Both the position numbers and the translations under genes were made by a program. A stretch of DNA of 64,000 nt from a virus, in IMG/VR virus record IMGVR_UViG_3300033148_005058, positions 1-64,000 of that record. One strand, written 5' to 3'. Shown piece by piece: positions 1 through 64,000 of this stretch. The notes beneath the pieces were generated by a model, which did no database searches, was not told where the DNA came from, and worked only from the letters and a program-made list of their open reading frames with translations. Each line of letters opens with the position of its first letter. Position 1 is the stretch's first letter.

Positions 1-65
1 TTAAAGTACTTCGACAAGGTGTCAAAGAAAAGTATGGTGGAACAGGAGTAGCAATAGCACGATGA
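1..65 (+). CDS. 3' end of a head-tail connector region gene (partial)
   Basis: An open frame running in from the left edge encodes a plausible C-terminus (ending KYGGTGVAIAR) and stops with TGA at 63-65. That stop overlaps the ATG of the next gene (ATGA), the packing used throughout this operon. Only about 20 residues are visible, so no family can be assigned. A second frame ends at 51 and fits the overlap pattern less well. Confidence 0.5.
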   Translation, partial: KVLRQGVKEKYGGTGVAIAR

Positions 66-442
66 CGCCAGTAAACTTGACGGTAAGAAGACGAAACAAT
101 CTTAAGATCATCAATGATGATCCATGGGATATTATAGTTTATCGAGCAGGCCGAACGCCAGATGATGCTGAAACTACTTTTAGCTTTGTTGGGAGGATTC
201 AGCCTGTAGGTGCTCGTGGAGCGCCTAGAGAGGAATGGCCCAGAGCAAGCGCTTTGCAAGGAGAACTACCAATTGGCTATTATGGATGGGCACTCTTAGC
301 GCCATACAATGCCCCCAAAATGATGGCACGTGACGCAATTAAAGCTACACAGCGGAGTTCAGCAATCGTTAGAACATTTCGAGTAGCTTATGCAGGTCAG
401 TATGCCTACAAACATGAGGTAATTATGGATGAGCGCGAATAA
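62..442 (+). CDS. putative head-tail connector / head-closure protein
   Basis: A 126-residue soluble protein, not recognised by sequence. It has no membrane segment and contains a central beta-rich stretch (residues about 40-75). It lies directly upstream of a small zinc-ribbon gene and a tail-terminator-like gene, the position where head-closure or stopper proteins are normally encoded. The ATG overlaps the stop of the preceding frame (ATGA), and its own end overlaps the next start by 14 bases. The role is inferred from gene order only. Confidence 0.55.
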   Translation: MTPVNLTVRRRNNLKIINDDPWDIIVYRAGRTPDDAETTFSFVGRIQPVGARGAPREEWPRASALQGELPIGYYGWALLAPYNAPKMMARDAIKATQRSSAIVRTFRVAYAGQYAYKHEVIMDERE

Positions 443-623
443 CGCTCAAGAAGGCAGCTTTATTATACCCAGTACAGATAGAATTGGGCTCTTTCGATGT
501 GGTATTTGCTGGTCAGTTGTCTCTATTGTCCAAGTAGCTGTAGAAGATGATAAAGTTCTAGTCCGGATTATTTGCCCCGTTTGTGGTAATATGAGAGAAT
601 GGCAGGTGGACCGTGGCAGTTGA
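429..623 (+). CDS. small zinc-ribbon protein in the connector operon
   Basis: A 64-residue protein with two Cys pairs, CGIC near residue 24 and CPVCG near residue 50. The spacing is typical of a zinc ribbon. It overlaps both neighbours and is therefore probably translated with them. Small zinc-ribbon proteins inside structural operons are usually of unknown role. A part in head-tail joining or regulation is possible, but nothing in the sequence settles it. Confidence 0.65.
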   Translation: MSANNAQEGSFIIPSTDRIGLFRCGICWSVVSIVQVAVEDDKVLVRIICPVCGNMREWQVDRGS

Positions 624-1098
624 TTCTTCTCAATTGGTATGGGACTTTCTCAAGACAAACGTTTTGGCTGCACCTTTGCGCGTTATGATTGTTGACGGGG
701 CAGATAACATTGTAGAGTCTGGCGATATTAATGAATCGTTCCTGGAGGGTGCAGTAGGCACCAGGCGAGCGGCTGGAGATTTAGATAAGGCATTGGCTAT
801 TTCAGTACAGGACGCTGGGGAGAGTCCAGCTCCACGCTATGCAGGGCACTTTTTTCAGCTTGTGACAATTAGGGTATACGACAGAGTTAGGGGTTACCGC
901 AACATTAGAAATGTTCGGATTGAGTTGATGAACCTTCTACGTGCTTCAAGTTTTACAGAGAACTTGGCAGCAGGTTTAGGGAGGGGTATTCTCGCTGTGT
1001 CTTATAGTGATCGCACGGGACATAGGTGGGATCCAGCCTATGCGGTCGAATACGAGGCGGTTAGTTACGCATTTAGAGTCGTAAAACAGGAGGGCTAA
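613..1098 (+). CDS. tail terminator / tail completion protein (probable)
   Basis: A 161-residue protein starting at GTG with an AGGTGG ribosome site and overlapping the previous stop. Length, alternating beta and alpha pattern and position directly before the major tail protein match tail terminators of the lambda gpU / HK97 gp10 type, which cap the tail tube and join it to the head. The stretch around residues 85-120 (RVYDRVRGYRNIRNVRIEL) resembles the central strands and helix of that fold. The family call rests on order and size, not on a diagnostic motif. Confidence 0.6.
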   Translation: MAVDSSQLVWDFLKTNVLAAPLRVMIVDGADNIVESGDINESFLEGAVGTRRAAGDLDKALAISVQDAGESPAPRYAGHFFQLVTIRVYDRVRGYRNIRNVRIELMNLLRASSFTENLAAGLGRGILAVSYSDRTGHRWDPAYAVEYEAVSYAFRVVKQEG

Positions 1099-1099
1099 A

Positions 1100-1927
1100 A
1101 TGGCTCAGAATGAAATTTCTACAGGAATAGGCTTGCGAATGGTGCGTGTCGCTTTGCGCGATACAGATGGAACGATCAAGATAGTAGGTGACCCTGCGGC
1201 AGGTGTAGCTTATAGTGGGGTTCAGATCAGTGGTGCGCTTGCTCTGACGCTCACTGTTCCTGAGCCTCAACGTGTAACTGCACGTGGGGATGACCGACCA
1301 TATCATACGTTCCAGCTACCACCTACAGAGAACCCCACGGCGGAATTGAGAGTGTCTAAAACGAATCTGGGGGCTATTGCTCTGATAACCTCTACAGAGT
1401 CGTTTGGTTCACTAAAAGGCCGCCGTATTGGGCTGGCAACTGACAAACAGGGTGATGAGGAGACACTTTGTATGTGGGGTTGCCGTGAGGCTATCGACAG
1501 TGAGGAAGGAAGTGCTACTTTTGGGCAGAAATGTTGGCAAACATATCTGCTTCTAAGTTGTGAGGCGGCTGTACGCCCTGCAACTATGGAGGATGCTGCG
1601 GTTGGAGAATTTTCCTACTCTATCGTAACAAGTCCTGTAACAACAGATGAATTTGGGGCATCGTTTTCAACTGAGGTAAATGGGTTTACTAAAGCCCCTG
1701 TGCTAATGATCGTTACCCAATACAAGTATTGGCTGGATGCCTTTAAGGGAGATGGTGTTGAAACAGAGTTCACACTTACTAAAGGGGCTTATCTACAGGA
1801 GGATAGCCTCGTTCAGGTATATGTTGATGGGGTGCTTACAGGGCATACAGAGACTGATGGGGTAGTGACAATTGACGCACCCGACGATGGTGCAAAGGTT
1901 ATCATAGAGTACGACTACAAAGACTAG
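1100..1927 (+). CDS. major tail (tube) protein
   Basis: A 275-residue protein directly after the tail terminator and before the tail chaperone pair, the conserved place of the tail tube subunit. The N-terminal about 195 residues form the presumed tube domain. The last about 65 residues (from YWLDAFKGDGVETEF) read as a separate beta-sandwich add-on of the type that decorates the outside of many siphovirus tails. It starts at ATG with a GGAGG-like site inside the end of the preceding gene. Confidence is high from context and moderate from sequence. Confidence 0.75.
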   Translation: MAQNEISTGIGLRMVRVALRDTDGTIKIVGDPAAGVAYSGVQISGALALTLTVPEPQRVTARGDDRPYHTFQLPPTENPTAELRVSKTNLGAIALITSTESFGSLKGRRIGLATDKQGDEETLCMWGCREAIDSEEGSATFGQKCWQTYLLLSCEAAVRPATMEDAAVGEFSYSIVTSPVTTDEFGASFSTEVNGFTKAPVLMIVTQYKYWLDAFKGDGVETEFTLTKGAYLQEDSLVQVYVDGVLTGHTETDGVVTIDAPDDGAKVIIEYDYKD

Positions 1928-1948
1928 CAGTAGATCAGAGGGGGACCC

Positions 1949-2356
1949 ATGATAACAAAAGAGATAGTGTACAAAGATGATCAGTACAATGTAACGCTAA
2001 CCGTGAAGCAGGCAACGGTGTTGGATGGGATGACGCGGAGCGTGTTGATTGCTCAGATGTTTGCTCAGCCTATTGATGAGAATATAACTGAGGAAAAAGC
2101 ACGTTTCCGCCGAGTCCTGCTACTCCACACTTATCCAGCCTGTATAGCTGCAACGGACTTTAAGAACGGCAAGGCTAAGAAGAAACTTACTGCGGAGATA
2201 GCCTCCGAAGACTTCCTTCGGCTTCCTGATTCCCTGGTGTATGAATGGGAAAAAGCCGTATTTGAGCTTAATCCACACTGGGAAGTGGGAAAGAAACCAA
2301 CTAAAAAAGAGGAGACGAAGGGGGAAGCAGCAGAGCCAAACGGCGACAAGAGTTAG
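1949..2356 (+). CDS. tail assembly chaperone, short form (gpG-like)
   Basis: A 135-residue protein that starts after GAGGGGGACC and ends with a Lys/Glu-rich tail. It lies between the major tail protein and the tape measure, like lambda gpG, which binds the tape measure during tail assembly. The frame stops at TAG 2354-2356, but a second coding frame (-1) continues without a start codon of its own to 2625, as in lambda gpG/gpGT. This is the unshifted product. Confidence 0.75.
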   Translation: MITKEIVYKDDQYNVTLTVKQATVLDGMTRSVLIAQMFAQPIDENITEEKARFRRVLLLHTYPACIAATDFKNGKAKKKLTAEIASEDFLRLPDSLVYEWEKAVFELNPHWEVGKKPTKKEETKGEAAEPNGDKS

Positions 2357-2625
2357 ATCAAAAGCTGCTCGTTTGGCTCACGCAGAAAAAACGCCCCCCA
2401 GAGGAGGATCCTCCAAACTGGGACCTTCACAGGGCGAGCATTTCTTGGCGCATATGGACTTTGTTAGAAAGTATGGATTGGAGGTTTCTACCTGTAAATG
2501 GCGGCCTTTTAAATCAACCTGATTGGCTTCTGGAAGATTTAGCTACTATTGCCTGGCGCAGAGGTCGTATAGAGGATATGATGAAAGGTGCCCTTCCAGG
2601 CGTCGCAGTCAGGCGGAGGCAATAA
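1949..2625 (+). CDS. tail assembly chaperone, -1 frameshift form (gpGT-like)
   Basis: The -1 frame is open from 2305 (after TAA at 2302-2304) to TAA 2623-2625. It encodes a Trp-rich, protein-like extension (LVWLTQKK, ISWRIWTLLESMDWR, LATIAWRRGRIEDMMKGALPG). It has no good start codon or ribosome site and overlaps the gpG-like frame at 2305-2356. This is the classical arrangement of a programmed -1 frameshift giving a fused GT protein. Candidate slip sites in the overlap are the A run at 2303-2309 and the GGGGGAA run at 2320-2326. Neither is a perfect X_XXY_YYZ heptamer in the zero frame, so the exact site is open. Confidence 0.7.
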
Positions 2626-2628
2626 ATT

Positions 2629-3132
2629 GTGCAGCTTACAATCAGCTTACGACCAACTGCATCATCTGCAGGGGCCTTTCGTCGTGTGTTAGCCCAACCC
2701 GCACGTGCAATTGCTGCTTTTGTTGATCGAGATTCTTGGATAGCTTATAGAGTCTACTCAGAATATATCGATGCAATCTTTGAACGGGAGGGCCAACCAC
2801 CCTGGAAGACTCTTGTTTTGCCTACGATCCTACATAGGCTCTATTTAGGCTTCCCCCCAGAGCATCCAATCCTCTATCGTACAGGCTCCTTCAAGGAAAG
2901 TCTCCAAGGCAGAGGTATCATAGAAAGTATTAAGCTAGGAAACAATAGCAAAATGCTTCGCTATGGCACCAACGATCCTCGTTTTCTTTGGTTTCAAGAA
3001 GGCACTAGATATATGCCTGCTAGACCAATTGCTCCGACACAAGCTAGATACAAAAAAGCCTTTGGCAGAAACTTAGCCAAAGGTTTAGGTGCGGCTTTGA
3101 ATGCTAGAGTACAAGAGGAGTGGGGTAAATAA
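2629..3132 (+). CDS. phage virion morphogenesis / tail completion protein (Mu gpG-like)
   Basis: A 167-residue protein starting at GTG four bases after the gpGT stop. The C-terminal half has the pattern SIKLGNN..LRYGTNDPRFLWFQEGT..MPARPI, which resembles the phage virion morphogenesis family (Mu gpG type). In that family a GT(N) strand is followed by an aromatic-rich loop and a PARP motif. These proteins act in tail completion or head-tail joining. The position between chaperone and tape measure is unusual for the family but consistent with tail assembly. Confidence 0.65.
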   Translation: MQLTISLRPTASSAGAFRRVLAQPARAIAAFVDRDSWIAYRVYSEYIDAIFEREGQPPWKTLVLPTILHRLYLGFPPEHPILYRTGSFKESLQGRGIIESIKLGNNSKMLRYGTNDPRFLWFQEGTRYMPARPIAPTQARYKKAFGRNLAKGLGAALNARVQEEWGK

Positions 3133-3135
3133 TCC

Positions 3136-6100
3136 ATGGCTGATTATACCACAAGGTATCTCTTTGAAATAGATATTCTGGAAAAGGATGTCGCTCGCAA
3201 GGCCCAAGACATTGCTCGGAAACTTGAAGCTGCTTTGGCCCGAAGTAGTGCTCCTGATGATAAATTGGCAGCAGCACAGCGGCGACTTGCATCTGCTTTT
3301 GATTTAGCTAATAAAAGTATTACTTCGCAAACTCGTCGTCTTGGTAATTATAGAAAACGGGTAAAGGAGGTAATTGGTCATATACAAGTCCTAGACAAAG
3401 CTGTACAAAATGTGTACCAGAACATGTCTACAGAGGGCGACGATGTTTTTGACTCGCTCACTAAAGGTGCAAGACAAGCCTACGATGAAATTGTTGGGCA
3501 TTCTATCTTACCTGATATGGAAGCCGCAGCAAGCCGCATTTATCAGCGAATATCTGCACAGGGAAATGTAGTTTTCAAATCGGCGATCTCCGATGCTGAA
3601 AGATTGTTGGCTATTATGCGCGCTCTTGAGCGCGAAACGGCTTCATTAAGGCAGCAGCCACTTTTGCTTACAGGTGGCGCTGGAGCAGGAGCAGGTGGTA
3701 CTGGCTGGACAAATGTTGGTGGTGCGGTTGGTGGAGCGCAATGGCAAAAGCCAGTTGAAGATATTAGTGCCGCGATCAAAACACATGGACCTGGAATTAA
3801 CGATTGGCTTAAAGCATTTAATGAAGGCTTGAACAAGGCGTCGCTTCAATGGTTTGGACTTAGACGTTTGGGATATAGTTTGGATTCTATTGGACAAAGT
3901 ATGACGCGGACAGGTAATGCGATTTTCCGTGCAATGGCTCAAGCTGGGGAATCCTACTTGGAATTCAATGAAGCTGCCACCCGCGCTGCTATAGCTATGG
4001 AGATGCAGTCTGAGATGCAGGATGTTTTAGAACAAAAAATTCTTGATACTTCTCAGGCATTGGGGTTATTTGCTCCCGAGGAAATAGCAGAGGGTTTGCG
4101 TTTATGGGCTGCGGGCACAGGAGAAGTTGTTCAAACTGAAACTGAACTAAACAATGTCTTGGAGCGCGTTGTAGATCTTCAAAAATTAGCCGCTATAAAC
4201 AGTGAGGATTTGGGTGAACTTACCAAAATTACGGGCGGTATTATGCACGGTTTTGGGATGACATTGGAAGATGTATCTCACATTATTGAGGTACTAAACT
4301 TCGGTGCAGCTAAAACTAATGCTTCAGTTGTAGATATTGGTCAAACCATAGCTTATGCAGGTCCCTTGGCCCACCAACTTGGAATTTCATTTGAAGAACT
4401 TGTTGCTGTTACAGATCTTTTAGCGGGTGCCAATATAAAAGGAACCCGCGTTGGGCGTGCTTTGAACCAGATGTTTATTCAAATGCTAAAGCCCACAAAA
4501 GATCATAACGATGCTATGAACGAAGCGCTTGGACTTAGCGGCGAATTGAACGATACATGGCAAAAAATGGCCTGGCCTGATGACAAATTTATTTCTTTGG
4601 CTAATTATATAGACTTTCTGGCTATGACAACCGAAAATATGACTGAAATGGAGCGTAGCGCATTACTAGCTACAATTGCAAGAGCAACTGAATTACCAGT
4701 TTTAATTACATTAATAGAAAAGCAGATTGATGCCCGCAAAAACAATATAGATGCAATACAAGAGGAAACAAATGCTTTAACTGGATCACAAAGTCTCTTT
4801 GAACAGATGTGGACTCGGTGGGAAGAAGAAGATGCAAATAGAGCAAAACGAATGCGCGCACGGTGGGATGCAGCCGTCAAAGGTGTTGGTAAGGCCGTAG
4901 TTGAAGCTGGCTTGCCTATAATGGAAGATGCTGTAGATGCTTTATCCAAATTGGCAAAGATAGTGGAAAAATATCCTTGGTTAGCGAAAGCAGCTTTGGG
5001 AGCCGCAGCATTGAATCTTGTTGTAGGTAATTTGGCTCGTGTAGTAGCGCAGTTGGCTCTTTCAATTGCTAACTTTGCGATCATGAAGACAGCCGTAGCA
5101 GCGGCAGGTGCTGCAGGTGCTGCAGGTACTGCAGGTGCTGTGGCTGGGGGAACAGGTGTTGCCGTCGGTGGTGCAGCAGCCGCTGCAGGTTCGGCAGCGG
5201 CAGTTACGGGATTGACAATAGCAGGGGTTGCTGGGGCTGCGTTTATTGTAGTTCGTGAGCTACTTCAAAATCCTACATTAGGGTCCAGACGACTTCTTGA
5301 GGAAAGTCAAGAAGTACAAAACCGATTTAATGAGCTGTTTAGGCCCGGAATAGGGAGACAGGTATACACAGCACGTACAGAGAAATCCTTAGAGTTGCTT
5401 GAGAAAGTTCTGGGCAAACAAGCAATGTCAATTATGTACTGGGACAAGGAAGGTAGAGCGGACCTTGACAAACTTGTTAATGAAGTAGCAAAACTTGTAG
5501 AGACAGAAAAAGAGATATTTGCTGCACGTCGTATGGGTGGCGTAGAAGAAGGTTGGATACAGGCAGAGCGGGTTACTAAAGTAGGCGCAGCGGAGTTACA
5601 CCCACCTGGCGAAGTAAGCCCAGTAAGTGCAGAACAGAAGAAAATAAATGATGAACTTGTAGCCCTTCAGGAAGAGTATGAAGAGACAATTCTCCAACTT
5701 CGTCTAAAGAGCGATGAAAAGTTTGCTGCGGCGCATACTGCCTGGCTGGACTGGCAAAGTGCTGCCTTAGAAACACATTTACAGAAAGAAGCTAGTTTAG
5801 AGAAGAACTACGCCGATGGAAAAATAAAGCGATTGGCAGCCTATAATCTTAGTGAGCAACAAGCAAAAGAGGATTTTGCAGTCAAAGAAGCGCAACGGCT
5901 CGAAGACTTTAGGCACCAAGAGCAGCAAGCCGAGAAAGATTATCTCCGGCAATTGGAAAAGGATGCTGTGCAACATGCAGAGCGTCTAGCTAATTTAGCA
6001 ACTAAGGCACAAGAAGCGGATGAAAAAGCCGCAGATGCCTACCATCGAAAAATGCAGCAACTTGAAGAGGATTATCAGCAAGAACTTTTGCAGATGGCTG

Positions 6101-8289
6101 AGGATTACCAAAAAGCTGTTCAAGAAGCTGCTGAAGAACATGCTGAACGACTTAGCGATCTTGCAGAACAAAATAGACAAGACATTCTTGATGATGCTAA
6201 GCAACACGCCGAACGTCTGGTAGAAATAGAAACCAGCTACTACGAGGCTGTTGAGGATGCTGCGGAACAACATGCTGAACGCATGGCAGATCGTGCTAAA
6301 GGCTTGCAAGATGCTCTGGAAGATGACGCAAAGAGACACGCTGAACGGTTAGCAGACATAGAAACAAGTTATCATGAGGCTGTAGAAGAGGATGCTGCAA
6401 ATCACGCGGAACGCCTTGCGGATCTCCGAAAGAACTACGAAGAAGGTATTCTTGACGATGCTGAGAAACATGCTAAACGGTTAGCAGACCTGGAAGAGAG
6501 TTTGCAGGAGACTCTTGAAAAAGACGCAGAACAACATGCGGAACGTCTAGCCAGTTTGAAGGACGATTATCAGAAAAGAGAGGCACGCGCGGCAGAGGAT
6601 CACTTGCGCCGGATGGAGCGCATGGAGCAAGATCATCTTGATCGGATGGATGATCTTATCAGCACCCGTGATGCCCGTGGTCTGCTCAGAGAAATGCGTG
6701 ATTATACCAGAAAGCGTGATGAAACTGAGGAAGATTACGAGACAGATAAAGAACGTCGTGAGAAGGATTATGAGGATCGCGTTAATGAAGAGAACGAACG
6801 TTATGCTAAGGACAAAGAGCGCAGACAGCGAGATTATGAAGATCGAAGACAAGAAGAGATAGAACGTTATGAGGAACAAAAGAAAAAGCGACGCGAGGAT
6901 TATGAGGAGCGTGTAAACGAAGAAAACGAACGCGCTGAGAAAATAGCAGCTAAACGACGCAAGGATTATGAAAAGCAAATCCGTGAGGAGAACGAGCGCT
7001 TTGAGGCACAAAAGAAAAAGAGACAAGAAGATTACGAGGAGCGAGTAAGAGAAGAAGAGGAGCGCAGTGCGAAAGAGGCCCAAAAGCGCCAGGAAGACTA
7101 CGAAAAGCAAGTTGCTGAGGAAGAAGAGCGCGCTGAAGAAGAAAAGATTGCTCGTGAAGAAGCCTATCAGGAGCAACTTGCTGAGGAAAAAGCTCATTAT
7201 GCGGAGCAATTAGCTGAGGAGGAAGCATACTATCTGGAGCGGCGCGAGAAGCGCCAAAAAGAATATACAGCACAACAGCAGGAGGCAACCGAGAATTACG
7301 TCCTTGCTCGCTCTGCAAGGCGTGAGGCTTATGCAAAGCAAATAGCAGATGAAAATGAGCAGTACGCACTTCAGAAAGAAAGACGACAGCAAGAATATGC
7401 TCTTGAAAGGCAAGACGCAGCCGAAAATTATAGGCTAGCAGCAAACAGACGTGCGGAGAATTTTAAACGTGCTAGGCAACAAGCTGCGGATGCCTTTACG
7501 CGTAAAGAGGAAGACGCTGCTGCTCAATATGAAGCTGCTATGAAAGCTGAGGATACTCGCTATAAAATATCCTATGATAAACGGAAAGAACAATATGAAG
7601 AACAACTAGCTTTGCTCACAGACGAATTAGAAGAGGAAGAACAGGCCGCAAGAGAGGCACATTTAGCTAAACTGAGAAAGCTCGCCGGTTTCTGGGATGA
7701 ATTAGAAGGGTCCTATCAAGCGCATTATGATAGGCTTTTGAGAGATGTAAAGGATTTTCTAAGAGACTATCAAGAGATATGGGATGAGCTCCAGGATCTC
7801 GCAGATACGCTCCCAGACTCTCCTGATAGACCCCGACTTGGAGGCGATGAACCTGGTTGGAGACATACAGGCGGATATGCCCTCTTCGGAAAGTATTGGC
7901 TAGGCGAAGCCGGTAAGGAATACGTCCTCAATGCAGATACAGTACGCTCTCTGGAAAGTCGCTTTGGAGTTTTGAATCAAGCCATGTTTAAAGGGGAGGT
8001 ATTCCTAAGAGATCCGCGTTGGGTTATAGAGCCTCCAAATGATCCAAGATACCGAATACCTACAGATCCACGTCTAGGCATAGAGCCTCTATTATTGATG
8101 GGATCAAGAACATTTGGAGGGAACTCCAACAGTTCAGTCAACATGCGGATGACCCAGCAGAACGTATGGCACCTGCCTGTGGGTACTTCTCAGGAAACTT
8201 TAGAGCAGGTTCGAGAAATCGCTTATGCGGCCTCTTATGAAGCTATAACAGCGGCTTCACGCGAAGCCCTAACGAAGCTACCGAGGTAA
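3136..8289 (+). CDS. tape measure protein with long coiled-coil repeat domain
   Basis: A 1717-residue tape measure protein. Residues about 230-500 match the TP901-type tail tape measure core, including an AxxxxxxGTRVGRALNQMF-like segment at about residues 434-453. Residues 640-710 are Ala/Gly-rich and hydrophobic, a likely membrane-active segment. Residues about 940-1460 are almost wholly charged helix in 22-residue repeats. The C-terminal about 170 residues carry a GEAGKEYVL motif common in tape measures. At about 0.15 nm per residue, the rule established for this family, the tail would be about 250 nm long. Its start follows the preceding stop by four bases. Confidence 0.9.
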   Translation: MADYTTRYLFEIDILEKDVARKAQDIARKLEAALARSSAPDDKLAAAQRRLASAFDLANKSITSQTRRLGNYRKRVKEVIGHIQVLDKAVQNVYQNMSTEGDDVFDSLTKGARQAYDEIVGHSILPDMEAAASRIYQRISAQGNVVFKSAISDAERLLAIMRALERETASLRQQPLLLTGGAGAGAGGTGWTNVGGAVGGAQWQKPVEDISAAIKTHGPGINDWLKAFNEGLNKASLQWFGLRRLGYSLDSIGQSMTRTGNAIFRAMAQAGESYLEFNEAATRAAIAMEMQSEMQDVLEQKILDTSQALGLFAPEEIAEGLRLWAAGTGEVVQTETELNNVLERVVDLQKLAAINSEDLGELTKITGGIMHGFGMTLEDVSHIIEVLNFGAAKTNASVVDIGQTIAYAGPLAHQLGISFEELVAVTDLLAGANIKGTRVGRALNQMFIQMLKPTKDHNDAMNEALGLSGELNDTWQKMAWPDDKFISLANYIDFLAMTTENMTEMERSALLATIARATELPVLITLIEKQIDARKNNIDAIQEETNALTGSQSLFEQMWTRWEEEDANRAKRMRARWDAAVKGVGKAVVEAGLPIMEDAVDALSKLAKIVEKYPWLAKAALGAAALNLVVGNLARVVAQLALSIANFAIMKTAVAAAGAAGAAGTAGAVAGGTGVAVGGAAAAAGSAAAVTGLTIAGVAGAAFIVVRELLQNPTLGSRRLLEESQEVQNRFNELFRPGIGRQVYTARTEKSLELLEKVLGKQAMSIMYWDKEGRADLDKLVNEVAKLVETEKEIFAARRMGGVEEGWIQAERVTKVGAAELHPPGEVSPVSAEQKKINDELVALQEEYEETILQLRLKSDEKFAAAHTAWLDWQSAALETHLQKEASLEKNYADGKIKRLAAYNLSEQQAKEDFAVKEAQRLEDFRHQEQQAEKDYLRQLEKDAVQHAERLANLATKAQEADEKAADAYHRKMQQLEEDYQQELLQMAEDYQKAVQEAAEEHAERLSDLAEQNRQDILDDAKQHAERLVEIETSYYEAVEDAAEQHAERMADRAKGLQDALEDDAKRHAERLADIETSYHEAVEEDAANHAERLADLRKNYEEGILDDAEKHAKRLADLEESLQETLEKDAEQHAERLASLKDDYQKREARAAEDHLRRMERMEQDHLDRMDDLISTRDARGLLREMRDYTRKRDETEEDYETDKERREKDYEDRVNEENERYAKDKERRQRDYEDRRQEEIERYEEQKKKRREDYEERVNEENERAEKIAAKRRKDYEKQIREENERFEAQKKKRQEDYEERVREEEERSAKEAQKRQEDYEKQVAEEEERAEEEKIAREEAYQEQLAEEKAHYAEQLAEEEAYYLERREKRQKEYTAQQQEATENYVLARSARREAYAKQIADENEQYALQKERRQQEYALERQDAAENYRLAANRRAENFKRARQQAADAFTRKEEDAAAQYEAAMKAEDTRYKISYDKRKEQYEEQLALLTDELEEEEQAAREAHLAKLRKLAGFWDELEGSYQAHYDRLLRDVKDFLRDYQEIWDELQDLADTLPDSPDRPRLGGDEPGWRHTGGYALFGKYWLGEAGKEYVLNADTVRSLESRFGVLNQAMFKGEVFLRDPRWVIEPPNDPRYRIPTDPRLGIEPLLLMGSRTFGGNSNSSVNMRMTQQNVWHLPVGTSQETLEQVREIAYAASYEAITAASREALTKLPR
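5965..7500 (+). repeat. two blocks of 66-bp (22-residue) tandem repeats inside the tape measure gene
   Basis: Block A (about 5965-6660) has about eight copies of a 22-residue unit based on AExHAERLADLExSYxEAVE. Block B (about 6754-7500) has about eleven copies based on KRREDYEERVNEENERxExQ. The 22-residue period equals two hendecads, which favours a straight or slightly right-handed coiled coil. The blocks are joined by a short non-repeat linker around residues 1176-1205. Copies differ at many codons, so the arrays are old or under purifying selection. Confidence 0.85.
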
Positions 8290-8297
8290 CGGTTAAT

Positions 8298-8681
8298 ATG
8301 GCAACTTATGAATACAAGTTGGATATTGTCTCTTCTGATATGCAAAATGTAGAAGACCTTTTAGGGGTGCCTCCTCGGGGAGTTACCTTTGTCTACACCC
8401 CCGTAGTTCATACAGGAGGGACAGGTTTAGCCGTTGGAGACGGTTACCCACAGTGTACCTGGACGTTTGAATATATGTCCCGTTCAATGCTAACAACGCT
8501 ACTCGCCTTTCTCGGTACTTCTGCATCGGTTAGCCTGTACATCAACACCCGCCGTCCAGACAATACTTATGCTACCTACTCTGCAGTAATGCACCGACCG
8601 GAGATCCCAGGCGATGCCAGTGCTTTAGTTGGGGGCTGGTCAAATGTTACTGTCAGGTTTACCCATCTGGAGGCAATATAG
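8298..8681 (+). CDS. minor tail protein (distal tail region)
   Basis: A 127-residue beta-rich protein directly after the tape measure and eight bases downstream of it. Its pattern (repeated aromatic strands, NTRRPDNTYATYSAVMHRPE, final VTVRFTHLEAI) resembles small distal tail or tail-tube-like proteins, but I recognise no named family. Position suggests a component of the tail tip that closes the tube below the tape measure. Confidence 0.6.
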   Translation: MATYEYKLDIVSSDMQNVEDLLGVPPRGVTFVYTPVVHTGGTGLAVGDGYPQCTWTFEYMSRSMLTTLLAFLGTSASVSLYINTRRPDNTYATYSAVMHRPEIPGDASALVGGWSNVTVRFTHLEAI

Positions 8682-9149
8682 ATGGATGAGAAGCTTCACT
8701 GGAAAACTTCTTGGCGTATTGAAAAATATCTTGTAGGCCAGACTGCTCCCTATGCAGTATCCGAGTTTGATGGAAACTGTGCCCTGAACCTGGGTATCAA
8801 TTTATTGTTTGAATTGGCCACAGGAGACAGCGCAGATCATTTTGACAACTCTAATGCAGAAATTGGTGTTGGGGATGACGATACAGCAGCGGCTGCCGCG
8901 CAGCACGGGTTGCAAGCAGAAACTAATAAATTCTATAAAGGAATGGAGGCAGGATATCCCAAAGCTGGGGCGTTTCAGCGCCTCGACTTTAGGAGCTCGT
9001 TCGATGATGGAGAGGCAGAGTTTGCTTGGGAGGAATTCTGCGTAAGGAACAAAACAGATGGCGTAAATCTCAATCGGAAAGTCTCCAGTCAAGGTACCAA
9101 GCGTTCCGGTCAGATCTGGCTAATTCGCCTCAGAATAGAATTGAGCTAA
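8682..9149 (+). CDS. virion protein, distant relative of the intron-split gene at 54.6 kb
   Basis: A 155-residue protein. Residues 45-75 (NSNAEIGVGDDDTAAAAAQHGL) and the C-terminal half follow the same plan as the 54576-55397 gene: a conserved short loop GxGxxxT, then a strand-rich region ending in a hydrophobic strand. Members of this type occur among minor tail and fibre-associated proteins of many phages. It sits between the distal tail gene and the tail tip protein. Function is inferred from position. Confidence 0.5.
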   Translation: MDEKLHWKTSWRIEKYLVGQTAPYAVSEFDGNCALNLGINLLFELATGDSADHFDNSNAEIGVGDDDTAAAAAQHGLQAETNKFYKGMEAGYPKAGAFQRLDFRSSFDDGEAEFAWEEFCVRNKTDGVNLNRKVSSQGTKRSGQIWLIRLRIELS

Positions 9150-9150
9150 C

Positions 9151-12100
9151 ATGGCTTATAACATTCTTGTCCAAGGTGGCTATCCACGTTGGGTATTCCG
9201 AATGTCTGGCTTTTCAACTACTATCCTACAATCCTTTGCACTTGCTAGCGTCAAAGGGCTTGATTGGGATGGCACTTACCTTTACTGCGCCTACAGCTAT
9301 GGAGCAACAGATAAGATAATACGATACAATGGATTCTCAAGCAGCATCAATTCCAGTGTTAATGCCCCTTCTAGTTCACCTAATGGAGTTGCCTGGACAT
9401 CAAACAATATCCTTAGTTCTGATAGGATGAATCAAACGCTCTATCAGCATAACGGATTCTCAAGTAGCCTTTTAGACTATATTGCCGCCCCGGGGGCTAT
9501 TCCTGCAGGTATTGATGCAGCAGATACTAATACGCTAAGCGTAGATAGCAATGTTAGCTCCCCCAAACATTTTAGACACTATCTTTTTTCTACCTCTATT
9601 ATTGATAGCTACACCACTCCAGGACCTTTTCCTACTGGTATAAGTTGGCACGGAAATAATGTAATAAGCGCCGATATGGAGAATGATTTAGTCTATGAAC
9701 ATATAGGCTTTTCCAGTAGCATTGCAGGTTCATTTCTTTATCCAGGATCGAGAGATTATAATGGCCCAGCAGGAGTCTGTACAGAACCCACAGGACCCCC
9801 AGTCAATCCTGACCCCTTTGAGGGAGCTCTAACTTTTGCAGGAGCTCTCTTTGGTAAGAAGACTCGCTATGCAACGCTGGAAGGGACACTGACTTTTGTT
9901 GGAGATGCTGGCAACACATATCCATGGAATCCAGGAAAACCTTGGGACCCTGGAGATCCTGGTTATGACCCCAGTGATCCAGACAAACCTCAATCAAAAG
10001 GCGGAACCACCTGGTACAGGTATCCATTGGGTACAATGTCTTTCTATGGGCTATTCGGCTCAGATGAGACAGGGTTCAAAAAAGAGCTAGAAGGAACTCT
10101 TAGGTTATATGGGGTATTGGGAACTAGAAGATCGGATTACACTCCGTCGCCGCCCCCTCCTGACTGGCCGCCAGACCCGCCTCATCCGCCTGAATCCGGC
10201 ATTACATTTCGCAGGTCGCGGAGAGGTTATCTGAGCTTTGTAGGGGAATTAGATTCAGAGCAACAATGGCCTAGAGGTAAATTTGATAAGGGAACAATTA
10301 CCGATACTTTCACTATAACTGACACACCAATATCAGGAGGGCCTTCTGGTAGAATAGCACTCTCCCGAGAGCATCCGCACAGGGGGAAATACTACCTCGC
10401 GGTACACAATCCAAAGAAGCTCTTTTGGGGAGAAGTGGATAGCGTTACCCCCGATGTGGATGGAACAGAGATAAAATATATAAACTCAGGCGGAGATCGG
10501 ACAGCTTGTTATCATGGCATAACAGTCAAAGTTTATACCAGCGCTGGTGTGTATAAAGGAAAGGTTAGATTGCGCCCCGGCATGGATGACACAACTTTAC
10601 CTGTGGCAGAACAGGATGATCTTGACTGGGCAGTTGGAGACCTATTTGAGATATACGATGTATTCGAGCTGTGGTCCAAATTTCCTAGAGTTATAGTTGA
10701 CCCAGGAGATCCTGAAGCACTCATTTGGTATCGCGATTGGGATATTACACCGGCTGATGCAGCAATGCCGATGCAAACCGCACATACTAGGTGTGTACCA
10801 ATTATAGGGCCACCAACCTGTGCTTTTTTAGAGGACGGGACGGCTTCAGTCTACTTTACCGCAAAAGATAGCTACAACATCAATCCGCTAACACCGCCTG
10901 CTTGGTGGTATTGGAGATTTTGGGATAATAGTGTGTTGGGCTGGGACTCTTCTGTTTTAGAAACTCCGGGCTACTTTACCTGGGATGCTCCAGGAGTTTA
11001 CCGTGTAGATTGTCAAGTAGAGACGGGCATACCTACCTGGCTTATGTACCCTGCCTTTCGATATATTCACATATTTGAACGCACAGGCGAGAACGCACCC
11101 TACACAAACTTCAAAGTGGAAAACCTGAGCGGTAGCGTAGCTGAGGGCGGTTGGGTAGCCGAATTTGAAGTCTATACAGACTCTCCTATAGCCGACTTTC
11201 CTGAAGGTGCTCAGGTTATTCTATTCGCAGAGGAGGAATTGGGTGGATTTGATTTCGGGTCTGAGGAGCCTCTCGATTATCGCTCTGAAGTAAAATATGT
11301 TGGATACATTGTAGCAGGTAGTGTGTCTAAGGAACCTGGATCTAGAGTTGTACGCTTTCAAACTGCTGGACTCCAAAGGCTAATGAAGAATCGAGATAAC
11401 TTTAGTTTGGCTTTAGATTATGCTGACATAACAACAGCAGACACTTGGGTCAAACAAGATGTACTCTCACCAAACTATGCTTTCATGAACTTGCTCTTGT
11501 GGAACAGTACACTAATGAGCATTACTGATGTATTCCTGCCTGCTTACTACTATGATACCTGGCCAAGTATTTCACACAAGATCTCAGAGCACTTAGTAAA
11601 ATATCAAGATTTTCCCCGAGGAACTCTTTGGAGCCAAATAAATGCCCTTGCCAAAGATGTCTTTGCCCATATCATCGTAGACAGATTCGGGAGAGTATCC
11701 ATTGCAAACGATCCGCAATATACCATTGAGGCGGATATGTGGGCAGATCTCCCTGTGCCCTATACGTTCGGGGCAGAGGATTGGAAGGCTCCCCTAACAT
11801 TAGAATTTGTAGACGAGCCAACAACTAGTGTAGTTTGTGTTGAGGGAGTGGCCTACGACGGAGCGACGGCTACACCAGTTATAGGTTACTACCCGGGTGA
11901 ATTACCTACATACCGAGGGCGGGTAGAAACGCGGAGCGGCTGCGTCCTCGCGAGCCAAGACGAAGCAGAGTTTCTAGCACAACGCCTATTCTCGAAGAGA
12001 AACAATACTTATCCTGCTGTAACCTTCCAGTGTTTAGGTAACTATAGCTTTCTTGACCTAGTAGACTTTGGCGGAGTCCAGTTAAGTTTGGAAGCAGCCA

Positions 12101-12246
12101 GCACCCGTTACGGATTGGCCTGGGAAGATAAGCGATTTTTTGTTACAGGTATCCATCATGAGGTTGACTTTGAAACGGGCCTTCTGAGCACCGAGCTCCA
12201 ACTGGAAGCCTTTGCTACCCTTAGACGGCCTGACAAGGGAACATAA
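9151..12246 (+). CDS. tail tip / baseplate hub protein with N-terminal beta-repeats
   Basis: A 1031-residue mosaic protein. Residues about 1-215 hold four or five copies of a GFSSSI...WDGxN-type repeat of about 41 residues, also found in the 56481-57566 gene. Residues 220-330 have GxLTFxG repeats and a Pro-rich linker. Residues about 545-640 look like a PKD/Ig-type domain (CAFLEDGTASVYFTA ... FTWDAPGVYRVDCQV). The last 380 residues resemble hub or late-control proteins (LWSQINALAKDVFAHIIVDRFG). It probably caps the tail and contacts the host surface. The mosaic suggests repeated domain gain. Confidence 0.7.
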   Translation: MAYNILVQGGYPRWVFRMSGFSTTILQSFALASVKGLDWDGTYLYCAYSYGATDKIIRYNGFSSSINSSVNAPSSSPNGVAWTSNNILSSDRMNQTLYQHNGFSSSLLDYIAAPGAIPAGIDAADTNTLSVDSNVSSPKHFRHYLFSTSIIDSYTTPGPFPTGISWHGNNVISADMENDLVYEHIGFSSSIAGSFLYPGSRDYNGPAGVCTEPTGPPVNPDPFEGALTFAGALFGKKTRYATLEGTLTFVGDAGNTYPWNPGKPWDPGDPGYDPSDPDKPQSKGGTTWYRYPLGTMSFYGLFGSDETGFKKELEGTLRLYGVLGTRRSDYTPSPPPPDWPPDPPHPPESGITFRRSRRGYLSFVGELDSEQQWPRGKFDKGTITDTFTITDTPISGGPSGRIALSREHPHRGKYYLAVHNPKKLFWGEVDSVTPDVDGTEIKYINSGGDRTACYHGITVKVYTSAGVYKGKVRLRPGMDDTTLPVAEQDDLDWAVGDLFEIYDVFELWSKFPRVIVDPGDPEALIWYRDWDITPADAAMPMQTAHTRCVPIIGPPTCAFLEDGTASVYFTAKDSYNINPLTPPAWWYWRFWDNSVLGWDSSVLETPGYFTWDAPGVYRVDCQVETGIPTWLMYPAFRYIHIFERTGENAPYTNFKVENLSGSVAEGGWVAEFEVYTDSPIADFPEGAQVILFAEEELGGFDFGSEEPLDYRSEVKYVGYIVAGSVSKEPGSRVVRFQTAGLQRLMKNRDNFSLALDYADITTADTWVKQDVLSPNYAFMNLLLWNSTLMSITDVFLPAYYYDTWPSISHKISEHLVKYQDFPRGTLWSQINALAKDVFAHIIVDRFGRVSIANDPQYTIEADMWADLPVPYTFGAEDWKAPLTLEFVDEPTTSVVCVEGVAYDGATATPVIGYYPGELPTYRGRVETRSGCVLASQDEAEFLAQRLFSKRNNTYPAVTFQCLGNYSFLDLVDFGGVQLSLEAASTRYGLAWEDKRFFVTGIHHEVDFETGLLSTELQLEAFATLRRPDKGT

Positions 12247-12248
12247 TT

Positions 12249-14192
12249 ATGCCTTCTTTAGTATCCCTAAAAGCTAGGGCAGCACGTAGTCTAGCAGCAT
12301 TGTTTGACAATGTAGAGCCTGCGCATCGCTTTGTGCCTGGAACATTGGGAGATGCAATAGGAGTAGTGGATGTACCAGGCAGAACTGGCTATGCCTATGT
12401 TAGATTGCTTGGAGACCCCACTCGAACAGTACGAGCCCGCAATATGGGTGTTCCTTCTGTAGCAGATACTTCTGTTTGGGTGGAGATAGTAAGAAGCCCA
12501 GGGGATAGGGTGGACTATCGCCTATCATTAGAAACAGATTGGGAACCCCCTGTGCCTGCTGCACACGACACACTCTCTGCTCAGCACAGTGACACATTAG
12601 CGGCGGGAGTCTCACAAGGCTCAATCGTTGTAGGCAACGGTACTCCCAAGTGGGCAGAGCTTACAATTGGAGCTGCAGATCGCTATTTAGGTTCAGACGG
12701 TACAGACGCGGCTTGGGCACAAGTGGATCATGCGCAACTGAGCGGCGTGACCTCTGATCAACATCATAACGCTATCACACTTCACGCAACGCTAGCGGCT
12801 AACTTGCTAGGCTTATCTACACAAGAGCTGACCCTAGACAACCAAGACGCCAATCTAATCTTTGCAGGGCCTAATGCCGGAGGGACTGCTGCACCTACAT
12901 TCCGGTCATTGGTTGCTGCCGATATCCCTGCCCACGATATACTGTCTGCTCAGCATGGAGACACACTAGCTGCTGGTGTCTCGCGGGGGAGCATTATCGT
13001 TGGTAACGCAACACCTAAATGGGCGGAATTGACCATTGGAGCTGCAAATACACATCTTGAATCAGATGGTGCAGACATTGCCTGGCAAGCTAATATCACA
13101 ATGGCGGATGGAGCTACTATTGGGCAAGCTGCTGGGCCGCTAATTGCATTTGATGACACGAATAACTACCTGGAGATCACAGGCTGTAACGTCGGCATTG
13201 GGACAACGAGGCCGATTACCCTACTACATCTATACGGAGGAGCTGGAGGAGGAGCAACTGCTTGGGTTAATGCTGAATTGGTGATAGAAGATAATAGTGA
13301 TGTTGCAATTGAATTAATCTCACCGTCTACATCAAGTGGACAAATTAGATTTTCAGACAATGTAAGCGCTACTGGTTTAATAGCTTATCGTCATGGAACT
13401 AGTCCATTTATGGACTTTTGGGTAGATGGAACGGAAAAAGTCAGAATTGATGGAAACGGCAACGTCGGCATCGGTGTTACAGATCCAGATACTAAGTTAG
13501 AAGTCTTTGGTTCTACCGGATTAAAGATAAGTTTTGATGCTACAGACAATACTACTTTGGTAACAGATACTAATGGGGATTTAACTATTACTCCTAGTGG
13601 AGATATGCTCTATCTGGCAGGGAAACTCAATCTTGCGTCAGAAGCTCTACTAGGTTCGCCAGAAGCAGGTACACTTGAGTTTTACAATAATAAGTTTTAC
13701 ATAACCAATGAAGCAACGCAAAAAGCAATAGATAGAACTTCCGATGTTGCGATAGAAACGGTAACAGTAACCAATACAACCGTAGAAACTACACTTTGGA
13801 CTGCTGAGATGGCGGCAAACAGCTTAGAAGTAGGTAATGTATTCAGGTTTTTAGCAGATGGCATTGTTTCAAGTGCTAGTGCTTCTGATACCGTCACCAT
13901 AAGAGTAAGAGTAGGAGGAGATGTCAAAATGACCTTAGTAAGCGAAGCAAAAAAGTTAGAAGACGACCATTGGCATTTAGAAGCCAATGCTACACAAAGG
14001 ACATTAGGGGTATCTGGGAGTAGGGCAATGCACATGGATTTAGTAATTGGAGACTATTCAACTGAGATTATTGCGATTGGGACAATAGATACTACAGCTA
14101 ATATGGATGTTACAGTTACAGCTCAATGGAATGCAGCAAAGGCGGGGAATACGATAAGTTTATACCAGGGATTTATGGGTTTTAGGAACTAA
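12249..14192 (+). CDS. tail fibre / receptor-binding protein
   Basis: A 647-residue protein directly after the tip protein. It contains a duplicated segment (HDTLSAQHxDTLAAGVSxGS, about residues 99 and 230) and two VGIGxTxP motifs typical of trimeric beta-helical fibre shafts. A C-terminal domain (about residues 510-647) is rich in Thr/Val strands and ends with a GNTISLYQGFMGFRN-like tip. Proteins of this design form elongated trimers that bind the host. No chaperone or endosialidase domain is visible. Confidence 0.75.
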   Translation: MPSLVSLKARAARSLAALFDNVEPAHRFVPGTLGDAIGVVDVPGRTGYAYVRLLGDPTRTVRARNMGVPSVADTSVWVEIVRSPGDRVDYRLSLETDWEPPVPAAHDTLSAQHSDTLAAGVSQGSIVVGNGTPKWAELTIGAADRYLGSDGTDAAWAQVDHAQLSGVTSDQHHNAITLHATLAANLLGLSTQELTLDNQDANLIFAGPNAGGTAAPTFRSLVAADIPAHDILSAQHGDTLAAGVSRGSIIVGNATPKWAELTIGAANTHLESDGADIAWQANITMADGATIGQAAGPLIAFDDTNNYLEITGCNVGIGTTRPITLLHLYGGAGGGATAWVNAELVIEDNSDVAIELISPSTSSGQIRFSDNVSATGLIAYRHGTSPFMDFWVDGTEKVRIDGNGNVGIGVTDPDTKLEVFGSTGLKISFDATDNTTLVTDTNGDLTITPSGDMLYLAGKLNLASEALLGSPEAGTLEFYNNKFYITNEATQKAIDRTSDVAIETVTVTNTTVETTLWTAEMAANSLEVGNVFRFLADGIVSSASASDTVTIRVRVGGDVKMTLVSEAKKLEDDHWHLEANATQRTLGVSGSRAMHMDLVIGDYSTEIIAIGTIDTTANMDVTVTAQWNAAKAGNTISLYQGFMGFRN

Positions 14193-14207
14193 GGAAGGGA
14201 AATAATT

Positions 14208-14438
14208 ATGGAAATCGACAAAAACGAAAAATACACTTACGAGTCAGATGAAACAAAAGATCCTAAAGACAGAGTGATAGTAAGAACAGTTGATGTTCCA
14301 ACGGAAGAGAGATTTACTATCAATGACCTGGAGGCTAAGATTCTGCGAATTGAGGCCCAAAAGGCTAGTCTTGATGAGGAGATAGCAAAAATCCAAGAGA
14401 AAATAGACGAAGCAACAGTGGCACTAATAACGAAATAA
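14208..14438 (+). CDS. small coiled-coil protein
   Basis: A 76-residue, highly charged protein with a good AAGGAAGGGAAA ribosome site. Residues 35-70 form a predicted coiled coil with regular Leu/Ile spacing (LEAKILRIEAQKASLDEEI). It lies between the fibre gene and the lysis region. A structural accessory or fibre-assembly role is possible, but no family was recognised. Confidence 0.6.
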   Translation: MEIDKNEKYTYESDETKDPKDRVIVRTVDVPTEERFTINDLEAKILRIEAQKASLDEEIAKIQEKIDEATVALITK

Positions 14439-14482
14439 GCCCGCTTTTAGCGGCATTACAATCAGACATAGGGGGACTAAAA

Positions 14483-14821
14483 GTGGAAGTCACGTTGACA
14501 GCAGGAGAATGGATTTCGATTGCGAATCTCTTTGATAGCGCTCCAGCACCAGTTAGCGCTCGTGCCAGACGCCGACAAGATCGGCTTTACGATCTGTTAT
14601 GGGATTGGCGAGAGGAGTTAAAAACAGGTGATACGGATATAGACGTTATGCACGATTTGCCACAAAGTTATGTGCTATTGATGCGTGGCTACCTTGCTGA
14701 TCGACCCGCAAGGAAGTATCATCAGGCCGGATGGAAACAGATTGTTCGGCCTTTATTGCTCAAATTGGGTTGGGAAGATTCAGATGCGGATATTGAAGAC
14801 GAAGATGAAGATCTAATATAG
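14483..14821 (+). CDS. conserved hypothetical protein with acidic C-terminus
   Basis: A 112-residue protein starting at GTG after AGGGGGAC. The body is helical with several Trp residues (LYDLLWDWREEL), and the last about 16 residues are almost all acidic (DSDADIEDEDEDLI). It shows no signal peptide or membrane segment. It lies between fibre and lysis genes. Function unknown. Confidence 0.6.
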   Translation: MEVTLTAGEWISIANLFDSAPAPVSARARRRQDRLYDLLWDWREELKTGDTDIDVMHDLPQSYVLLMRGYLADRPARKYHQAGWKQIVRPLLLKLGWEDSDADIEDEDEDLI

Positions 14822-14841
14822 AGTATAATGGAGAGGCGTAA

Positions 14842-15789
14842 ATGAAACGCTCTTGGGCTATCTTCTGTGGAATCCTTCTGATCCTAACGCTCTTTGGGGT
14901 TTGGCTCCTGGCCTGGTGGGATTTCTTTGAACCGCCTCAAACAATGGCAGTGCAGGCACAAGCACAAGTGAACACGCTCTGCGCAGTCAAGCTAGATCCC
15001 CCTGTGCCTGGCGTTCGCCTGTGTTGGCAAAATCGCTGCTGGACAACAGATACACAGGGGGGCTGGAAACATGGGATCACAGTAAAGGAGGGCCAGTGGT
15101 ATGAGTTCGTTATCGAGAGTGGGGGGCCTATTCACTTTGTAGGAATAAAGGGTCCGAGCAACGCCGTCGTCGGCTTGGTGAATACTCACAGAGTGCGTTT
15201 CAAGTTCAACTCAACACCTAAGGCAGCTTCTGGTCCTTTTATACTTTATGTAGCTTCAGCAGACCCAACAGCAACTTTGGAGCCAAGTCCCACTTTGACG
15301 CCAACCGAGACTAAGCCACCTCCAACAGCAGGACCATCTCCAACAAATACAGTAATTGAGCCGCCGACACCCGATTGGCCCCCTGTGCCGCATCCACCAG
15401 CAACGCTGGATCCAAATGAGCGGCCACCGTGGCTACTGCTACGACAACTTGAGCAGCGCTGTCTGGAGGAGAAGCGCACAAACTTTCCGAACCTTGATGA
15501 AATCGAGGAGTATGCCATATACTGGGCTGCCACCACTCATCGGGGTCAGGTGGCTATATGGGTCAAAGGCTACAGCCCGCTAGGAGCCAAGAACTGGTTT
15601 ATCCCTGCGGGGATGCCGGAGACAGGCGTCTTTCATATGCAGTATGAAGGGGATTCGGTGGAGTGTATGGCGTTCTCCAACTTGTTCGTATTCGAGATTA
15701 AGTCCAGCGGGCGAATCTTCGTAGCTCAGTGGGGCGGATATATTCTTGCAGAATGCTATCCAGGGACGGCTTGGGAGGTGCCTAAGTGA
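14842..15789 (+). CDS. membrane-anchored exported protein with Pro/Thr-rich linker
   Basis: A 315-residue protein. Residues 5-27 form one hydrophobic segment after a Lys/Arg start, so an uncleaved signal anchor or signal peptide is likely. A beta domain with paired Cys (CAVKL, CWQNRC) follows. A Thr/Pro linker (about residues 140-195) leads to a C-terminal domain with further Cys residues. It ends by overlapping the lysin start. Such linkers are frequent in Chloroflexota surface proteins, which is weak host evidence. A role at the cell surface, in lysis or in superinfection exclusion is possible but not shown. Confidence 0.6.
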   Translation: MKRSWAIFCGILLILTLFGVWLLAWWDFFEPPQTMAVQAQAQVNTLCAVKLDPPVPGVRLCWQNRCWTTDTQGGWKHGITVKEGQWYEFVIESGGPIHFVGIKGPSNAVVGLVNTHRVRFKFNSTPKAASGPFILYVASADPTATLEPSPTLTPTETKPPPTAGPSPTNTVIEPPTPDWPPVPHPPATLDPNERPPWLLLRQLEQRCLEEKRTNFPNLDEIEEYAIYWAATTHRGQVAIWVKGYSPLGAKNWFIPAGMPETGVFHMQYEGDSVECMAFSNLFVFEIKSSGRIFVAQWGGYILAECYPGTAWEVPK

Positions 15790-16799
15790 GTAATAGTAAG
15801 CTAGCTTTTCAGGCGCAGCAATTCCAAGGGTGGATGAAAACTGTGTTCTTGTCTAGCGGAGCAGAATGGTGCCTTCTGATCGAAGCGCCTGAAGAGGATC
15901 CGTTCGATGGAAACTTGAACGTTTTGGCTAGAGCTCCCTTGCCTGGCGGAGACAGTGAGGAATTTCAGTACATCCTAAAGGGGCGGCGAGGCGCTGAGGA
16001 GTATTTTGAACGTCTAGTAGGGACCTACAATGCCAGGCGGTATGTGAAAGTCTGGCAGGGGCCGAATGAGTCTCCCGTAGGAGAGCATACTTTCCGGCTA
16101 ATGCTTGTAGAATTTACAATTCGATGGACTGAATTGATGCACAAACATGGACTGCAATGTGGCGTAGGGGCTTTCAGTGTTGGCTGGCCCCATAATGATC
16201 CTTCCCATGTTGCTGAATTAGCTCCGATGTTTCTAGACGCTAATTACATTATTGCCCATGAGTATAGTGCTCCAACAATGATGGATCGAGCTGGCTATCA
16301 TTGTTTACGTTATCGGTGGCTGTATGATACGATCAAATCAGTAGCGGGTTTTGATCCTCCTCCGTTGTTGCTAGGAGAAATAGGAATAGACGGTGGAGTC
16401 GCCCCTATCCACAAAGCTAGAACAGGCTGGAAAACATATTGCCATGGAGATTTTGGGCAATATATAGAGCAACTTAAATGGTATGACAGTGAACTTCAAA
16501 AAGATCCTTATGTGATTGCAGGATTCATATTTGTTTCAGGGGCTCGGCAGTTGTGGCTTGATTATAACATAGCAGAAGCAAATGCTATTGAGCTGGCAAA
16601 ATATATAAAAGGAACACATCCAGAGCCCCTACCAGAAAATGAGCGGGGAACCCTGCCCTACCTAATTGAAAAATTGCGTTGGTGGCTCGAAGAAATGCAG
16701 CGGGCGTATGAGCAAAAAGACTTAGGTCGTGCAAACAGGCTTCGTTTGTCTATAATTAAATTAGCCTATTATGCTGAAACTGTAGCAAAGGAGCTTTAA
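15786..16799 (+). CDS. TIM-barrel glycoside hydrolase-like protein, probable endolysin
   Basis: A 337-residue protein. The barrel region contains a VWQGPNES motif (about residues 93-100) and a later LLGEIGIDGG motif (about residues 195-204). These resemble the acid/base Glu (NE) and nucleophile Glu strands of clan GH-A glycosidases. A helical C-terminal tail (residues 280-337) follows. It is immediately upstream of an XhlA-like protein and a holin, so a cell-wall lytic role is likely. GTG or ATG alternatives were not needed: the GTGAGTAAT start overlaps the previous stop. The Asn-Glu-Ser (rather than Asn-Glu-Pro) variant is unusual. Confidence 0.65.
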   Translation: MSNSKLAFQAQQFQGWMKTVFLSSGAEWCLLIEAPEEDPFDGNLNVLARAPLPGGDSEEFQYILKGRRGAEEYFERLVGTYNARRYVKVWQGPNESPVGEHTFRLMLVEFTIRWTELMHKHGLQCGVGAFSVGWPHNDPSHVAELAPMFLDANYIIAHEYSAPTMMDRAGYHCLRYRWLYDTIKSVAGFDPPPLLLGEIGIDGGVAPIHKARTGWKTYCHGDFGQYIEQLKWYDSELQKDPYVIAGFIFVSGARQLWLDYNIAEANAIELAKYIKGTHPEPLPENERGTLPYLIEKLRWWLEEMQRAYEQKDLGRANRLRLSIIKLAYYAETVAKEL

Positions 16800-16803
16800 T
16801 ATC

Positions 16804-17205
16804 ATGGCAGACTCAGATCCGCTTCGCATTAGCAATGGTGCTCATGGTACAAAACTGATTATCAAAACAGCAATGCACGTAGAGCATATCCTAACGTCTC
16901 TGAAGGAACTGCGGACGCAAAGTAGGGAGGATCATGATTTGCTGATACGCTTGGAACAATCCTATATTACACAGGCGGAACAATGGGACGAGATCAAACT
17001 ACGCCTCGGCTCAAGAGCTGGCAATGAAGAATTGCAACGAGCTTTTGAAGCGATAGCAGAGCTTACAAAGTTGGTTAAAACAAATACTGAGAGTATACAA
17101 GATAACCGCAAAACAATTTGGAAGTATGTGGCAACAGCGTCTGGCAGCGTGGTAGGCGTTACTGCCGTTGTTGCCAAAATTGGAAGTGCAGTTGGTTGGT
17201 GGTAG
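16804..17205 (+). CDS. XhlA-like holin-associated protein
   Basis: A 133-residue protein with an extended helical, coiled-coil body (residues 20-105) and one C-terminal membrane segment (residues about 108-130, YVATASGSVVGVTAVVAKIG). This is the layout of hemolysin XhlA / holin-associated proteins, which work with a partner holin to release the lysin. A GGAGC site lies upstream of the ATG. It sits between lysin and holin genes. Confidence 0.7.
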   Translation: MADSDPLRISNGAHGTKLIIKTAMHVEHILTSLKELRTQSREDHDLLIRLEQSYITQAEQWDEIKLRLGSRAGNEELQRAFEAIAELTKLVKTNTESIQDNRKTIWKYVATASGSVVGVTAVVAKIGSAVGWW

Positions 17206-17238
17206 AGGGGGACTGTTAGTATAGATAGGAGGATTGAG

Positions 17239-17514
17239 ATGGAAGACTTTATGGTGTTTGGCGTTGCAGGGTCTCTAGTCGTAAAACGAGTTGTGAACTG
17301 GCTAAAGAGGCTTGGGTTGTCTACAACTAAGGCGCTCTTTGCGGCGTTCATCGTTGCTATTGTACTTCTAGGCTGCAATGAGCTTGCTGCAATGTATCCT
17401 GCATTTCTAGTCTGGTATGAGCGTGTGTGGAACGTTCTGTTCTATGCACTCGTCGCGGCAGAGATCTACGACACTCAAAAAGGTGTCGGAGTAACGGGAT
17501 ATAAATGGTGGTAG
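17239..17514 (+). CDS. holin
   Basis: A 91-residue membrane protein with hydrophobic segments at about residues 5-18, 31-55 and 62-76 and charged ends. It is the last gene of the rightward late operon and follows lysin and XhlA-like genes. Size and layout fit a small holin that forms inner-membrane lesions at lysis. It has an AGGAGG ribosome site eight bases before the ATG. Topology could be class I or II. Confidence 0.7.
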   Translation: MEDFMVFGVAGSLVVKRVVNWLKRLGLSTTKALFAAFIVAIVLLGCNELAAMYPAFLVWYERVWNVLFYALVAAEIYDTQKGVGVTGYKWW

Positions 17515-17519
17515 GAGTA

Positions 17520-17625
17520 CGCAGGGTTTACCAAACCCTGTTTGCTTGCGGTAAGATAAAGTCCCCCCATCTTGCCGCGTAAGAGAGGGGAGAGTTATGA
17601 GCTCTCTCCTTTCTTCGATTAAAGA
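17520..17625. terminator. bidirectional terminator between converging operons
   Basis: Three hairpins lie in about 100 bases where the rightward late operon meets the leftward replication operon. They are AGGGTTT/AAACCCT (about 17523-17540), GCGGTAAGAT/ATCTTGCCGC (about 17548-17578) and a longer imperfect stem AAGAGAGGGGAGAG/CTCTCTCCTTTCTT (about 17581-17615) followed by a T-rich stretch. The last reaches the 3' end of the helicase gene. Together they can stop transcription from both sides. Confidence 0.7.
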
Positions 17626-19277
17626 AATGATAGTGAATCTTGTAAATTCTCAAAAAACTGCCCCCTAAGAATTGTCTCAACCATGGTGCTTTTTGATGAG
17701 ACAATTTTCTCTACCAAATCATCTACTGTATGAGGGCAATGCAGTGATGTTATCAGGCATTGATGCTCTTGCCCAAAACGGTCAACCCGTCCAATAGCTT
17801 GCTGTTGCACTGTATGGCTGTAATGCTTCTCTATAAAAACTACCTGATGTGAAGCTGTTAGTGTAATAGACTCACCTCCTGCTTGTACAGTAGAAACAAC
17901 GACCTGAATCTTGCTTGCCTGAAAATCTTCAACAACCTGATAACGTTCCTCTGGAGGTTGTCCTCCAAGGATAACCTCGCAAGTAATGCCTATTTTATTA
18001 AGGCGTCGTTGTAGACAAAGCACCGTAGCTCTGAAGAGGGCAAAGAAGACAAACTGTTCCCCTGGTGCGTTTTCAACCAGGTCTACAGCAGCATCTAGCT
18101 TAGATGAATAATCGTTTTTTTGTAGTGTAGCTGTGGTGCTGATGATTTGTCTCAGACGCACAATTTGTGCTCCCACATCAAAGACTTCTATTTCTTCGCC
18201 ACTTTCTAGCGTAGCATACATTTTCTTTGCCATTGTTTTATACATCCGAGCCTGAGCAGGCTTAAGTTGCAAGGGGATAACTTTGTTCTGTGGAGGCAAT
18301 GTGGAACGGTAACCCTCTTTATCTCTATGTAGGAGCACAGGGGCTATTTCTCTTTGCAATAATTCTACATTCCGAACTGGCTTAGCTCTGTTGATCTTTA
18401 CATATCCATTCATATCCAAGTAGGAATTAACATACATACCGTAGAAGCGCCGGTATGAGGGATACTGCTTGGGATATAGCAAATGTAGCAGAGCCCACAA
18501 ATCTGCGGGTTCGTTAGAGATAGGTGACGCTGTTAGCATTACAATCCGTTGAGTAAGAAGCCCATTAACATGCTTCCAAACTTGCGTTTTATGGTTTTTG
18601 AGACGATGCGCTTCATCTGCTACAACCCAATGCCAGACGTATTGCTGTAACTGGGGCATTAACCGGACCAACTCCCAGTTGATAATTAGAAAGCCATTGA
18701 TCTCTTTATAACGCTGCATGGTCTCTTGTCTGGTAGCTGCTTCAACTACGGTTCGATGTTGCCCTGGAAACCATTTTTCAACTTCATCTTTCCACCACCA
18801 TTTTGCAGAGTTAGTGCAGATGACTAAGATTCGTTGATGATTCTTAGATAGCTCAATTGCCTCAAGCACCTGTGCAGTTTTACCCATACCTACGTCATCT
18901 GCAAGGATACAGCGCTTGTTTTTAAGAATGAAGTTTACACCAACTTGCTGAAAGGCTCTCAATCGCTTGTCTATTCCAGGCACTTGGATATTATCTAACT
19001 TGGTTAAGGCAACACTTTTCTGTTCTCGAACAAGAAGATCCTCATACCATGTTTGAACATCTGTACTAAGAAGCACGTTAGATGGGATGTCTCGCAGTAA
19101 TAATTCTAGCAGGCGTGGCTCTCTAGGCAACCATAGTATATCCTCGTCTAGTTTTGCACCTTGAAGGTATCTTAGGAAAAAGCCCAAGTGCTGTGGGATC
19201 TCGCCTGTTATCCTAAGTTTTAGAGAAGATCGGGGTGTAGGACGAGCCACCGAAATATAAACATCACTTTGAGGCAT
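17619..19277 (-). CDS. SNF2-family DNA helicase/translocase
   Basis: A 552-residue superfamily 2 enzyme of the compact phage SNF2 type. Visible motifs are Walker A (ADDVGMGKTAQ, about residue 128), DEAH box (VADEAHRLKN), motif III (LTASPISN) and the C-terminal lobe with QAGGESITLTA and motif VI (QQAIGRVDRFGQ). An about 100-residue N-terminal domain precedes the helicase. It translocates on double-stranded DNA using ATP and probably helps recombination-dependent replication. It overlaps the resolvase gene upstream (ATG inside its last codons) and is the last gene of the leftward operon. Confidence 0.9.
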   Translation of the reverse strand: MPQSDVYISVARPTPRSSLKLRITGEIPQHLGFFLRYLQGAKLDEDILWLPREPRLLELLLRDIPSNVLLSTDVQTWYEDLLVREQKSVALTKLDNIQVPGIDKRLRAFQQVGVNFILKNKRCILADDVGMGKTAQVLEAIELSKNHQRILVICTNSAKWWWKDEVEKWFPGQHRTVVEAATRQETMQRYKEINGFLIINWELVRLMPQLQQYVWHWVVADEAHRLKNHKTQVWKHVNGLLTQRIVMLTASPISNEPADLWALLHLLYPKQYPSYRRFYGMYVNSYLDMNGYVKINRAKPVRNVELLQREIAPVLLHRDKEGYRSTLPPQNKVIPLQLKPAQARMYKTMAKKMYATLESGEEIEVFDVGAQIVRLRQIISTTATLQKNDYSSKLDAAVDLVENAPGEQFVFFALFRATVLCLQRRLNKIGITCEVILGGQPPEERYQVVEDFQASKIQVVVSTVQAGGESITLTASHQVVFIEKHYSHTVQQQAIGRVDRFGQEHQCLITSLHCPHTVDDLVEKIVSSKSTMVETILRGQFFENLQDSLSFL

Positions 19278-19686
19278 CTGATCTCTTCTCTCTATATCGC
19301 CTATAGGGTCTTGCCGCTCTTTGTTTGATTAAATAGCGTAGACCGTGTTTCATAGCGTCTTTAGCATGACGATCAAATCCCTCCATCCGCGTGAGAGTTA
19401 TACCTGTTCGTTGTGCAGGAGACTGTGCTATGCAAGCAAGTCCAGCGTCTTCTGCTAAATATTGGATAACTCCGATGACTTGCACTGCTGGAAAAGAACT
19501 TCCAATCTGATGTCGAGCTGCCCCAGCGCGCAGATTGAAAGATTCATAAAGCACAATATCGGGTGTGTACTTTAGTAAAAGACCTTTAACATAACTCCAC
19601 ATATGAAAAGAACCGCCTACAATGTTGCCATCAGCAAGGAAACACCATCCTGTTGTCTTGCCAGGGTCAAATACCAGTAGCCTCAT
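19264..19686 (-). CDS. RuvC-like Holliday junction resolvase
   Basis: A 140-residue RNase H-fold nuclease. The first strand carries the catalytic Asp (VFDPGKTTGW, residues 5-14). A second strand carries Glu (IVLYESFNL, about residue 62), and HAKDAMKH near residue 115 supplies the final acidic residue. This is the RuvC acidic set. Such enzymes cut branched DNA before packaging. It overlaps the helix-turn-helix gene upstream (ATGA) and the helicase downstream, so recombination functions are co-translated. Confidence 0.8.
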   Translation of the reverse strand: MRLLVFDPGKTTGWCFLADGNIVGGSFHMWSYVKGLLLKYTPDIVLYESFNLRAGAARHQIGSSFPAVQVIGVIQYLAEDAGLACIAQSPAQRTGITLTRMEGFDRHAKDAMKHGLRYLIKQRAARPYRRYREKRSDASK

Positions 19687-19895
19687 TTCGCATCGAGATA
19701 AACATGGTTATGACGTGCTCGGATGGATGCTTCCTCGATTAGATATTTTGAAGCAACCGGTACAAGAATCTTCAAGGGATCCAGAAGCTCAACCTCCCTG
19801 TGCCTGCACCAACTATAGACAGTTGCAATGTGAATAGATAATAACCTAGCTGCCTCGTTTGGTGTAAGGTAATTTTTACCCTCATGCTTGAGCAT
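19683..19895 (-). CDS. small helix-turn-helix protein (MerR/excisionase-like)
   Basis: A 70-residue protein with the signature YLTPNEAARLLSIHIATVYSWC at residues 9-30, the winged-helix start of MerR/Xis-type DNA-binding proteins. The ATG at 19895 is chosen because GGAGAAGGAG stands just before it, inside the end of the upstream gene. A longer frame to 19970 would only run through that gene. It may regulate the operon or act as an architectural factor. No integrase is present to suggest excision. Confidence 0.7.
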   Translation of the reverse strand: MLKHEGKNYLTPNEAARLLSIHIATVYSWCRHREVELLDPLKILVPVASKYLIEEASIRARHNHVYLDAK

Positions 19896-19897
19896 AA

Positions 19898-20269
19898 TTA
19901 CTTCTCCTTCTCCATTGATGCCACCAGTTCTGCAATTGCAATGAGTGCTTCTTCGATTGTATGGTAACAATCTAAATAAATACTATCTAAAGTTATCCAC
20001 CAGAGTATTTGATTGCCTGGTGTATCTTTCATTCGTTGGATACCGACTTGTGGGGGTAGCTCGCGTATTGCTTTACCTATCGCGGCATTGGGACGGAGGC
20101 GCTCGATCTCTGCAGTGAGTTCGTCAATATCGGTATTGTGAGTATGGGTAAGGCTCTCGGCATCTCCTGATGGAATAAAGAATCCCACCACTCCCCCGAG
20201 GGCATTCCTAATGCGCTTTTCCCTAACAGTCGATATGCTTTTCTCTATTCGCCATCGCCTATCCACCAC
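19898..20269 (-). CDS. paralogous small protein, LRPxAxIGxAxR family, copy 1
   Basis: A 123-residue protein starting at GTG behind GAGGAGGTGTCC. Residues 57-120 contain IERLRPNAAIGKAIRELP followed by a short beta domain with TIEEAL. Clear relatives lie at 21615-21971 and 32860-33171. The N-terminal half is unlike them. Function unknown. It ends two bases before the helix-turn-helix gene and carries that gene's ribosome site in its last codons. Confidence 0.65.
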   Translation of the reverse strand: MVDRRWRIEKSISTVREKRIRNALGGVVGFFIPSGDAESLTHTHNTDIDELTAEIERLRPNAAIGKAIRELPPQVGIQRMKDTPGNQILWWITLDSIYLDCYHTIEEALIAIAELVASMEKEK

Positions 20270-20432
20270 AGGACACCTCCTCGATTCATTTGTCTACTCA
20301 CACTGCTCCTCCTCTCATTGTAGAATGTACGGCTTCAAATCCTTCTTGGAGTAAGACATTGCCCACTTCAGCATCCACGCCTGCCGATTGTATTGCCATC
20401 TATCAGACACTCTTGCTCAGCACGCGGCTGCA
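20270..20432 (-). other. non-coding or degenerate stretch beside the AAA ATPase gene
   Basis: 163 bases between the ATPase stop and copy 1 of the paralog family. A 33-codon frame (starting MAIQSAGVDAEVGNV) begins right after a TAG and lacks a ribosome site. It is followed by GAGGAGGAGCA and then by the GAGGAGGTGTCC box that starts copy 1. This looks like a remnant at the edge of an inserted segment rather than an intact gene. Confidence 0.35.
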
Positions 20433-21578
20433 TTACCTCTCCCACCAGCTCTGGCGCTGCTCTTCCGCGACCTTACCCACCACGGTGATGTTGTCCACCT
20501 TCTCCACCATCCGCAGTGTTTCGGCGGGAAGACCGTAGAGCAAGTCCGGGCTATGTGTGGTGACGAAAAGTTGGGAACGCTCGCTAATCTCCAGGAGCAC
20601 ATCACATAGGACGCCCAATGCTCTGGGATGGACAGTCAGTTCCGGTTCTTCAATGGCCAACAGAGAGCGCGGGGGGAATTGGTACAAAGCCGTGAGGAAA
20701 CCGAGAAGTCGCAACGTGCCGTCGGACTCTTGGGTCAGCGGGAAGGCCGGCCCCCCTTGTCCGTGGTGTAGGCGGGTCACAAGGTATCCCCCCACTTGAG
20801 CCACGGATATGTCGCTGATTCCCTCTACTGCTAGGGAAAGCGCATCGAGCAAAGCGTCAAAGGCCGGACGAGTCTGCTTTCCTCTCTTCATGCTTTTGAG
20901 GGCACTGGCCAGGTTCTGGGCGCGTTCGTCCAGGGGATAAGGGTTGGCAGGCTTTTGTGGTTCACGCAGGAGATTGGGATAAATGGTATAGAATCCCATA
21001 TCGTGGATCAAGCGCTGGATGCTTCTTGCAAGGGGAGGAAAAGCCCGAGGCAGGAAGAGGATGAGTTGTTGCTCCGGGCCGACCATTTCCCTTTTTTCCT
21101 TTTTCCTGTGCCTGTAGGATTCTTGCTCCGGATGTTGCTCGTCATAAGGCGGTTGTACCCAGCGTCCATTCTTGATCTCGTAGCCGAATGGCTTTCCCTC
21201 GCGCGTGCCGGCATATTCCTCCCACTTGACCTTGTACTCTCCTCGCCTGACGCTCCCTAGAGTGAAAGCATACCGCGCCTCGTCCCCACGAATACGGAAG
21301 CAGAGTTCGATGTATATGTCGTAAGGTCTCCCCTTAGATGACCACCGGCGCAGAGCGCTCATCCCGTGACGGTTGAGGATGGCGTTCTCCAATCCTAGCC
21401 TTAAAGTGTCACGCACAAAGCGCAGTACATCAATGATGTTGCTCTTGCCTGCACCGTTCGGCCCGACCAGTACCGTCAAAGGGCCAAAATCCAACGTCAT
21501 CGTTTCGATACTGCGATAGTTTCTGACGTGAAGATGGGTGAGTATACTCCGCTCTCTTTTTTCTCGTTCCTCTTTCAT
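20433..21578 (-). CDS. AAA_21-type ATPase (OLD/COG4637-like)
   Basis: A 381-residue ABC-type ATPase. Walker A is LVGPNGAGKSN (about residue 37), Walker B is LLAIEEPELTVHPR (about residue 310), and a later TTHSPDLL supplies the switch His typical of the AAA_21/OLD group. There is no fused TOPRIM nuclease. These ATPases are frequent in defence or exclusion systems and mobile islands, often with a partner, and none is obvious here. Its base composition is visibly GC-richer than the surrounding replication genes, and the same ribosome-site box flanks it on both sides. Recent acquisition is likely. Confidence 0.8.
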   Translation of the reverse strand: MKEEREKRERSILTHLHVRNYRSIETMTLDFGPLTVLVGPNGAGKSNIIDVLRFVRDTLRLGLENAILNRHGMSALRRWSSKGRPYDIYIELCFRIRGDEARYAFTLGSVRRGEYKVKWEEYAGTREGKPFGYEIKNGRWVQPPYDEQHPEQESYRHRKKEKREMVGPEQQLILFLPRAFPPLARSIQRLIHDMGFYTIYPNLLREPQKPANPYPLDERAQNLASALKSMKRGKQTRPAFDALLDALSLAVEGISDISVAQVGGYLVTRLHHGQGGPAFPLTQESDGTLRLLGFLTALYQFPPRSLLAIEEPELTVHPRALGVLCDVLLEISERSQLFVTTHSPDLLYGLPAETLRMVEKVDNITVVGKVAEEQRQSWWER

Positions 21579-21614
21579 GAGCTACTCCTTTGCTCTTTGG
21601 GTCGCCCACCCCAA

Positions 21615-21971
21615 TTATGCCTCTCCACCTCCATCGTGCAACCGTCCACCACCGGACACCTCCTCGATCAATCCGGCGTCACACAGGGGCTCGTCTATCG
21701 TTGGTTTCCAGTTGCATATCTCAGCCGCATCATCTTCATAGTAAATGTCGGAAACGCCCCAGCCTAGCCTCTCAAACCCTTCTTCCGGCCCCGATTCGGA
21801 CACCATCTTGTAGCCAACTACCAGGCATGGTCCGCCATCGGCCTCCTGGTGCCAAGCCTGGTCCCCCAGCTTGCGCACGGCTGCGCCTATCGCAGCGTCG
21901 GGGCGGAGGATTTTAATCTCGCGCATGGCCCTTGTTAGAATGCGCTCTAGCCCTTGGCGCTTGCAGTCCAT
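21615..21971 (-). CDS. paralogous small protein, LRPxAxIGxAxR family, copy 2
   Basis: A 118-residue protein. Residues 22-34 (LRPDAAIGAAVRK) and the following beta domain match copies 1 and 3. The C-terminus (LIEEVSGGG) is encoded by the same GAGGAGGTGTCC box that serves as ribosome site elsewhere, so the original gene end may be altered there. A GTG frame of 25 codons starts after that box and overlaps the ATPase start. GC-rich like the ATPase island. Confidence 0.55.
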   Translation of the reverse strand: MDCKRQGLERILTRAMREIKILRPDAAIGAAVRKLGDQAWHQEADGGPCLVVGYKMVSESGPEEGFERLGWGVSDIYYEDDAAEICNWKPTIDEPLCDAGLIEEVSGGGRLHDGGGEA

Positions 21972-22035
21972 CGTATGGTATCGCTCTTTCAGGCGTGCCT
22001 GTTCCGCACGCGGGCGCCCGGCTTGAGTCTATCGG

Positions 22036-22362
22036 TCACGACTCTTCCTCCACCAGCGCCTCCAGGGCGTCGGCAATGGCGGCTGCCTGTTCTCTTTCAC
22101 CAGCAGGAAAAACGTTGTCATTTGCTATTTTCTGCTGTTCTCGCACATCATTCTCTGTCGGCGGCCAGTGTCCCACGTAGGCTGCGCACAGCGCCTCCAG
22201 TTTCTCGTTCCGGGCGCGCAGTCGCGCCACGATGCTGACAAGGCGCTTGTTTTCGGCATGTGCTATTGCGCGATCCTCACAACAGCCATCTATGCCCGCA
22301 CGTAACCGCGCGTTGTCTGCATGCAGCCACTCCAGCTCTGCCAACCGTTCGTCACTGATCAT
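22036..22362 (-). CDS. coiled-coil accessory protein
   Basis: A 108-residue helical protein starting at ATG behind GAGGAGGTGTCC. The start MISDERLAELE is very like that of copy 3 of the paralog family (MITDKQLAEIQ), so the two may share an N-terminal helix. Residues 10-65 form a coiled coil (LHADNARLRAG, IVARLRARNEKLEAL). Part of the GC-rich island. Function unknown. Confidence 0.55.
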   Translation of the reverse strand: MISDERLAELEWLHADNARLRAGIDGCCEDRAIAHAENKRLVSIVARLRARNEKLEALCAAYVGHWPPTENDVREQQKIANDNVFPAGEREQAAAIADALEALVEEES

Positions 22363-22672
22363 CGGACACCTCCTCGATCACTCTCAAAAGCGGCGCGGTT
22401 GAAACCCTACCGTCTCGATACATAAAGCTGCCTAGCTCAACTAGCTCTTTCGCCGCCTCCAGCAGCTTATCGAACCGCGCCTGGAGATCGGGAGAATCTT
22501 GTTGAGGAGCATTAACTGCATCTAGTATTTTTGTTGCAAGTTTTTGAGCGATAGAGGTACGGGTACCATCGCGCCAAATAATATAGTGGGAATAGGCGTC
22601 AGCGTCATAACGTAACAATGCTCTTATTTCGTGCATATCTACGAGTGAGTTTCCGAACCTTGTTAGCTTCAT
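22352..22672 (-). CDS. hypothetical protein overlapping the polymerase 3' end
   Basis: A 106-residue protein. The ATG at 22672 has a good GGAGATAAAA ribosome site, and the first 22 codons overlap the end of the polymerase gene in another frame. An internal ATG at 22636 would shorten the overlap but has no site. Residues 20-45 (DADAYSHYIIWRDGTRTSI) form a short beta unit. The remainder is helical. Its last codons carry the ribosome site of the next gene. Confidence 0.55.
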   Translation of the reverse strand: MKLTRFGNSLVDMHEIRALLRYDADAYSHYIIWRDGTRTSIAQKLATKILDAVNAPQQDSPDLQARFDKLLEAAKELVELGSFMYRDGRVSTAPLLRVIEEVSDDQ

Positions 22673-25040
22673 TTTTATCTCCTACTAAATAAGTTATCAT
22701 GTCTTTTTTGTCATACGTATAGCCAATTTCGATGTCCACAGCCGCTGTGAAATCGCTACCAAGAATAGTTGTACCTGCGTCCAGCATCTCTTTAGAAATA
22801 AGACTTGCAACTTTATCAAGATGTTCTTTAGGAAACTCTACCAATAATGAGTCATGTGTAGGAAACAGAACTGCACCTCCATAGCGCTTTATCCACGCAT
22901 TGGTTTTAATTAGGCTGAGTAGGCACAAGTCTGAGCTAGTCCCCTGTATAGGCATATTTATTGCTTGCCGCTTTATTTCTGGCCACAGTTTTGCAAGTAT
23001 TAGGGGGAAGCGTCTGCGTCGTCCTGTAGGCGTTGTGACATACTGTCTTGTCTTGACAAGGCTGTACTGTTCCTGCATCCATTCATCGACGCCTAGCAGA
23101 TTTATGACCAGGTCATGAATCCGCTTGGCTTCAGCATAAGAAACGCCTAATGCAGCAGCAATGCTGGGTGTCCCTCGTCCAAAAGCGACACCAAAATTGA
23201 TCCCTTTGATTCCTACCCTATGCTTTGCGGAATCGTATTTATCACCATAAACATGCTCACCCACAAAGTTGTGAGGGTCCCCACCTGCTCGGAATAAATC
23301 CAAGAGTCCCTTGGATTGCGCCAATGCCGCCAATACCCTCAGTTCAGATGCTTTGTAATCGATAGTGAGAAGAACATTACCTTCCTCCGGCACCACCAAA
23401 CTTCTGACCGGCCCAGTACGTGTAAGATTCATGATATTTGGTTGGCTACTGGCCAGCCGTCCTGTAACAGTGCCGAACAACTTCAAACCTGGATGGACCC
23501 TGCCGTCTGATTCGGGATAGAGATTTTTAAGGTAGGTTCTGACAAGTTGATGGGCTTTTTTGTATTCTAGCATAGCGGTAGCGAATTCGCTGCAAGGATA
23601 AATCGGTTGTGCCAAGCGCTCCATTTGACCCTTCGCAGTGGTTTTGTCTTTACGCCCATAAGGTACAGCAACGGGCTCAGTCTGTTCTTTAGGTAATGGC
23701 CTCGACTTCGAAAAGGGTGGCGCTTTGTAAATATCGTATAGAATATGCGCAACTTGTTTTGGCGAGTTTGGGTTGAACTCTGGAAGCTCAACAAGTGCTT
23801 GCATCTTAGCCCTTAGCGTAATTAGTGTCTGTTCTGCTTCAGCTTGAACATTCTTCAAGCGTTCCAGGTCGATCTTGACGCCTCTGACAGACATATCTAC
23901 TAGCGCATTGGTTCCTGGAATAAGCAGGTTGGTATAGAGCCGTTCGAGATCTTCCTCCGCCGCTATCTGTGGACGAAAGAGCTGGTGCAAGTCATAACCA
24001 TAAGCTACGTCTCTTGCATTGTACTCCCATAAAGTTTCCTCTGGAATCAAAGAGTAGGAGCTATGTGCTTTGGAGATCCACTGTTTGATGTTAGCTTCCC
24101 AATCAGGCACCCTGAGAAACTTCATAGCCAATTGCTTCAGATCATGCGTGCCCAGACGCTCATCAAGAACATAATGCTCTAAGATTGTATCCTCTGAAAT
24201 ATAGGGATATGCTTGATACTGTGTGATCAGACGAGCGGCATCAAATTGAGCATTGTGACCGCCCCACTTTAGAGTTGGTGTGGCACAGGCGCGTCGCAAA
24301 GCTGCGCGTACATCGGCATGGTCAAGCACTGCTTTAGGAAGCACCACTACATAATCTGATCCACATGTAAAAGCAATACTAAGAACGTCAGTATCTAGGA
24401 TATTGAGATTGCTAGTCTCGATGTCAAAATATACAAATGGTTGCTTTTTCAGCCAGGTCAGGAAACGTACTGCGCCCTCCGTAGACAAAACAGAGTAGTT
24501 GCTAAAGGCTGGAGCAAGCTCCAACCTAGGCCCGCCATCCCGGAGCGCTTCCTCCAGATCATCTGCAAAGTCTGGCCAGTTACCTGGATGATATAAAATA
24601 GACGCTGGATGGTACACCGGAAACACGATGAAATCTTTCCACTGCAACGGTCGTCCATGTACTTTTGTAATTCCTTGTGTGCCAAGTCCAAGACCTTTCA
24701 TAGCAGAGTTTCCAAGAGCTATGATAAGCTCAACACCACGCTCCCTAAATTCTTCTTCCAGAGTAGCACTACAGATAGCAAGCGCCTTCGTATCTGCAGC
24801 GTTATTCTTAGAGAACTGGCATTTGCAGGCATTGGTATAGTAGAACTCTGATGGCCTTTGTCCACAGGCGCGAATCGCCGCCCGTAAGAGTTGCCCACTT
24901 TGCCCCACAAAGGGCTGGCCTCGACGAACTTCAGTATTGCCTGGAGCTTCACCTAGAAAAGCTATCTTTGCCTCTGCCGGTCCAGAGGGAGGCACATACC
25001 TCCCTCTGGAACGCAAAGGGCATGTACCGCATTTTTGCAT
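22605..25040 (-). CDS. polA: uracil-DNA glycosylase / family A DNA polymerase fusion
   Basis: About 811 residues. The N-terminal about 180 residues are a family 4 uracil-DNA glycosylase: Fe-S cysteines CGTC, NACKC and ICSA, motif FLGEAPGNTE and motif VYHPASIL. A 3'-5' exonuclease follows (FDIETSNL, NAQFDAARL, YNARDVAYG), all catalytic residues present, then polymerase motifs A (IDYKASELRVLAALA), B (RVGIKGINFGVAFG) and C (FPTHDSLLVEF). In motif B, Phe stands at the place of E. coli Tyr766. ATG 25040 is preferred as it directly precedes the first Cys pair. GTG 25061 is an alternative. It is the replicative enzyme of the phage. Confidence 0.9.
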   Translation of the reverse strand: MQKCGTCPLRSRGRYVPPSGPAEAKIAFLGEAPGNTEVRRGQPFVGQSGQLLRAAIRACGQRPSEFYYTNACKCQFSKNNAADTKALAICSATLEEEFRERGVELIIALGNSAMKGLGLGTQGITKVHGRPLQWKDFIVFPVYHPASILYHPGNWPDFADDLEEALRDGGPRLELAPAFSNYSVLSTEGAVRFLTWLKKQPFVYFDIETSNLNILDTDVLSIAFTCGSDYVVVLPKAVLDHADVRAALRRACATPTLKWGGHNAQFDAARLITQYQAYPYISEDTILEHYVLDERLGTHDLKQLAMKFLRVPDWEANIKQWISKAHSSYSLIPEETLWEYNARDVAYGYDLHQLFRPQIAAEEDLERLYTNLLIPGTNALVDMSVRGVKIDLERLKNVQAEAEQTLITLRAKMQALVELPEFNPNSPKQVAHILYDIYKAPPFSKSRPLPKEQTEPVAVPYGRKDKTTAKGQMERLAQPIYPCSEFATAMLEYKKAHQLVRTYLKNLYPESDGRVHPGLKLFGTVTGRLASSQPNIMNLTRTGPVRSLVVPEEGNVLLTIDYKASELRVLAALAQSKGLLDLFRAGGDPHNFVGEHVYGDKYDSAKHRVGIKGINFGVAFGRGTPSIAAALGVSYAEAKRIHDLVINLLGVDEWMQEQYSLVKTRQYVTTPTGRRRRFPLILAKLWPEIKRQAINMPIQGTSSDLCLLSLIKTNAWIKRYGGAVLFPTHDSLLVEFPKEHLDKVASLISKEMLDAGTTILGSDFTAAVDIEIGYTYDKKDMITYLVGDKNEANKVRKLTRRYARNKSIVTL

Positions 25041-25067
25041 AGAAAATCTTCTTATACCCACTTCATG

Positions 25068-25490
25068 TTATGAGGATCGCCGCAATGATAGACGCCGCTT
25101 TGTTTTGGTTTTAGGCTCCGGCTCAGGCTCAGGCTCAGACGGGGCTTCCGCCTCAGTTGCTACAACAGCGGGAGTCTTCAATTTGCGCCAGGCCAGCCAC
25201 ATACAAGCCTGTACCAAAACATTTGTAATTGCAGCCTCTTGATCTTCCTTCTCCGCACCGATCTGACGAAGAACCCCCAGTACCTTAGCGGTCTGCTTGG
25301 ATAGTTCGTGCGCAAAAGATGCGTCTCCGAAAGGATAGTCATGCCAAACAGGCTGGTCCTTTGGAGCCCCCTCAATGATAGCAGCAATTACTGTGGTAGC
25401 GCGTTCAAGCTCCTGCTTACATGCGGTTCGGAACTGCTCTGTGCGTGTCTCAATAACACGCTGCTCATCTGCAAACAATGCACTTGTCAT
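25068..25490 (-). CDS. hypothetical protein between primase and polymerase
   Basis: A 140-residue mainly helical protein with an acidic-Pro run (PEPEPEPEPK) and a basic C-terminal tail (KTKRRLSLRRSS). The tail could bind DNA or a partner. It overlaps the end of the primase-helicase gene by four bases and precedes the polymerase. An accessory replication role is inferred from place only. Confidence 0.55.
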   Translation of the reverse strand: MTSALFADEQRVIETRTEQFRTACKQELERATTVIAAIIEGAPKDQPVWHDYPFGDASFAHELSKQTAKVLGVLRQIGAEKEDQEAAITNVLVQACMWLAWRKLKTPAVVATEAEAPSEPEPEPEPKTKTKRRLSLRRSS

Positions 25491-28069
25491 TTCTTTGTCT
25501 CCTTTTCGCTTTCAGGGACTTGACCATTGTAGCCCATGAAAGTTATAGTCTGTTGAAAGATGTCCAGTTTCTCTGGTACATCCATCCCCAGCTCAAAACA
25601 CGTTGCTATCCGAACGCCGTACATTCTATGACTACCACCTCCTCCTCTTATCGCTTTTTGTTTTGGCCCCCATACATAATGCCCTTCGCCAGGGATGTTC
25701 CGAGATAACTCTCTCAACTGTCTCTTCACTGCGGCGCTAGCTATTACTGGCTCTTTACGCATTAGTCGATCTTTGCGCCACCACTTCAAAGCAGTTGTTA
25801 GATGAAACCAAAGAATGCCATCATCATAATCCAGTGTATAGACAAACTGTGAGCTGGCCTTTTGAGCCTCATTGATAACATCCTCAATAAAGCGATCTAG
25901 CAAAACGTAACCTCGTTGCATATTATTGTTGTCCTGTACTTCTTTTAACGGGGCAAAGATATGTTCAACGGATACAGGCTTTGTTTCGATTTCTTGAGTA
26001 TTCATAAAGGCTTCGTAGGATCTTAGGCCGAATAGGACAGTAGCCAGATTCCGGCGCATTCGCTCCTCTAGTACAAAATCTATTGCAGTATTGATTTCAT
26101 GCAATGCCTTTTTCCAATTTGTTACAATTTTCTCTTTGTCTAACGTTAGTGTATATTGTATGTAAGGTGCAGCAAATTGAGCCAGAGGCAGCGATGTTAG
26201 AGCCATAAACGCTTCATACGCTGCAGTACCTGCTATGATAGTCTGCGGAGTCATACCGATAATAATAGAGCGTCGTTGCACAGCGGGGTCAGAAATAACG
26301 TCCTCACCGCTCAGGATAAGTGGTGCAGTCAAAGCATAATCCACTGTTGTCTGGGTAGGTTTACCCCTGGAATCATGCCCTACATCATACGCCAGCAATA
26401 AAGTACGAAGTAGAGCTCTCCAGGCAACATCGCCCAGGGTAGAGCGTCGGAACTCAGCAAGGCTGAGTGGGATAGCATTAGTAGCAGCCAGCAGGGACAT
26501 CAAAACAAAAGGGGTCGTGCTACAATCCTCCGAATGTACAGGTTCTGTGTAGCCTATCAGGGGCATAAACACCGCTTCCAATGTAGATGTCTTTCCTGCT
26601 CCAGTAGTCCCATAAAGAATCAAGTGCGGAAAAGCTATGCGTGCTGCATTGAGAATTGGCTTATATGGTGTAGCCATAAACCAACCAAGCATAGGCCAAA
26701 TAACACCTGGCGCATTTATCTTCGCTATATTGCTATGCACAGCCTCAAGAAACTCTATAGTATAGCCTTCAGGGTAGGCAATAGTTGGATTAGCTCTGCC
26801 TGTTGGGGCATAAACAATGGGTGCTGAATATATATCAAAAGTCTCCGTTGCACTCATAGTATATTCCGGTGCAACCCAATACTCTCCATGCCTGCCTAGT
26901 ACAGAAGAAGCCAAGGCTTTAGGGCTGCCCATATCGCGCCATTTTTTCATTAAAAAGGGCAGCAAAAATCTAACTTCTGCATCATTTCCTAGCCATTGCC
27001 AAGCGGCTCTTCCTAAGTACCGTAACAATGAATTCATCCCGGCAAAGGCACTTTTAGGAAGTTGTATTCCTTCCCATGTATGGCCACTGGCGCATATGCG
27101 CCCTAGAAACGTATCCTCTGTCGTCCCCTCCAAAAGGCGCTGAGGCTCAAAAATAAAGGTAGAAACTACATGTTGACCCTTTTTGCCTATACCGACTACT
27201 TTATAAACATCGCCATCTTGTGTAAAGCAACTTGCCGGATCCTGCGCTGCTTTCCGCGTTTGCTTTTTTGCCCGTAGCTTTTCCAAAGTACGCTCAAGAT
27301 AACCGTTGCCCTCTTCTCGCGACTTTTTGCCAACTGCATGTTCAGCCCAGATAGCTTTGAGAGCATAGTCAGACATCTGCAAAGCGGTTAGTTCTGTACC
27401 GACTTGCCAGTCTACGCCTGAACGGGTGCGATCTTTGGTGTTAGGCCCTGGTTCCCCTGTGAGGATACTTCGCCGAGTAACATCTGTAATCTGTGTCGCC
27501 TTTATAATATCGTTTATATCATAACGCAGATCCGGTCTATCACGGATTACCCGGCACAGAGGGTATGGTTCTACTTTGACGTTGTAGGTACCGGGAAGCC
27601 GCATTACACGCGCGGGATCCCCAACATGACCACCGCCAAGAGTCTCACCAACTAAGCGGACAATTTCGCAACCTTTTGCTGCTGCTACGGGCTCTTGCAA
27701 AAGCCAGTAAGCATGATAACCGTGGCCCGAATCGACGATATATGAGGGGGGCAGCACCAAAAGATCGGCGGCAGCTAAGGCAGCCTCTTTATTTCCGGCA
27801 AAGTCTTTAGCATCTAAATCTACCCAGATAGTTGTTATATAAGCTACACTTGCAGCAACACCAGAGCGATTTTTCCGTGGGGCCACACCAAAAAAGCAAT
27901 GTTCCGCTGTGCCTACCTCGCTCGCAGCCTCCAATAATTTTAAAGGATCGCGAAAGAATAACTGGCGGCCTGTTTTTGGTTTTGTACGAGTGACCAAGCA
28001 GAGTTCTACCCACTCAGTTGGTTTGATGTTGCCAAAGATAGCCAAGAGCAGTCCACGATCATCAAGCAT
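25487..28069 (-). CDS. AEP-type primase / superfamily 3-like helicase
   Basis: An 860-residue protein. The N-terminal about 190 residues match the archaeo-eukaryotic primase fold as found in RepB/PriPol-like plasmid and phage primases: WVDLDAKD with the metal-binding Asp pair (about residue 81), SGHGYHAYWLL (the S-x-H motif) and GDPARVMRLPGTYN. A linker leads to an ATPase domain with Walker A (YGTTGAGKTST, about residue 487). It would prime and unwind at the origin. It is upstream of the polymerase in the same operon. The hairpin at 28094-28125 lies just ahead of it. Confidence 0.8.
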   Translation of the reverse strand: MLDDRGLLLAIFGNIKPTEWVELCLVTRTKPKTGRQLFFRDPLKLLEAASEVGTAEHCFFGVAPRKNRSGVAASVAYITTIWVDLDAKDFAGNKEAALAAADLLVLPPSYIVDSGHGYHAYWLLQEPVAAAKGCEIVRLVGETLGGGHVGDPARVMRLPGTYNVKVEPYPLCRVIRDRPDLRYDINDIIKATQITDVTRRSILTGEPGPNTKDRTRSGVDWQVGTELTALQMSDYALKAIWAEHAVGKKSREEGNGYLERTLEKLRAKKQTRKAAQDPASCFTQDGDVYKVVGIGKKGQHVVSTFIFEPQRLLEGTTEDTFLGRICASGHTWEGIQLPKSAFAGMNSLLRYLGRAAWQWLGNDAEVRFLLPFLMKKWRDMGSPKALASSVLGRHGEYWVAPEYTMSATETFDIYSAPIVYAPTGRANPTIAYPEGYTIEFLEAVHSNIAKINAPGVIWPMLGWFMATPYKPILNAARIAFPHLILYGTTGAGKTSTLEAVFMPLIGYTEPVHSEDCSTTPFVLMSLLAATNAIPLSLAEFRRSTLGDVAWRALLRTLLLAYDVGHDSRGKPTQTTVDYALTAPLILSGEDVISDPAVQRRSIIIGMTPQTIIAGTAAYEAFMALTSLPLAQFAAPYIQYTLTLDKEKIVTNWKKALHEINTAIDFVLEERMRRNLATVLFGLRSYEAFMNTQEIETKPVSVEHIFAPLKEVQDNNNMQRGYVLLDRFIEDVINEAQKASSQFVYTLDYDDGILWFHLTTALKWWRKDRLMRKEPVIASAAVKRQLRELSRNIPGEGHYVWGPKQKAIRGGGGSHRMYGVRIATCFELGMDVPEKLDIFQQTITFMGYNGQVPESEKETKK

Positions 28070-28093
28070 TTTCTAGCTCCACTCTTGGATGAG

Positions 28094-28125
28094 GAGCAAC
28101 CTGAGAAGAAACTCCCAGGTTGCTC
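28094..28125. terminator. hairpin between DUF669 and primase genes
   Basis: A perfect 10-bp stem (GAGCAACCTG / CAGGTTGCTC, loop of 12) occupies most of the gap between the DUF669 stop and the primase start. No T run follows on the minus strand. It may be an attenuator, an RNA-processing site or a partial terminator that lowers downstream expression. Confidence 0.5.
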
Positions 28126-28149
28126 TGTAGTTAGGATCGTGGACTCGAA

Positions 28150-28539
28150 CTACTCTTCTGAACCCATCGGGAGTACCTGGTCTACACGACTGGTTGTCTC
28201 CCCCTTATACTCATCTTCTACCACCACTAAAGTGGCCTCAATTCCTAACAGATCCGTAGGCTCGAACTCAATTTCCCCGCTAAGGTCATCCTCTGAGTAG
28301 CCCAGAGCTTGCAGCATCTTCTTAAGATTCCATAGAGCTTGCGGTTGCAGCGAGGTATTGTAGAAAGCCTTTCTGCCCATGAACTCTTCTGGAGACACTA
28401 CTGTGAAAACCCAGGCAATATAGGCATTTCCACTCTGGGAGATCTTCTGTTCACACTGGGATACTGCTCCCCGATAATATCCCGGAGGTAGCGGGGTAGC
28501 TTTGGTTTCAACACCTGTAAGGTTTACTGAGATAGGCAT
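28150..28539 (-). CDS. DUF669-family protein (putative ssDNA-binding)
   Basis: A 129-residue protein with the DUF669 pattern: LPPGYYRGAVSQCE near residue 18, WVFTVVSPEEFMGRKAFYNTS in the middle, and LLGIEATLVVVEDEYKG near the end. This family normally sits next to a phage RecA-like ATPase, as here, and is thought to bind single-stranded DNA in recombination. It lies 18 bases after the ATPase stop. An AAGGAGTTACAA ribosome site precedes the ATG. Confidence 0.8.
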   Translation of the reverse strand: MPISVNLTGVETKATPLPPGYYRGAVSQCEQKISQSGNAYIAWVFTVVSPEEFMGRKAFYNTSLQPQALWNLKKMLQALGYSEDDLSGEIEFEPTDLLGIEATLVVVEDEYKGETTSRVDQVLPMGSEE

Positions 28540-28557
28540 TTGTAACTCCTTCTAAGA

Positions 28558-29376
28558 CTAAGACTTGGCTGATTTCGACGCTAATCGAGCTTTCTCTATT
28601 TCCTCAGCCTCCTTTCTAAGTTCCTCTAATGGGCGTCCTAGAATGGCGCGGCCATAGAGTATGTGCATGTGGGGTTTCTCTAACATATCGGGGAGTCGAA
28701 ACGTCGAACGATTTTTAGCCGCTTTACCCCCAAGTGGCTCTAATTGCAACACGCGCATCTTCTCCTTGATTTTCTTTTTTGCTTTCAAGTAGCCTACTAT
28801 GTCGAACAAACCCCCCACCTCTCTAGATAGTTTATTAGAGAGTCCTGGGCGTATCACAAACATTCCGGTGAATTCATCCTTTCTAATATCTACCATAGCG
28901 GTAGCTAGGAAATTCACTGGAGCGGCTTGTAGCATTGCAAGAGCTAAACGCATCCTAAAAGTGCCATGACCCCAATCTCGTTGTGAGGGTACATAAGGAT
29001 CTTCCTTGTCAGTACGCTCTGGATCGACCATGCGGGTTCTCATTACCTGATTGTAAGAAGCTGTCAGGCCATCCCAGATAACGGTCTTATATTCCCCTGG
29101 ATGGGCTTTTACATATCTACTGACGTTCTCTATGTCGTCGATAGTTTTAATAGGGACTACTTCAATGTCTCGGTCTGAAATACTCATTGTGCCCATATCA
29201 GAGTCACAAAACAGGAAAGGACACAATTCTGGTACATCTGCAACACCCCCCATCAGGTATGTTTTCCCGGCCCCTGTAGGGCCGTAGACAAGTAGCCTAA
29301 AGTATTTCATATTATAGTCTGTGCCTACAATTGTTAAGGGCTTAACTTTCTTGATTGGGCCTAACGCTGGGGTCAT
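28558..29376 (-). CDS. RecA-like AAA ATPase (Sak4-type)
   Basis: A 272-residue ATPase with Walker A LVYGPTGAGKTYLMG (about residue 31), Walker B TVIWDGLTA (about residue 97) and a C-terminal arm with basic helices. Paired with DUF669 it corresponds to the Sak4-type recombinase core of many phages, which anneals or exchanges strands during replication and repair. It overlaps the end of the upstream small gene by 35 bases. Confidence 0.75.
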   Translation of the reverse strand: MTPALGPIKKVKPLTIVGTDYNMKYFRLLVYGPTGAGKTYLMGGVADVPELCPFLFCDSDMGTMSISDRDIEVVPIKTIDDIENVSRYVKAHPGEYKTVIWDGLTASYNQVMRTRMVDPERTDKEDPYVPSQRDWGHGTFRMRLALAMLQAAPVNFLATAMVDIRKDEFTGMFVIRPGLSNKLSREVGGLFDIVGYLKAKKKIKEKMRVLQLEPLGGKAAKNRSTFRLPDMLEKPHMHILYGRAILGRPLEELRKEAEEIEKARLASKSAKS

Positions 29377-29566
29377 TTGTCTTTCTCCCTACTTCATATT
29401 GTCTCAAGGTGCCACTGAGCAACCCCGCTTCTTTCAAAAGAGTATCAATTCGTGAGGCAATCCTAGTTGCTTCAGAGGTTGTTCCAAGACGCCCCGTGTC
29501 GCACAGTTTGAGCAATCTAGTACGCGCCCCGCGAATCTCTTGCTCTAGGGTTAAGATGCCTTTCAT
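29342..29566 (-). CDS. small helical protein upstream of Sak4-like ATPase
   Basis: A 74-residue basic helical protein (LEQEIRGARTRLLKLCD, ATRIASRIDTLLKEAG). Its ATG follows GAGGGGAGAAATTGC, a strong ribosome site. It overlaps the ATPase start by 35 bases, so expression is coupled. No family recognised. Confidence 0.55.
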   Translation of the reverse strand: MKGILTLEQEIRGARTRLLKLCDTGRLGTTSEATRIASRIDTLLKEAGLLSGTLRQYEVGRKTNDPSVRPNQES

Positions 29567-29890
29567 GCAATTTCTCCCCTCAAAATTGAAAACTTCTCTA
29601 GGATGCCCTTAGCGGCGTTTTGTCTGCAAAAGGTATAGCTATATAGGCTTTGAGGCCCTTGAACTGAACACCCTCCAAAAATGCCTGCCAGTCTTATCGT
29701 TATTGTATAGTACTTTATGGTTTAGAATGAAATAACAATGCAAATCTGGTTTACTGATTACGGCGCTAAACACTCTCTCAAAGAGCCTTACAGAGCCCTA
29801 CAGCGCCGTTTGTACCCCTACTTGACATGTTATACGTACTTATTATCGGTAAAGTAAAACAGTCTATAGAGTGCAATCGCTATCTGTAGT
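29567..29890 (-). other. 324-base intergenic region with inverted repeat
   Basis: No intact gene. A perfect 8-bp inverted repeat (ACGGCGCT 29760-29767 / AGCGCCGT 29802-29809) encloses a smaller CTCT/AGAG pairing, giving a cruciform or RNA hairpin. A short frame around 29590-29690 (WQAFLEGVQFKGLKAYIAI) reads like a protein but has no start codon, so it may be a remnant. No convincing -35/-10 pair was found on the minus strand. Confidence 0.5.
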
Positions 29891-30103
29891 TTACTCTTCA
29901 TTGTCGTCCTCTTCAGTCTCTTTGAGCTTCTCATACTCTGAGAGTGCGGCCTGTAGGACACCCCTCAGCAGGTTACCAGGTTCAAAAGTCTCCACCATCT
30001 CACGTGGCAACTGCATTTTTGCTCGTGAAATACCGTGCCTACCACCATAGCTATACTCACTATTGCTTACTGTAATCTCAAATGTAACATAAAGCGTTTC
30101 CAT
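29891..30103 (-). CDS. hypothetical small protein
   Basis: A 70-residue protein with a beta start (ETLYVTFEITVSNSEYSYGG) and an acidic helical end (LKETEEDDNEE). Its AGGAGGACTAAC ribosome site lies in the end of the preceding gene. Position near recombination genes is the only clue to function. Confidence 0.55.
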   Translation of the reverse strand: METLYVTFEITVSNSEYSYGGRHGISRAKMQLPREMVETFEPGNLLRGVLQAALSEYEKLKETEEDDNEE

Positions 30104-30105
30104 TG

Positions 30106-30519
30106 TTAGTCCTCCTCACCATGAAGTATTCCTAGTATATCATTTATGTACTGAAGAGGCTCTTGAAGCTGCTGCAACTTTTCCCATTTAGTTCGTTGCC
30201 ATTGAAATATCTTATCTAAATCTGGACTAATATAACAAGTTTCTACTTGTAGGGCCGCCTCGTGTAGTTCCTCTTCGGCTAGCTTGATGGGGGTCATAAT
30301 ATACTTCTGGATATAGGCTTCGATGGCTGCAAGTTTTTGGTCATCAGAAGGTTCCGGAGAAGCTGTAGTAGAGTCTAAATCCTCTTGTGGGCCTCTTATG
30401 AAATGTGCATATTCTATAATACTTTTCTCAAAACGTTCTCTACTTTCACCCTCCAACCTGATAGGATATGCCTCCCATACGAGGCGAACAAGGGAATCTA
30501 TCCAGGCAAAAGCCTCCTT
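30106..30519 (-). CDS. second half of a coding region split by in-frame TGA
   Basis: An open frame continuing directly after TGA 30520-30522 in the same frame as the small gene upstream. It has 21 sense codons (KEAFAWIDSLVRLVWEAYP) before the first possible start (TTG at 30456), then a 116-residue helical acidic protein. The join reads as one natural protein. GGAGG just after the stop could also support reinitiation. No family recognised. Confidence 0.55.
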   Translation of the reverse strand, partial: KEAFAWIDSLVRLVWEAYPIRLEGESRERFEKSIIEYAHFIRGPQEDLDSTTASPEPSDDQKLAAIEAYIQKYIMTPIKLAEEELHEAALQVETCYISPDLDKIFQWQRTKWEKLQQLQEPLQYINDILGILHGEED

Positions 30520-30666
30520 TCAACAAGCGTTCCATGTTTCCCCAGCGATAACGTCGTTATCATTGGCGGCCTTGGCTAAACGAACGAGACTGAGATATTC
30601 CGATTTAGCTAAAGTAATAATAACATCGTCTTCAGGGCTATCAACAGTTTCTCCAATTACTTGCAT
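30520..30666 (-). CDS. first half of the split coding region (48 residues)
   Basis: A 48-residue frame starting at ATG with AAAGGAGAAAGTAAA before it and ending in TGA after ...GETWNAC. It is too short for common gene finders. It is in the same frame as 30519-30106, so the pair could be one gene of about 186 residues broken by a nonsense change, or two coupled genes. Helical, no membrane segment. Confidence 0.55.
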   Translation of the reverse strand: MQVIGETVDSPEDDVIITLAKSEYLSLVRLAKAANDNDVIAGETWNAC

Positions 30667-30667
30667 T

Positions 30668-30901
30668 TTACTTTCTCCTTTCTTCGTCTGATTCGGGGGG
30701 TTTTAAGCCGTAGGCTCCCACAAAGTCGCCGCTCTGTATCATTTCCTCTCCAGTGTGCATATTGACAACTATGAATACTTGCCTGCCACATTGGCACCTT
30801 CCAACGGGATTTGCCCACGACGCTACTTGTGTGACCGTTACTACAGCGCCACACGTAGGACAAACTACGTCCTTACTGCGAGGACAAAACACGCTACCCA
30901 T
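30668..30901 (-). CDS. zinc-ribbon protein
   Basis: A 77-residue protein. CPTCG (about residue 14) and CQCG (about residue 36) form a two-pair zinc-ribbon, with an additional Cys at residue 6. ATG 30901 is chosen because GGAGACAAA precedes it. The start lies inside the last codons of the nuclease gene. A longer frame to 31012 would lie wholly inside the nuclease gene. Possibly a transcription or recombination accessory factor. Confidence 0.65.
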   Translation of the reverse strand: MGSVFCPRSKDVVCPTCGAVVTVTQVASWANPVGRCQCGRQVFIVVNMHTGEEMIQSGDFVGAYGLKPPESDEERRK

Positions 30902-32054
30902 TTTGTCTCCTTCTTTTTCGCGCGGTACGTTTGCATTCTTTACACCACGATTGCAAGCCATCTTTTGAACGCCGATCCTTAGCAAAAGCCTCCAATGGTT
31001 TCCATTCGCCACAGTAACGGCAAATCTTTTCCTGCACCGGCGAAGGCATAGATTCCCTCTTGTGATAGTTGGCTTTCAATAGAGGCTCCGGACTGAAGCC
31101 ACTTGCAATCATTGCGCAAGGTGTTCTAAATGAGCAAGTCTTGCAGGACCACCAGTTGGGTGAAGGTACAATTGGCGTCAGTGGATCGATCATCTCACCA
31201 ACTGTGGCCATAAAACGCTGCCCAAAGGTTTGCATTGCTTGAGGCTGTCGTTTGATTCGCGCTCGCCTGAAAAATGGGTTTTCTTGCTCGGCCAAGCGCT
31301 TTAGGATACTTTGGTAGTCAGCTTCTGGTAGATTGTACTTTGCGATCTCTGCTTTGTAAACTTCATAAGTAGTACGGATACTTTTTGCCTTGGAAAGAGC
31401 ACCACTCTTGAGCACTTTAGGAATTGTTGGTACCTTCTTCAACAAAAAGTTATAAACAGTGCCAATGGGCCTAGTATCCTCGAAGCGAGGATCTATCTGA
31501 GCAGCCCACTGGTAAGAAACACACTGTTCATCTATAAACAGTAAACTAAAATCGGGGTAGGTACTCACTGTTTTGTGCTCCAAAAGCCAGTATGCTCCAT
31601 CATCCCACTTGCAGAGACCATCTGCCTTTCCCTCGTAGAACACATGTTTTCCTGGAAAGACAGGCAAAGGGAATCGAAACGGAATCTCTGTACCTAAAGG
31701 AGTAAACTTGTCGTGCTTAGGTGCCCACTGCAAATAATGCAGGAGCATTCCCTCTGTCAACTGCGCCATTGCAAAAATATCTTCCCATCTTTCAGGCGGG
31801 AGATCCTGCTCCTGTAAATCAACTAAGGCATCTGCAAGCCAAGTCTTGAAAATTTTTATCGTCGCCTCAGCATTGAAAGGGTCGTCTGGATCATAGTAAC
31901 GGCCCATAGCAACGTGCATCCCTGTGCCGCTCCACAGGTGCTTGTTAGGCCATTTTGGAGTGAGATTGCGACGGAGAGGCGATGTGAAGTACCAGAGCTG
32001 TCGGCAGCTCTTGTAGCAACGCATATCGGAAATATGTATCGGATATTGTTTCAC
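30894..32054 (-). CDS. Cas4/AddB-like PD-(D/E)XK nuclease with C-terminal zinc domain
   Basis: A 386-residue protein starting at GTG after GGGGGGACT. An N-terminal Cys (YKSCRQLWYF), a nuclease core with EGKADG and LLEHKT (the D..ExK set, about residues 138-155), and CKTCSFRTPC near residue 310 match the Fe-S PD-(D/E)XK exonucleases (Cas4/RecB type). The last about 50 residues add a second zinc module (CRYCGEWKPLEAFAKD .. CKECKRTARKRRRQ) usually seen beside phage HNH enzymes. The enzyme probably resects DNA ends with the neighbouring recombinase. The zinc tail may aid DNA binding. Confidence 0.8.
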   Translation of the reverse strand: MKQYPIHISDMRCYKSCRQLWYFTSPLRRNLTPKWPNKHLWSGTGMHVAMGRYYDPDDPFNAEATIKIFKTWLADALVDLQEQDLPPERWEDIFAMAQLTEGMLLHYLQWAPKHDKFTPLGTEIPFRFPLPVFPGKHVFYEGKADGLCKWDDGAYWLLEHKTVSTYPDFSLLFIDEQCVSYQWAAQIDPRFEDTRPIGTVYNFLLKKVPTIPKVLKSGALSKAKSIRTTYEVYKAEIAKYNLPEADYQSILKRLAEQENPFFRRARIKRQPQAMQTFGQRFMATVGEMIDPLTPIVPSPNWWSCKTCSFRTPCAMIASGFSPEPLLKANYHKRESMPSPVQEKICRYCGEWKPLEAFAKDRRSKDGLQSWCKECKRTARKRRRQNG

Positions 32055-32107
32055 AGTCCCCCCAAAATCCTGCTTCTATTATACAACACAATTCGAGAAA
32101 TTGCAAG

Positions 32108-32395
32108 CTATTTGCCTTTGGTACTTTTAAATAGCTTCTCCAAATCTCTACCTAACTCCTCGCCTGCATGGGTACAGATCGTGTAATAGAACTTGCGCCC
32201 AATCTCGACACGCTCACATAGTTTGGCATCGCAGAGCTTCTGCAAATGGCGACGAATAGAGACCACTTCTTTAGGAGACCAAAGAAAATTATCTGCTACC
32301 TCCTGTGCTGTCATAGGGCTATCGTCGCGTAGCATATCCAGAATTGCCACCCGTATTGATGAACCCAGTGCTTTACACCTCATTGTTACTGTCAT
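32108..32395 (-). CDS. ArsR-like winged-helix regulator
   Basis: A 95-residue protein with the ArsR/GntR-type winged helix: SSIRVAILDMLRDDSPMTAQEVADNF, then SIRRHLQKLCDAKLCERVEIGRKFYY. No metal-binding Cys pair of classical ArsR is seen. ATG 32395 (behind GGGAGAAAAA) is preferred over upstream GTG 32410. It overlaps the end of a tiny membrane protein gene, suggesting a coupled pair. It may control the leftward operon. Confidence 0.7.
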   Translation of the reverse strand: MTVTMRCKALGSSIRVAILDMLRDDSPMTAQEVADNFLWSPKEVVSIRRHLQKLCDAKLCERVEIGRKFYYTICTHAGEELGRDLEKLFKSTKGK

Positions 32396-32540
32396 TTTTT
32401 CTCCCGCCACGTAGAATATAATCGTCTATCGTCGTACCGTTAGTATCGGTAGGCCCCATTATTTTAGCGAGCCATGCAACGAGAAACCAAGGTCCTACAG
32501 TAAAAGCTAAAGCGAGCAGTATTGAAAGAGCGTCATCCAT
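32373..32540 (-). CDS. tiny membrane protein (55 residues)
   Basis: A 55-residue frame with one hydrophobic segment (residues 4-28, LSILLALAFTVGPWFLVAWLA) and a polar tail. Its ATG overlaps the upstream stop (TGATG), and its end overlaps the ArsR-like gene by 23 bases. Coding potential is supported by this tight coupling. It is one of several very small membrane proteins in the operon. Confidence 0.6.
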   Translation of the reverse strand: MDDALSILLALAFTVGPWFLVAWLAKIMGPTDTNGTTIDDYILRGGRKNDSNNEV

Positions 32541-32746
32541 CACGCATGTTCCACTTCTACGCGGACATATGCTGGAATTGGCAAACCATCTACACTATGC
32601 CAGTTAGCCTCAGCAATATGTGCTTGCTCTTCAAATAGTATCACCGCCAGGCCATAGAAATAACCCTCTACCAGGTGTACAAACCAGCCGGGGCCATCTT
32701 TCCAGGGTAATACCTTTATAATCTTACCCCTTGGAACTATAAACAT
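32540..32746 (-). CDS. hypothetical small protein
   Basis: A 68-residue beta-rich protein (MFIVPRGKIIKVLPW, GPGWFVHLVEGYFYGLAVILFE). GGGGAGGATAAC precedes its ATG within the last codons of the upstream gene. No family recognised. Confidence 0.55.
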   Translation of the reverse strand: MFIVPRGKIIKVLPWKDGPGWFVHLVEGYFYGLAVILFEEQAHIAEANWHSVDGLPIPAYVRVEVEHA

Positions 32747-32747
32747 G

Positions 32748-32870
32748 TTATCCTCCCCAAATGCGAATAGCAGTTATAAGTACATAGACGCAGACAGCGA
32801 ATAGAGCACACAAGCTGAAAATTGCAACGCAACCGGAATTTTCATGCGATCCTTCTAATTTAGAACTCAT
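32748..32870 (-). CDS. tiny membrane protein (40 residues)
   Basis: A 40-residue frame with a single hydrophobic segment of about 22 residues (CVAIFSLCALFAVCVYVLITAI) after a polar start. Its ATG lies within the last codons of the upstream gene, and its final codons (GGA GGA) form the ribosome site of the next gene. That overlap at both ends supports translation. Confidence 0.55.
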   Translation of the reverse strand: MSSKLEGSHENSGCVAIFSLCALFAVCVYVLITAIRIWGG

Positions 32871-33171
32871 ATGCAACCTCATACATACACCCTATGGAGC
32901 TAAGAGCCTCCTCTGGAGTATCGTACCAACCTAAATAAGCTCCGCCCTGAATCATCATCCATTGCTCCTGGCCACATATACCCCCGCGCTGCAAAGCAGT
33001 GTTCCAAGGTATCCTCCGCACCGCAGCGCCTAGCTTAGCATCGGGCCGGAGGGCAGCCATTTCGACTAGCAGGAGCTCTATTATCTTTCCAGCCTCTGGC
33101 CATACCCCTCCCCAACTTTTGTACATATCCAATGATGTCTGTATTTCTGCCAGTTGCTTGTCTGTTATCAT
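32860..33171 (-). CDS. paralogous small protein, LRPxAxIGxAxR family, copy 3
   Basis: A 103-residue protein starting MITDKQLAEIQ, with its ATG overlapping the upstream TAA (TAATG). Residues about 40-55 (ALRPDAKLGAAVRRIP) and the domain QWMMIQGGAYLGWYDTPEEAL match copy 1. The start resembles the coiled-coil protein at 22036-22362. Function unknown. Copies near both ends of the replication operon suggest a mobile or duplicated accessory gene. Confidence 0.6.
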   Translation of the reverse strand: MITDKQLAEIQTSLDMYKSWGGVWPEAGKIIELLLVEMAALRPDAKLGAAVRRIPWNTALQRGGICGQEQWMMIQGGAYLGWYDTPEEALSSIGCMYEVAYEF

Positions 33172-33431
33172 TAGATACCTCTTGGACAAATACAATCGAA
33201 TCGAGTAAGTAGCTCATATCTAGCCGCGTCTGCTCCTGATCGCTCAAAGCCGTCGTTTTCCCAGGAAAACTCCGCAGCAGCTTCAGCAAGGCCCAAATAT
33301 ATATTCAAGTCCTCTGCATCAGCTTGGAATGCTCTCCACTGAAAAATGAAAGCACGCTCCCAAGCAAGCCTATCAATTGGCTCTGGGTCTGGCGGGGCAA
33401 TGGGAAGGCTAGGACACGATTTTGTCAGCAT
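33171..33431 (-). CDS. hypothetical helical protein
   Basis: An 86-residue protein with GGAGATCGACA before its ATG, which overlaps the end of the zinc-ribbon gene. Residues 22-65 are helical (ERAFIFQWRAFQADAEDL). No family recognised. Confidence 0.55.
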   Translation of the reverse strand: MLTKSCPSLPIAPPDPEPIDRLAWERAFIFQWRAFQADAEDLNIYLGLAEAAAEFSWENDGFERSGADAARYELLTRFDCICPRGI

Positions 33432-33672
33432 TGTCGATCTCCTTATAGTTTTGTCGGCTTTGAAGCCATTTCATATATCTCAAGCCGCCCTCAGTGTAGA
33501 CCTTGACTACCGTACCCGTCCATACCGGACAATGACAAGAGGGGCACCGACCGGGGCCGTAGCTGAATAACTCTTCAACTTTAGGCTCTTGCGGTTGGTG
33601 GTAACCACAATAAGGGCATTGCAGTATCTTGGCGCGTACTTCCCTAGTTTCTTTCCCAGCGGGTCGGATCAT
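33409..33672 (-). CDS. zinc-ribbon protein
   Basis: An 87-residue protein with CPYCG (about residue 19) and CPSCHC (about residue 43), a standard two-pair zinc ribbon, followed by a beta strand and helix. GGAGGTACCGC precedes the ATG. One of at least five zinc-ribbon proteins in the leftward module. Confidence 0.6.
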   Translation of the reverse strand: MIRPAGKETREVRAKILQCPYCGYHQPQEPKVEELFSYGPGRCPSCHCPVWTGTVVKVYTEGGLRYMKWLQSRQNYKEIDNADKIVS

Positions 33673-33716
33673 GCGGTACCTCCTTTGCTTCCCTCCTGGG
33701 AGTGTGGAGATGGGCT

Positions 33717-33833
33717 TTAGAAACGGAGCTCTCCAGTCTTAAGGGCCTGCAATAGAATACACAGCATCGTACCTAAAAGGGCGAGGAATACTCCCCATAG
33801 GATCTCAATTCTTCTGCTTCTGTCCTTATTCAT
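33717..33833 (-). CDS. tiny membrane protein (38 residues)
   Basis: A 38-residue frame with a basic start (MNKDRSRR) and one hydrophobic segment (IEILWGVFLALLGTMLCILL). AGAGGAGATCA is its ribosome site, and it overlaps the end of the upstream gene. Positive-inside start and single span predict a cytoplasmic N-terminus. Confidence 0.6.
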   Translation of the reverse strand: MNKDRSRRIEILWGVFLALLGTMLCILLQALKTGELRF

Positions 33834-34260
33834 TGATCTCCTCTTTCACGAGCTTAAAGATGGTGCCATATGGAAGGCTTTCTACTCTCTCATACTTTGG
33901 AGGGGGCTTAGGAACCAGGCGCTCAGGCGCAACAAGTCCTCTACGTGCTATTTCAGCATTAATTAGGTTGAGCCACTCTTTACAGTCCAACGCGTGATCC
34001 CACGCTTGCATCATTTCAGCTTCGGCACAGTCTCTAGCCATGTCACCGCGAGGCCCAAATACGGGATCGAAGTAAAACATGGTCATCTCACGCACCTCAC
34101 AGACCCGCCTGTCTAGCGTTCTGGCGATGTTCAAGAGATGCAGATCGTTTAGATCCTTGACGGCTACGCGGTGGCCGTTGATGTCGTTCCAAACAGGCCC
34201 CTTGTAGTCAAGGGCTGCTTCAGGCTCATGCGGCTCAAAGGTGATGGTTATTTTTGACAT
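33826..34260 (-). CDS. hypothetical protein
   Basis: A 144-residue protein. ATG 34260 follows CGAGGATT and overlaps the stop of the upstream small gene, so it is preferred over the start at 34311. The first 35 residues are beta, and the middle is helical with several Cys and Trp (DRRVCEVREM, DHALDCKEWLNLINAEI). No family recognised. Confidence 0.6.
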   Translation of the reverse strand: MSKITITFEPHEPEAALDYKGPVWNDINGHRVAVKDLNDLHLLNIARTLDRRVCEVREMTMFYFDPVFGPRGDMARDCAEAEMMQAWDHALDCKEWLNLINAEIARRGLVAPERLVPKPPPKYERVESLPYGTIFKLVKEEINE

Positions 34261-34397
34261 AATCCTCGTTCCAGTAATCTGATCAACCATGAAACAAAAC
34301 GGGTAATCCAAGACATTTCAAAGTAGAGCTTCCCAGGGATATATATGTCTTCACCAACGCACTTGGCCCATTCCTGATCCGTCTTTTCACCTGTCAT
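34248..34397 (-). CDS. small amphipathic protein (49 residues)
   Basis: A 49-residue frame with AGAGGTATGCA before the ATG. The C-terminal half is hydrophobic and basic (WITRFVSWLIRLLERGL), suggesting a membrane-surface helix. The stop overlaps the next gene's start by 13 bases. Confidence 0.5.
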   Translation of the reverse strand: MTGEKTDQEWAKCVGEDIYIPGKLYFEMSWITRFVSWLIRLLERGLCQK

Positions 34398-34406
34398 TGC
34401 ATACCT

Positions 34407-34934
34407 CTACAAATCTTTCTCGGCTGCTTCTACAAAATGTGGGGTCATTTTACCCTCCTCAACGAATGGCCTCTTGCGGTCCTTGCTCACGGGACGCATC
34501 TTGGGCCACCGCCCTCCTATAACCAGCTCTTTCCGTAAGAGTTCAACCCGCTTTTCAGCATGGGCAGCGTCTTTAGCCCATACAATACCGTTCAGAACTC
34601 TCCAAATGTGCCATGTAGCTCCGTTCGGGGGCCAACAAGCCCGCTTCCTAGTGAGCCGTAGCCCTTCAACCTCATCATAGTAGATATGGGTTCGGCAAAC
34701 ATCGCAGCTTCCATCCCGCCTCATCTGAACATAAAATGGGTTAAGTCCTTCTTGCACCTTCTTCAGCATCTTGCTGCCGTCTATTATCAGCTTCACTACT
34801 GGAAGCGGGTTACCTATAACCATGGCTACTTTCTCTGCCAGGTCTCGGGTAGAGAAGCCGCCCACAACCCTAATATCCTTGTCGCCAGGAGCGGTGTACC
34901 CTGGCCCTCCAATTACAACATACACAGTCTCCAT
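34407..34934 (-). CDS. hypothetical protein
   Basis: A 175-residue protein starting after GTAGGAGGGAAC. Residues 1-55 form an alpha/beta unit (YVVIGGPGYTAP .. GFSTRDLAEKVAMVIG). A CDVC pair and later Cys/Trp residues follow. The palindrome ACGACTATATCGTCGT lies just upstream of the ribosome site and could be an operator. No family recognised. Confidence 0.6.
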   Translation of the reverse strand: METVYVVIGGPGYTAPGDKDIRVVGGFSTRDLAEKVAMVIGNPLPVVKLIIDGSKMLKKVQEGLNPFYVQMRRDGSCDVCRTHIYYDEVEGLRLTRKRACWPPNGATWHIWRVLNGIVWAKDAAHAEKRVELLRKELVIGGRWPKMRPVSKDRKRPFVEEGKMTPHFVEAAEKDL

Positions 34935-34976
34935 GTTCCCTCCTACGACGATATAGTCGTCTCATTGTCTATCTAC

Positions 34977-35243
34977 CTATTCGAGTTGCGTATCGGAGAT
35001 CATAAAACATTGGAGATAGTCATCACAGTGATAACAGACTACACCGGCCTCCCAGTCAATAGTCCTGAACAAGAGATGGAAGCTACGCCCAAGACAGGTT
35101 TGTTCTGATGAAGCTAGAGCTGGGACAGCTACAGGTGTTGGCTCTGCTTGCGCTGCCCTTGGAGCGCTACAGCGCCCTAAAGCTCCGCCGGAAGCAAAGC
35201 CCACTAGCACTGATCCTACGAGTACCGCAGAACGAATGTCCAT
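34977..35243 (-). CDS. small exported or membrane-anchored protein
   Basis: An 88-residue protein with an N-terminal hydrophobic segment (SAVLVGSVLVGFASGGALG) followed by RCSAPRAAQ. The Cys after ALGR is near, but not in, a standard lipobox. Three further Cys residues lie in the C-terminal part. A signal anchor or signal peptide is likely. Function unknown. Confidence 0.5.
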   Translation of the reverse strand: MDIRSAVLVGSVLVGFASGGALGRCSAPRAAQAEPTPVAVPALASSEQTCLGRSFHLLFRTIDWEAGVVCYHCDDYLQCFMISDTQLE

Positions 35244-35255
35244 CTATCTCCTTTC

Positions 35256-35582
35256 CTAGAGAATAACCGTCGGACACATGTCCGGGGTAAAAGTGACACC
35301 ACCTTCTGCCGTGAAGCTAGCAGAGTGAGCAGGTTGCAACCAAATATACCCCGCCTCATCATCAGGGATCAAATACAGCCATGCGCCACGGTGCCCAATA
35401 GCTTTGCCGCGTATTTTACACACGGGGGTCTCCAATGGGACCAGACGTATCTGTCGCGCCCATCCTCGTCGTATTGGAAACTGCCTCGCCATTGACTTTG
35501 TAAGACGCCGCCTTGTATTTTCTGTTACAATCCATGCCTCGCATAGCTTAATCTGCATTCTTACCTTCTCTATTTCGTTCAT
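35256..35582 (-). CDS. hypothetical protein
   Basis: A 108-residue protein. ATG 35582 (MNEIEKVRMQIKL) is chosen because the longer frame to 35783 lies inside the Cys-rich gene upstream. It has a helical start and a beta domain (AWLYLIPDDEAGYIWLQP). It overlaps the upstream gene by 35 bases. No family recognised. Confidence 0.5.
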   Translation of the reverse strand: MNEIEKVRMQIKLCEAWIVTENTRRRLTKSMARQFPIRRGWARQIRLVPLETPVCKIRGKAIGHRGAWLYLIPDDEAGYIWLQPAHSASFTAEGGVTFTPDMCPTVIL

Positions 35583-35901
35583 AGTACCAGACTTTGGGGG
35601 TAGACCGAACAGCTTTACGCTCCCCCGCGTGCCGCATATCGGCAGCCTCTTTTTTGGCTTTCCAAACGTCAAATGCTCGCTTACGCCTAGCATCTGCTGG
35701 GTGGGCACAGGGGCAATTCTCGCGATACTTACAATGTTCGGGCCGCAACAGAACATGTGCTGTCCCCCTCCCGTGTACCTCAACCATACAGCTCCCTGTG
35801 CAGCCCTCTGGGATGTCTAACTCGTCGGGGCAACAGCCAGATGCACAAAACATTGCATTCTTTTCAAATAGCTCACATACCCGGGGGTTGCTTTTTGCCA
35901 C
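35548..35901 (-). CDS. cysteine-rich protein, possible Fe-S or zinc binder
   Basis: A 117-residue protein starting at GTG with an AGGGAGT site. Nine or more Cys residues lie in the first 65 positions (CASGCCPDE, CTGSC, CKYRENCPCAH), an arrangement suited to an Fe-S cluster or several zinc ions. The remainder is basic and helical. No family recognised. Confidence 0.6.
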   Translation of the reverse strand: MAKSNPRVCELFEKNAMFCASGCCPDELDIPEGCTGSCMVEVHGRGTAHVLLRPEHCKYRENCPCAHPADARRKRAFDVWKAKKEAADMRHAGERKAVRSTPKVWYYERNREGKNAD

Positions 35902-35950
35902 TGTACTAACTCCCTGAGAGCTTTGAGTTTGAAGCGGACAAGAGCGCGGA

Positions 35951-36007
35951 GATCACTTGCCCGCTTCGGGGCAGGATACCTATTCAGTTTTCAATAAAAT
36001 CTCCGCG
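35951..36007. terminator. nested hairpins downstream of methyltransferase gene
   Basis: Stem GCGGAGAT / ATCTCCGC (35951-35958 / 36000-36007) encloses a second stem GCCC/GGGC. It fills the gap between the methyltransferase stop and the Cys-rich gene. On the minus strand it could terminate or punctuate transcription. T run absent, so strength is uncertain. Confidence 0.45.
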
Positions 36008-36018
36008 TGACCTCAGCT

Positions 36019-36687
36019 TCAGAAAGGGATACTCTCTCTCTGTTGCTCAAGTTTCTCGGCTTTCTCGATACGCCGGACGGCACTCTTATAGTAATGCGGG
36101 TCTATTTCTACCCCCACAAACTTGCGCCCTGTCTGTATACAAGCGACTCCTGTACTCCCAGATCCCATGTATGGGTCAAGTATTGTATCACCATACTCAG
36201 TGTAGTTTAGAACGATTGTTCTCAGTAAAGCAATAGGCTTTTGAGTGGGATGTACGCGCTTTTCTCTATGCTCAGAGCCTTTCATTGCACCCATCCAGCG
36301 GTGTCGAATGATCCTTGCTGCCTTGCCTTTGTTGGTCCAAATCAACTCGCAGTCTGAATTATCATTGAATCCAAAAGGCCGTTTGCTTTCAAGGCCATCG
36401 AGTTTATCCCAAACAATCCAAGCACCTGAATGCGGCAATCTTTGGCAATACCAGTTAGCACCAAAAAGCACCACCCGCTCGAAAGCTAACCAAGGTGTTG
36501 GGTCAAAAGGTTCATCATCACCTATGATAGCAGGGAAGTCGTTGGATTCTGCTAATCTGCCGCGCTTGCGACTTTTATAAGCTGTTTTTAGGCTTATTCC
36601 ATAAGGCGGGTCTGTGATGACTGCATCAATTCCCTCAGCTATTAAGGGTAGCAGTTCCAGACAGTCTCCTATAAAGAGATCAGCCAT
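36019..36687 (-). CDS. DNA methyltransferase, beta class (adenine-N6 or cytosine-N4)
   Basis: A 222-residue methyltransferase. Motif IV AVITDPPYGIS (about residue 25) comes before motif I LDPYMGSGSTGVA (about residue 175), the order of the beta class. ATG 36687 follows GCAGGAAC and overlaps the end of the upstream helix-turn-helix gene. DPPY is compatible with N6-adenine or N4-cytosine modification. There is no restriction partner, so it is probably an orphan enzyme that protects phage DNA or tunes gene expression. Confidence 0.85.
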   Translation of the reverse strand: MADLFIGDCLELLPLIAEGIDAVITDPPYGISLKTAYKSRKRGRLAESNDFPAIIGDDEPFDPTPWLAFERVVLFGANWYCQRLPHSGAWIVWDKLDGLESKRPFGFNDNSDCELIWTNKGKAARIIRHRWMGAMKGSEHREKRVHPTQKPIALLRTIVLNYTEYGDTILDPYMGSGSTGVACIQTGRKFVGVEIDPHYYKSAVRRIEKAEKLEQQRESIPF

Positions 36688-37105
36688 CTTTTTGTTCCTG
36701 CTTTGCTTTGCATGTATCCAAAGCCTCATTCAGCATTTCTGTAAGCACATCTATGGTAATCTCTCGCTTATGGGGGTCCCATTCGTAGTCTTGTACCATT
36801 GCCCGAACACTTTTTATCTTCTGAGCTCGATAGCAGATTGAGCCGTTGACTTTTACAGACACTTGCCGGTCTGCTAAGCGTTCGGCACGTTTCTGCAGGA
36901 GCATATCCAGGTCGGTAACGTGTATCCAGAGTTTGGGGCGTCCATTCGGATTATTAAGGGCTAGACGTTTGGTGGCGAGTAGCTTGCCTGTGCGGATATA
37001 TTGCCTAATCTGCATAGAGCTGATCCCGCTATACGCAGACGCATTTCGCACGTCCATGCACTCCTCAGCATCTCGTTCCACCGTTACAGTATACTTGTCA
37101 CTCAT
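36680..37105 (-). CDS. helix-turn-helix DNA-binding protein
   Basis: A 141-residue protein. Residues 18-45 (DVRNASAYSGISSMQIRQYIRTGKLL) are a MerR/Xis-type winged helix. A charged helical C-terminus follows, with NPNGRPKLWIHVTDLDMLL typical of the wing and linker. Preceded by a good consensus-like promoter and an AAGGAGAAAG ribosome site, it heads the operon with the methyltransferase and may regulate it. Confidence 0.7.
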   Translation of the reverse strand: MSDKYTVTVERDAEECMDVRNASAYSGISSMQIRQYIRTGKLLATKRLALNNPNGRPKLWIHVTDLDMLLQKRAERLADRQVSVKVNGSICYRAQKIKSVRAMVQDYEWDPHKREITIDVLTEMLNEALDTCKAKQEQKDG

Positions 37106-37209
37106 TTCTTTCTCCTTATATGAAGTTGCGCAGCTATTATTAGCTGCTATTGACTTTGCATAGTAGGCACATTATCTACTAGCAATGGGATATGTGGCTC
37201 AGTACGGTT

Positions 37210-37238
37210 ATTATATCACAAATCACTAATCAATGCAA
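37210..37238 (-). promoter_or_regulatory. sigma70-like promoter TTGCAT-17-TATAAT
   Basis: On the minus strand TTGCAT (37238-37233) and TATAAT (37215-37210) are separated by exactly 17 bases. They give the best bacterial housekeeping promoter found in the leftward module. The leader to the helix-turn-helix ATG at 37105 is about 100 bases and contains a weak inverted repeat (TAGCTGCT/..AATAGC). It would drive at least the regulator and the methyltransferase. Confidence 0.7.
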
Positions 37239-37249
37239 GTAGCTAAAGG

Positions 37250-37510
37250 CTAGTTTGTAGACATAATGTTACGTTCCAGCATATTTGAGCGAGTTCGCAG
37301 TTCCATAATAGCCTCTCGCTGTTTGCAGACTCTAACATCCAGGTCCTTATAGAGCTTTGCCAAAAGCCGGATTGACATTAGCGCCGATTCAAATAGTACA
37401 GTCATCTCATCCAGAGTCTTCGTGTGCTGGTTGGTTTTGTTCTCAATTTCCGCAATCCAGTTAAAGGTACTTTGATCACTCACGATATTTGTCCTTGTGC
37501 ATTTCGTCAT
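37250..37510 (-). CDS. helical hypothetical protein
   Basis: Up to 86 residues, helical (ALMSIRLLAKLYKDLDVRV). The ATG at 37510 overlaps a tiny membrane gene by 35 bases. An in-frame GTG at 37483 that overlaps that gene's stop (GTGAGTGA) would give 77 residues. Neither start has a clear ribosome site. No family recognised. Confidence 0.5.
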   Translation of the reverse strand: MTKCTRTNIVSDQSTFNWIAEIENKTNQHTKTLDEMTVLFESALMSIRLLAKLYKDLDVRVCKQREAIMELRTRSNMLERNIMSTN

Positions 37511-37628
37511 CGGTTAAGCAGGCTATGCCCGCCAGTGCCAGTATAATAACTAATAGAATACCTCGGCAAGTCCAAACTACGTAAATTGCACCTAGTAAAA
37601 AGATAACTCCCAATGCTTTCTTTACCAT
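37476..37628 (-). CDS. tiny membrane protein (50 residues)
   Basis: A 50-residue frame with two closely spaced hydrophobic stretches (LGVIFLLGAIYVVW and ILLVIILALAGIACL) and a polar end. The ATG overlaps the upstream stop (TGATG). Could be a hairpin membrane protein. Holin or superinfection roles are possible but unsupported. Confidence 0.55.
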   Translation of the reverse strand: MVKKALGVIFLLGAIYVVWTCRGILLVIILALAGIACLTDDEMHKDKYRE

Positions 37629-37954
37629 CAATCTGCACACTTTTCATAAGCAGCTTGAAGCGCGAGATGCGTTTCTGGATGGTCCAGAGAATACGCTGCT
37701 ATAATACTTTGATCAGATTCATGCCACGGTAAGGAGATAGCTAAGTAAGCCTCTATTTTGGCTACACAATCTTTGAGAGTCTTAGCCCTAGCAATACGAC
37801 TGCCTGTATGTACATGGTCCAAGCACCACCAACCGCCCAACTTGTAGACTGCAAAGTGCGTTGCATAAATCCTGGCAGGCATAGGCTCCTTGGTAACTTT
37901 GTTGTCTTTGACCATAGACCGCCAAATCGTTCCCTTGATAGGTTTTAGGCTCAT
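37628..37954 (-). CDS. paralog of the neighbouring gene (short copy)
   Basis: A 108-residue protein. Its first about 85 residues align with residues 1-105 of the next gene upstream: M(S/T)LK, ARIYA, FAVYK, LDH and LKDCVAKIEA are shared. A tandem duplication is clear. It overlaps the neighbour by four bases. Function unknown. Confidence 0.6.
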   Translation of the reverse strand: MSLKPIKGTIWRSMVKDNKVTKEPMPARIYATHFAVYKLGGWWCLDHVHTGSRIARAKTLKDCVAKIEAYLAISLPWHESDQSIIAAYSLDHPETHLALQAAYEKCAD

Positions 37955-38661
37955 GTTTCCACCTCGATAATCTTGTGCGCCACTGCCCAGCGCATTAGCG
38001 ATTTTAGAGCACTACCATTGAGAGGATGTCCCATTTTGGTGAACCGTATCTCTTGCAGCGGCGCTGCCATAATCTCATCATAGGCTTCTTGAGCGGATCG
38101 GTAGCAATTAACCTGCTCCTCAACAAGGTCAAGGCGGATGCGTTCCTCAATCATCTGTTTGGTAATTTTGTGAAAGTGATCTTGCTCCCACAAAGTGCGA
38201 AAGGCACAGGCATAGGGGCAATAGCTATTGTGATATTCTAGTGCAGAGGCCAGTGTCCCGTAAGCCGCCGGCTCTTTAGGCTTTGGTTCTGGCCTAGGTT
38301 TGTATGGCACAACAGTTCGTAGCGCTGCTCTATATTCCTGTACCAGTTCCGTGAGTGATGAGAATAGTTCCGTCCACTTAGCTGGGTCAGGTTCTGACCA
38401 AGGCAGGTTTAGCTGCAGCAACGCCTCGATTTTAGCAACGCAGTCCTTTAGCCTCTTACCAGTAGCCATGTTCAAGCCAGTCGGTATGTGATCCAGTCGG
38501 TAGTGTGTATTGCTGTACTTTCCAACCTTGTACACCGCAAAGTATTTTGCGTAGATTCTTGCTTCTTGCGTTATTGTATAGCTGTCCGGTGTGTCAGGCG
38601 GGTCGCTATAGTACCTTGACATTTTACGCTCGAAGGTTCCGTAGGTATGTTTGAGTGTCAT
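37951..38661 (-). CDS. paralog of the downstream gene (long copy)
   Basis: A 236-residue protein. ATG 38661 (MTLKHTYGTF) is chosen because the short copy starts at the matching place and AGGGAAATT precedes it. The frame to 38808 lies inside another gene. After the shared N-terminal domain comes a Pro-rich linker (PYKPRPEPKPKEP) and a helical domain with Cys residues (YHNSYCPYACAFRTLW). Function unknown. Confidence 0.6.
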   Translation of the reverse strand: MTLKHTYGTFERKMSRYYSDPPDTPDSYTITQEARIYAKYFAVYKVGKYSNTHYRLDHIPTGLNMATGKRLKDCVAKIEALLQLNLPWSEPDPAKWTELFSSLTELVQEYRAALRTVVPYKPRPEPKPKEPAAYGTLASALEYHNSYCPYACAFRTLWEQDHFHKITKQMIEERIRLDLVEEQVNCYRSAQEAYDEIMAAPLQEIRFTKMGHPLNGSALKSLMRWAVAHKIIEVET

Positions 38662-38668
38662 AATTTCC

Positions 38669-39085
38669 CTATTCCCAAGGTGCCTCAATATATTCTTGTG
38701 AGTTATATACAATTCTCGCTGCCAATTTGTTCCACAACGACTCCAGTGCTTTGTACAGCCCTCTCTCTGGTATATCTCCCTCTGTACATTGATACAAAAA
38801 GCAGGCAAGAGATTTTAGCACCTGCACAGGGGGTTTGGTGGAAAATGCGTAGGTTTTGTACGGTGCGATGCGGGAGATCCACCCATAACGCTGGGCAAAT
38901 GCCGCGTGATTCAACTTGGTCATAGCATGTGCCAAATACATAAGCCCCTCTTCATAATCGTTATCTAAGAGCGACGGTTCGCGCATACTCTGATGCTGCA
39001 TTATATGCTGCTTTGCCCAAGGATTGTCAAAAATGTACGATACAATCGTACCGATTGTATCCGCCTCTACTATAAAACAGCTCAT
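38669..39085 (-). CDS. hypothetical protein
   Basis: A 138-residue protein, mixed helical, with several aromatic residues. Its 5' end contains a strong palindrome (see 39039-39061) within codons 9-16. The end is followed within ten bases by the long paralog gene. No family recognised. Confidence 0.55.
   Translation of the reverse strand: MSCFIVEADTIGTIVSYIFDNPWAKQHIMQHQSMREPSLLDNDYEEGLMYLAHAMTKLNHAAFAQRYGWISRIAPYKTYAFSTKPPVQVLKSLACFLYQCTEGDIPERGLYKALESLWNKLAARIVYNSQEYIEAPWE
39039..39061. promoter_or_regulatory. 23-bp palindrome inside a gene start, operator-like
   Basis: GATACAATCG-TAC-CGATTGTATC is a perfect 10-bp inverted repeat with a 3-base centre, 24-46 bases inside the 38669-39085 gene. 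A second overlapping repeat (GTACGAT/ATCGTAC) lies at 39035-39051. Such symmetry suits a dimeric repressor and could act by blocking transcription or as an RNA hairpin near the start codon. Confidence 0.4.
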
Positions 39086-39096
39086 TTGTAAACTCC

Positions 39097-39330
39097 TTAA
39101 TCCAAGTTCGCCAATGCCTCTTTGAGAACGCGCCAGGGGCAGAACTCCTTGTGATTCTGGGGATTTTGAAGCCAGGTAATAATTTCATCTAAACAGGTGT
39201 ATTTGTCCTGTTCTGGCCGGGACCAACAATATGGACAAACCCATTTCCCCATTTCGCTTTTATGACGTGGCGTGTAGTGACTAAGCTCTTCGGCGGCGTC
39301 GATAACATCTTGACGTATAGACTTTGGCAT
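39097..39330 (-). CDS. small zinc-finger-like protein
   Basis: A 77-residue protein with CPYC (about residue 32), a middle Cys and CPW near residue 64, suggesting zinc binding. ATG 39330 follows ATGGAGGTAAC and is preferred over 39348. No family recognised. Confidence 0.55.
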   Translation of the reverse strand: MPKSIRQDVIDAAEELSHYTPRHKSEMGKWVCPYCWSRPEQDKYTCLDEIITWLQNPQNHKEFCPWRVLKEALANLD

Positions 39331-39331
39331 G

Positions 39332-39523
39332 TTACCTCCATGTCTCAAGGCTAGGGGTTAATATCCATTTCTCAATGCTAACAATAGCCCAAAACAACAG
39401 CGACTTAGCTATGTCTCCCGCGTTCTTTGCTAGTTCCGGTGATGTGCAGATTTCTATAACACCCATAGAAGTAGCAGAATCTGCACTCCACCCATAAACT
39501 AGCTAAGCATATTGCGTTGACAT
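39332..39523 (-). pseudogene. small ORF interrupted by in-frame TAG
   Basis: A 63-codon frame starts at the ATG overlapping the upstream stop (TAAATG, with GAGGGTGG before it) and reads MSTQYA, then TAG, then 56 codons (LVYGWSADSATSMGV .. KSLLFWAIVSIEKWIL) to TAA at 39332. An internal ATG at 39466 could still give 44 residues, without a ribosome site. Either a decayed gene or a coding region needing readthrough. Confidence 0.45.
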
Positions 39524-39880
39524 TTACCACCCTCTCTTTTTTTTGGAGAGAAAATCAGCGGCTACTGTTTCGGCAGCAATCCACACAACCTGATTCTTGA
39601 ATTGGATGTCTGACTCACAAGCAGCACCCCGAGAGTACGCTACTACTAGCAGCAACGGACTTCGGTAATCTAAATACCGTGCTGTATTGCATAGAATGTA
39701 CCAAAGCTCATCCGTGTATTTCTCGTAAAGTGTGGCTGTCTCGTTATAGTATGTCAATCCAGGGAACCCGGTAATAGCACCATGTATCACCAAATCGCTA
39801 AGACAACCAGTATCGTCGTTGTCATCCTGCGGTCCCAAAGTCTCGACAAGCCACTCTTTAAACGTTGCATACTCAGGCAT
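39524..39880 (-). CDS. hypothetical protein
   Basis: A 118-residue acidic protein. ATG 39880 follows AGAGGAGAAGAATAAA and is preferred over 39928. Contains ATLYEKYTDELWYILCNTARYLD, helical. It overlaps the upstream small gene. No family recognised. Confidence 0.55.
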   Translation of the reverse strand: MPEYATFKEWLVETLGPQDDNDDTGCLSDLVIHGAITGFPGLTYYNETATLYEKYTDELWYILCNTARYLDYRSPLLLVVAYSRGAACESDIQFKNQVVWIAAETVAADFLSKKKRGW

Positions 39881-39881
39881 T

Positions 39882-40079
39882 TTATTCTTCTCCTCTTGCA
39901 GTCTTCGATAGCTGGGATATAACTTCATTACGCACTTTGTTAATTACACGTAGCTGTTCTTTTGCCCACGTTCGGCTCACCTGACGTGCGCCTTCCTGGG
40001 ACCATAACAGCAACTCTGCATGTGCTTTCCACAGGTGGTCGGAGGCTTTTTGCAAACGTAGTGTACTTTGTGTTGACAT
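39882..40079 (-). CDS. small helical protein
   Basis: A 65-residue basic helical protein starting MSTQS at the recurrent ATTATGTCAA element. No strong ribosome site. Its last codons (GAG GAG) supply the site for the next gene. No family recognised. Confidence 0.5.
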   Translation of the reverse strand: MSTQSTLRLQKASDHLWKAHAELLLWSQEGARQVSRTWAKEQLRVINKVRNEVISQLSKTARGEE

Positions 40080-40081
40080 AA

Positions 40082-40339
40082 TTACACTTTCTGCCAGGTT
40101 TTGGCTTTAATACTCTTTCTCACGTAACAACGCACTTGTGACTTTGTCCTCTTCAGGCGTATTATATCCACAATTGCCCGTGCCCGTATTAGCGGGCAAT
40201 CGAGGATAACGGCCATCCCATCTAAGCGTTCTGGCTCTGCGTTGACTGTCTCCCCCACCACAGGCCCTACGACCCAGGTGCCGAGAAACCTGTTCTCGTG
40301 TGTGGCAAGATCGGCCACGTTGACTGCATACGTAATCAT
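40082..40339 (-). CDS. hypothetical small protein
   Basis: An 85-residue protein, beta-rich (FLGTWVVGPVVGETVN, AVILDCPLIRARAIVDIIRL) with a basic end. The ATG overlaps the upstream stop (TAATG), behind GGAGTTGACA. No family recognised. Confidence 0.55.
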   Translation of the reverse strand: MITYAVNVADLATHENRFLGTWVVGPVVGETVNAEPERLDGMAVILDCPLIRARAIVDIIRLKRTKSQVRCYVRKSIKAKTWQKV

Positions 40340-40626
40340 TATGTCAACTCCTGCATATTCATCAGTTTTACCTGTAGCTCTTCCGCTTCAAACAGGTTAG
40401 TCGCGTTTTGGCTAATACACGAGTGTACCTCTGTCAAGCAATCCTGTACCCTTTCCACTAATCTATCGGCTTCCTCAATATGCTCTACACGAATGTTAGG
40501 TACGTGTATTCGATACTGAGCCAGCTCTGCTCCAGCTTTATCTAGCCAGTGTGCCACGCTTGCCAGCCTAGCTAGCTGCTTCTTTTGCGCTGTAATATAT
40601 AAACTATTCCCATATATTTCTCGCAC
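40339..40626 (-). CDS. helical hypothetical protein
   Basis: A 95-residue helical protein starting at GTG directly after the upstream TAG. Both this gene and its upstream neighbour end in ...ELT with the sequence GGGAGTTGACATA or GGAGTTGACATA, which also acts as ribosome site for the next gene. No family recognised. Confidence 0.55.
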   Translation of the reverse strand: MREIYGNSLYITAQKKQLARLASVAHWLDKAGAELAQYRIHVPNIRVEHIEEADRLVERVQDCLTEVHSCISQNATNLFEAEELQVKLMNMQELT

Positions 40627-40838
40627 TATGTCAACTCCCGTACTTCCAATGTTTCTGGGCGCCCTGCATTATCAAGTGCCAGCTTTGCAGCATATCTTGG
40701 TGGCATGTCATTGTCGTACCATGCTCTATATGGACAATCAGGCAGCTCATCAAGATAGAGCCCTGTATGGTAGGTGACCCACATCTCAACGCAAACCCGC
40801 CAGGCACGAAAGTTGGCATACATTTCATTGTTCAGCAT
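40626..40838 (-). CDS. hypothetical small protein
   Basis: A 70-residue protein rich in Trp, Tyr and Cys (ANFRAWRVCVEMWVTYHTGLY). AAGGAGCGCT precedes its ATG. It is separated from the next gene upstream by a strong hairpin. No family recognised. Confidence 0.55.
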   Translation of the reverse strand: MLNNEMYANFRAWRVCVEMWVTYHTGLYLDELPDCPYRAWYDNDMPPRYAAKLALDNAGRPETLEVRELT

Positions 40839-40870
40839 AGCGCTCCTTCATGTTGGCATAATTGCTACAG

Positions 40871-40899
40871 CCTATGCCACAACAGGGTTGTGGCATAGG
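40871..40899. terminator. strong hairpin, 13-bp stem
   Basis: CCTATGCCACAAC / GTTGTGGCATAGG with a 3-base loop, in the gap between two leftward genes. No T run. It could be a terminator-like punctuation, RNA-processing site or protein-binding site. TTGGCATAATTG beside it resembles half of the 24-bp-spaced elements found further right. Confidence 0.5.
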
Positions 40900-40915
40900 T
40901 CTAGTGACTACGTCG

Positions 40916-41104
40916 TTACTTGCGATACAGTGTCAGATTCAAAGAGCGCCCGTCAATTTTAGTTGCGCCGCCAGTTGTGGCAATGACAAGCGTTTTGCCG
41001 GAGGCGGAAGGCGTGACTTGGACTTTTTCCTCGTCGGTTTCGATCCTGATGACAAGTGTGGTCCCATCCATTTCAGTCTTAATATTCTCCCTGTTGCTGA
41101 TCAT
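40916..41104 (-). CDS. small beta-rich protein
   Basis: A 62-residue protein with alternating strands (TTLVIRIETDEEKVQV, KTLVIATTGG). GGGAGAGGC precedes its ATG. It is the first gene after one of the three intergenic arrays of 24-bp-spaced sites. No family recognised. Confidence 0.55.
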   Translation of the reverse strand: MISNRENIKTEMDGTTLVIRIETDEEKVQVTPSASGKTLVIATTGGATKIDGRSLNLTLYRK

Positions 41105-41167
41105 GCCTCTCCCTTCATAGGACTAATGAATTGTGCGAATAGCATAGCACGACTTCGCTCGCGATAC

Positions 41168-41209
41168 ATCGGCCATTATGCTTAACTTGCGCTAGGCATA
41201 ATGGCCTAG
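41168..41209 (-). promoter_or_regulatory. tandem operator-like sites, array 1 (two units, 24-bp spacing)
   Basis: ATCGGCCATTATGCTTAA (41168) and CTAGGCATAATGGCCTAG (41192) start exactly 24 bases apart. Together they form an 11-bp hairpin (GGCCATTATGC/GCATAATGGCC). Downstream on the minus strand lies GTGCTATGCTATTCG, an extended -10-like element, about 50 bases before the ATG at 41104. The same arrangement recurs at 42825 and 45362. Confidence 0.55.
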
Positions 41210-41222
41210 AACATGTGTTTTA

Positions 41223-41459
41223 TTATTCTAAAAGCGCCTCCCTTATTTCGTCTCTGTTGACTTTGGCAAAGTCGATACTCTCTCCGAGTACTCGGTCAAG
41301 CATGGCTACAAACTGCTCTAGCCAGCCCTCCCATTCGATGGTGCTTCGCCAGACTATACCTTTCCCCTCATTATAGGTGCTTTCATCATTTGACAACCAA
41401 AGGAATGTGCACCATGTATCCCAGTTTGTCCAACCGTTGTATGTTTCATCTGTTGACAT
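41223..41459 (-). CDS. DUF7249-like small protein
   Basis: A 78-residue protein starting MSTDETYNGWTNWDTWCTFLW. The YNGWTNWxTWxxxLW signature is common in a widespread family of small phage and plasmid proteins of unknown role (I believe DUF7249). AAAGGAGCATT precedes the ATG, which lies in the recurrent ATTATGTCAA element. Confidence 0.65.
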   Translation of the reverse strand: MSTDETYNGWTNWDTWCTFLWLSNDESTYNEGKGIVWRSTIEWEGWLEQFVAMLDRVLGESIDFAKVNRDEIREALLE

Positions 41460-41468
41460 AATGCTCCT

Positions 41469-41702
41469 TTACTCTGTAGCTATAGGTGTTACTTGTGCAT
41501 TACACTTAAGGCTATATGCGGCACGTGCGGCCACCTCGGTGACAGTATAGCCCAGTTGAGTAATGCCATACTTTGGGGCAAGATTCTGCAGCCAATTCTT
41601 GGCCCAGGCTATAACAAAGTCCTTTTGTGCCGCCGGTCGATCAATGAGGAACTGCCACTTGTGGCGGTTCGACTTCCTATAGTATGCTGTTATTACACGC
41701 AT
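41469..41702 (-). CDS. hypothetical small protein
   Basis: A 77-residue protein (MRVITAYYRKSNRHKWQFLI). ATG 41702 is preferred over 41732, which lies inside the upstream gene. AAGGGGC precedes it. Alpha/beta pattern, no family recognised. Confidence 0.5.
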   Translation of the reverse strand: MRVITAYYRKSNRHKWQFLIDRPAAQKDFVIAWAKNWLQNLAPKYGITQLGYTVTEVAARAAYSLKCNAQVTPIATE

Positions 41703-41703
41703 G

Positions 41704-41922
41704 TTACATGCCCCTTCGACTGTAGGGAACACCCTCCGTAATACGGCGGTGCATTCCCTCCTTAAACTGTTTAAGGATAGCTGCGCCGGTGCAAGAATAC
41801 CAGCAGGTTAAACCGCTAGGGAAGGTTTGCTCTGGGTGTGCTTTGGCATATTTTACACCGGCGATATACTTTTGCAGCGACACCTTGCGACCTTCTGACA
41901 AGGTGACATAACGACTTGACAT
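41704..41922 (-). CDS. hypothetical small protein
   Basis: A 72-residue protein starting MSSRYVTLSEGRKVSLQKYI at the ATTATGTCAA element with AAAGGAGT before it. Basic, contains one CWYSC Cys pair. Its last codons overlap the region that starts the next gene. No family recognised. Confidence 0.55.
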   Translation of the reverse strand: MSSRYVTLSEGRKVSLQKYIAGVKYAKAHPEQTFPSGLTCWYSCTGAAILKQFKEGMHRRITEGVPYSRRGM

Positions 41923-41931
41923 AATACTCCT

Positions 41932-42112
41932 TTATTTTTGGGCACTCGGTAGCTTTGCCATGGAGGGTACCAGCCCATCCATGACTGCGATAGCGCTTAT
42001 ATTCTCGGCACTTTGGGCACTATTCTTCTCCATCCAATACCTGCAACAGTTTTGTGCCGCAAGTATGGCACCGTCCACAATGTCTTATATGCTTGCCACT
42101 AGAATCAAGCAT
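41932..42112 (-). pseudogene. small ORF with apparent 1-base frameshift
   Basis: ATG 42112 (GGGAGTACCATT before it) opens MLDSSGKHI, then runs into TAG at 42020. From about 42085 the other frame is strongly protein-like (VDGAILAAQ .. YWMEKNSAQSAENISAIAVMDGL) and ends at TAA 41932, four bases from the next ribosome site. Removing one A from ATAAGACATT joins both into a single protein of about 58 residues. A short GTG start (42078) is the alternative. Confidence 0.45.
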
Positions 42113-42419
42113 AATGGTACTCCCTTGTATCTGTTGGTGGCCCTATGTGGACCGTTACCCAAGTCTCCACTAAGAATGTATCTTCGCAGTCGTCATACTT
42201 TTGCCGTTTGAGAAAAGCCCAGCCGATAGGACGGGCAATAGCGCCTTCGTCAATATAGACTTTGCCGATACACCGTCCGTATTCGCCCAAAAAGGACGCA
42301 TAGACTTCACCTAGAGTATAGCAGTTACTCTTGAAAGGATCATCACCCCCATAACGATACCCTTCTGTTCTGTTGACATAATCTACTTGAACCCATAGTG
42401 CCGCATCCTGCCCTTCCAT
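42105..42419 (-). CDS. conserved small phage protein
   Basis: A 104-residue protein. ATG 42419 follows GGAGAAGGTACA and is preferred over 42455. It has Trp- and Tyr-rich strands (YRYGGDDPF, IGWAFLKRQKYDDCED) and ends in a VETWVTVH strand. No named family recognised. Confidence 0.55.
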   Translation of the reverse strand: MEGQDAALWVQVDYVNRTEGYRYGGDDPFKSNCYTLGEVYASFLGEYGRCIGKVYIDEGAIARPIGWAFLKRQKYDDCEDTFLVETWVTVHIGPPTDTREYHYA

Positions 42420-42456
42420 TGTACCTTCTCCTTTATATTGACATAATCTCCACATG

Positions 42457-42484
42457 CTTGGCTATAATTCCCATTATAGCCAAG
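42457..42484. terminator. hairpin, 12-bp perfect stem
   Basis: CTTGGCTATAAT / ATTATAGCCAAG with a TCCC loop fills the gap between two leftward genes. No T run. Same kind of punctuation as at 40871 and 44550. Confidence 0.5.
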
Positions 42485-42493
42485 GTCTGAAGA

Positions 42494-42754
42494 CTATGAC
42501 TGCTTAAACTTCTCAAACATATCAAGTTGGCCCTCAAGAAACGCAGCTATTTCACGCGCGGATACTCTGTACCATCTAGGCCAGTAAAAGTCTTCAGCTC
42601 CGTGCTCACTGGCAATTTCTCGCAAAGCATAGCCGCCATAACAAGAGACGAAGTCTAAGTTAATATGGCCCACCGCGTAAGATTCTGAAGGGCGGCCTAG
42701 TGCCTCGTTCAGATTGGCCGTCAACTTTCGCAGATATGCTCTCGTGATTCTCAT
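42494..42754 (-). CDS. conserved small protein
   Basis: An 86-residue protein (LTANLNEALGRPSESYAVG, FVSCYGGYALREIASEHG). The NEALGRP..Y..G.....YGGY.L pattern is one I associate with small accessory phage proteins, role unknown. GGGGAGAAGGTATC precedes the ATG. It is the first gene left of the candidate origin. Confidence 0.55.
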   Translation of the reverse strand: MRITRAYLRKLTANLNEALGRPSESYAVGHINLDFVSCYGGYALREIASEHGAEDFYWPRWYRVSAREIAAFLEGQLDMFEKFKQS

Positions 42755-43670
42755 GATACCTTCTCCCCTCTGTATTTGTATGCTTAACTCTGATTATAGA
42801 CTACCATAGAATAGCGATTAGCACATCGGCATTTTGGCCTATTCTGGTCTAGGCATTTTGGCCTATATCCTACTAGGCATATATACTTAGACTTCTGGAT
42901 AATTATGTAAAGCCCCGACTTGGCTTTTTTTCGCAAAACTATCAAGACTAGCAAAACTGAACAGGCTATAACGCAGGGAAGGACCGGCAAAAGTGTAGAT
43001 TATTGCGTTATTTTGTGGCCTAACAGTGTAAAATAGGCTGTTGTACTGTGACACGTTATGTCAAGACGTTTTTCGCATAGTAAAACAGCGACAAACTGGT
43101 GGACAGGCGATATAATAAGGTAAAACGGGCTAGGTGTAATTTTATTTCATTATTTGATTATTTTATTTCTAGAATATAGAAACGAGCGAAACTGGAGTTT
43201 GGCGGATTTTTGCTCCTTCGCCAATAATCGGTCAAGTTGGGCACATACGCGCTGGGATGTGCTCTATATTCTAAGAATAAAATAATAAAATAATCAAATA
43301 TATTTATATATACAAGGTTCCTTTCTTGTCTTCGTGCCTTCGTTTGCTGTTTTCTCGACGATAAAAACAGCCCGATATTTGATTATTTGATTTTCTTGCA
43401 ATTGTTGACTATGTTCGTCAACAATACAAAGACTATATACATAAAATGCTATTCTTGAGTAACCTTGTCAACATTTGAAAAAAAATCAAATAATCACTTT
43501 GAACCCTATCTATACTTGTCATGACTATTCCATTGTTGTTGACTGCCAGCTATAACAAGGCTATTGCAGTTTATTGAACAAATAATTGTAACAATCGAAA
43601 AGTCGTTACAAAGCGGGCAGTTTACTTGACTACAACCGCCCGCTTATGCTTTGATTGTGGTATACTTTGA
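42755..43670. other. AT-rich non-coding region, candidate replication origin
   Basis: About 916 bases without a supportable gene. It contains long nested inverted repeats: 16 bp perfect (43152-43167 / 43284-43299) extended by CTAGAATATAG / CTATATTCTA, 15 bp perfect (43380-43394 / 43482-43496), and ATTGTTGAC / GTCAACAAT at 43401-43425. The core ATTTGATTATTT recurs four times in both orientations. A GC stem AAGCGGGC / GCCCGCTT lies at 43611-43645. Iteron-like repeats in an AT-rich gap suggest an origin. No clear DnaA box was seen. Confidence 0.55.
42825..42866 (-). promoter_or_regulatory. tandem operator-like sites, array 2 (two units, 24-bp spacing)
   Basis: ATCGGCATTTTGGCCTAT (42825) and CTAGGCATTTTGGCCTAT (42849) start 24 bases apart, 70-110 bases upstream of the leftward ATG at 42754. 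Between them and the gene, TGCTAATCGCTATTC and a TATAAT hexamer on the minus strand (about 42797-42792) suggest a promoter with a poor -35, possibly activator dependent. Confidence 0.55.
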
Positions 43671-43895
43671 CTAGAATGCTAGTGGCACACGTTGATAAAC
43701 TGACGTTACTTGAGGCACGTATCGCCGACATCCCCAAACTTCAAGGTATTCACCTTCCCCGACTTTGACAAATAAACTGCCGAAAGTGTCAAAGTCCTCA
43801 GACTTGACATAATTCTTCATAATATAGTCTATTTCTTGTGAATCCGTGACAAGAGCATACTCTGGCCCAAAGGTTGACGCTTTACGACTTGACAT
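43671..43895 (-). CDS. hypothetical small protein
   Basis: A 74-residue protein starting MSSRKAS at the ATTATGTCAA element with GGGAGTA before it. A second copy of the same 10-mer lies in frame inside the gene (43804). Beta-rich C-terminal half (SLFVKVGEGEYLEVWGCRRY). No family recognised. Confidence 0.55.
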   Translation of the reverse strand: MSSRKASTFGPEYALVTDSQEIDYIMKNYVKSEDFDTFGSLFVKVGEGEYLEVWGCRRYVPQVTSVYQRVPLAF

Positions 43896-43897
43896 AA

Positions 43898-44176
43898 TTA
43901 CTCCCTTTTGATACGTGCTATCCCTAGCGCGTCAAGTGAAGCATCACAAGACGCGCCGAGAAGGTGCTTCTCCGCTTGACGTAACGACTCATAAGCTTGC
44001 CCTAGATCGCGCTCTATGCTGGGATATGCGGTCATTATGGTACAGAGTGTCACTTCGAAGTCTTGGACAGCATCCAGCATGGCATATAATTTATGGTTTA
44101 CGTCGGACAATATGGGATTGTAAGGTATGCGGCTGTTAACTCCACGCGCCCAACGCAAAGCTTCCTCGGTTGACAT
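43898..44176 (-). CDS. helical hypothetical protein
   Basis: A 92-residue helical protein starting MSTEEALRWARG at the ATTATGTCAA element with AAGGGAGCATT before it. Amphipathic helices (YESLRQAEKHLLGASCDASL). No family recognised. Confidence 0.55.
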   Translation of the reverse strand: MSTEEALRWARGVNSRIPYNPILSDVNHKLYAMLDAVQDFEVTLCTIMTAYPSIERDLGQAYESLRQAEKHLLGASCDASLDALGIARIKRE

Positions 44177-44185
44177 AATGCTCCC

Positions 44186-44518
44186 TTATATTATGGTAAG
44201 ATAGCCTGTTTCCTCTAGTGTAGCCTTATCCTCTTCTGATAGCTCAACATCCTCTGTAACAGGCTCAACAATGATGGCATAGTTTGGCCCACCGTAGCCC
44301 TCTTTGGGTTCCAAGTCCAGCCTACCGTCACGTCTTATATGCCCACTAGCAGTGTAGCCATTGCGTTGTCGGTCGATGTCGAACGTTTGTTCTAGTATAT
44401 CTTGCTTATCCCATATCGCAAGATACTCTGCTTCACTTTTCGTTTTGCACAGTATAGACGAGTGTGGCATATATCCAGGCATCGACGTATGGCACACCCA
44501 AAGTCTCCGAGTTGACAT
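44186..44518 (-). CDS. hypothetical protein
   Basis: A 110-residue protein starting MSTRRLWVCHTSMPGYMPH at the ATTATGTCAA element with AAAGGAGCATT before it. Mixed alpha/beta with an acidic C-terminus (EDVELSEEDKATLEETG). No family recognised. Confidence 0.55.
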   Translation of the reverse strand: MSTRRLWVCHTSMPGYMPHSSILCKTKSEAEYLAIWDKQDILEQTFDIDRQRNGYTASGHIRRDGRLDLEPKEGYGGPNYAIIVEPVTEDVELSEEDKATLEETGYLTII

Positions 44519-44549
44519 AATGCTCCTTTACGGTTTATGTTTGTACCCT

Positions 44550-44593
44550 GGCCTAGCATGGTAAACTTTGGGACACGCTTACCATGCTAGGCC
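44550..44593. terminator. strong hairpin, 15-bp perfect stem
   Basis: GGCCTAGCATGGTAA / TTACCATGCTAGGCC with a 14-base loop, the longest perfect stem among the small leftward genes. No T run. It could stop or process transcripts, or bind a protein: it contains CTAGGCC, the half-site of the 24-bp-spaced elements. Confidence 0.55.
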
Positions 44594-44613
44594 AAAGGCG
44601 TAACTTGACATAA

Positions 44614-44799
44614 CTATATGTGCTTGCTGTCTGTCTGTTCGAGATACGGCTCTAGTAACTCTAGCACGCCGAAGAGTATTCTATGAAGGGCTCGTATTGC
44701 GTCAATGTCGGCAGGCTCCACGTCAGCCAGTTCCAATTCATGACGCGCCTTGTGAATAGCATAGCGTGCAGCAATTAGATGTTTTTCCTGTACTAACAC
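44614..44799 (-). CDS. small helical protein
   Basis: A 61-residue helical protein (LIAARYAIHKARHELELADV), starting at 44799 (GTG) behind GAAGGAGAATC. No family recognised. Similar in size and style to the 45025-45240 gene. Confidence 0.5.
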   Translation of the reverse strand: MLVQEKHLIAARYAIHKARHELELADVEPADIDAIRALHRILFGVLELLEPYLEQTDSKHI

Positions 44800-44820
44800 G
44801 ATTCTCCTTCTACAGTATGA

Positions 44821-44985
44821 CTATAACACGTCAAGTAGGTTGTTAATTGCCCATATCCGTATAGCTGCTTCAATTTTGTCGGCTCCCGTTGTAGCAAAGT
44901 CATACTCGAATGAATAGCGCTCCAAAGCGTCATATAGGACAATGCGCAAGGCCACTATCGTATGCCCAGCATATATTGTTGACAT
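44821..44985 (-). CDS. small helical protein (54 residues)
   Basis: A 54-residue frame, MSTIYAGHTIVALRIVLYD, starting at the ATTATGTCAA element with AAGGGAGCATT before it and ending in TAG. It is below usual length cut-offs but has the same start signal as its neighbours. No family recognised. Confidence 0.6.
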   Translation of the reverse strand: MSTIYAGHTIVALRIVLYDALERYSFEYDFATTGADKIEAAIRIWAINNLLDVL

Positions 44986-45024
44986 AATGCTCCCTTCGTG
45001 TTACGCTTCTTGTGCTAATTCCTC

Positions 45025-45240
45025 TTATGCCCAGCAAGGTTTATCTTTGCGCAAACGTGCACACTCTGCGTTAATCATTGCACCCATCGCCACATCAATG
45101 TCAACAAGCATTGCTTGCCATCTTTGCATAACAAGCGCTTCCGGTCCAGCATATTCACGTATGCTCCCCTGCAATTCCTGCTCCGCGTCTTGTAGTTTGC
45201 CCTGCGCACGTTGTAGGTAGTATAATTGCCCCGCCTTCAT
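45025..45240 (-). CDS. first gene of the leftward module, helical protein
   Basis: A 71-residue helical protein (LYYLQRAQGKLQDAEQELQG). GGGAGGAGAATC precedes the ATG. It is the first leftward gene after the divergent intergenic region that carries array 3 and two TTGACATAA elements. No family recognised. Confidence 0.55.
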   Translation of the reverse strand: MKAGQLYYLQRAQGKLQDAEQELQGSIREYAGPEALVMQRWQAMLVDIDVAMGAMINAECARLRKDKPCWA

Positions 45241-45674
45241 GATTCTCCTCCCGTTATGTCAAATAAGGTTTGTGTCCCAATTATGTCAACGTGCTAGGTC
45301 CGCACGATTGTTTGTTATTGCCTATGGCGACATCAGCATAGCACACGTTGTGTGTTTTCGTATCGGCCAAATGGCGTATTTGTGTCTAGGCAGTTTGGCC
45401 TATCCCTATCTAGGCATAATGGCCTATGACATTTGTTCTATTTACATAATGCTTCGCTTTGCAACTGGCTGCAATATAATGATATAGGCTAGCTGTAATT
45501 GTCTCGCAGGCTAGAAAACTGCAAAGTAAAGAAAGAAATAGTGGGTGGGCTCTGTAGATGATGTGGCCTTCCTATTTTAAACTCGCCCTACTTTTTGGTC
45601 GCATACATTTTTAGTAACGGTTTCGCCCACTGAGCCGAGTTTGCTACGGTTTACTGGAGCGCAAAAGGCCAACC
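45241..45674. other. divergent control region between leftward and rightward operons
   Basis: About 430 bases without a supportable gene. It holds, from left to right, two minus-strand TTGACATAA elements (45253-45262 and 45290-45299), the extended -10-like GTGCTATGCTGATGTCG on the minus strand (about 45352-45336), three operator-like units and an A-rich tract with GGGTGGGC around 45530-45550. It is the main transcription switch point of the window. Confidence 0.6.
45362..45427 (-). promoter_or_regulatory. tandem operator-like sites, array 3 (three units, 24-bp spacing)
   Basis: Three 18-bp units begin at 45362 (ATCGGCCAAATGGCGTAT), 45386 (CTAGGCAGTTTGGCCTAT) and 45410 (CTAGGCATAATGGCCTAT), each exactly 24 bases from the next. 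The first and second can also pair (GGCCAAA/TTTGGCC). They lie 120-190 bases upstream of the first leftward gene, with an extended -10-like element between. Confidence 0.6.
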
Positions 45675-45703
45675 TTGCGTTCTCTGAACAGATGTGCTAT
45701 ACT
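45675..45703 (+). promoter_or_regulatory. promoter of the terminase operon, TTGCGT-17-TATACT
   Basis: TTGCGT (45675-45680) and TATACT (45698-45703) are spaced by 17 bases. The expected start point, seven bases after the -10, is 45710, the A of the ATG of the small terminase. This predicts a leaderless transcript. No other good start or promoter is close. Confidence 0.55.
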
Positions 45704-45709
45704 GAGGGT

Positions 45710-46294
45710 ATGGAAATAGAAGTACTCGATGCCATAGATACAAAAGCGCTTCCCAGCGTTCTTGCTCAGCATGAGCTAGAGATTCGCGAGATGCTTTGCT
45801 CCGGTTGGACCCCAATTAGGGTACATCGTTTCCTCAAAGCGGTGCGCTCGGTTGAGGTGCCTCTACAGGACATCAGTGATTACCTCGGTAGCATCCCCAA
45901 GGCCGAACTTCTCGACTTTACAGCGCTACAGAAACGCTACAACCAGATCAACATCCAGGTAGATGCTATGGGTGAACTAGCCCGCTTACTTCGACTAACG
46001 TCCGACAGGCTAGGTGCTGCTTTGATGATAGAGGAGGCCAGCGGAACACGTCTGGCCTACGTAGATACCGTTACGGCAAGCTATTGGAAGATGCTGAGTG
46101 AGTATGTAGAGATACAGCAGTCAATAGGTGAGCTTCCTTCTACGAAGGGTAGCAACCCCCCTGTGCAACCTGGGGCTGCCGCTCAACTGCTTGGAGGGAA
46201 GCCTTTGCCTTCTTTGCGTTCTTTGTTGCTTGAGGTTAAGTATGGACCTGACAACCAAAGACCTCCAACTAATCCGAGAGGCTCTACTACGTAA
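45710..46294 (+). CDS. terS: terminase small subunit (probable)
   Basis: A 194-residue protein directly before and overlapping the large terminase. Residues 10-60 include a probable DNA-binding helical unit (HELEIREMLCSGWTPIRVHRFLKA). Residues 75-150 are coiled-coil helices suited to oligomerisation. ATG 45710 is chosen over TTG 45641 because the longer frame would run through the promoter. The protein would recognise the packaging site. The family call rests on place, size and layout. Confidence 0.65.
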   Translation: MEIEVLDAIDTKALPSVLAQHELEIREMLCSGWTPIRVHRFLKAVRSVEVPLQDISDYLGSIPKAELLDFTALQKRYNQINIQVDAMGELARLLRLTSDRLGAALMIEEASGTRLAYVDTVTASYWKMLSEYVEIQQSIGELPSTKGSNPPVQPGAAAQLLGGKPLPSLRSLLLEVKYGPDNQRPPTNPRGSTT

Positions 46295-48107
46295 CTTCTC
46301 CCTAACGGATCTGGAAAAGTCGGGGCGCTTAGACGATCCCCCTACTCAGGAGTTATGGAAACAGTTGGCAGAGATCGACCTTGAGTTCTTTGCTGGCTTC
46401 TACTTGCCCAATCACTTCGATTGCGCCCCCGCCCCTTTGCACAAAGAGACCTACCGAACTATGGAGCAGGCAATTAGTTCACCAGGCAAGATAAACAATG
46501 CCTTAGTATGGCCTAGAGGCTTTGGAAAGACTACTACTACAACGTTAGCGCTCCCCCTCTGGTGTATTTGCTTCAGAAAGCGCCGGTTTATCCCCATTAT
46601 ATCCGACTCACATACGCAGGCCAAGCAACAGTTGGCCACCATCAAAGACGAGATAGAACATAATGATCGTATCAAAGAGGATTTTGGAGAGCTTCAAGGG
46701 GCGAAGTGGCAAGAGGACGATATTACCACAGCTAACAGGGTGAAATTGATAGCCCTGGGTGCGCGTATGAAGATTCGAGGGCGCAAGTTTCTGCAGTACC
46801 GCCCCGACTTGATCATTGTAGACGACTCCGAGAACCTGGAAGGGGTACAATCCGCTACCAGAAGAGAAGCCCACCGCAAATGGTTCTGGCGCTCAGTTAT
46901 GAACGCCGGTTGGTCTGATACCAAAGTGTTTGTAGTGGGCAACTTTTTGCACTTCGATTGCTTGCTACAACATTTGGTAGACAACCCTATGTTCCACTCA
47001 CGTGTGTATCAGGCAGTACCAGCTTGGGCAGAGCGTGAGGACTTGTGGGAGCATTGGCGTGGGTTAGTTACTAACCTGACAGACAAAAACAAGGAGAAGA
47101 CTGCCTATGCCTACTTCTTGGCCCATAAAGAGGAGATGCTCAAAGGCGCGGTCTCCGCCTGGCCGGAGGCATTTAGTTACTACGACTTAATGCTCACGCG
47201 GGTAGCTGGGGGTGAAGCGGCATTTGCTACTGAGCTACAAAACGAGCCTGTAGACCCCAAGAGTAGGTTGTTCAAAAAGTGGGAGACTTTCCGCATGGAA
47301 TACCGGTCAGCTTCCGCTGGCCTGGCGGAGGGAATCTGGCTAATACCCTCGAATGGGCAGGTGGCAGTGCCACTTAGCGCTTGCACAATTTTCGGCTTCA
47401 CAGACCCTAGCATGGGCGGCTCAGTACAGTCAGATTACTCGGCTATTACACTAATTGCCAAGGCACCTACTAGGCAGATGTTTGCAATTGTTTCTGACAT
47501 CGAACGCAGACCACCAGATCGCCTGATCAATGCGCAGAATAAATGGGCCAAAGAGTATCCCATTGCCCGCTGGCGGATTGAGAAGAATGCTTTCCAGGCG
47601 CTTTTTGCTACAGAGTCCGCCCGCCGGTCGATGGAAGAGGGCGTTTACCTGCCTGTAGAGCCCTACAACCAGCTTTCTAACAAGCAAATGCGGATCAATT
47701 CTCTACAGCCCGATTTGGAGAACGGCTACTTGATGATCCTGGAGAATGGCCAGTCATTGCTCAAGAAAGAGCTTAGAGAGTGGCCCATGGGAGCCTATGA
47801 TGATGGCCTGGATTCCCTGGAAGGCTGCCGAACGCTTGCTAAGAGCTTTGAATCACAGATCTCGACGGAACTAATCCAGGCTAAAGCACATGAGTTTGCG
47901 CCCAATCAGGCACCTGGAGCAGATATACGCATTCCACTAGGTACAGATCCTTTTGCCAAGTATGATAAGATGGCCGATAAGACAATTTATGACTTGCAAG
48001 TAGCTGCTGCCAGGAAACAGGCAACAGCAGAAGGGAGGGACCCAGATGTAGCACAGGAGGAAATACCTGTACCGGTAGAGATATTTGTTCCGATGATGTT
48101 CGCATAA
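46242..48107 (+). CDS. terL: terminase large subunit
   Basis: A 621-residue packaging ATPase and nuclease. Walker A-type motif ALVWPRGFGKTTTT (about residue 90), Walker B PDLIIVDDSE (about residue 190) and, in the C-terminal nuclease, FGFTDPSMGG with the first catalytic Asp (about residue 388) are visible. ATG 46242 follows TTGAGGTTAAG. Upstream codons of the frame lie in the small-subunit gene. The overlap with that gene suggests coupled translation. The acidic set of the nuclease is otherwise not fully resolved by eye. Confidence 0.9.
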   Translation: MDLTTKDLQLIREALLRNFSLTDLEKSGRLDDPPTQELWKQLAEIDLEFFAGFYLPNHFDCAPAPLHKETYRTMEQAISSPGKINNALVWPRGFGKTTTTTLALPLWCICFRKRRFIPIISDSHTQAKQQLATIKDEIEHNDRIKEDFGELQGAKWQEDDITTANRVKLIALGARMKIRGRKFLQYRPDLIIVDDSENLEGVQSATRREAHRKWFWRSVMNAGWSDTKVFVVGNFLHFDCLLQHLVDNPMFHSRVYQAVPAWAEREDLWEHWRGLVTNLTDKNKEKTAYAYFLAHKEEMLKGAVSAWPEAFSYYDLMLTRVAGGEAAFATELQNEPVDPKSRLFKKWETFRMEYRSASAGLAEGIWLIPSNGQVAVPLSACTIFGFTDPSMGGSVQSDYSAITLIAKAPTRQMFAIVSDIERRPPDRLINAQNKWAKEYPIARWRIEKNAFQALFATESARRSMEEGVYLPVEPYNQLSNKQMRINSLQPDLENGYLMILENGQSLLKKELREWPMGAYDDGLDSLEGCRTLAKSFESQISTELIQAKAHEFAPNQAPGADIRIPLGTDPFAKYDKMADKTIYDLQVAAARKQATAEGRDPDVAQEEIPVPVEIFVPMMFA

Positions 48108-48123
48108 AGGGAGGGGGACCCCT

Positions 48124-49944
48124 ATGAAACACGATCCGATACCGATTATTATTCCGACATTCAATGCTGTACACCATCTCAAGCGATGTATTTCTACTCT
48201 GACACAACGCACTCTCAGGGACTACCATGTTTATGTGGCAGATGATTGCTCTCCTCAAACTGCGCTGCAAGAGTATCTGAACGATATTTCCGCCCTCGCT
48301 AATATCACGGTGTTCAAAGCGCGGACGCGGAAGGGCTACGCAGAGATTAACAACTGGGCAATAGCACAAATACCCCCCTCGGAGTACCTCTGCTTGCTGA
48401 ACTCAGACATCGAACCGCTGGAGGGGTGGCTGACCGCTATGGCAGAGGAGTTAGACACTGACTCGAAGGTAGGGATTGTAGGAGCCCGCCTACTTTACCC
48501 AGATACAAAGGGCGCGCCCCACCAACTAACGATCCAGCACGCGGGGGTGGCTCGAACCGCAGATAATCTACCCTACCATCCTTTCCGGGGGCAGCCTGTC
48601 GATTACGAACCGGCGGCTCGACGACGAGAGATCAACGCAGTTACATTTGCGTGTGCGCTTATTCGACGTAGTTTGTGGGATCAGCAGGGTGGACTCGACG
48701 AGGGCTACGCCGGCGGTAACTTCGAGGACGTGGACTTTTGCTGGCGTGCTAGAGATGCGGGCTGGAAGGTCATTTATCAGCCCAAGGCTACCTTGTACCA
48801 CTACGAACACGGTTCTGGGACTGAATGGGTTGAGAAGCATTCTTACACAAACAGCATCCGGCTACGCAAAACGTTTGCCGGTTTGGGGAGCGATGAACAC
48901 TTGTTCAATCTGTCGCCGACGATGTCAGATGGGAGCCCTGTACCAGGTGTCGAAATAGAAGAAGAAGAAGAAGAGGAAAAGATAGAAGTAGAAGAGCCCG
49001 CGCAACCTCCGGAAGACGCATTAGACTCCCCTGTGCAGCCTACGACAGCGTCTCTAAAGTTTGCTCTCTCTGTAATCATTCCTGTATATAACCGTCGAGA
49101 GCATCTTTATCTGTGCCTGTGCGCTTTGGAGCGGTGCCTGGATCACTACAAGAAGCCCTTAGAGGTCATTGTAGTAGATGACGGTTCCACTGACGATCCA
49201 CTAGGTGTGATGCTGGAGTTCCAAGATCGCTTTGATTTGCAATATAGGTGGCAACCACATCATGGTTATAGAGCATCCTTGGCGTATAATCGAGGGTGCG
49301 CTATAGCGCGTGGAGAGGCTTTCTTGCTTTTGGGTTCTGATATTTTACTAGAAGCCCCTTCGCTGGTACACCTGATGAATCTGCACGCGGCTAACCCTGA
49401 TGCGCTTATTGCAGGACAGTACGACTGGCTGCATCCTATGCAAATCCACCCGTATGACGTTTATTCTAATTGGGAGGCAATTGTAGAGGAAACTTTGCCC
49501 CCTACCCCTTTTGGACGAAGACTCAAAGGGATTATTGGGACAGATCCACGATTTTTAGAGCGCCCAGAACTGTTCGAGGGCGCTCCGCAAGCGCAATATG
49601 CAGCTCAACTATTTGCTGATGTTTTGATGTTTCCCAAACACGTCTACAATGCTCTTGGAGGCTTCGATGAGACGATGGTTACACACGGGGGGCAGGACTG
49701 CGAATTGAGTATCAGGTGTCAACAGGCAGGCTACCCAGCGATTTTTACAAAGCTAGTACACGGCTACCATATCTATCATGACAGGGATCAAAAAGCGCAC
49801 CGCAAAACGCTAGCGGAGAATGTTTTGTATATAATGACCAAGCACGACCTTGCTGCGGTAGGACTTCAAGTGCAGGGTACAGGCGAGGATATTTTTATTG
49901 CACCTAGTTATAGAGGAGGACCAGAGAAACATGCCAAAGCATAA
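48124..49944 (+). CDS. glycosyltransferase with two GT2 domains
   Basis: A 606-residue protein. Domain 1 (residues 1-260) has IIPTFNAVHHLKRCISTL, ADDCSP and LLNSDIEPLEGW (DxD-type). An acidic linker (residues about 278-295) leads to domain 2 (IIPVYNRREHLYLCL, VVDDGSTDDP, LLLGSDILLEAP). Both are GT-A folds that use nucleotide sugars. Two domains in one chain suggest processive or two-step sugar addition. GGGAGGGGGACC precedes the ATG. It opens the sugar cassette after the terminase. Confidence 0.85.
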   Translation: MKHDPIPIIIPTFNAVHHLKRCISTLTQRTLRDYHVYVADDCSPQTALQEYLNDISALANITVFKARTRKGYAEINNWAIAQIPPSEYLCLLNSDIEPLEGWLTAMAEELDTDSKVGIVGARLLYPDTKGAPHQLTIQHAGVARTADNLPYHPFRGQPVDYEPAARRREINAVTFACALIRRSLWDQQGGLDEGYAGGNFEDVDFCWRARDAGWKVIYQPKATLYHYEHGSGTEWVEKHSYTNSIRLRKTFAGLGSDEHLFNLSPTMSDGSPVPGVEIEEEEEEEKIEVEEPAQPPEDALDSPVQPTTASLKFALSVIIPVYNRREHLYLCLCALERCLDHYKKPLEVIVVDDGSTDDPLGVMLEFQDRFDLQYRWQPHHGYRASLAYNRGCAIARGEAFLLLGSDILLEAPSLVHLMNLHAANPDALIAGQYDWLHPMQIHPYDVYSNWEAIVEETLPPTPFGRRLKGIIGTDPRFLERPELFEGAPQAQYAAQLFADVLMFPKHVYNALGGFDETMVTHGGQDCELSIRCQQAGYPAIFTKLVHGYHIYHDRDQKAHRKTLAENVLYIMTKHDLAAVGLQVQGTGEDIFIAPSYRGGPEKHAKA

Positions 49945-50692
49945 GCACATTAGTGTAGTGATGGCGGTGCATAATCGCATAGAACATGTCCACAACGCGT
50001 TGCAGGCATGGTCGCAGCAGACCCGCAGGGACTTTACGTTAGTGGTTGCAGACGATGCGAGTACGGAACCCATTAGGGAACTAGCACTTCAATATAGTCG
50101 CAGTTTCCATGTCAGACATGTGTACTCAGGCGGCGTTTTGCCTCTCGGAGTCGCTGCTAACCTAAACGTGGGTACTAAATCGGTTCCAAAGGCCACTACC
50201 CACATTTGGTATACCGATGGAGATATTCTCTTTGCGCCAGACGCTATTGAGAATGCCTACAAACACATTAAGCGGTATTCCAAACGGGTCCTTGCTGGCC
50301 GCTATGATTGGATACCCGCCTCTGGAGATCGCTCTAATGCTAGTCCTGACCACCGTTTGGGGGTGCATGGCAAGACGTGGTTCAATGGGAGGCTTCTAAA
50401 GTCTTGCAGGGCCGTTTTGGGGGCTAATATCATTATTCCCATACAGGCTTGGCATGATATTGGCGGGTGGGATGAGCATATTCCGGGAGCTAATGCCGAT
50501 GATTGCGATTTCGGATGGAGCCTGACGGATGCAGGATACCACCTGCTGACCTGCAATGATATTACCGGATTCCATCAATGGCACCCCCGAAATGAGATAG
50601 AATTAGCCCGCTACAAAGAATCCATGCCCTACATTTTCCGTAAGCATGGGCAAGCTGTTCCGGCACAATATAGGAAATATGACCATGCCTAG
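49931..50692 (+). CDS. GT2-family glycosyltransferase
   Basis: A 253-residue GT-A glycosyltransferase: ISVVMAVHNRIEHVHNAL, VVADDASTEPI, WYTDGDILFAPDA (DxD) and a C-terminal acceptor region with DEHIPGANADDCDFGWSL. ATG 49931 follows AGAGGAGGACC and overlaps the end of the double-domain enzyme. It is related to domain 2 of that enzyme. Confidence 0.85.
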   Translation: MPKHKHISVVMAVHNRIEHVHNALQAWSQQTRRDFTLVVADDASTEPIRELALQYSRSFHVRHVYSGGVLPLGVAANLNVGTKSVPKATTHIWYTDGDILFAPDAIENAYKHIKRYSKRVLAGRYDWIPASGDRSNASPDHRLGVHGKTWFNGRLLKSCRAVLGANIIIPIQAWHDIGGWDEHIPGANADDCDFGWSLTDAGYHLLTCNDITGFHQWHPRNEIELARYKESMPYIFRKHGQAVPAQYRKYDHA

Positions 50693-51692
50693 AGTGCTCT
50701 ACGATGGAACTGAGGTAGAAGCCTCTGAGCCCCGCCTGTGGCCCATTGAGTGGATCAACTTCAGGTGCCATCCCTGTACTGATTGGGAAGGTGTTTATAA
50801 ATACCTGGATGGGCGTCTGGAAGAGAAGCCTATTCTTCTCTGCAAGCACTGTCTGGTTGTTTTAGATGGGTGGCATAGATTAGCCAGTTGGTGGCGAGAA
50901 GGCCGCCGGTACGTTCCGGTTCAATTAACTGACACCCACCTGGGAGGCTCTCACGATGAGTGTCACATCAATGAGGTGCCTTGGATGTCTACGTTACAAC
51001 CTTGGGCAAGTCTCGACTGTGTATCAGGAAGTTATTTGGAAGACGATTTTCAACATCCTCTCTTTGCGGCGGAGGCAGCAACGATTAGAGGGTTAGGTCC
51101 TCCCAGGCTACCCCCTTTGCGCTTGTGGGAGCATGTTAGGGCAACCCTGTTTCTTGGAGTGCTTCAAGGACGACAGGTACTAGATGTAGGCACCCGTGAG
51201 AGTCTATTGCCCGGCTACTTAGCTAGTAAGGGTGCTTCTGTAACAGCAATTGACCTAGATACGCAGCAGATCAGGGAGGCCCCAGGAGTAGTTGTTCAAC
51301 AAGCCGATGCTACAAAACTACCCTTTGAAGATAACAGCTTCGACATTGTTATCAGCACAGCCTGCATTAAGCATATCCCAGAAGACACATTAGCAGTCTC
51401 TGAAATGCTACGGGTACTGAAGCCTCATCGTTTGCTAGCGCTGACGTTTGATTTCGGGCAGAAGTATGAAGAGCTTCCAAGCCTTTCTACGGGGAGGCGT
51501 GTTTACGACAAGGAGGCTATTTATCGCCAGCTAATTGACCCATTCCAGGGGCAGGCAGCCCTTTGCAGGCCAGCTAACTTTGATCGCAGTAATTGGGATG
51601 ATTGGCCTATTAAAGTACAGTCACCTGCTACTTTTGCACGAGGAGTAAATATCCAAACCGCCTTTGTTTTATTACGAAAGGATCAGCAGTGA
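50679..51692 (+). CDS. ParB-like / SAM-dependent methyltransferase fusion
   Basis: A 337-residue protein. Residues 30-85 (CKHCLVVLDGWHRLASWW, RYVPVQLTD) match the ParB/sulfiredoxin nucleotide-binding fold. Residues about 160-260 form a class I methyltransferase (VLDVGTRESLLPGYLASKG, AIDLDTQQ, DATKLPFEDNSFDIVIS). It overlaps the previous gene and sits between glycosyltransferases, so a sugar or protein methyl transfer is more likely than partitioning. ATG 50679 or 50685 is possible. Confidence 0.7.
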   Translation: MTMPRVLYDGTEVEASEPRLWPIEWINFRCHPCTDWEGVYKYLDGRLEEKPILLCKHCLVVLDGWHRLASWWREGRRYVPVQLTDTHLGGSHDECHINEVPWMSTLQPWASLDCVSGSYLEDDFQHPLFAAEAATIRGLGPPRLPPLRLWEHVRATLFLGVLQGRQVLDVGTRESLLPGYLASKGASVTAIDLDTQQIREAPGVVVQQADATKLPFEDNSFDIVISTACIKHIPEDTLAVSEMLRVLKPHRLLALTFDFGQKYEELPSLSTGRRVYDKEAIYRQLIDPFQGQAALCRPANFDRSNWDDWPIKVQSPATFARGVNIQTAFVLLRKDQQ

Positions 51693-52732
51693 AAATAGCC
51701 TTTGTTTACAATGCAGGGCGTCCTTCTGCCTTCAAGGGGAAGACATATGAAATGGCAGATAGTGGAGGCTCTGAGGGTTCTGCGGTAAACTACGCATTTG
51801 CCTTGGTCTCTTTAGGGCATGAAGTGCATATGTACACCCCTGGAACTTCTCCAGTGACTTACAGGGGGGTAGAGTGGAGAGATATCCAGACTCGCGCGCG
51901 CTTTGAGGAAAAGTATGATGCAGCCATTGCTATACGCTTTCCTCTTGCCCTTCGGGGCATGGCTGCTAAAGTCAAGGCACTATACTGTTGCGATCCAGCA
52001 GTGTCTATACTCCCTGCCTATATAGACTCCGGCGATGTCCACTTAGTCATTACTATCAGTGAGCATCAGACACAGCGATTCCGAAAGTTATATGCAATTT
52101 CAGAGGAGATGTTTCTGATAAGCAATGCAGGAGTAGTATGGGCAGATTACGACCGCTCCAATGTCGTTAAGAGACGAGGGAGATGTATTTATTGTAGTGT
52201 CCCTCAGCGAGGGTTACGGGCATTAGAAGGTATCTGGCCACTAATCCGTCAACAAGTCCCTTGGGCTACATTGCACGTTACAGGTGATATGGAGCTGTGG
52301 GGAATCCAAAACGACCCTCGGATCGAAGATCTCTGTAGACGAATGGAGGAGCTTGCCGGGGTAACAATGCTGGGGTTACTTTCTAGGGAGGAACTGATCC
52401 AAGAGCAGCTACAGAGTCAGGTTATGCTACTCCCAGGGAATCCAATATCGCCTGAGATGTGCTGCATGGCTGCTATGGAATGTGCTGCTGCGCGCAACGC
52501 GCTTCTTGTGACAGATTTGTATGCGCTACCTGAGAGAGTAATAGGAGGTCATACAGGATATATCGTCCCAAGGGGAGCTAACTGGCATCGAAGGTACGCT
52601 GCGACAGCGGTGCAGCTTCTGATGAGCCTGGACTTATCTGTGATGCAGTATTGGGCACGCGCTGTAGAGCGAGAGCACGATTATGGGGTGCTGGCCCAAC
52701 AATGGGTAAGACGATTGGAGGAACTATTGTGA
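51689..52732 (+). CDS. GT4-type glycosyltransferase
   Basis: A 347-residue GT-B fold enzyme starting at GTG behind AAAGGATCAGCA. N-terminal KIAFVYNAGRPS, a middle WATLHVTGDME strand and a C-terminal nucleotide-sugar site region (QVMLLPGNPISPEMCCMAAMECAA in the place of the usual E..G..E) are seen. It overlaps the preceding and following genes by four bases. A typical alpha-hexosyl transfer is expected. Confidence 0.75.
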   Translation: MKIAFVYNAGRPSAFKGKTYEMADSGGSEGSAVNYAFALVSLGHEVHMYTPGTSPVTYRGVEWRDIQTRARFEEKYDAAIAIRFPLALRGMAAKVKALYCCDPAVSILPAYIDSGDVHLVITISEHQTQRFRKLYAISEEMFLISNAGVVWADYDRSNVVKRRGRCIYCSVPQRGLRALEGIWPLIRQQVPWATLHVTGDMELWGIQNDPRIEDLCRRMEELAGVTMLGLLSREELIQEQLQSQVMLLPGNPISPEMCCMAAMECAAARNALLVTDLYALPERVIGGHTGYIVPRGANWHRRYAATAVQLLMSLDLSVMQYWARAVEREHDYGVLAQQWVRRLEELL

Positions 52733-53295
52733 CACTTCCGCAGGTATATCCACAGGCGAAACTGGCGTATCGAGAGAACATCGCTTTCGGACAAAACGTT
52801 ATTATTGATGACTTTGTGTTCATCGTCAGTCGAAGATTGACTCGCCTGGGAGACTTTGTTCACATCGCATCCTTTGCCTCCATCACCGGAGGGGGAGAGT
52901 GTAATATAGGAGCCTACTCCACGCTTTCTAGCGGGGCAAGGATATTTACCGGCACAGAGGATATTTCGGGCGACAGCCTTCTTGGAGCAGCTATTCCGGA
53001 GCCGTTTCGCGTTGCTATTCGCTCGCGGGTAGAGATCGGGAAGCATTGTATGGTGGGGGCTAACTCAGTTATCCTTCCAGGAGTAGTTATCCCTGATGGT
53101 ACCGTAGTTGGTGCAATGTCTCTTGTATTGCAGAACACCACGCTGGAACCCTGGAGTATCTATGCAGGGTGCCCAGTAAGGAAACTGCGAAAGCGGCCCA
53201 AGGAACGCATACTAGAGTTGGAAGCTGCCTTTGTCCGAGAGCAGCACCGGAAGAGAATGTGGGAAACATCTACTCCGAGGCCGGAGAAATCATGA
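52729..53295 (+). CDS. left-handed beta-helix acetyltransferase
   Basis: A 188-residue protein with hexapeptide repeats (IAFGQNVIIDDFVFI, IGAYSTLSSGARI, VEIGKHCMVGANSVILPGVVIPDGTVVGAMSLV), the trimeric LbH fold of sugar O- or N-acetyltransferases. GTG 52729 follows GGAGG and overlaps the upstream stop (GTGA). Next to an aminotransferase it most likely acetylates an amino sugar nucleotide. Confidence 0.85.
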   Translation: MTLPQVYPQAKLAYRENIAFGQNVIIDDFVFIVSRRLTRLGDFVHIASFASITGGGECNIGAYSTLSSGARIFTGTEDISGDSLLGAAIPEPFRVAIRSRVEIGKHCMVGANSVILPGVVIPDGTVVGAMSLVLQNTTLEPWSIYAGCPVRKLRKRPKERILELEAAFVREQHRKRMWETSTPRPEKS

Positions 53296-54488
53296 AGAAA
53301 CTGGCAATCTTCGGAGGGCCACCAGCGTTTAAAGAGCCAAAGCACGTGGGGCGTCCTAACATGGCTGACTCAAAGAAGATACTTCATCGCTTTAAGGAAG
53401 TTCTCGATAGTCACTGGCTTACCAACAATGGAAGACAAGTACAGCAATTGGAGGCTCGGATTTGCGCTGCGTTGGATATACCTTGGTGCGTAGCTGTAGC
53501 CAATGGGACATTAGGTTTAGAGATAGCGGCGGGAGCTTTGATGCCTGTCCTTGGAGAGGTTATTATGCCCTCGTTCACCTTCATAGCGACGCCTAATGCA
53601 CTTGCTTGGCGTGGATACACACCTATTTTTGCAGATATTGATCCTGATACGCATGTTTTGGATCCCAAGGATGTAGAACGCAAGATCACGGACCACACAG
53701 TTGGCATACTTGGGGTGCATCTTTGGGGCACCCCCTGTGCCCCTGGACAACTTGCAACAATAGCTGCAAAATACAGATTAGCTTTATTCTTTGATGCAGC
53801 ACACGCTTTTCGTTGTGGCCCTCCATGGGAGCGTATTGGCCATTATGGAAATTGTGAGGTATTCTCCTTCCATGCTACCAAGTTTTTCAATTCTATTGAA
53901 GGTGGCGCTCTAGTAACGTCTAGTACAGCTTTAGCGGCGCGTTTTAGAAGAATGCGGAACTTTGGCTTTTTGGGCGATGGAACACATACAACTTCTGAAC
54001 TGGGTATCAATGCTAAAATGAGTGAGTTTCACGCTGCCGTTGGTTTGTTAAACATTGAAGAGATGCCAAGAATTATTACACATAATATCCAGAATTATGA
54101 ACTTTATAGAGAAGGGCTTGACAGCCCTCTTATTTGGTGGTATCCTATACGTAACGATAGCAATTTCCAGTATGTTGTTATGAAAGTGCTTGGGGACGAT
54201 CTTTCAGCGGATATGCTTGTAAAGGTGCTTCAAGCGGAGAATATCCTCGCTCGAAGGTACTTTTCACCCCCTTGTCACAAAATGGATCCATATAATAAGC
54301 GTCTGTGGGATCTTCCAGTAACGGAGGAGGTTGCTTATAGAACGGTTGTTTTGCCCACTGGTTTGGCTATGAGTCAAGAGGACGTTAGTAAAGTTTGCGA
54401 TGTGATTAGATATTGTTTTGCTCATATCGAGGAGGTAAATAAGGCAGATGGAAAAGAAAAAGTATCCTTGCCCTGGAAGCGGGATTAG
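53292..54488 (+). CDS. DegT/DnrJ/EryC1 sugar aminotransferase
   Basis: A 398-residue PLP enzyme. The N-terminal VAVANGTLGLEIAAGAL phosphate site (about residue 69), the FFDAAHAF Asp strand and the FHATKFFNSIEGG Schiff-base Lys (about residue 198) are visible. It would transfer an amino group to a keto sugar nucleotide. ATG 53292 follows CCGGAGAAATC within the acetyltransferase end. With that neighbour it suggests synthesis of an N-acetylated amino sugar. A keto-sugar producing dehydratase is not in the window. Confidence 0.85.
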   Translation: MKKLAIFGGPPAFKEPKHVGRPNMADSKKILHRFKEVLDSHWLTNNGRQVQQLEARICAALDIPWCVAVANGTLGLEIAAGALMPVLGEVIMPSFTFIATPNALAWRGYTPIFADIDPDTHVLDPKDVERKITDHTVGILGVHLWGTPCAPGQLATIAAKYRLALFFDAAHAFRCGPPWERIGHYGNCEVFSFHATKFFNSIEGGALVTSSTALAARFRRMRNFGFLGDGTHTTSELGINAKMSEFHAAVGLLNIEEMPRIITHNIQNYELYREGLDSPLIWWYPIRNDSNFQYVVMKVLGDDLSADMLVKVLQAENILARRYFSPPCHKMDPYNKRLWDLPVTEEVAYRTVVLPTGLAMSQEDVSKVCDVIRYCFAHIEEVNKADGKEKVSLPWKRD

Positions 54489-54564
54489 AAGTGGCGGTGC
54501 AGGTCGAAAAGCGGGACGCGGTAAGGGCAAAGGTCCTCGCGGCGTACCAATCGGGAAGAAATAG
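54448..54564 (+). CDS. tiny basic Gly/Arg/Lys-rich protein (38 residues)
   Basis: A 38-residue frame with GAGGAGGTAAATAAGGCAG before the ATG, overlapping the aminotransferase end. It is rich in Gly, Arg and Lys (SGGAGRKAGRGKGKGPRG) and has one Cys. Very basic small proteins of this kind may bind nucleic acid. It ends 11 bases before the next ATG and contributes to its ribosome site. Confidence 0.5.
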   Translation: MEKKKYPCPGSGIRSGGAGRKAGRGKGKGPRGVPIGKK

Positions 54565-54575
54565 GAGGAAATGTT

Positions 54576-55397
54576 ATGGAGAGCTCTTTCAGTATGGAGG
54601 GATCTCTAGCTACTAGGATAGCTAGGGCAGTGCAGATTCTGGGGCCTAGATTCTTGTGGAAGGTTCGTAACCTACCCAACATGTGTCGTGGGTGGCGCGT
54701 TGTAATCACCCGGGTGTTCAACCTCTCAGGCATTATTGGGCGGCTGTACATCCGTGTGCAAAAGGCAAATGGAGACCTTATTGACTACGGCCTTGTAAGT
54801 CTTCGCGTTGTGACCACCGCGTTCGTCGATCTCATGGTGGATCAGCTCATTGCAGAATCATCCGTCTGGGGAGATTTCAAGTATCACGACTCTGGTATTG
54901 GCACAACTAGTGCTGCCATTGGTGATACTGATATAGAAACTACCGATGGTGAGGCTAGAGCTGTGGGTACCCAAGTGGAGAATGCTCATAATATCTATGA
55001 GAGCGTTGGAACTATTGCGTATACTTCTACTAAAGCAATCACTGAGCACGGTCTGTTCAATGCCTCTACTGGGGTTACACTACTGGACCGCCACACGTTT
55101 AGTGCGGTCAATGTGGAAAATGGTGACAGCATTAAACTTGGTGCCCTCGCAGCGTAATCTGCGATGGAAAACCCTCTCTGATCAAATCGAACCCTGAGAA
55201 GGCAACGAACTGGAAGCGAAAGCACCAGAAGAGACTGAGCGAGAGGGGAGCCGACCGGGAAACCGAGGCTCGTGCAACAGTCCGAACTTTGGGGAAAAGG
55301 AACCCAAAGAGATAAGCAGAAATGGCTTATCCAGCGCAAAGCGCTAGTAACAAATTGCGAGTTCACCTATAGACTAACTTGTACGCCAGGAGGCTGA
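54576..55397 (+). CDS. virion-associated protein, gene split by a group I intron
   Basis: Exon 1 is 54576-55132 and exon 2 is 55358-55397, giving 198 residues. Before splicing the frame stops at 55157 (193 residues ending SIKLGALAA). After splicing it ends DSIEFTYRLTCTPGG, the usual form of this phage protein type (GDSI.FTY.LT). Residues 105-135 hold HDSGIGTTSAAIGDT, and residues 170-190 hold GVTLLDRHTFSAVNVENGD. A relative lies at 8682-9149. GGAGGAAATGTT precedes the ATG. Probably a minor structural protein. Confidence 0.75.
55133..55357 (+). ncRNA. compact group I self-splicing intron without ORF
   Basis: 225 bases. The guide CTTGGTGC (55137-55144) pairs fully with joined exons GCAT^CGAG, with the required U.G pair at the 5' site and a final G (55357). 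Helices: P2 TCGCAG/CTGCGA (55147-55164), P3 CCCTCTC/GAGAGGG (55172-55178/55241-55247), P4 TCG/CGA, P5 with GAGA loop, P6 CTGG/CCAG with GAAA loop, P7 GACTG/CAGTC (55233-55237/55278-55282), P8 with GAAA loop (55248-55271), P9 (55287-55309), P9.1 and P9.2. The P3/P7 pseudoknot has the order required for group I. No endonuclease gene lies inside. Confidence 0.85.
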
Positions 55398-55400
55398 GAG

Positions 55401-55889
55401 ATGAAAATTGTCAAAGTAAGAATTCGGCGGGGTGGCGTAGGAGAGGATATGATGGTCTATCCCGCTCCTTACAATGCCCAAGAAGTAGACCGTTCTGGAG
55501 TAGGCCCCTGTGGAATCAATGGGACAGGGGCGTATTCTGGTGGTATTGGTAGAGGACAGGATCACGAGTTTTGTCTGATCCTTCTGGATGATGAGGTGGC
55601 TGATCGCTATCTTGAGAGTCCGGACATGGAAGAGGTATCTGCTGCTGTAGCTGATTCCCTGATGGAGGAGTGGCGTCTCGATAACGATGAGTCAGAGGAG
55701 GTTGTAACAGATCCGGCAAGGCTTCAAGCTATTGTGGCGAAACAGGGGGCTGGAATAGCTCTCTCGCAAGAAGACCTAGATGCCTTAGACCCAGAGAAAC
55801 CTACCAGAGGGATCAATAAGCGCTTGCAGCCGATGAGTGTACTTGTTGCTAAAACGGGTAAGACACTCAGTCCTGTGGGAGTAAAGTAA
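55401..55889 (+). CDS. hypothetical protein after the intron-containing gene
   Basis: A 162-residue protein. AGGAGG, in the last codons of exon 2, lies seven bases before the ATG. Residues 15-60 are Gly-rich (GINGTGAYSGGIGRGQDHEF). The rest is helical and acidic. No family recognised. A virion role is guessed from its neighbours. Confidence 0.6.
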   Translation: MKIVKVRIRRGGVGEDMMVYPAPYNAQEVDRSGVGPCGINGTGAYSGGIGRGQDHEFCLILLDDEVADRYLESPDMEEVSAAVADSLMEEWRLDNDESEEVVTDPARLQAIVAKQGAGIALSQEDLDALDPEKPTRGINKRLQPMSVLVAKTGKTLSPVGVK

Positions 55890-55893
55890 ATTA

Positions 55894-56478
55894 GTGGCCC
55901 AGGTTTGTATCTCCGTAGCAACAAAGGGACATATGCACGCGGCCACCGTTGAGTGGTTGCTGCGTGCATTCGTCCAACTTGCTCCCGATGTGATCGTGCA
56001 TATTGTAAGGGATCCTAATCCTCTACAACACGCCCGCTGTGAGCAGGTAAGGCGTTTTTTGGCCACAGGTTGCTCTCACATCTTTTTACTAGATTCCGAT
56101 TGTGTACCACAAGATAGGACTATTCAGAAACTACTAGCGCATCAGCAGTTGATTGTAGCAGCCCCCCATCCTACGATAAAGGGTAACGAGATGGGCTTAA
56201 TGGTGCTAGATCGCGATGATAAAGGTGCCTATGTACAACATCGACCGCTAATGGGAATGCAGGGGCCTAATGTTGTAGTCGGTTGCGCAGGAATGTTGAT
56301 CCATAGAGCTGTGTTCGATATTATCCACGATCCCTGGTTTAGATGTCTGTACGATGAACTTGGATTCATAGTTTGCACTGAGGATTTTGATTTTTGCAAC
56401 CGAGCTCACGCTGCAGGCATAGATGTTTGGGCTGATTGTGACCTAGTACAGCAACATTGGGTTGAGGTGCCTATTTAA
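55894..56478 (+). CDS. GT2-like glycosyltransferase, short
   Basis: A 194-residue protein starting at GTG. VCISVATKGHMHAATVEWLL, a HIFLLDSDCVPQ strand with the DxD and CTEDFDFCNRAHAAG near the C-terminus show a minimal GT-A fold like those of phage and surface-polysaccharide enzymes. Placed between two virion-protein genes, outside the main sugar cassette. Confidence 0.75.
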   Translation: MAQVCISVATKGHMHAATVEWLLRAFVQLAPDVIVHIVRDPNPLQHARCEQVRRFLATGCSHIFLLDSDCVPQDRTIQKLLAHQQLIVAAPHPTIKGNEMGLMVLDRDDKGAYVQHRPLMGMQGPNVVVGCAGMLIHRAVFDIIHDPWFRCLYDELGFIVCTEDFDFCNRAHAAGIDVWADCDLVQQHWVEVPI

Positions 56479-56480
56479 CT

Positions 56481-57566
56481 ATGGCACACAATGTTATTAG
56501 TGTAGATTACCAGTTAGATAAGCACTATAAACATATAGGCTTTTCAGCCTCCATCAGTAGTAGCTATGCCAGTCCAGGAGCCTATCCTGTGGGTATCTCC
56601 TGGGACGGTACAAACGTTATTAGCACAGACATTGATTCACTTAAACATTACAAACATGAGGGCTTTTCAGCTTCGGTCAATAGTAGCTATGCCTACCCAG
56701 GTCTTCAGTCACAAGGGATCTCCTGGGATGGCACAAATGTTATTAGTGCAGCTTATACTTCAAACAAGCACTATAAGCATGTAGGCTTTTCGGCTTCTGT
56801 CAATAGCAGCTATACCAGTCCCAGTCTCCAACCGAGAGGCATCACCTGGGATGGCGCAAACGTTATTTGTACAGATGACTACGAAGATAGGCATTACAAG
56901 CACAACGGCTTTTCGAGTTCTATTAGCTCTAGCTATGCCAGCCCGTGGAATAGATCTCTGGGTATTACCTGGGATAACACAAACGTCCTCAGTGCAGACG
57001 ATGGCGCCGATAAACATTATAAACATATTGGCTTTTCAGCTTCTATGGATAGTAGTTATGCAACGGGCACCGCCAAACCTTCAGATCTCTCCTGGGATGG
57101 AAGATATGGTCCAATCTCCCAGGCAGTGGCAGGCGCGCTTACATTTGCCGGGAAATTACACAAAAAATTATCGCCAACTCTTACTGGAGCTCTTACATTT
57201 GCTAGTTCTCTAACTAAGCAGGTTAAGCGCGTTCTTGTGGGTCAAGCGATTCCCTACTGTATATTACGATTTCGAGATATTGCTCTTGTAAACTTTAGGG
57301 GGGCAGTGGCTCCTGCAGGGTCCCTATCAAAACGAACTAAATTTCACAAAACACTCACAGGTAATTTAGTGCCGATGAGTACACTTATACTTCCTAAGAT
57401 GGCTTTTACCAGTTTTATTAGTAACTTGACTACAGCAGGAACTTTGCAGAAGAAGTATCAGACAGTCCTTGCAGGTGCTTTAGCTCCAAGTGGTGTTTTG
57501 CTTCACTCAGGACAGGTACCTGTTTATAGGCATCCAACGATGCGACAGCGAATACGCAGAGGGTAG
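56481..57566 (+). CDS. virion protein with five 41-residue beta-repeats
   Basis: A 361-residue protein. Residues about 12-205 contain five copies of a 41-residue unit (HYKHxGFSASxxSSY...GISWDGTNVISxD), probably blades of a beta-propeller or solenoid. Residues 215-345 hold GALTFAGxLxKK-like repeats. Both repeat types also occur in the N-terminal third of the tail tip protein at 9151. Likely a decoration or adhesion protein on the virion. Confidence 0.75.
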   Translation: MAHNVISVDYQLDKHYKHIGFSASISSSYASPGAYPVGISWDGTNVISTDIDSLKHYKHEGFSASVNSSYAYPGLQSQGISWDGTNVISAAYTSNKHYKHVGFSASVNSSYTSPSLQPRGITWDGANVICTDDYEDRHYKHNGFSSSISSSYASPWNRSLGITWDNTNVLSADDGADKHYKHIGFSASMDSSYATGTAKPSDLSWDGRYGPISQAVAGALTFAGKLHKKLSPTLTGALTFASSLTKQVKRVLVGQAIPYCILRFRDIALVNFRGAVAPAGSLSKRTKFHKTLTGNLVPMSTLILPKMAFTSFISNLTTAGTLQKKYQTVLAGALAPSGVLLHSGQVPVYRHPTMRQRIRRG

Positions 57567-57575
57567 GAGGATATA

Positions 57576-58016
57576 ATGACAGTAACGCCGACCAGACAAG
57601 AGGCTGGCTTAGTGCAGCTTATAGATAATAATGACCATGATGTCTTGGGTGAGGTACAGGATACTCCCACGACCAATACGGTACTTGCCCGATTAAAGGC
57701 TATTGTAGACGGTCTATCTTCGGTAGTTATATCCGATGTTACACCCCCAAGCACAGGGGGTTCGGGTAAGGCAACGTTGGCTGTTTTGAATGTCAAACAG
57801 GCACTTGCTGCCGTGAGCACTCCCATGAAGTCTGGGGTAACCATAATGGCTCCTGCTACTAACGCTGGAGACGTTGCTGTATTTAGAAATGCAGCAGATA
57901 CCGAGGGTTACTTACTGGCTGCTGGTGGAGCTCCTTTGTTCTACGAGCAGGACGATCTAGCCAACATTCTTGTGTCAGGGGCTAAAAACGACGTAGTCCA
58001 TTTCATTTGGAGTTAG
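57576..58016 (+). CDS. hypothetical virion-associated protein
   Basis: A 146-residue protein (MTVTPTRQEAGLVQLIDNNDHDVL). Middle Gly/Ser/Thr-rich region followed by a beta C-terminus (EGYLLAAGGAPLFYEQDDLANILV). AGGAGGATATA precedes the ATG. Directly upstream of the portal gene. A decoration protein is possible. Confidence 0.55.
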   Translation: MTVTPTRQEAGLVQLIDNNDHDVLGEVQDTPTTNTVLARLKAIVDGLSSVVISDVTPPSTGGSGKATLAVLNVKQALAAVSTPMKSGVTIMAPATNAGDVAVFRNAADTEGYLLAAGGAPLFYEQDDLANILVSGAKNDVVHFIWS

Positions 58017-58022
58017 CAATTC

Positions 58023-59420
58023 ATGACTGACCAGAAACAACCTGGATGGCTCAATCGTTTGGTTGCTAAGGTAAAGAAGACCTTTCGTCCAGCCGTTCCA
58101 GCACCTAAGAATACATCGACATCAGGTGTAACTAATGCTTCTGTAGGTACGCTAAAGTCGGCTTTTTTCAATGTCAAATCGAAACGTGCAGCAATTTATT
58201 CTGACGCTGAAGAGATGGATGCTACTGTAGACGAAGTTGCTACAGCGCTGGATATTCTAGCAGACAATTCAGTGAATTCTGAGGATGGCACTAGAGGAGC
58301 CTTTCGAGTTATTTTCCAAAAAGGCGAGACGCCCATTGTGGAGCAAGTTATAAAAAGGACCAGGTGGCGCGAGAAAGCCTATGCTATTGCACGTGATACT
58401 CTTTTATATGGGGATACGTTCCTACAATATGTTATAGATCGAGATCTTCGGATCGTTCGCCTGATGTATATGCCTCCAAAATCTATGATACGAAATGAGG
58501 ATCAGTTTGGTTTGCTTTTAGAGGGGAAGGATGAGGGTAAAGCTGCTTTTGAGCAATATCAACCTGGGACGAACCAACGTATTGCCTGGTGGTACCCCTG
58601 GCAGATAGAACATATTCGCTGGAATCGCAGTGGTGCGCGTGTATATGGGCGTTCCTTACTCTATACAGCACGGACTGCCTGGAAGAAATGGCAGGCAATG
58701 GAAGAGGCATTGGTTATCAACTGGCTGACCAGAGCCTTTGCACGGCTATTATTTATTCTCGATGTTACTGGAAAAACGCCTAAAGAAGCTGAAGCATATA
58801 TCAAAGCCTTTGCCAGATCTTTGACTACTAGGAACATTGCCTCTGGAGTGAAGGGCGACGAAGCCCTATCAGTGGTGAAGGACATTTATATTGGCCGAGC
58901 AATGCACGATATGGGTGGGCGGCTTTATCCAGGGCAGACGGATGTTAAGGTATTAGACACGTCCAATTCAGGCTTTTTGAACTTGAATCCTATTGAATAC
59001 TACCAGAACAAAGTGCTTACGTCCTTACGAGTGCCTAAAGCACATCTAGGCTTGGAGCGGGACATCAATGCTAAAGCAACGCTACAACAACAAGATAGGC
59101 GTTTTTTGAGGATTCTCCGTAGGATCCAGGCAATGCTCAGTGAATCTATCGATCACACGATTAAACTCCAATTAGCCTTACTGGGTATCGATCCTGATAG
59201 CGTTGAATACACGATTATGTGGCCTACGCCTAGCTGGGCGGATATGTTGGATGAAAGTGCTGCTACAAAGAACTTTGCTGAAGCAGATGAAAAGTTGCTG
59301 GCCTGGGGCCTAGTAGATTCAGAATATGTTCAAACTAAGCATTTAGGAATGTCTGCAGTAGAAATTGATAGGATAAAGGCTACACCAAAACAAGAGGTGC
59401 CGCCAGAAGGAGAAAAATAA
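58023..59420 (+). CDS. portal protein
   Basis: A 465-residue protein between virion genes and the prohead protease. Helical wing and clip pattern: VATALDILADNSV, then YPWQIEHIRWNRSGARVYGRSLLYTARTAWKKWQAMEEALVIN (in part), and a C-terminal helix with a LHHTIKLQLAL-like region, as in HK97/SPP1-type portals. It forms the dodecameric channel for DNA. Follows the preceding stop by six bases. Confidence 0.85.
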   Translation: MTDQKQPGWLNRLVAKVKKTFRPAVPAPKNTSTSGVTNASVGTLKSAFFNVKSKRAAIYSDAEEMDATVDEVATALDILADNSVNSEDGTRGAFRVIFQKGETPIVEQVIKRTRWREKAYAIARDTLLYGDTFLQYVIDRDLRIVRLMYMPPKSMIRNEDQFGLLLEGKDEGKAAFEQYQPGTNQRIAWWYPWQIEHIRWNRSGARVYGRSLLYTARTAWKKWQAMEEALVINWLTRAFARLLFILDVTGKTPKEAEAYIKAFARSLTTRNIASGVKGDEALSVVKDIYIGRAMHDMGGRLYPGQTDVKVLDTSNSGFLNLNPIEYYQNKVLTSLRVPKAHLGLERDINAKATLQQQDRRFLRILRRIQAMLSESIDHTIKLQLALLGIDPDSVEYTIMWPTPSWADMLDESAATKNFAEADEKLLAWGLVDSEYVQTKHLGMSAVEIDRIKATPKQEVPPEGEK

Positions 59421-59421
59421 A

Positions 59422-60795
59422 ATGCCATTTAGAAAAAATACTACACCCAGACGACTTGCAGGTAAGAACATCCCTCAGAAATATATCAACCAGTTCATTG
59501 CAGTATTCAACAGCGTCTATAAAAAGACGAAGGATGAAGGAGCTGCCTACCGGCAGGCTTATGGTGTTATGAACAAGTCGTTGTATAAGGATGGATACCG
59601 TAAGGGTAGAGATGGTAAATGGAGTAAGTCGCATGAAGCATTAGAGAGTCTACCCGACTACTCAGCAACTATGGGCCAACCGATTACTTGGACAGAGGAA
59701 CTAACCCTGGACAAAGCACTAAGAGAGGGCTTCCATTTTGAGGGCGTTGCCCTTATTGATAACTCCGTTAGCCAACTTGGAACAGGCTGGGAAAGGTATT
59801 ATTCACCGGAATTCAATGACCGTTGTATGGAAAACACTAATAAGTTTATGGACTTGGGCCACACAGTAACGATGTACAATACCCACGGAAGTGCAATGGG
59901 CTCTATGTTCGGCGCTTCGACTAAGAATCCCATTGGAAAGGTACAAGGAGAACTATGGAGAGATGGCCCTGAGATCAAGTATCATGGATTTATCTCGGCC
60001 ACGGCGGAGGGGCAAGATGTTATTCGCCTTCTATTTGATACAGTTATGGGTGAATCGTCTGTCCGCATGGCAGAAGTCCAAAGTATTTTACACAGTCTTA
60101 GCGACGGTGATGCTGATGGAGATGAGGAAGGAGAGGATTATGGATACATAGAAGAGATGCAGTCTGCTCGCCTAGCCGGTATTGACCTCTGTGATCATGC
60201 TGGCATAACAGGCGCGGGGCTTGTAAAGATTCTTGAAGAGTCTATGACATTTGCACTACCAGAATTAACCAGTGAGGAGGAAGACATTGTGGAGATCAAA
60301 TGGGAGGAATTGACCCTTGAAGAGTTGCTGGAAAATCGCAAGGACTTGCTAGACGACCATGTAGCTACTATGCTGGAGACGGTAACTGTTCAGCAAGAAG
60401 CAACTCAAGCGGAGCTCGATGCGGCTAAAGTGGAGCTTGAAACGGCACAGGCGAAGATTGTCGCATTGAAAGAGGCTCCAGAGACAAATGAGGAAGATGC
60501 AGCGCGAATTGCATCCCTAGAACTCGATCTTGCAATCGAGCAGGCCGCGCAGATTGGGGTAGGGCGGGAGATTGCTGCGGCACTAAAGGAGGGTGTCACT
60601 ACAATAGAAGACATTCCTAAAGTATTGGCAGCAGTGCGTGAGGAAGCCTTTATGCGCGCTTTGGCAGGTCAAAATAGGCCAGGCATCGCAAAAGGGCAGG
60701 CGGCGTTTGAAGAGGATGATGCTGCTACAGAGGATAGTGATACAGAAGAGGCCCAGTACACAACTGAGCAGCTTTTGCTCATGCACCTGGCTTAG
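59422..60795 (+). CDS. prohead protease fused to ChaB-like N-terminus and scaffold-like C-terminus
   Basis: A 457-residue protein. Residues 15-70 (KYINQFIAVFNSVYKKTKDEGAAYRQA, DGRDGKW-like end) resemble the ChaB domain. Residues about 105-250 look like a U35-type prohead protease with His in MYNTHGSA and Ser in GESSVRMAEV. Residues about 295-400 are a Glu/Ala coiled coil, then an acidic tail, typical of a scaffold that is cleaved during head maturation. Located between portal and major capsid genes. Confidence 0.75.
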   Translation: MPFRKNTTPRRLAGKNIPQKYINQFIAVFNSVYKKTKDEGAAYRQAYGVMNKSLYKDGYRKGRDGKWSKSHEALESLPDYSATMGQPITWTEELTLDKALREGFHFEGVALIDNSVSQLGTGWERYYSPEFNDRCMENTNKFMDLGHTVTMYNTHGSAMGSMFGASTKNPIGKVQGELWRDGPEIKYHGFISATAEGQDVIRLLFDTVMGESSVRMAEVQSILHSLSDGDADGDEEGEDYGYIEEMQSARLAGIDLCDHAGITGAGLVKILEESMTFALPELTSEEEDIVEIKWEELTLEELLENRKDLLDDHVATMLETVTVQQEATQAELDAAKVELETAQAKIVALKEAPETNEEDAARIASLELDLAIEQAAQIGVGREIAAALKEGVTTIEDIPKVLAAVREEAFMRALAGQNRPGIAKGQAAFEEDDAATEDSDTEEAQYTTEQLLLMHLA

Positions 60796-60831
60796 CAGAT
60801 TCTGAAACGTGTATTATACTAAGGAGGTATT

Positions 60832-62034
60832 GTGGTGAATAAAGGTTTTGTACCTGATATGCAAGTGTTGGATCCAGGAGCAGCCTATTCTGACTTTCTA
60901 AAAGGTAGGCGAGCTTATCTGGATGCTCTCGTAAGCAAGTGGGAATGGTTCTTGGGCTCAGGTACCAAGAAAAATCCTATGGAAGCCATACCACAGAAGC
61001 TATGGGAGCCTATGGCAATTCTGTTTGAGAATCAGAGCGTTATCAGTTCGGGGAGCCGTGTCCTTGAACAGACAATGACAACGGACGTGACCTTGCCGGT
61101 CAAGTATGCTTTGCCAATTGTCCGTAAGGTTTTCCCGCAATTGATCCTGGCAAAGATCGCATCTATCCAGCCGATGCCCCTAACTTCGGGTGGAGTAATG
61201 CAGATTTTCTATCAGGATTTCAAACGCGAGGATGTTAGTCCAGAGACTAGCTTAACGGCTATGGACTCGGATTACGCCTTCAAGGGTGAGAACGAAGTTC
61301 CAAACCGCGTAAAGATGGAGATTACTAAGGAAACAGTTACCGCCACCAAGGACATCTTGGGTGCAAGCTGGTCCACTGAGGTTCAGGAGGATGCTCAGGG
61401 AGCTCTGAACGTTGATGTGGAGTCCGAGCTAGTCTCTAACTGTGCAGAAGAGATCCTTAGAGAGCTTGAATACCGTAGCCTTCGAGAGATCTTGAACGGC
61501 GCAGGCGCGGGCAATGTGAACTGGAGTTCTACAGTTGGTACAGGGCATACAAATAGGGAGTGGTATGAGACACTCCATCATGCCTTTATTGATGCTGAAA
61601 GTTTAATTTATGCACAGCGGTATCGAAATGCTGACTGGATCATCGGTGGCCGTACTCTTATTAGTTACGCGATGAAATCAGCAACTTGGAAACCTGCTGA
61701 GAAAATGTCACCGCCAGGGCCTCGCTCAATATCTGGGGTGGAGTTTGTAGGACGTGTCGAGGGCTTCTGGGATATTTACATGACCCCTTATATCCCTGCT
61801 GCACGAGGGATTATGGGTTGTTACCCCCGAAGCACTCTTGATACGGGCTACGTATTCGCTCCTTATATTCCATTGGCCCCTATGCCTTTGATCTACGCAG
61901 AGTTCAAAGGCCCATCGGATGCGACAATGCCTGGTGCTTATGTGAATACGGACAAGTGGTCCAGAAACGTTCGCACCCGCAATGCCAAGAAGATGGTTGT
62001 TTCTGAACTGTATTCAACAATCACAATTACTTAA
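60832..62034 (+). CDS. major capsid protein (HK97 fold)
   Basis: A 400-residue protein after the protease/scaffold, starting at GTG GTG behind AAGGAGG. The N-terminal about 80 residues are helical, and then the capsid pattern follows: LPVKYALPIVRKVFPQLI, a MQIFYQDFKREDVSP loop, KEETVTATKDILGASWS strand and a C-terminal YVFAPYIPLAPMPLIY strand. Order and length fit HK97-like shells. TATACT 17 bases after TTAGCA just upstream might give an extra promoter, but the leader would be too short for its ribosome site. Confidence 0.85.
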   Translation: MVNKGFVPDMQVLDPGAAYSDFLKGRRAYLDALVSKWEWFLGSGTKKNPMEAIPQKLWEPMAILFENQSVISSGSRVLEQTMTTDVTLPVKYALPIVRKVFPQLILAKIASIQPMPLTSGGVMQIFYQDFKREDVSPETSLTAMDSDYAFKGENEVPNRVKMEITKETVTATKDILGASWSTEVQEDAQGALNVDVESELVSNCAEEILRELEYRSLREILNGAGAGNVNWSSTVGTGHTNREWYETLHHAFIDAESLIYAQRYRNADWIIGGRTLISYAMKSATWKPAEKMSPPGPRSISGVEFVGRVEGFWDIYMTPYIPAARGIMGCYPRSTLDTGYVFAPYIPLAPMPLIYAEFKGPSDATMPGAYVNTDKWSRNVRTRNAKKMVVSELYSTITIT

Positions 62035-62060
62035 TCGTATCTGCTAAGGGGGACTTTAAG

Positions 62061-63926
62061 ATGCGAGTACGTAATCGAACAGGCGTTACGCAGATAGCGC
62101 CGAAAGGCAGCTTCCTCCCTCCGGGTATCTGGTTAGATGTCCCGGAGGAGGTAAGCTATGCCGATGCTGTATGGTTACACACACAGCGAATGGCCGATAT
62201 TGCAGATATTCAAGATACAGAAGATCTCCTATGGAAGTCTCCAAGGGGGACATATCTGTATTGGCTAAGCCCTTTTAGTATGGGAGATGGTTACGCGACT
62301 GCTGCTGAGAACCTGATACATGCTCTAAAAGGACAAGGGTGTCAAATAGAGATCCATCAATGCTGGTTTTTAACAACAGAGGGGCTCAGAACAGAAACAA
62401 TAGAGATGCTACGTAAGCCCGCAACGGAATTGTATAGGGTAGGCTTGTGTATGGCTACGCCTGGCGAGTTCAAAAAGTTGCCAACACCCTATAGAATTGG
62501 ACTGACAATGTATGAGTCAGATAATCCCTTAATAAATCTACCAGAGTGGAAGCATGACTGTGGGGATGTTGATTTGCTAGTAGTTCCCTGCCAGTATTGT
62601 AAGGACGTTTTTGAGCAATTTGTAAAAGTACCGGTCAAGGTATCACCCTTGGCTATCAATCCACTTTACCATACAGCACGTAGGCGCGAGCCTAAAGACA
62701 CATTTACTTTTATTACCTTTGGGACTTTATCTGGCCGGAAGGCTCCTTTGGAAACGCTAGAGGCGTTCAAGAAAGCCTTTCCATTGGCGCAATATCCTAA
62801 TGTACGATTCGAGTTCAAAACTCGTTTGGGCTATTTCGGTTGGGGCCAAAACCAACTTCCAGACCTAGATGATCCCCGGGTGAGCATTATCAGCGCAGAT
62901 TGGTATTCCCAACAGATGCTTGACTGGATGCACAATGCGGATGCTATGGTATTTGCATCTAAAGGGGAAGGATTTGGAATGCCTCCTAGAGAGGCCATCG
63001 CTACAGGCTTGCCGACAATTCTATCAGAACACACAGGGTTGATTCCAATGTGTGATTCACAATACACTTACCCTATTCCAGTTGGCAAGGTTGAGGATTC
63101 TCCGTTGGGCGGCAACTGGTATCTGCCTGATTGGGACGCTCTTATTGAAACTATGCGTTGGGTGTATAGCCATCGAGAAGAAGCCTATCAAAAAGGGCAT
63201 CTCGCAGCAAAGTGGTTTGCAAGAGAACATGGGCCGGAAGTAGTAGGCCAGCATTTGCTTGATATTATCGAAGATATAGATCCTAAAGATTCAGCCGTTC
63301 GGCGTAATAGACAGCCTACTGCGCCGAAGCAAACTGTTGCTGACCATAAAGAGTTTTTTGATTGGCTAAGTAGCCTAGTTCCTCCATCTAGCACTATCTG
63401 GGTTATGGGTGTAGGCGAGGGACTCCTTTACAAGGAATTGATACATCGAGGTTATGTTGTTGTAGGAGTAATACCTCCGGAAGATGAAAGCCGTGCGCGA
63501 AATAAACTTTTGAGTAGGGGAGTTGATACTCCGCAATTGCTTATTTGTCCCAAAGGGCTGCTTGACCCCCCTGTGCTCCGGCGGGCTAAAATGGCAATGC
63601 CTGCCGCTTGTGTTAGTATGGGTGTGCTACAACGGTTAGGAAACAGAGAGATCGTTCAAAGGATAAACAACCAACTAGGAGTTACTACTCAGGTACTTTT
63701 CTCTGTCCCTTCGGTGTATTATCCCACATTCTATGAAGAGGGATCTCGCCTATTGCAGCATAGGAACTGGATGGACATTTTGGATACTTTATCTTGTTCT
63801 TTGGATTCTTACGGTAAAGATGGTAGATTCCTGCGAGGCCGGGTATACAAGACAAGGTTAGCTAAAGGTGTTGCCCAGCGCCGTCAAGGTAGAGTTCTTC
63901 AAGGCGTATGGCACCCGAATAATTAG
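62061..63926 (+). CDS. GT4 glycosyltransferase with extra N- and C-terminal domains
   Basis: A 621-residue protein. Residues 1-45 form a small beta unit (VTQIAPKGSFLPPGIWLDVP). Residues 65-410 are a GT-B glycosyltransferase (MGDGYATAAENLIHAL, FITFGTLSGRKAPLETLEAF, ASKGEGFGMPPREAIATGLP with the family E..G..E motif). Residues 425-621 resemble a methyltransferase-like Rossmann domain (WVMGVGEGLLYKELIHRG). It directly follows the capsid gene. It may glycosylate virion proteins or the host envelope. Confidence 0.8.
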   Translation: MRVRNRTGVTQIAPKGSFLPPGIWLDVPEEVSYADAVWLHTQRMADIADIQDTEDLLWKSPRGTYLYWLSPFSMGDGYATAAENLIHALKGQGCQIEIHQCWFLTTEGLRTETIEMLRKPATELYRVGLCMATPGEFKKLPTPYRIGLTMYESDNPLINLPEWKHDCGDVDLLVVPCQYCKDVFEQFVKVPVKVSPLAINPLYHTARRREPKDTFTFITFGTLSGRKAPLETLEAFKKAFPLAQYPNVRFEFKTRLGYFGWGQNQLPDLDDPRVSIISADWYSQQMLDWMHNADAMVFASKGEGFGMPPREAIATGLPTILSEHTGLIPMCDSQYTYPIPVGKVEDSPLGGNWYLPDWDALIETMRWVYSHREEAYQKGHLAAKWFAREHGPEVVGQHLLDIIEDIDPKDSAVRRNRQPTAPKQTVADHKEFFDWLSSLVPPSSTIWVMGVGEGLLYKELIHRGYVVVGVIPPEDESRARNKLLSRGVDTPQLLICPKGLLDPPVLRRAKMAMPAACVSMGVLQRLGNREIVQRINNQLGVTTQVLFSVPSVYYPTFYEEGSRLLQHRNWMDILDTLSCSLDSYGKDGRFLRGRVYKTRLAKGVAQRRQGRVLQGVWHPNN

Positions 63927-63934
63927 GAAATGCA

Positions 63935-64000
63935 ATGCTAGCAGAAGATCTCAGTTTGCACATTTTGGCCAAGAATGAAGAAGCTCTTTTGCCTCGGTTG
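63935..64000 (+). CDS. 5' end of a further GT2-like glycosyltransferase (partial)
   Basis: 22 codons from ATG 63935 to the window edge (SLHILAKNEEALLPRL), the N-terminal strand and NE(E) helix typical of GT2 enzymes. TTAGGAAATGCA before the ATG gives a weak ribosome site. The rest lies outside the window. Confidence 0.6.
   Translation, partial: MLAEDLSLHILAKNEEALLPRL

Follow-up and report, generated by a model that had tools for sequence, protein, structure and literature searches.

The systems described so far that most closely resemble the arrays reported here are the lambda right operators and the class II sites of activators such as NtcA. In lambda, OR3, OR2 and OR1 are 17-bp dyads that start at 37951, 37974 and 37998, with periods of 23 and 24 bp. 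CI bound to OR1–OR2 activates PRM (TAGATA/TAGATT), whose −35 element is non-consensus (PMC3708714). NtcA sites are centred at −41.5 (PMC3898017), and cyanophages carry sites for this host activator, with 1–16 sites per genome (PMC3037559).

The window analysed here comprises bases 1–64,000 of a 65,186-bp virus record, whose phage is labelled G000, and contains three arrays of tandem dyads. In lambda, the PRM −10 element is 30 and 54 bp away from the centres of OR2 and OR1, and the proximal and distal G000 units are centred 30.5 and 54.5 bp from theirs, so that the arrays resemble OR2–OR1 without OR3, a likeness of position only. Both systems combine dyad operators at a 23–24-bp period (16-bp dyads at 24 bp in G000) with a non-consensus −35 element. 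The original prediction knew of no described family with this layout, a statement that the period and promoter distance of the lambda operators do not support; the arrays are thus not wholly unprecedented. In contrast to lambda, the operator sequence is TAGGC-N6-GCCTA, an OR3-like site over the promoter is absent, each genome has several co-oriented rather than divergent early promoters (all leftward in G000), no CI/Cro (HTH_3/XRE) gene is found among the 25 of 34 families listed for 46 leftward G000 proteins, and the module recurs in phages with almost no genes in common. With class II promoters of CRP and NtcA, the arrays share a 16-bp dyad centred near −41.5/−42.5 and, as in cyanophages, several site copies per phage; unlike those sites, they are tandem with a fixed period, and their half-site is TAGGC, not GTA or TGTGA.

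Three dyad arrays precede leftward early genes

In G000, the structural genes point rightward, and one long leftward cluster (~17.6–45.2 kb) holds the replication genes together with many small genes without an assigned product. All three arrays are intergenic and lie within the first 4.3 kb of this cluster. They are built from a 16-bp dyad, TAGGC-N6-GCCTA, whose centre is A/T-rich; there are two, three and three units in arrays 1, 2 and 3, respectively, always at a period of 24 bp. The features are listed below in plus-strand coordinates, and the 16-bp core of each unit starts at the first position given.

40916..41104, minus strand: first gene downstream of promoter 1, 62 aa, predicted leader 30 nt
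41141..41149, minus strand: extended −10, promoter 1, TGCTATGCT, predicted TSS about 41134
41169..41184, minus strand: array 1, proximal unit (−50 to −35), TAAGCATAATGGCCGA
41193..41208, minus strand: array 1, distal unit (−74 to −59), TAGGCCATTATGCCTA
42494..42754, minus strand: first gene downstream of promoter 2, 86 aa, predicted leader 37 nt
42798..42806, minus strand: extended −10, promoter 2, TGGTAGTCT, predicted TSS about 42791
42826..42841, minus strand: array 2, proximal unit, TAGGCCAAAATGCCGA
42850..42865, minus strand: array 2, second unit, TAGGCCAAAATGCCTA
42874..42889, minus strand: array 2, third unit, degenerate, TAAGTATATATGCCTA
45025..45240, minus strand: first gene downstream of promoter 3, start of the leftward early cluster, 71 aa, predicted leader 88 nt
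45335..45343, minus strand: extended −10, promoter 3, TGCTATGCT, predicted TSS about 45328
45363..45378, minus strand: array 3, proximal unit, TACGCCATTTGGCCGA
45387..45402, minus strand: array 3, second unit, TAGGCCAAACTGCCTA
45411..45426, minus strand: array 3, third unit, TAGGCCATTATGCCTA
45427..45438, minus strand: array 3, upstream flank, GAACAAATGTCA

The original prediction had placed operator-like units 24 bp apart in three intergenic regions. These units are present, and a census of unit pairs over the whole 65-kb record, allowing at most three mismatches over 20 half-site bases and covering spacings of 16 to 60, finds spacings of 24 (5 pairs) and 48 (2 pairs) and none other. Its two types of 18-bp unit mark real sites that are better described as a single dyad, the 'ATCGGC' type being the promoter-proximal unit in every case. 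In this unit the outer half-site is degenerate and overlaps the −35 position; on the minus strand, GCSGA forms the end of each proximal unit, and T[G/A] comes next. For array 2 the two units first recognized stand, and the degenerate third had been missed. The start codons lie about 64, 71 and 122 bp from the arrays, which replaces an earlier estimate of 65–190 bp.

Several other features accompany the arrays. A GAAC-N3-TGT sequence similar to GAACAAATGTCA borders the outermost unit of most arrays, those of phages G006 and G008 (see below) among them, and resembles one half of a GAAC-N4-GTTC box. Array 2 adjoins ~780 bp of AT-rich non-coding DNA (42890–43670) with a long inverted repeat around 43144–43300 (TTTGATTATTTTATTTCTAGAATATAGA / TCTATATTCTAAGAATAAAATAATAAAATAATCAAAT); this region is a candidate origin or structured RNA, and an Rfam search of 40000–46500 gave no match above threshold. 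Many small leftward genes have a translation start of the AAGGAGCATTATGTCAAC type, and those at 41459, 41922, 43895, 44176, 44518 and 44985 on the minus strand are near-identical, with AAGGAGCATTATGTCAAC or a close variant. Its complement gives TTGACATAAT on the plus strand, which looks promoter-like but does not by itself indicate a promoter.

An extended −10 element lies at a fixed distance from the proximal unit

Each G000 array is followed, 22 bp downstream of its proximal unit, by an extended −10 element of consensus TGnTAnnCT (TGC-TATGCT, TGG-TAGTCT and TGC-TATGCT at promoters 1, 2 and 3). Specifically, on the minus strand the −10 hexamer is exactly 22 nt past the final A of GCSGA. The −10 elements first proposed for arrays 1 and 3 (TGCTATGCT) are retained, while the one proposed for array 2, TGCTAATCG, lies upstream of TGGTAGTCT, the element at the common 22 bp. 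With the TSS predicted 7 nt after the end region of the hexamer, as usually counted, the units are centred at about −42.5 (proximal), −66.5 and −90.5, and each predicted leader has a Shine–Dalgarno sequence before the start codon.

All three promoters point leftward, ahead of early genes, in agreement with the proposal that the sites are common to a set of co-oriented promoters, and the fixed period suits cooperative dimers. The −35 hexamers match the consensus at only 2–3 of 6 positions, and a consensus promoter scan does not pick up the array promoters, which together fits activator dependence. The additional units are located solely upstream, and no unit covers the −10 element or the start site. 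By position, with a site at −42.5 relative to the predicted TSS, a −35 match of 2–3/6 and an extended −10, these resemble class II promoters. The proximal dyad over a poor −35, the extended −10, the exact spacing and the upstream-only extra units correspond to class II geometry with upstream cooperating dimers.

The module is conserved in kin and recurs in unrelated phages

The original prediction had suggested searching the genome and its relatives for the 24-bp motif. A large-terminase scan of viral contigs identified kin (identity 77–82%), among which G003 (67.7 kb, largely syntenic with G000) has four arrays and G002 (11.9 kb) has two; G001 is a near-identical contig of the G000 phage. The G000 homologues (38669 and 39524) of two array-driven G003 genes have no array, indicating that arrays come and go without a change of form. 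Conservation in relatives had been named beforehand as a test of the sites, and the sites pass it. Across ten arrays, pairwise identity is 96% in the distal half-sites, 74% in the extended −10 and 35–40% in the linkers and the −30 to −16 spacer, against 25% for random stretches.

An array-pattern scan that leaves the −10 unspecified recovered G006 (60.9 kb, 60% GC), which has no more in common with G000 and G003 than an HNH domain and one tail-completion-like protein. Its first array has the same type of −10 at an equal distance and is located where the early cluster of G006 begins; a second (59111/59134, period 23) emerged from a profile search. The 22-bp distance between proximal unit and −10 is kept in all ten arrays of G000, its kin and the first G006 locus, and also in the second G006 array. 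Among the 67 sites matching the array pattern without the −10, TGnTA occurs at the fixed place in 4 of 5 true phage arrays (the fifth has TACTA) and at none of the 62 chance sites, which come from viral and GTDB contigs. Built without G000 data, a 71-bp profile scores the three G000 arrays at 73, 58 and 48, and six block-shuffled genomes at 6 or less; likewise, in leave-one-phage-out profiles the omitted arrays score 48–73 and shuffled sequence at most 6.

A looser scan, for one intact unit plus an extended −10, yielded G417 and the single-unit cases. G417, which shares mainly glycosyltransferase- and methyltransferase-like genes, has one array of two perfect units at period 23 (TGCTATTAT); outer-unit periods across carriers are 22–24 bp. 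Single-unit versions occur in G008, G418, L121/L124 and the AT-rich L122-like and L125-like families. Of 8 lineages, 7 have a unit-to-TG spacing of 20 nt and not 19 (binomial P about 0.035, two spacings being allowed). Less weight attaches to the single-unit and AT-rich cases, in which other proteins may be involved. L106 and L113 proved to be chance matches.

Some carriers have features of their own. In G008 (L114), the minus-strand region 43663–43800 holds a single dyad with a TAGAACATATGTAT flank and a TACAAT hexamer 23 nt on, one more than in G000, and the N-terminus encoded by gene 47761–48495 resembles, by eye, the DnaA N-terminal domain. The AT-rich contigs L125, L126, L131, L133 and L134 have in common a conserved regulatory block, TAGGCATAATTGCCTA...TGATATATT, that separates divergent genes and is followed downstream by more TAGGCA half-sites; on one side, the genes vary by contig. 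A ~40-aa protein rich in glycine and basic residues, with the motif CPGxKIRSGG, is encoded in G417 (L135/L136, 24958–25080) and G003 (42723–42848), array-carrying phages that are otherwise little related.

Host-encoded and phage-encoded regulators

The recurrence of the module in phages with almost no genes in common suggests that the promoters are switched on by a DNA-binding protein that the cell encodes or that is shared in some other way. A protein comparison found no DNA-binding protein common to G000/G003, G006 and G417 apart from small HTH domains of a generic kind. A site this close to invariant, with no phage protein in common, speaks for a host factor, as with NtcA in cyanophages, and since no regulator common to all carriers was found, a host-encoded activator is our leading hypothesis.

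The array pattern was compared with cellular genomes. In its strict form it gave 58 matches in 84,980 bacterial and archaeal species (GTDB), versus an estimated 60 or so expected by chance, none with TGnTA at the fixed place; 400 genomes from the phylum of a Caldilineaceae (Chloroflexi) MAG gave 2 matches versus 1 control. Both scans are at chance level, and thus no host regulon is seen in these genomes; the set may lack the host, or the host's own sites may be single. Named phages contain no array, only 18-base matches. Protein relatives were sought for terminase, primase, capsid and other genes, but none was close and informative about the host; a DNA polymerase search of the viral collection gave pattern matches with no relative confirmed, and a literature search on the palindrome TAGGC-N6-GCCTA returned nothing.

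A phage-encoded activator or dual regulator, an early protein that binds the arrays and turns on middle promoters, with divergent versions elsewhere, is an unlikely but serious alternative. All carriers encode small helix-turn-helix proteins, which could be diverged phage regulators, and small HTH_17 or ArsR-like proteins are examples of possible binders. In particular, G000 and G003 have in common HTH proteins at 19683 and 36680 (the latter with a poor predicted structure, pLDDT 53) and an ArsR-like protein at 32108, G006 has HTH_17 and LexA-type DNA-binding domains, and HTH_17-like genes lie, by eye, near the sites in G417 and G418. However, no homologous regulator was found between the lineages, the best HTH_17 pair compared reaching only 18.5 bits over 23 residues, and divergence of the proteins past detection would have left the operator almost unchanged. 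Proteins of the HTH_17 type are found in many phages and as a rule bind direct repeats, whereas the array sites are dyads. The ArsR- and MerR-like regulators put forward in the original prediction are not supported, as they have no detectable homologue in G006 or G417, which nonetheless carry the same module.

Activation and repression

A protein bound over the −35 could equally well act as a repressor. A phage, prophage or host repressor that closes the early promoters, in early-gene shut-off, superinfection immunity or autoregulation, is in our judgement unlikely but possible. In its favour are the overlap of the proximal unit with the −35, the tandem dyads at 23–24 bp, which are typical of lambda-type repressor operators, and an extended −10 that could fire without an activator; against this, the −10 and start are free of units, the core promoter is weak, the exact distance to the −10 is kept although repression does not need it, and the families listed for the leftward proteins (25 of 34) include neither a CI/XRE-type repressor nor an integrase. 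Iteron-like replication or packaging sites, which intergenic tandem repeats beside a 780-bp non-coding region might recall, are very improbable, as there are only 1–4 arrays per genome, all oriented with early genes and every one followed by an extended −10 and a 30–88-nt leader.

Discussion

The site sequence, the periods, the fixed −10 distance, the place ahead of early genes, the conservation in kin and the recurrence in unrelated phages are direct observations. We infer that dimers bind and cooperate, that they activate rather than repress, and that the protein comes from the host. The OR2/OR1-like placement and the poor −35 favour class II activation by cooperating dimers, and the same module in phages with almost no shared genes suggests that the protein is most likely host-encoded; we advance this combined reading tentatively, as the most plausible one. 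The array would then be the upstream half of an early-gene promoter, with each 16-bp dyad occupied by a dimeric DNA-binding protein. The proximal dimer, centred at about −42.5 over the poor −35, would contact RNA polymerase and lead to initiation at the extended −10, and dimers 22–24 bp further upstream would stabilize it by cooperativity, like lambda CI at OR2 and OR1. An incoming phage would thereby use a pre-existing activator of the cell to start its early operons.

It is possible, if doubtful, that several unrelated lineages obtained, by convergence or by exchange, a standard early-promoter cassette for an undescribed host class II activator, consisting of tandem TAGGC dyads, an extended −10 and sometimes the upstream GAAC-N3-TGT. 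If the regulator is phage-encoded, the arrays represent an operator system of the activator type in phages that showed no CI-like gene. If it is a host activator, the site offers a clue to the host of phages that are known from metagenomes alone, and phages without common genes could be grouped by their common early promoter. The arrays would then provide a directly testable case, beyond NtcA in cyanophages, of an incoming phage using a regulator of the cell.
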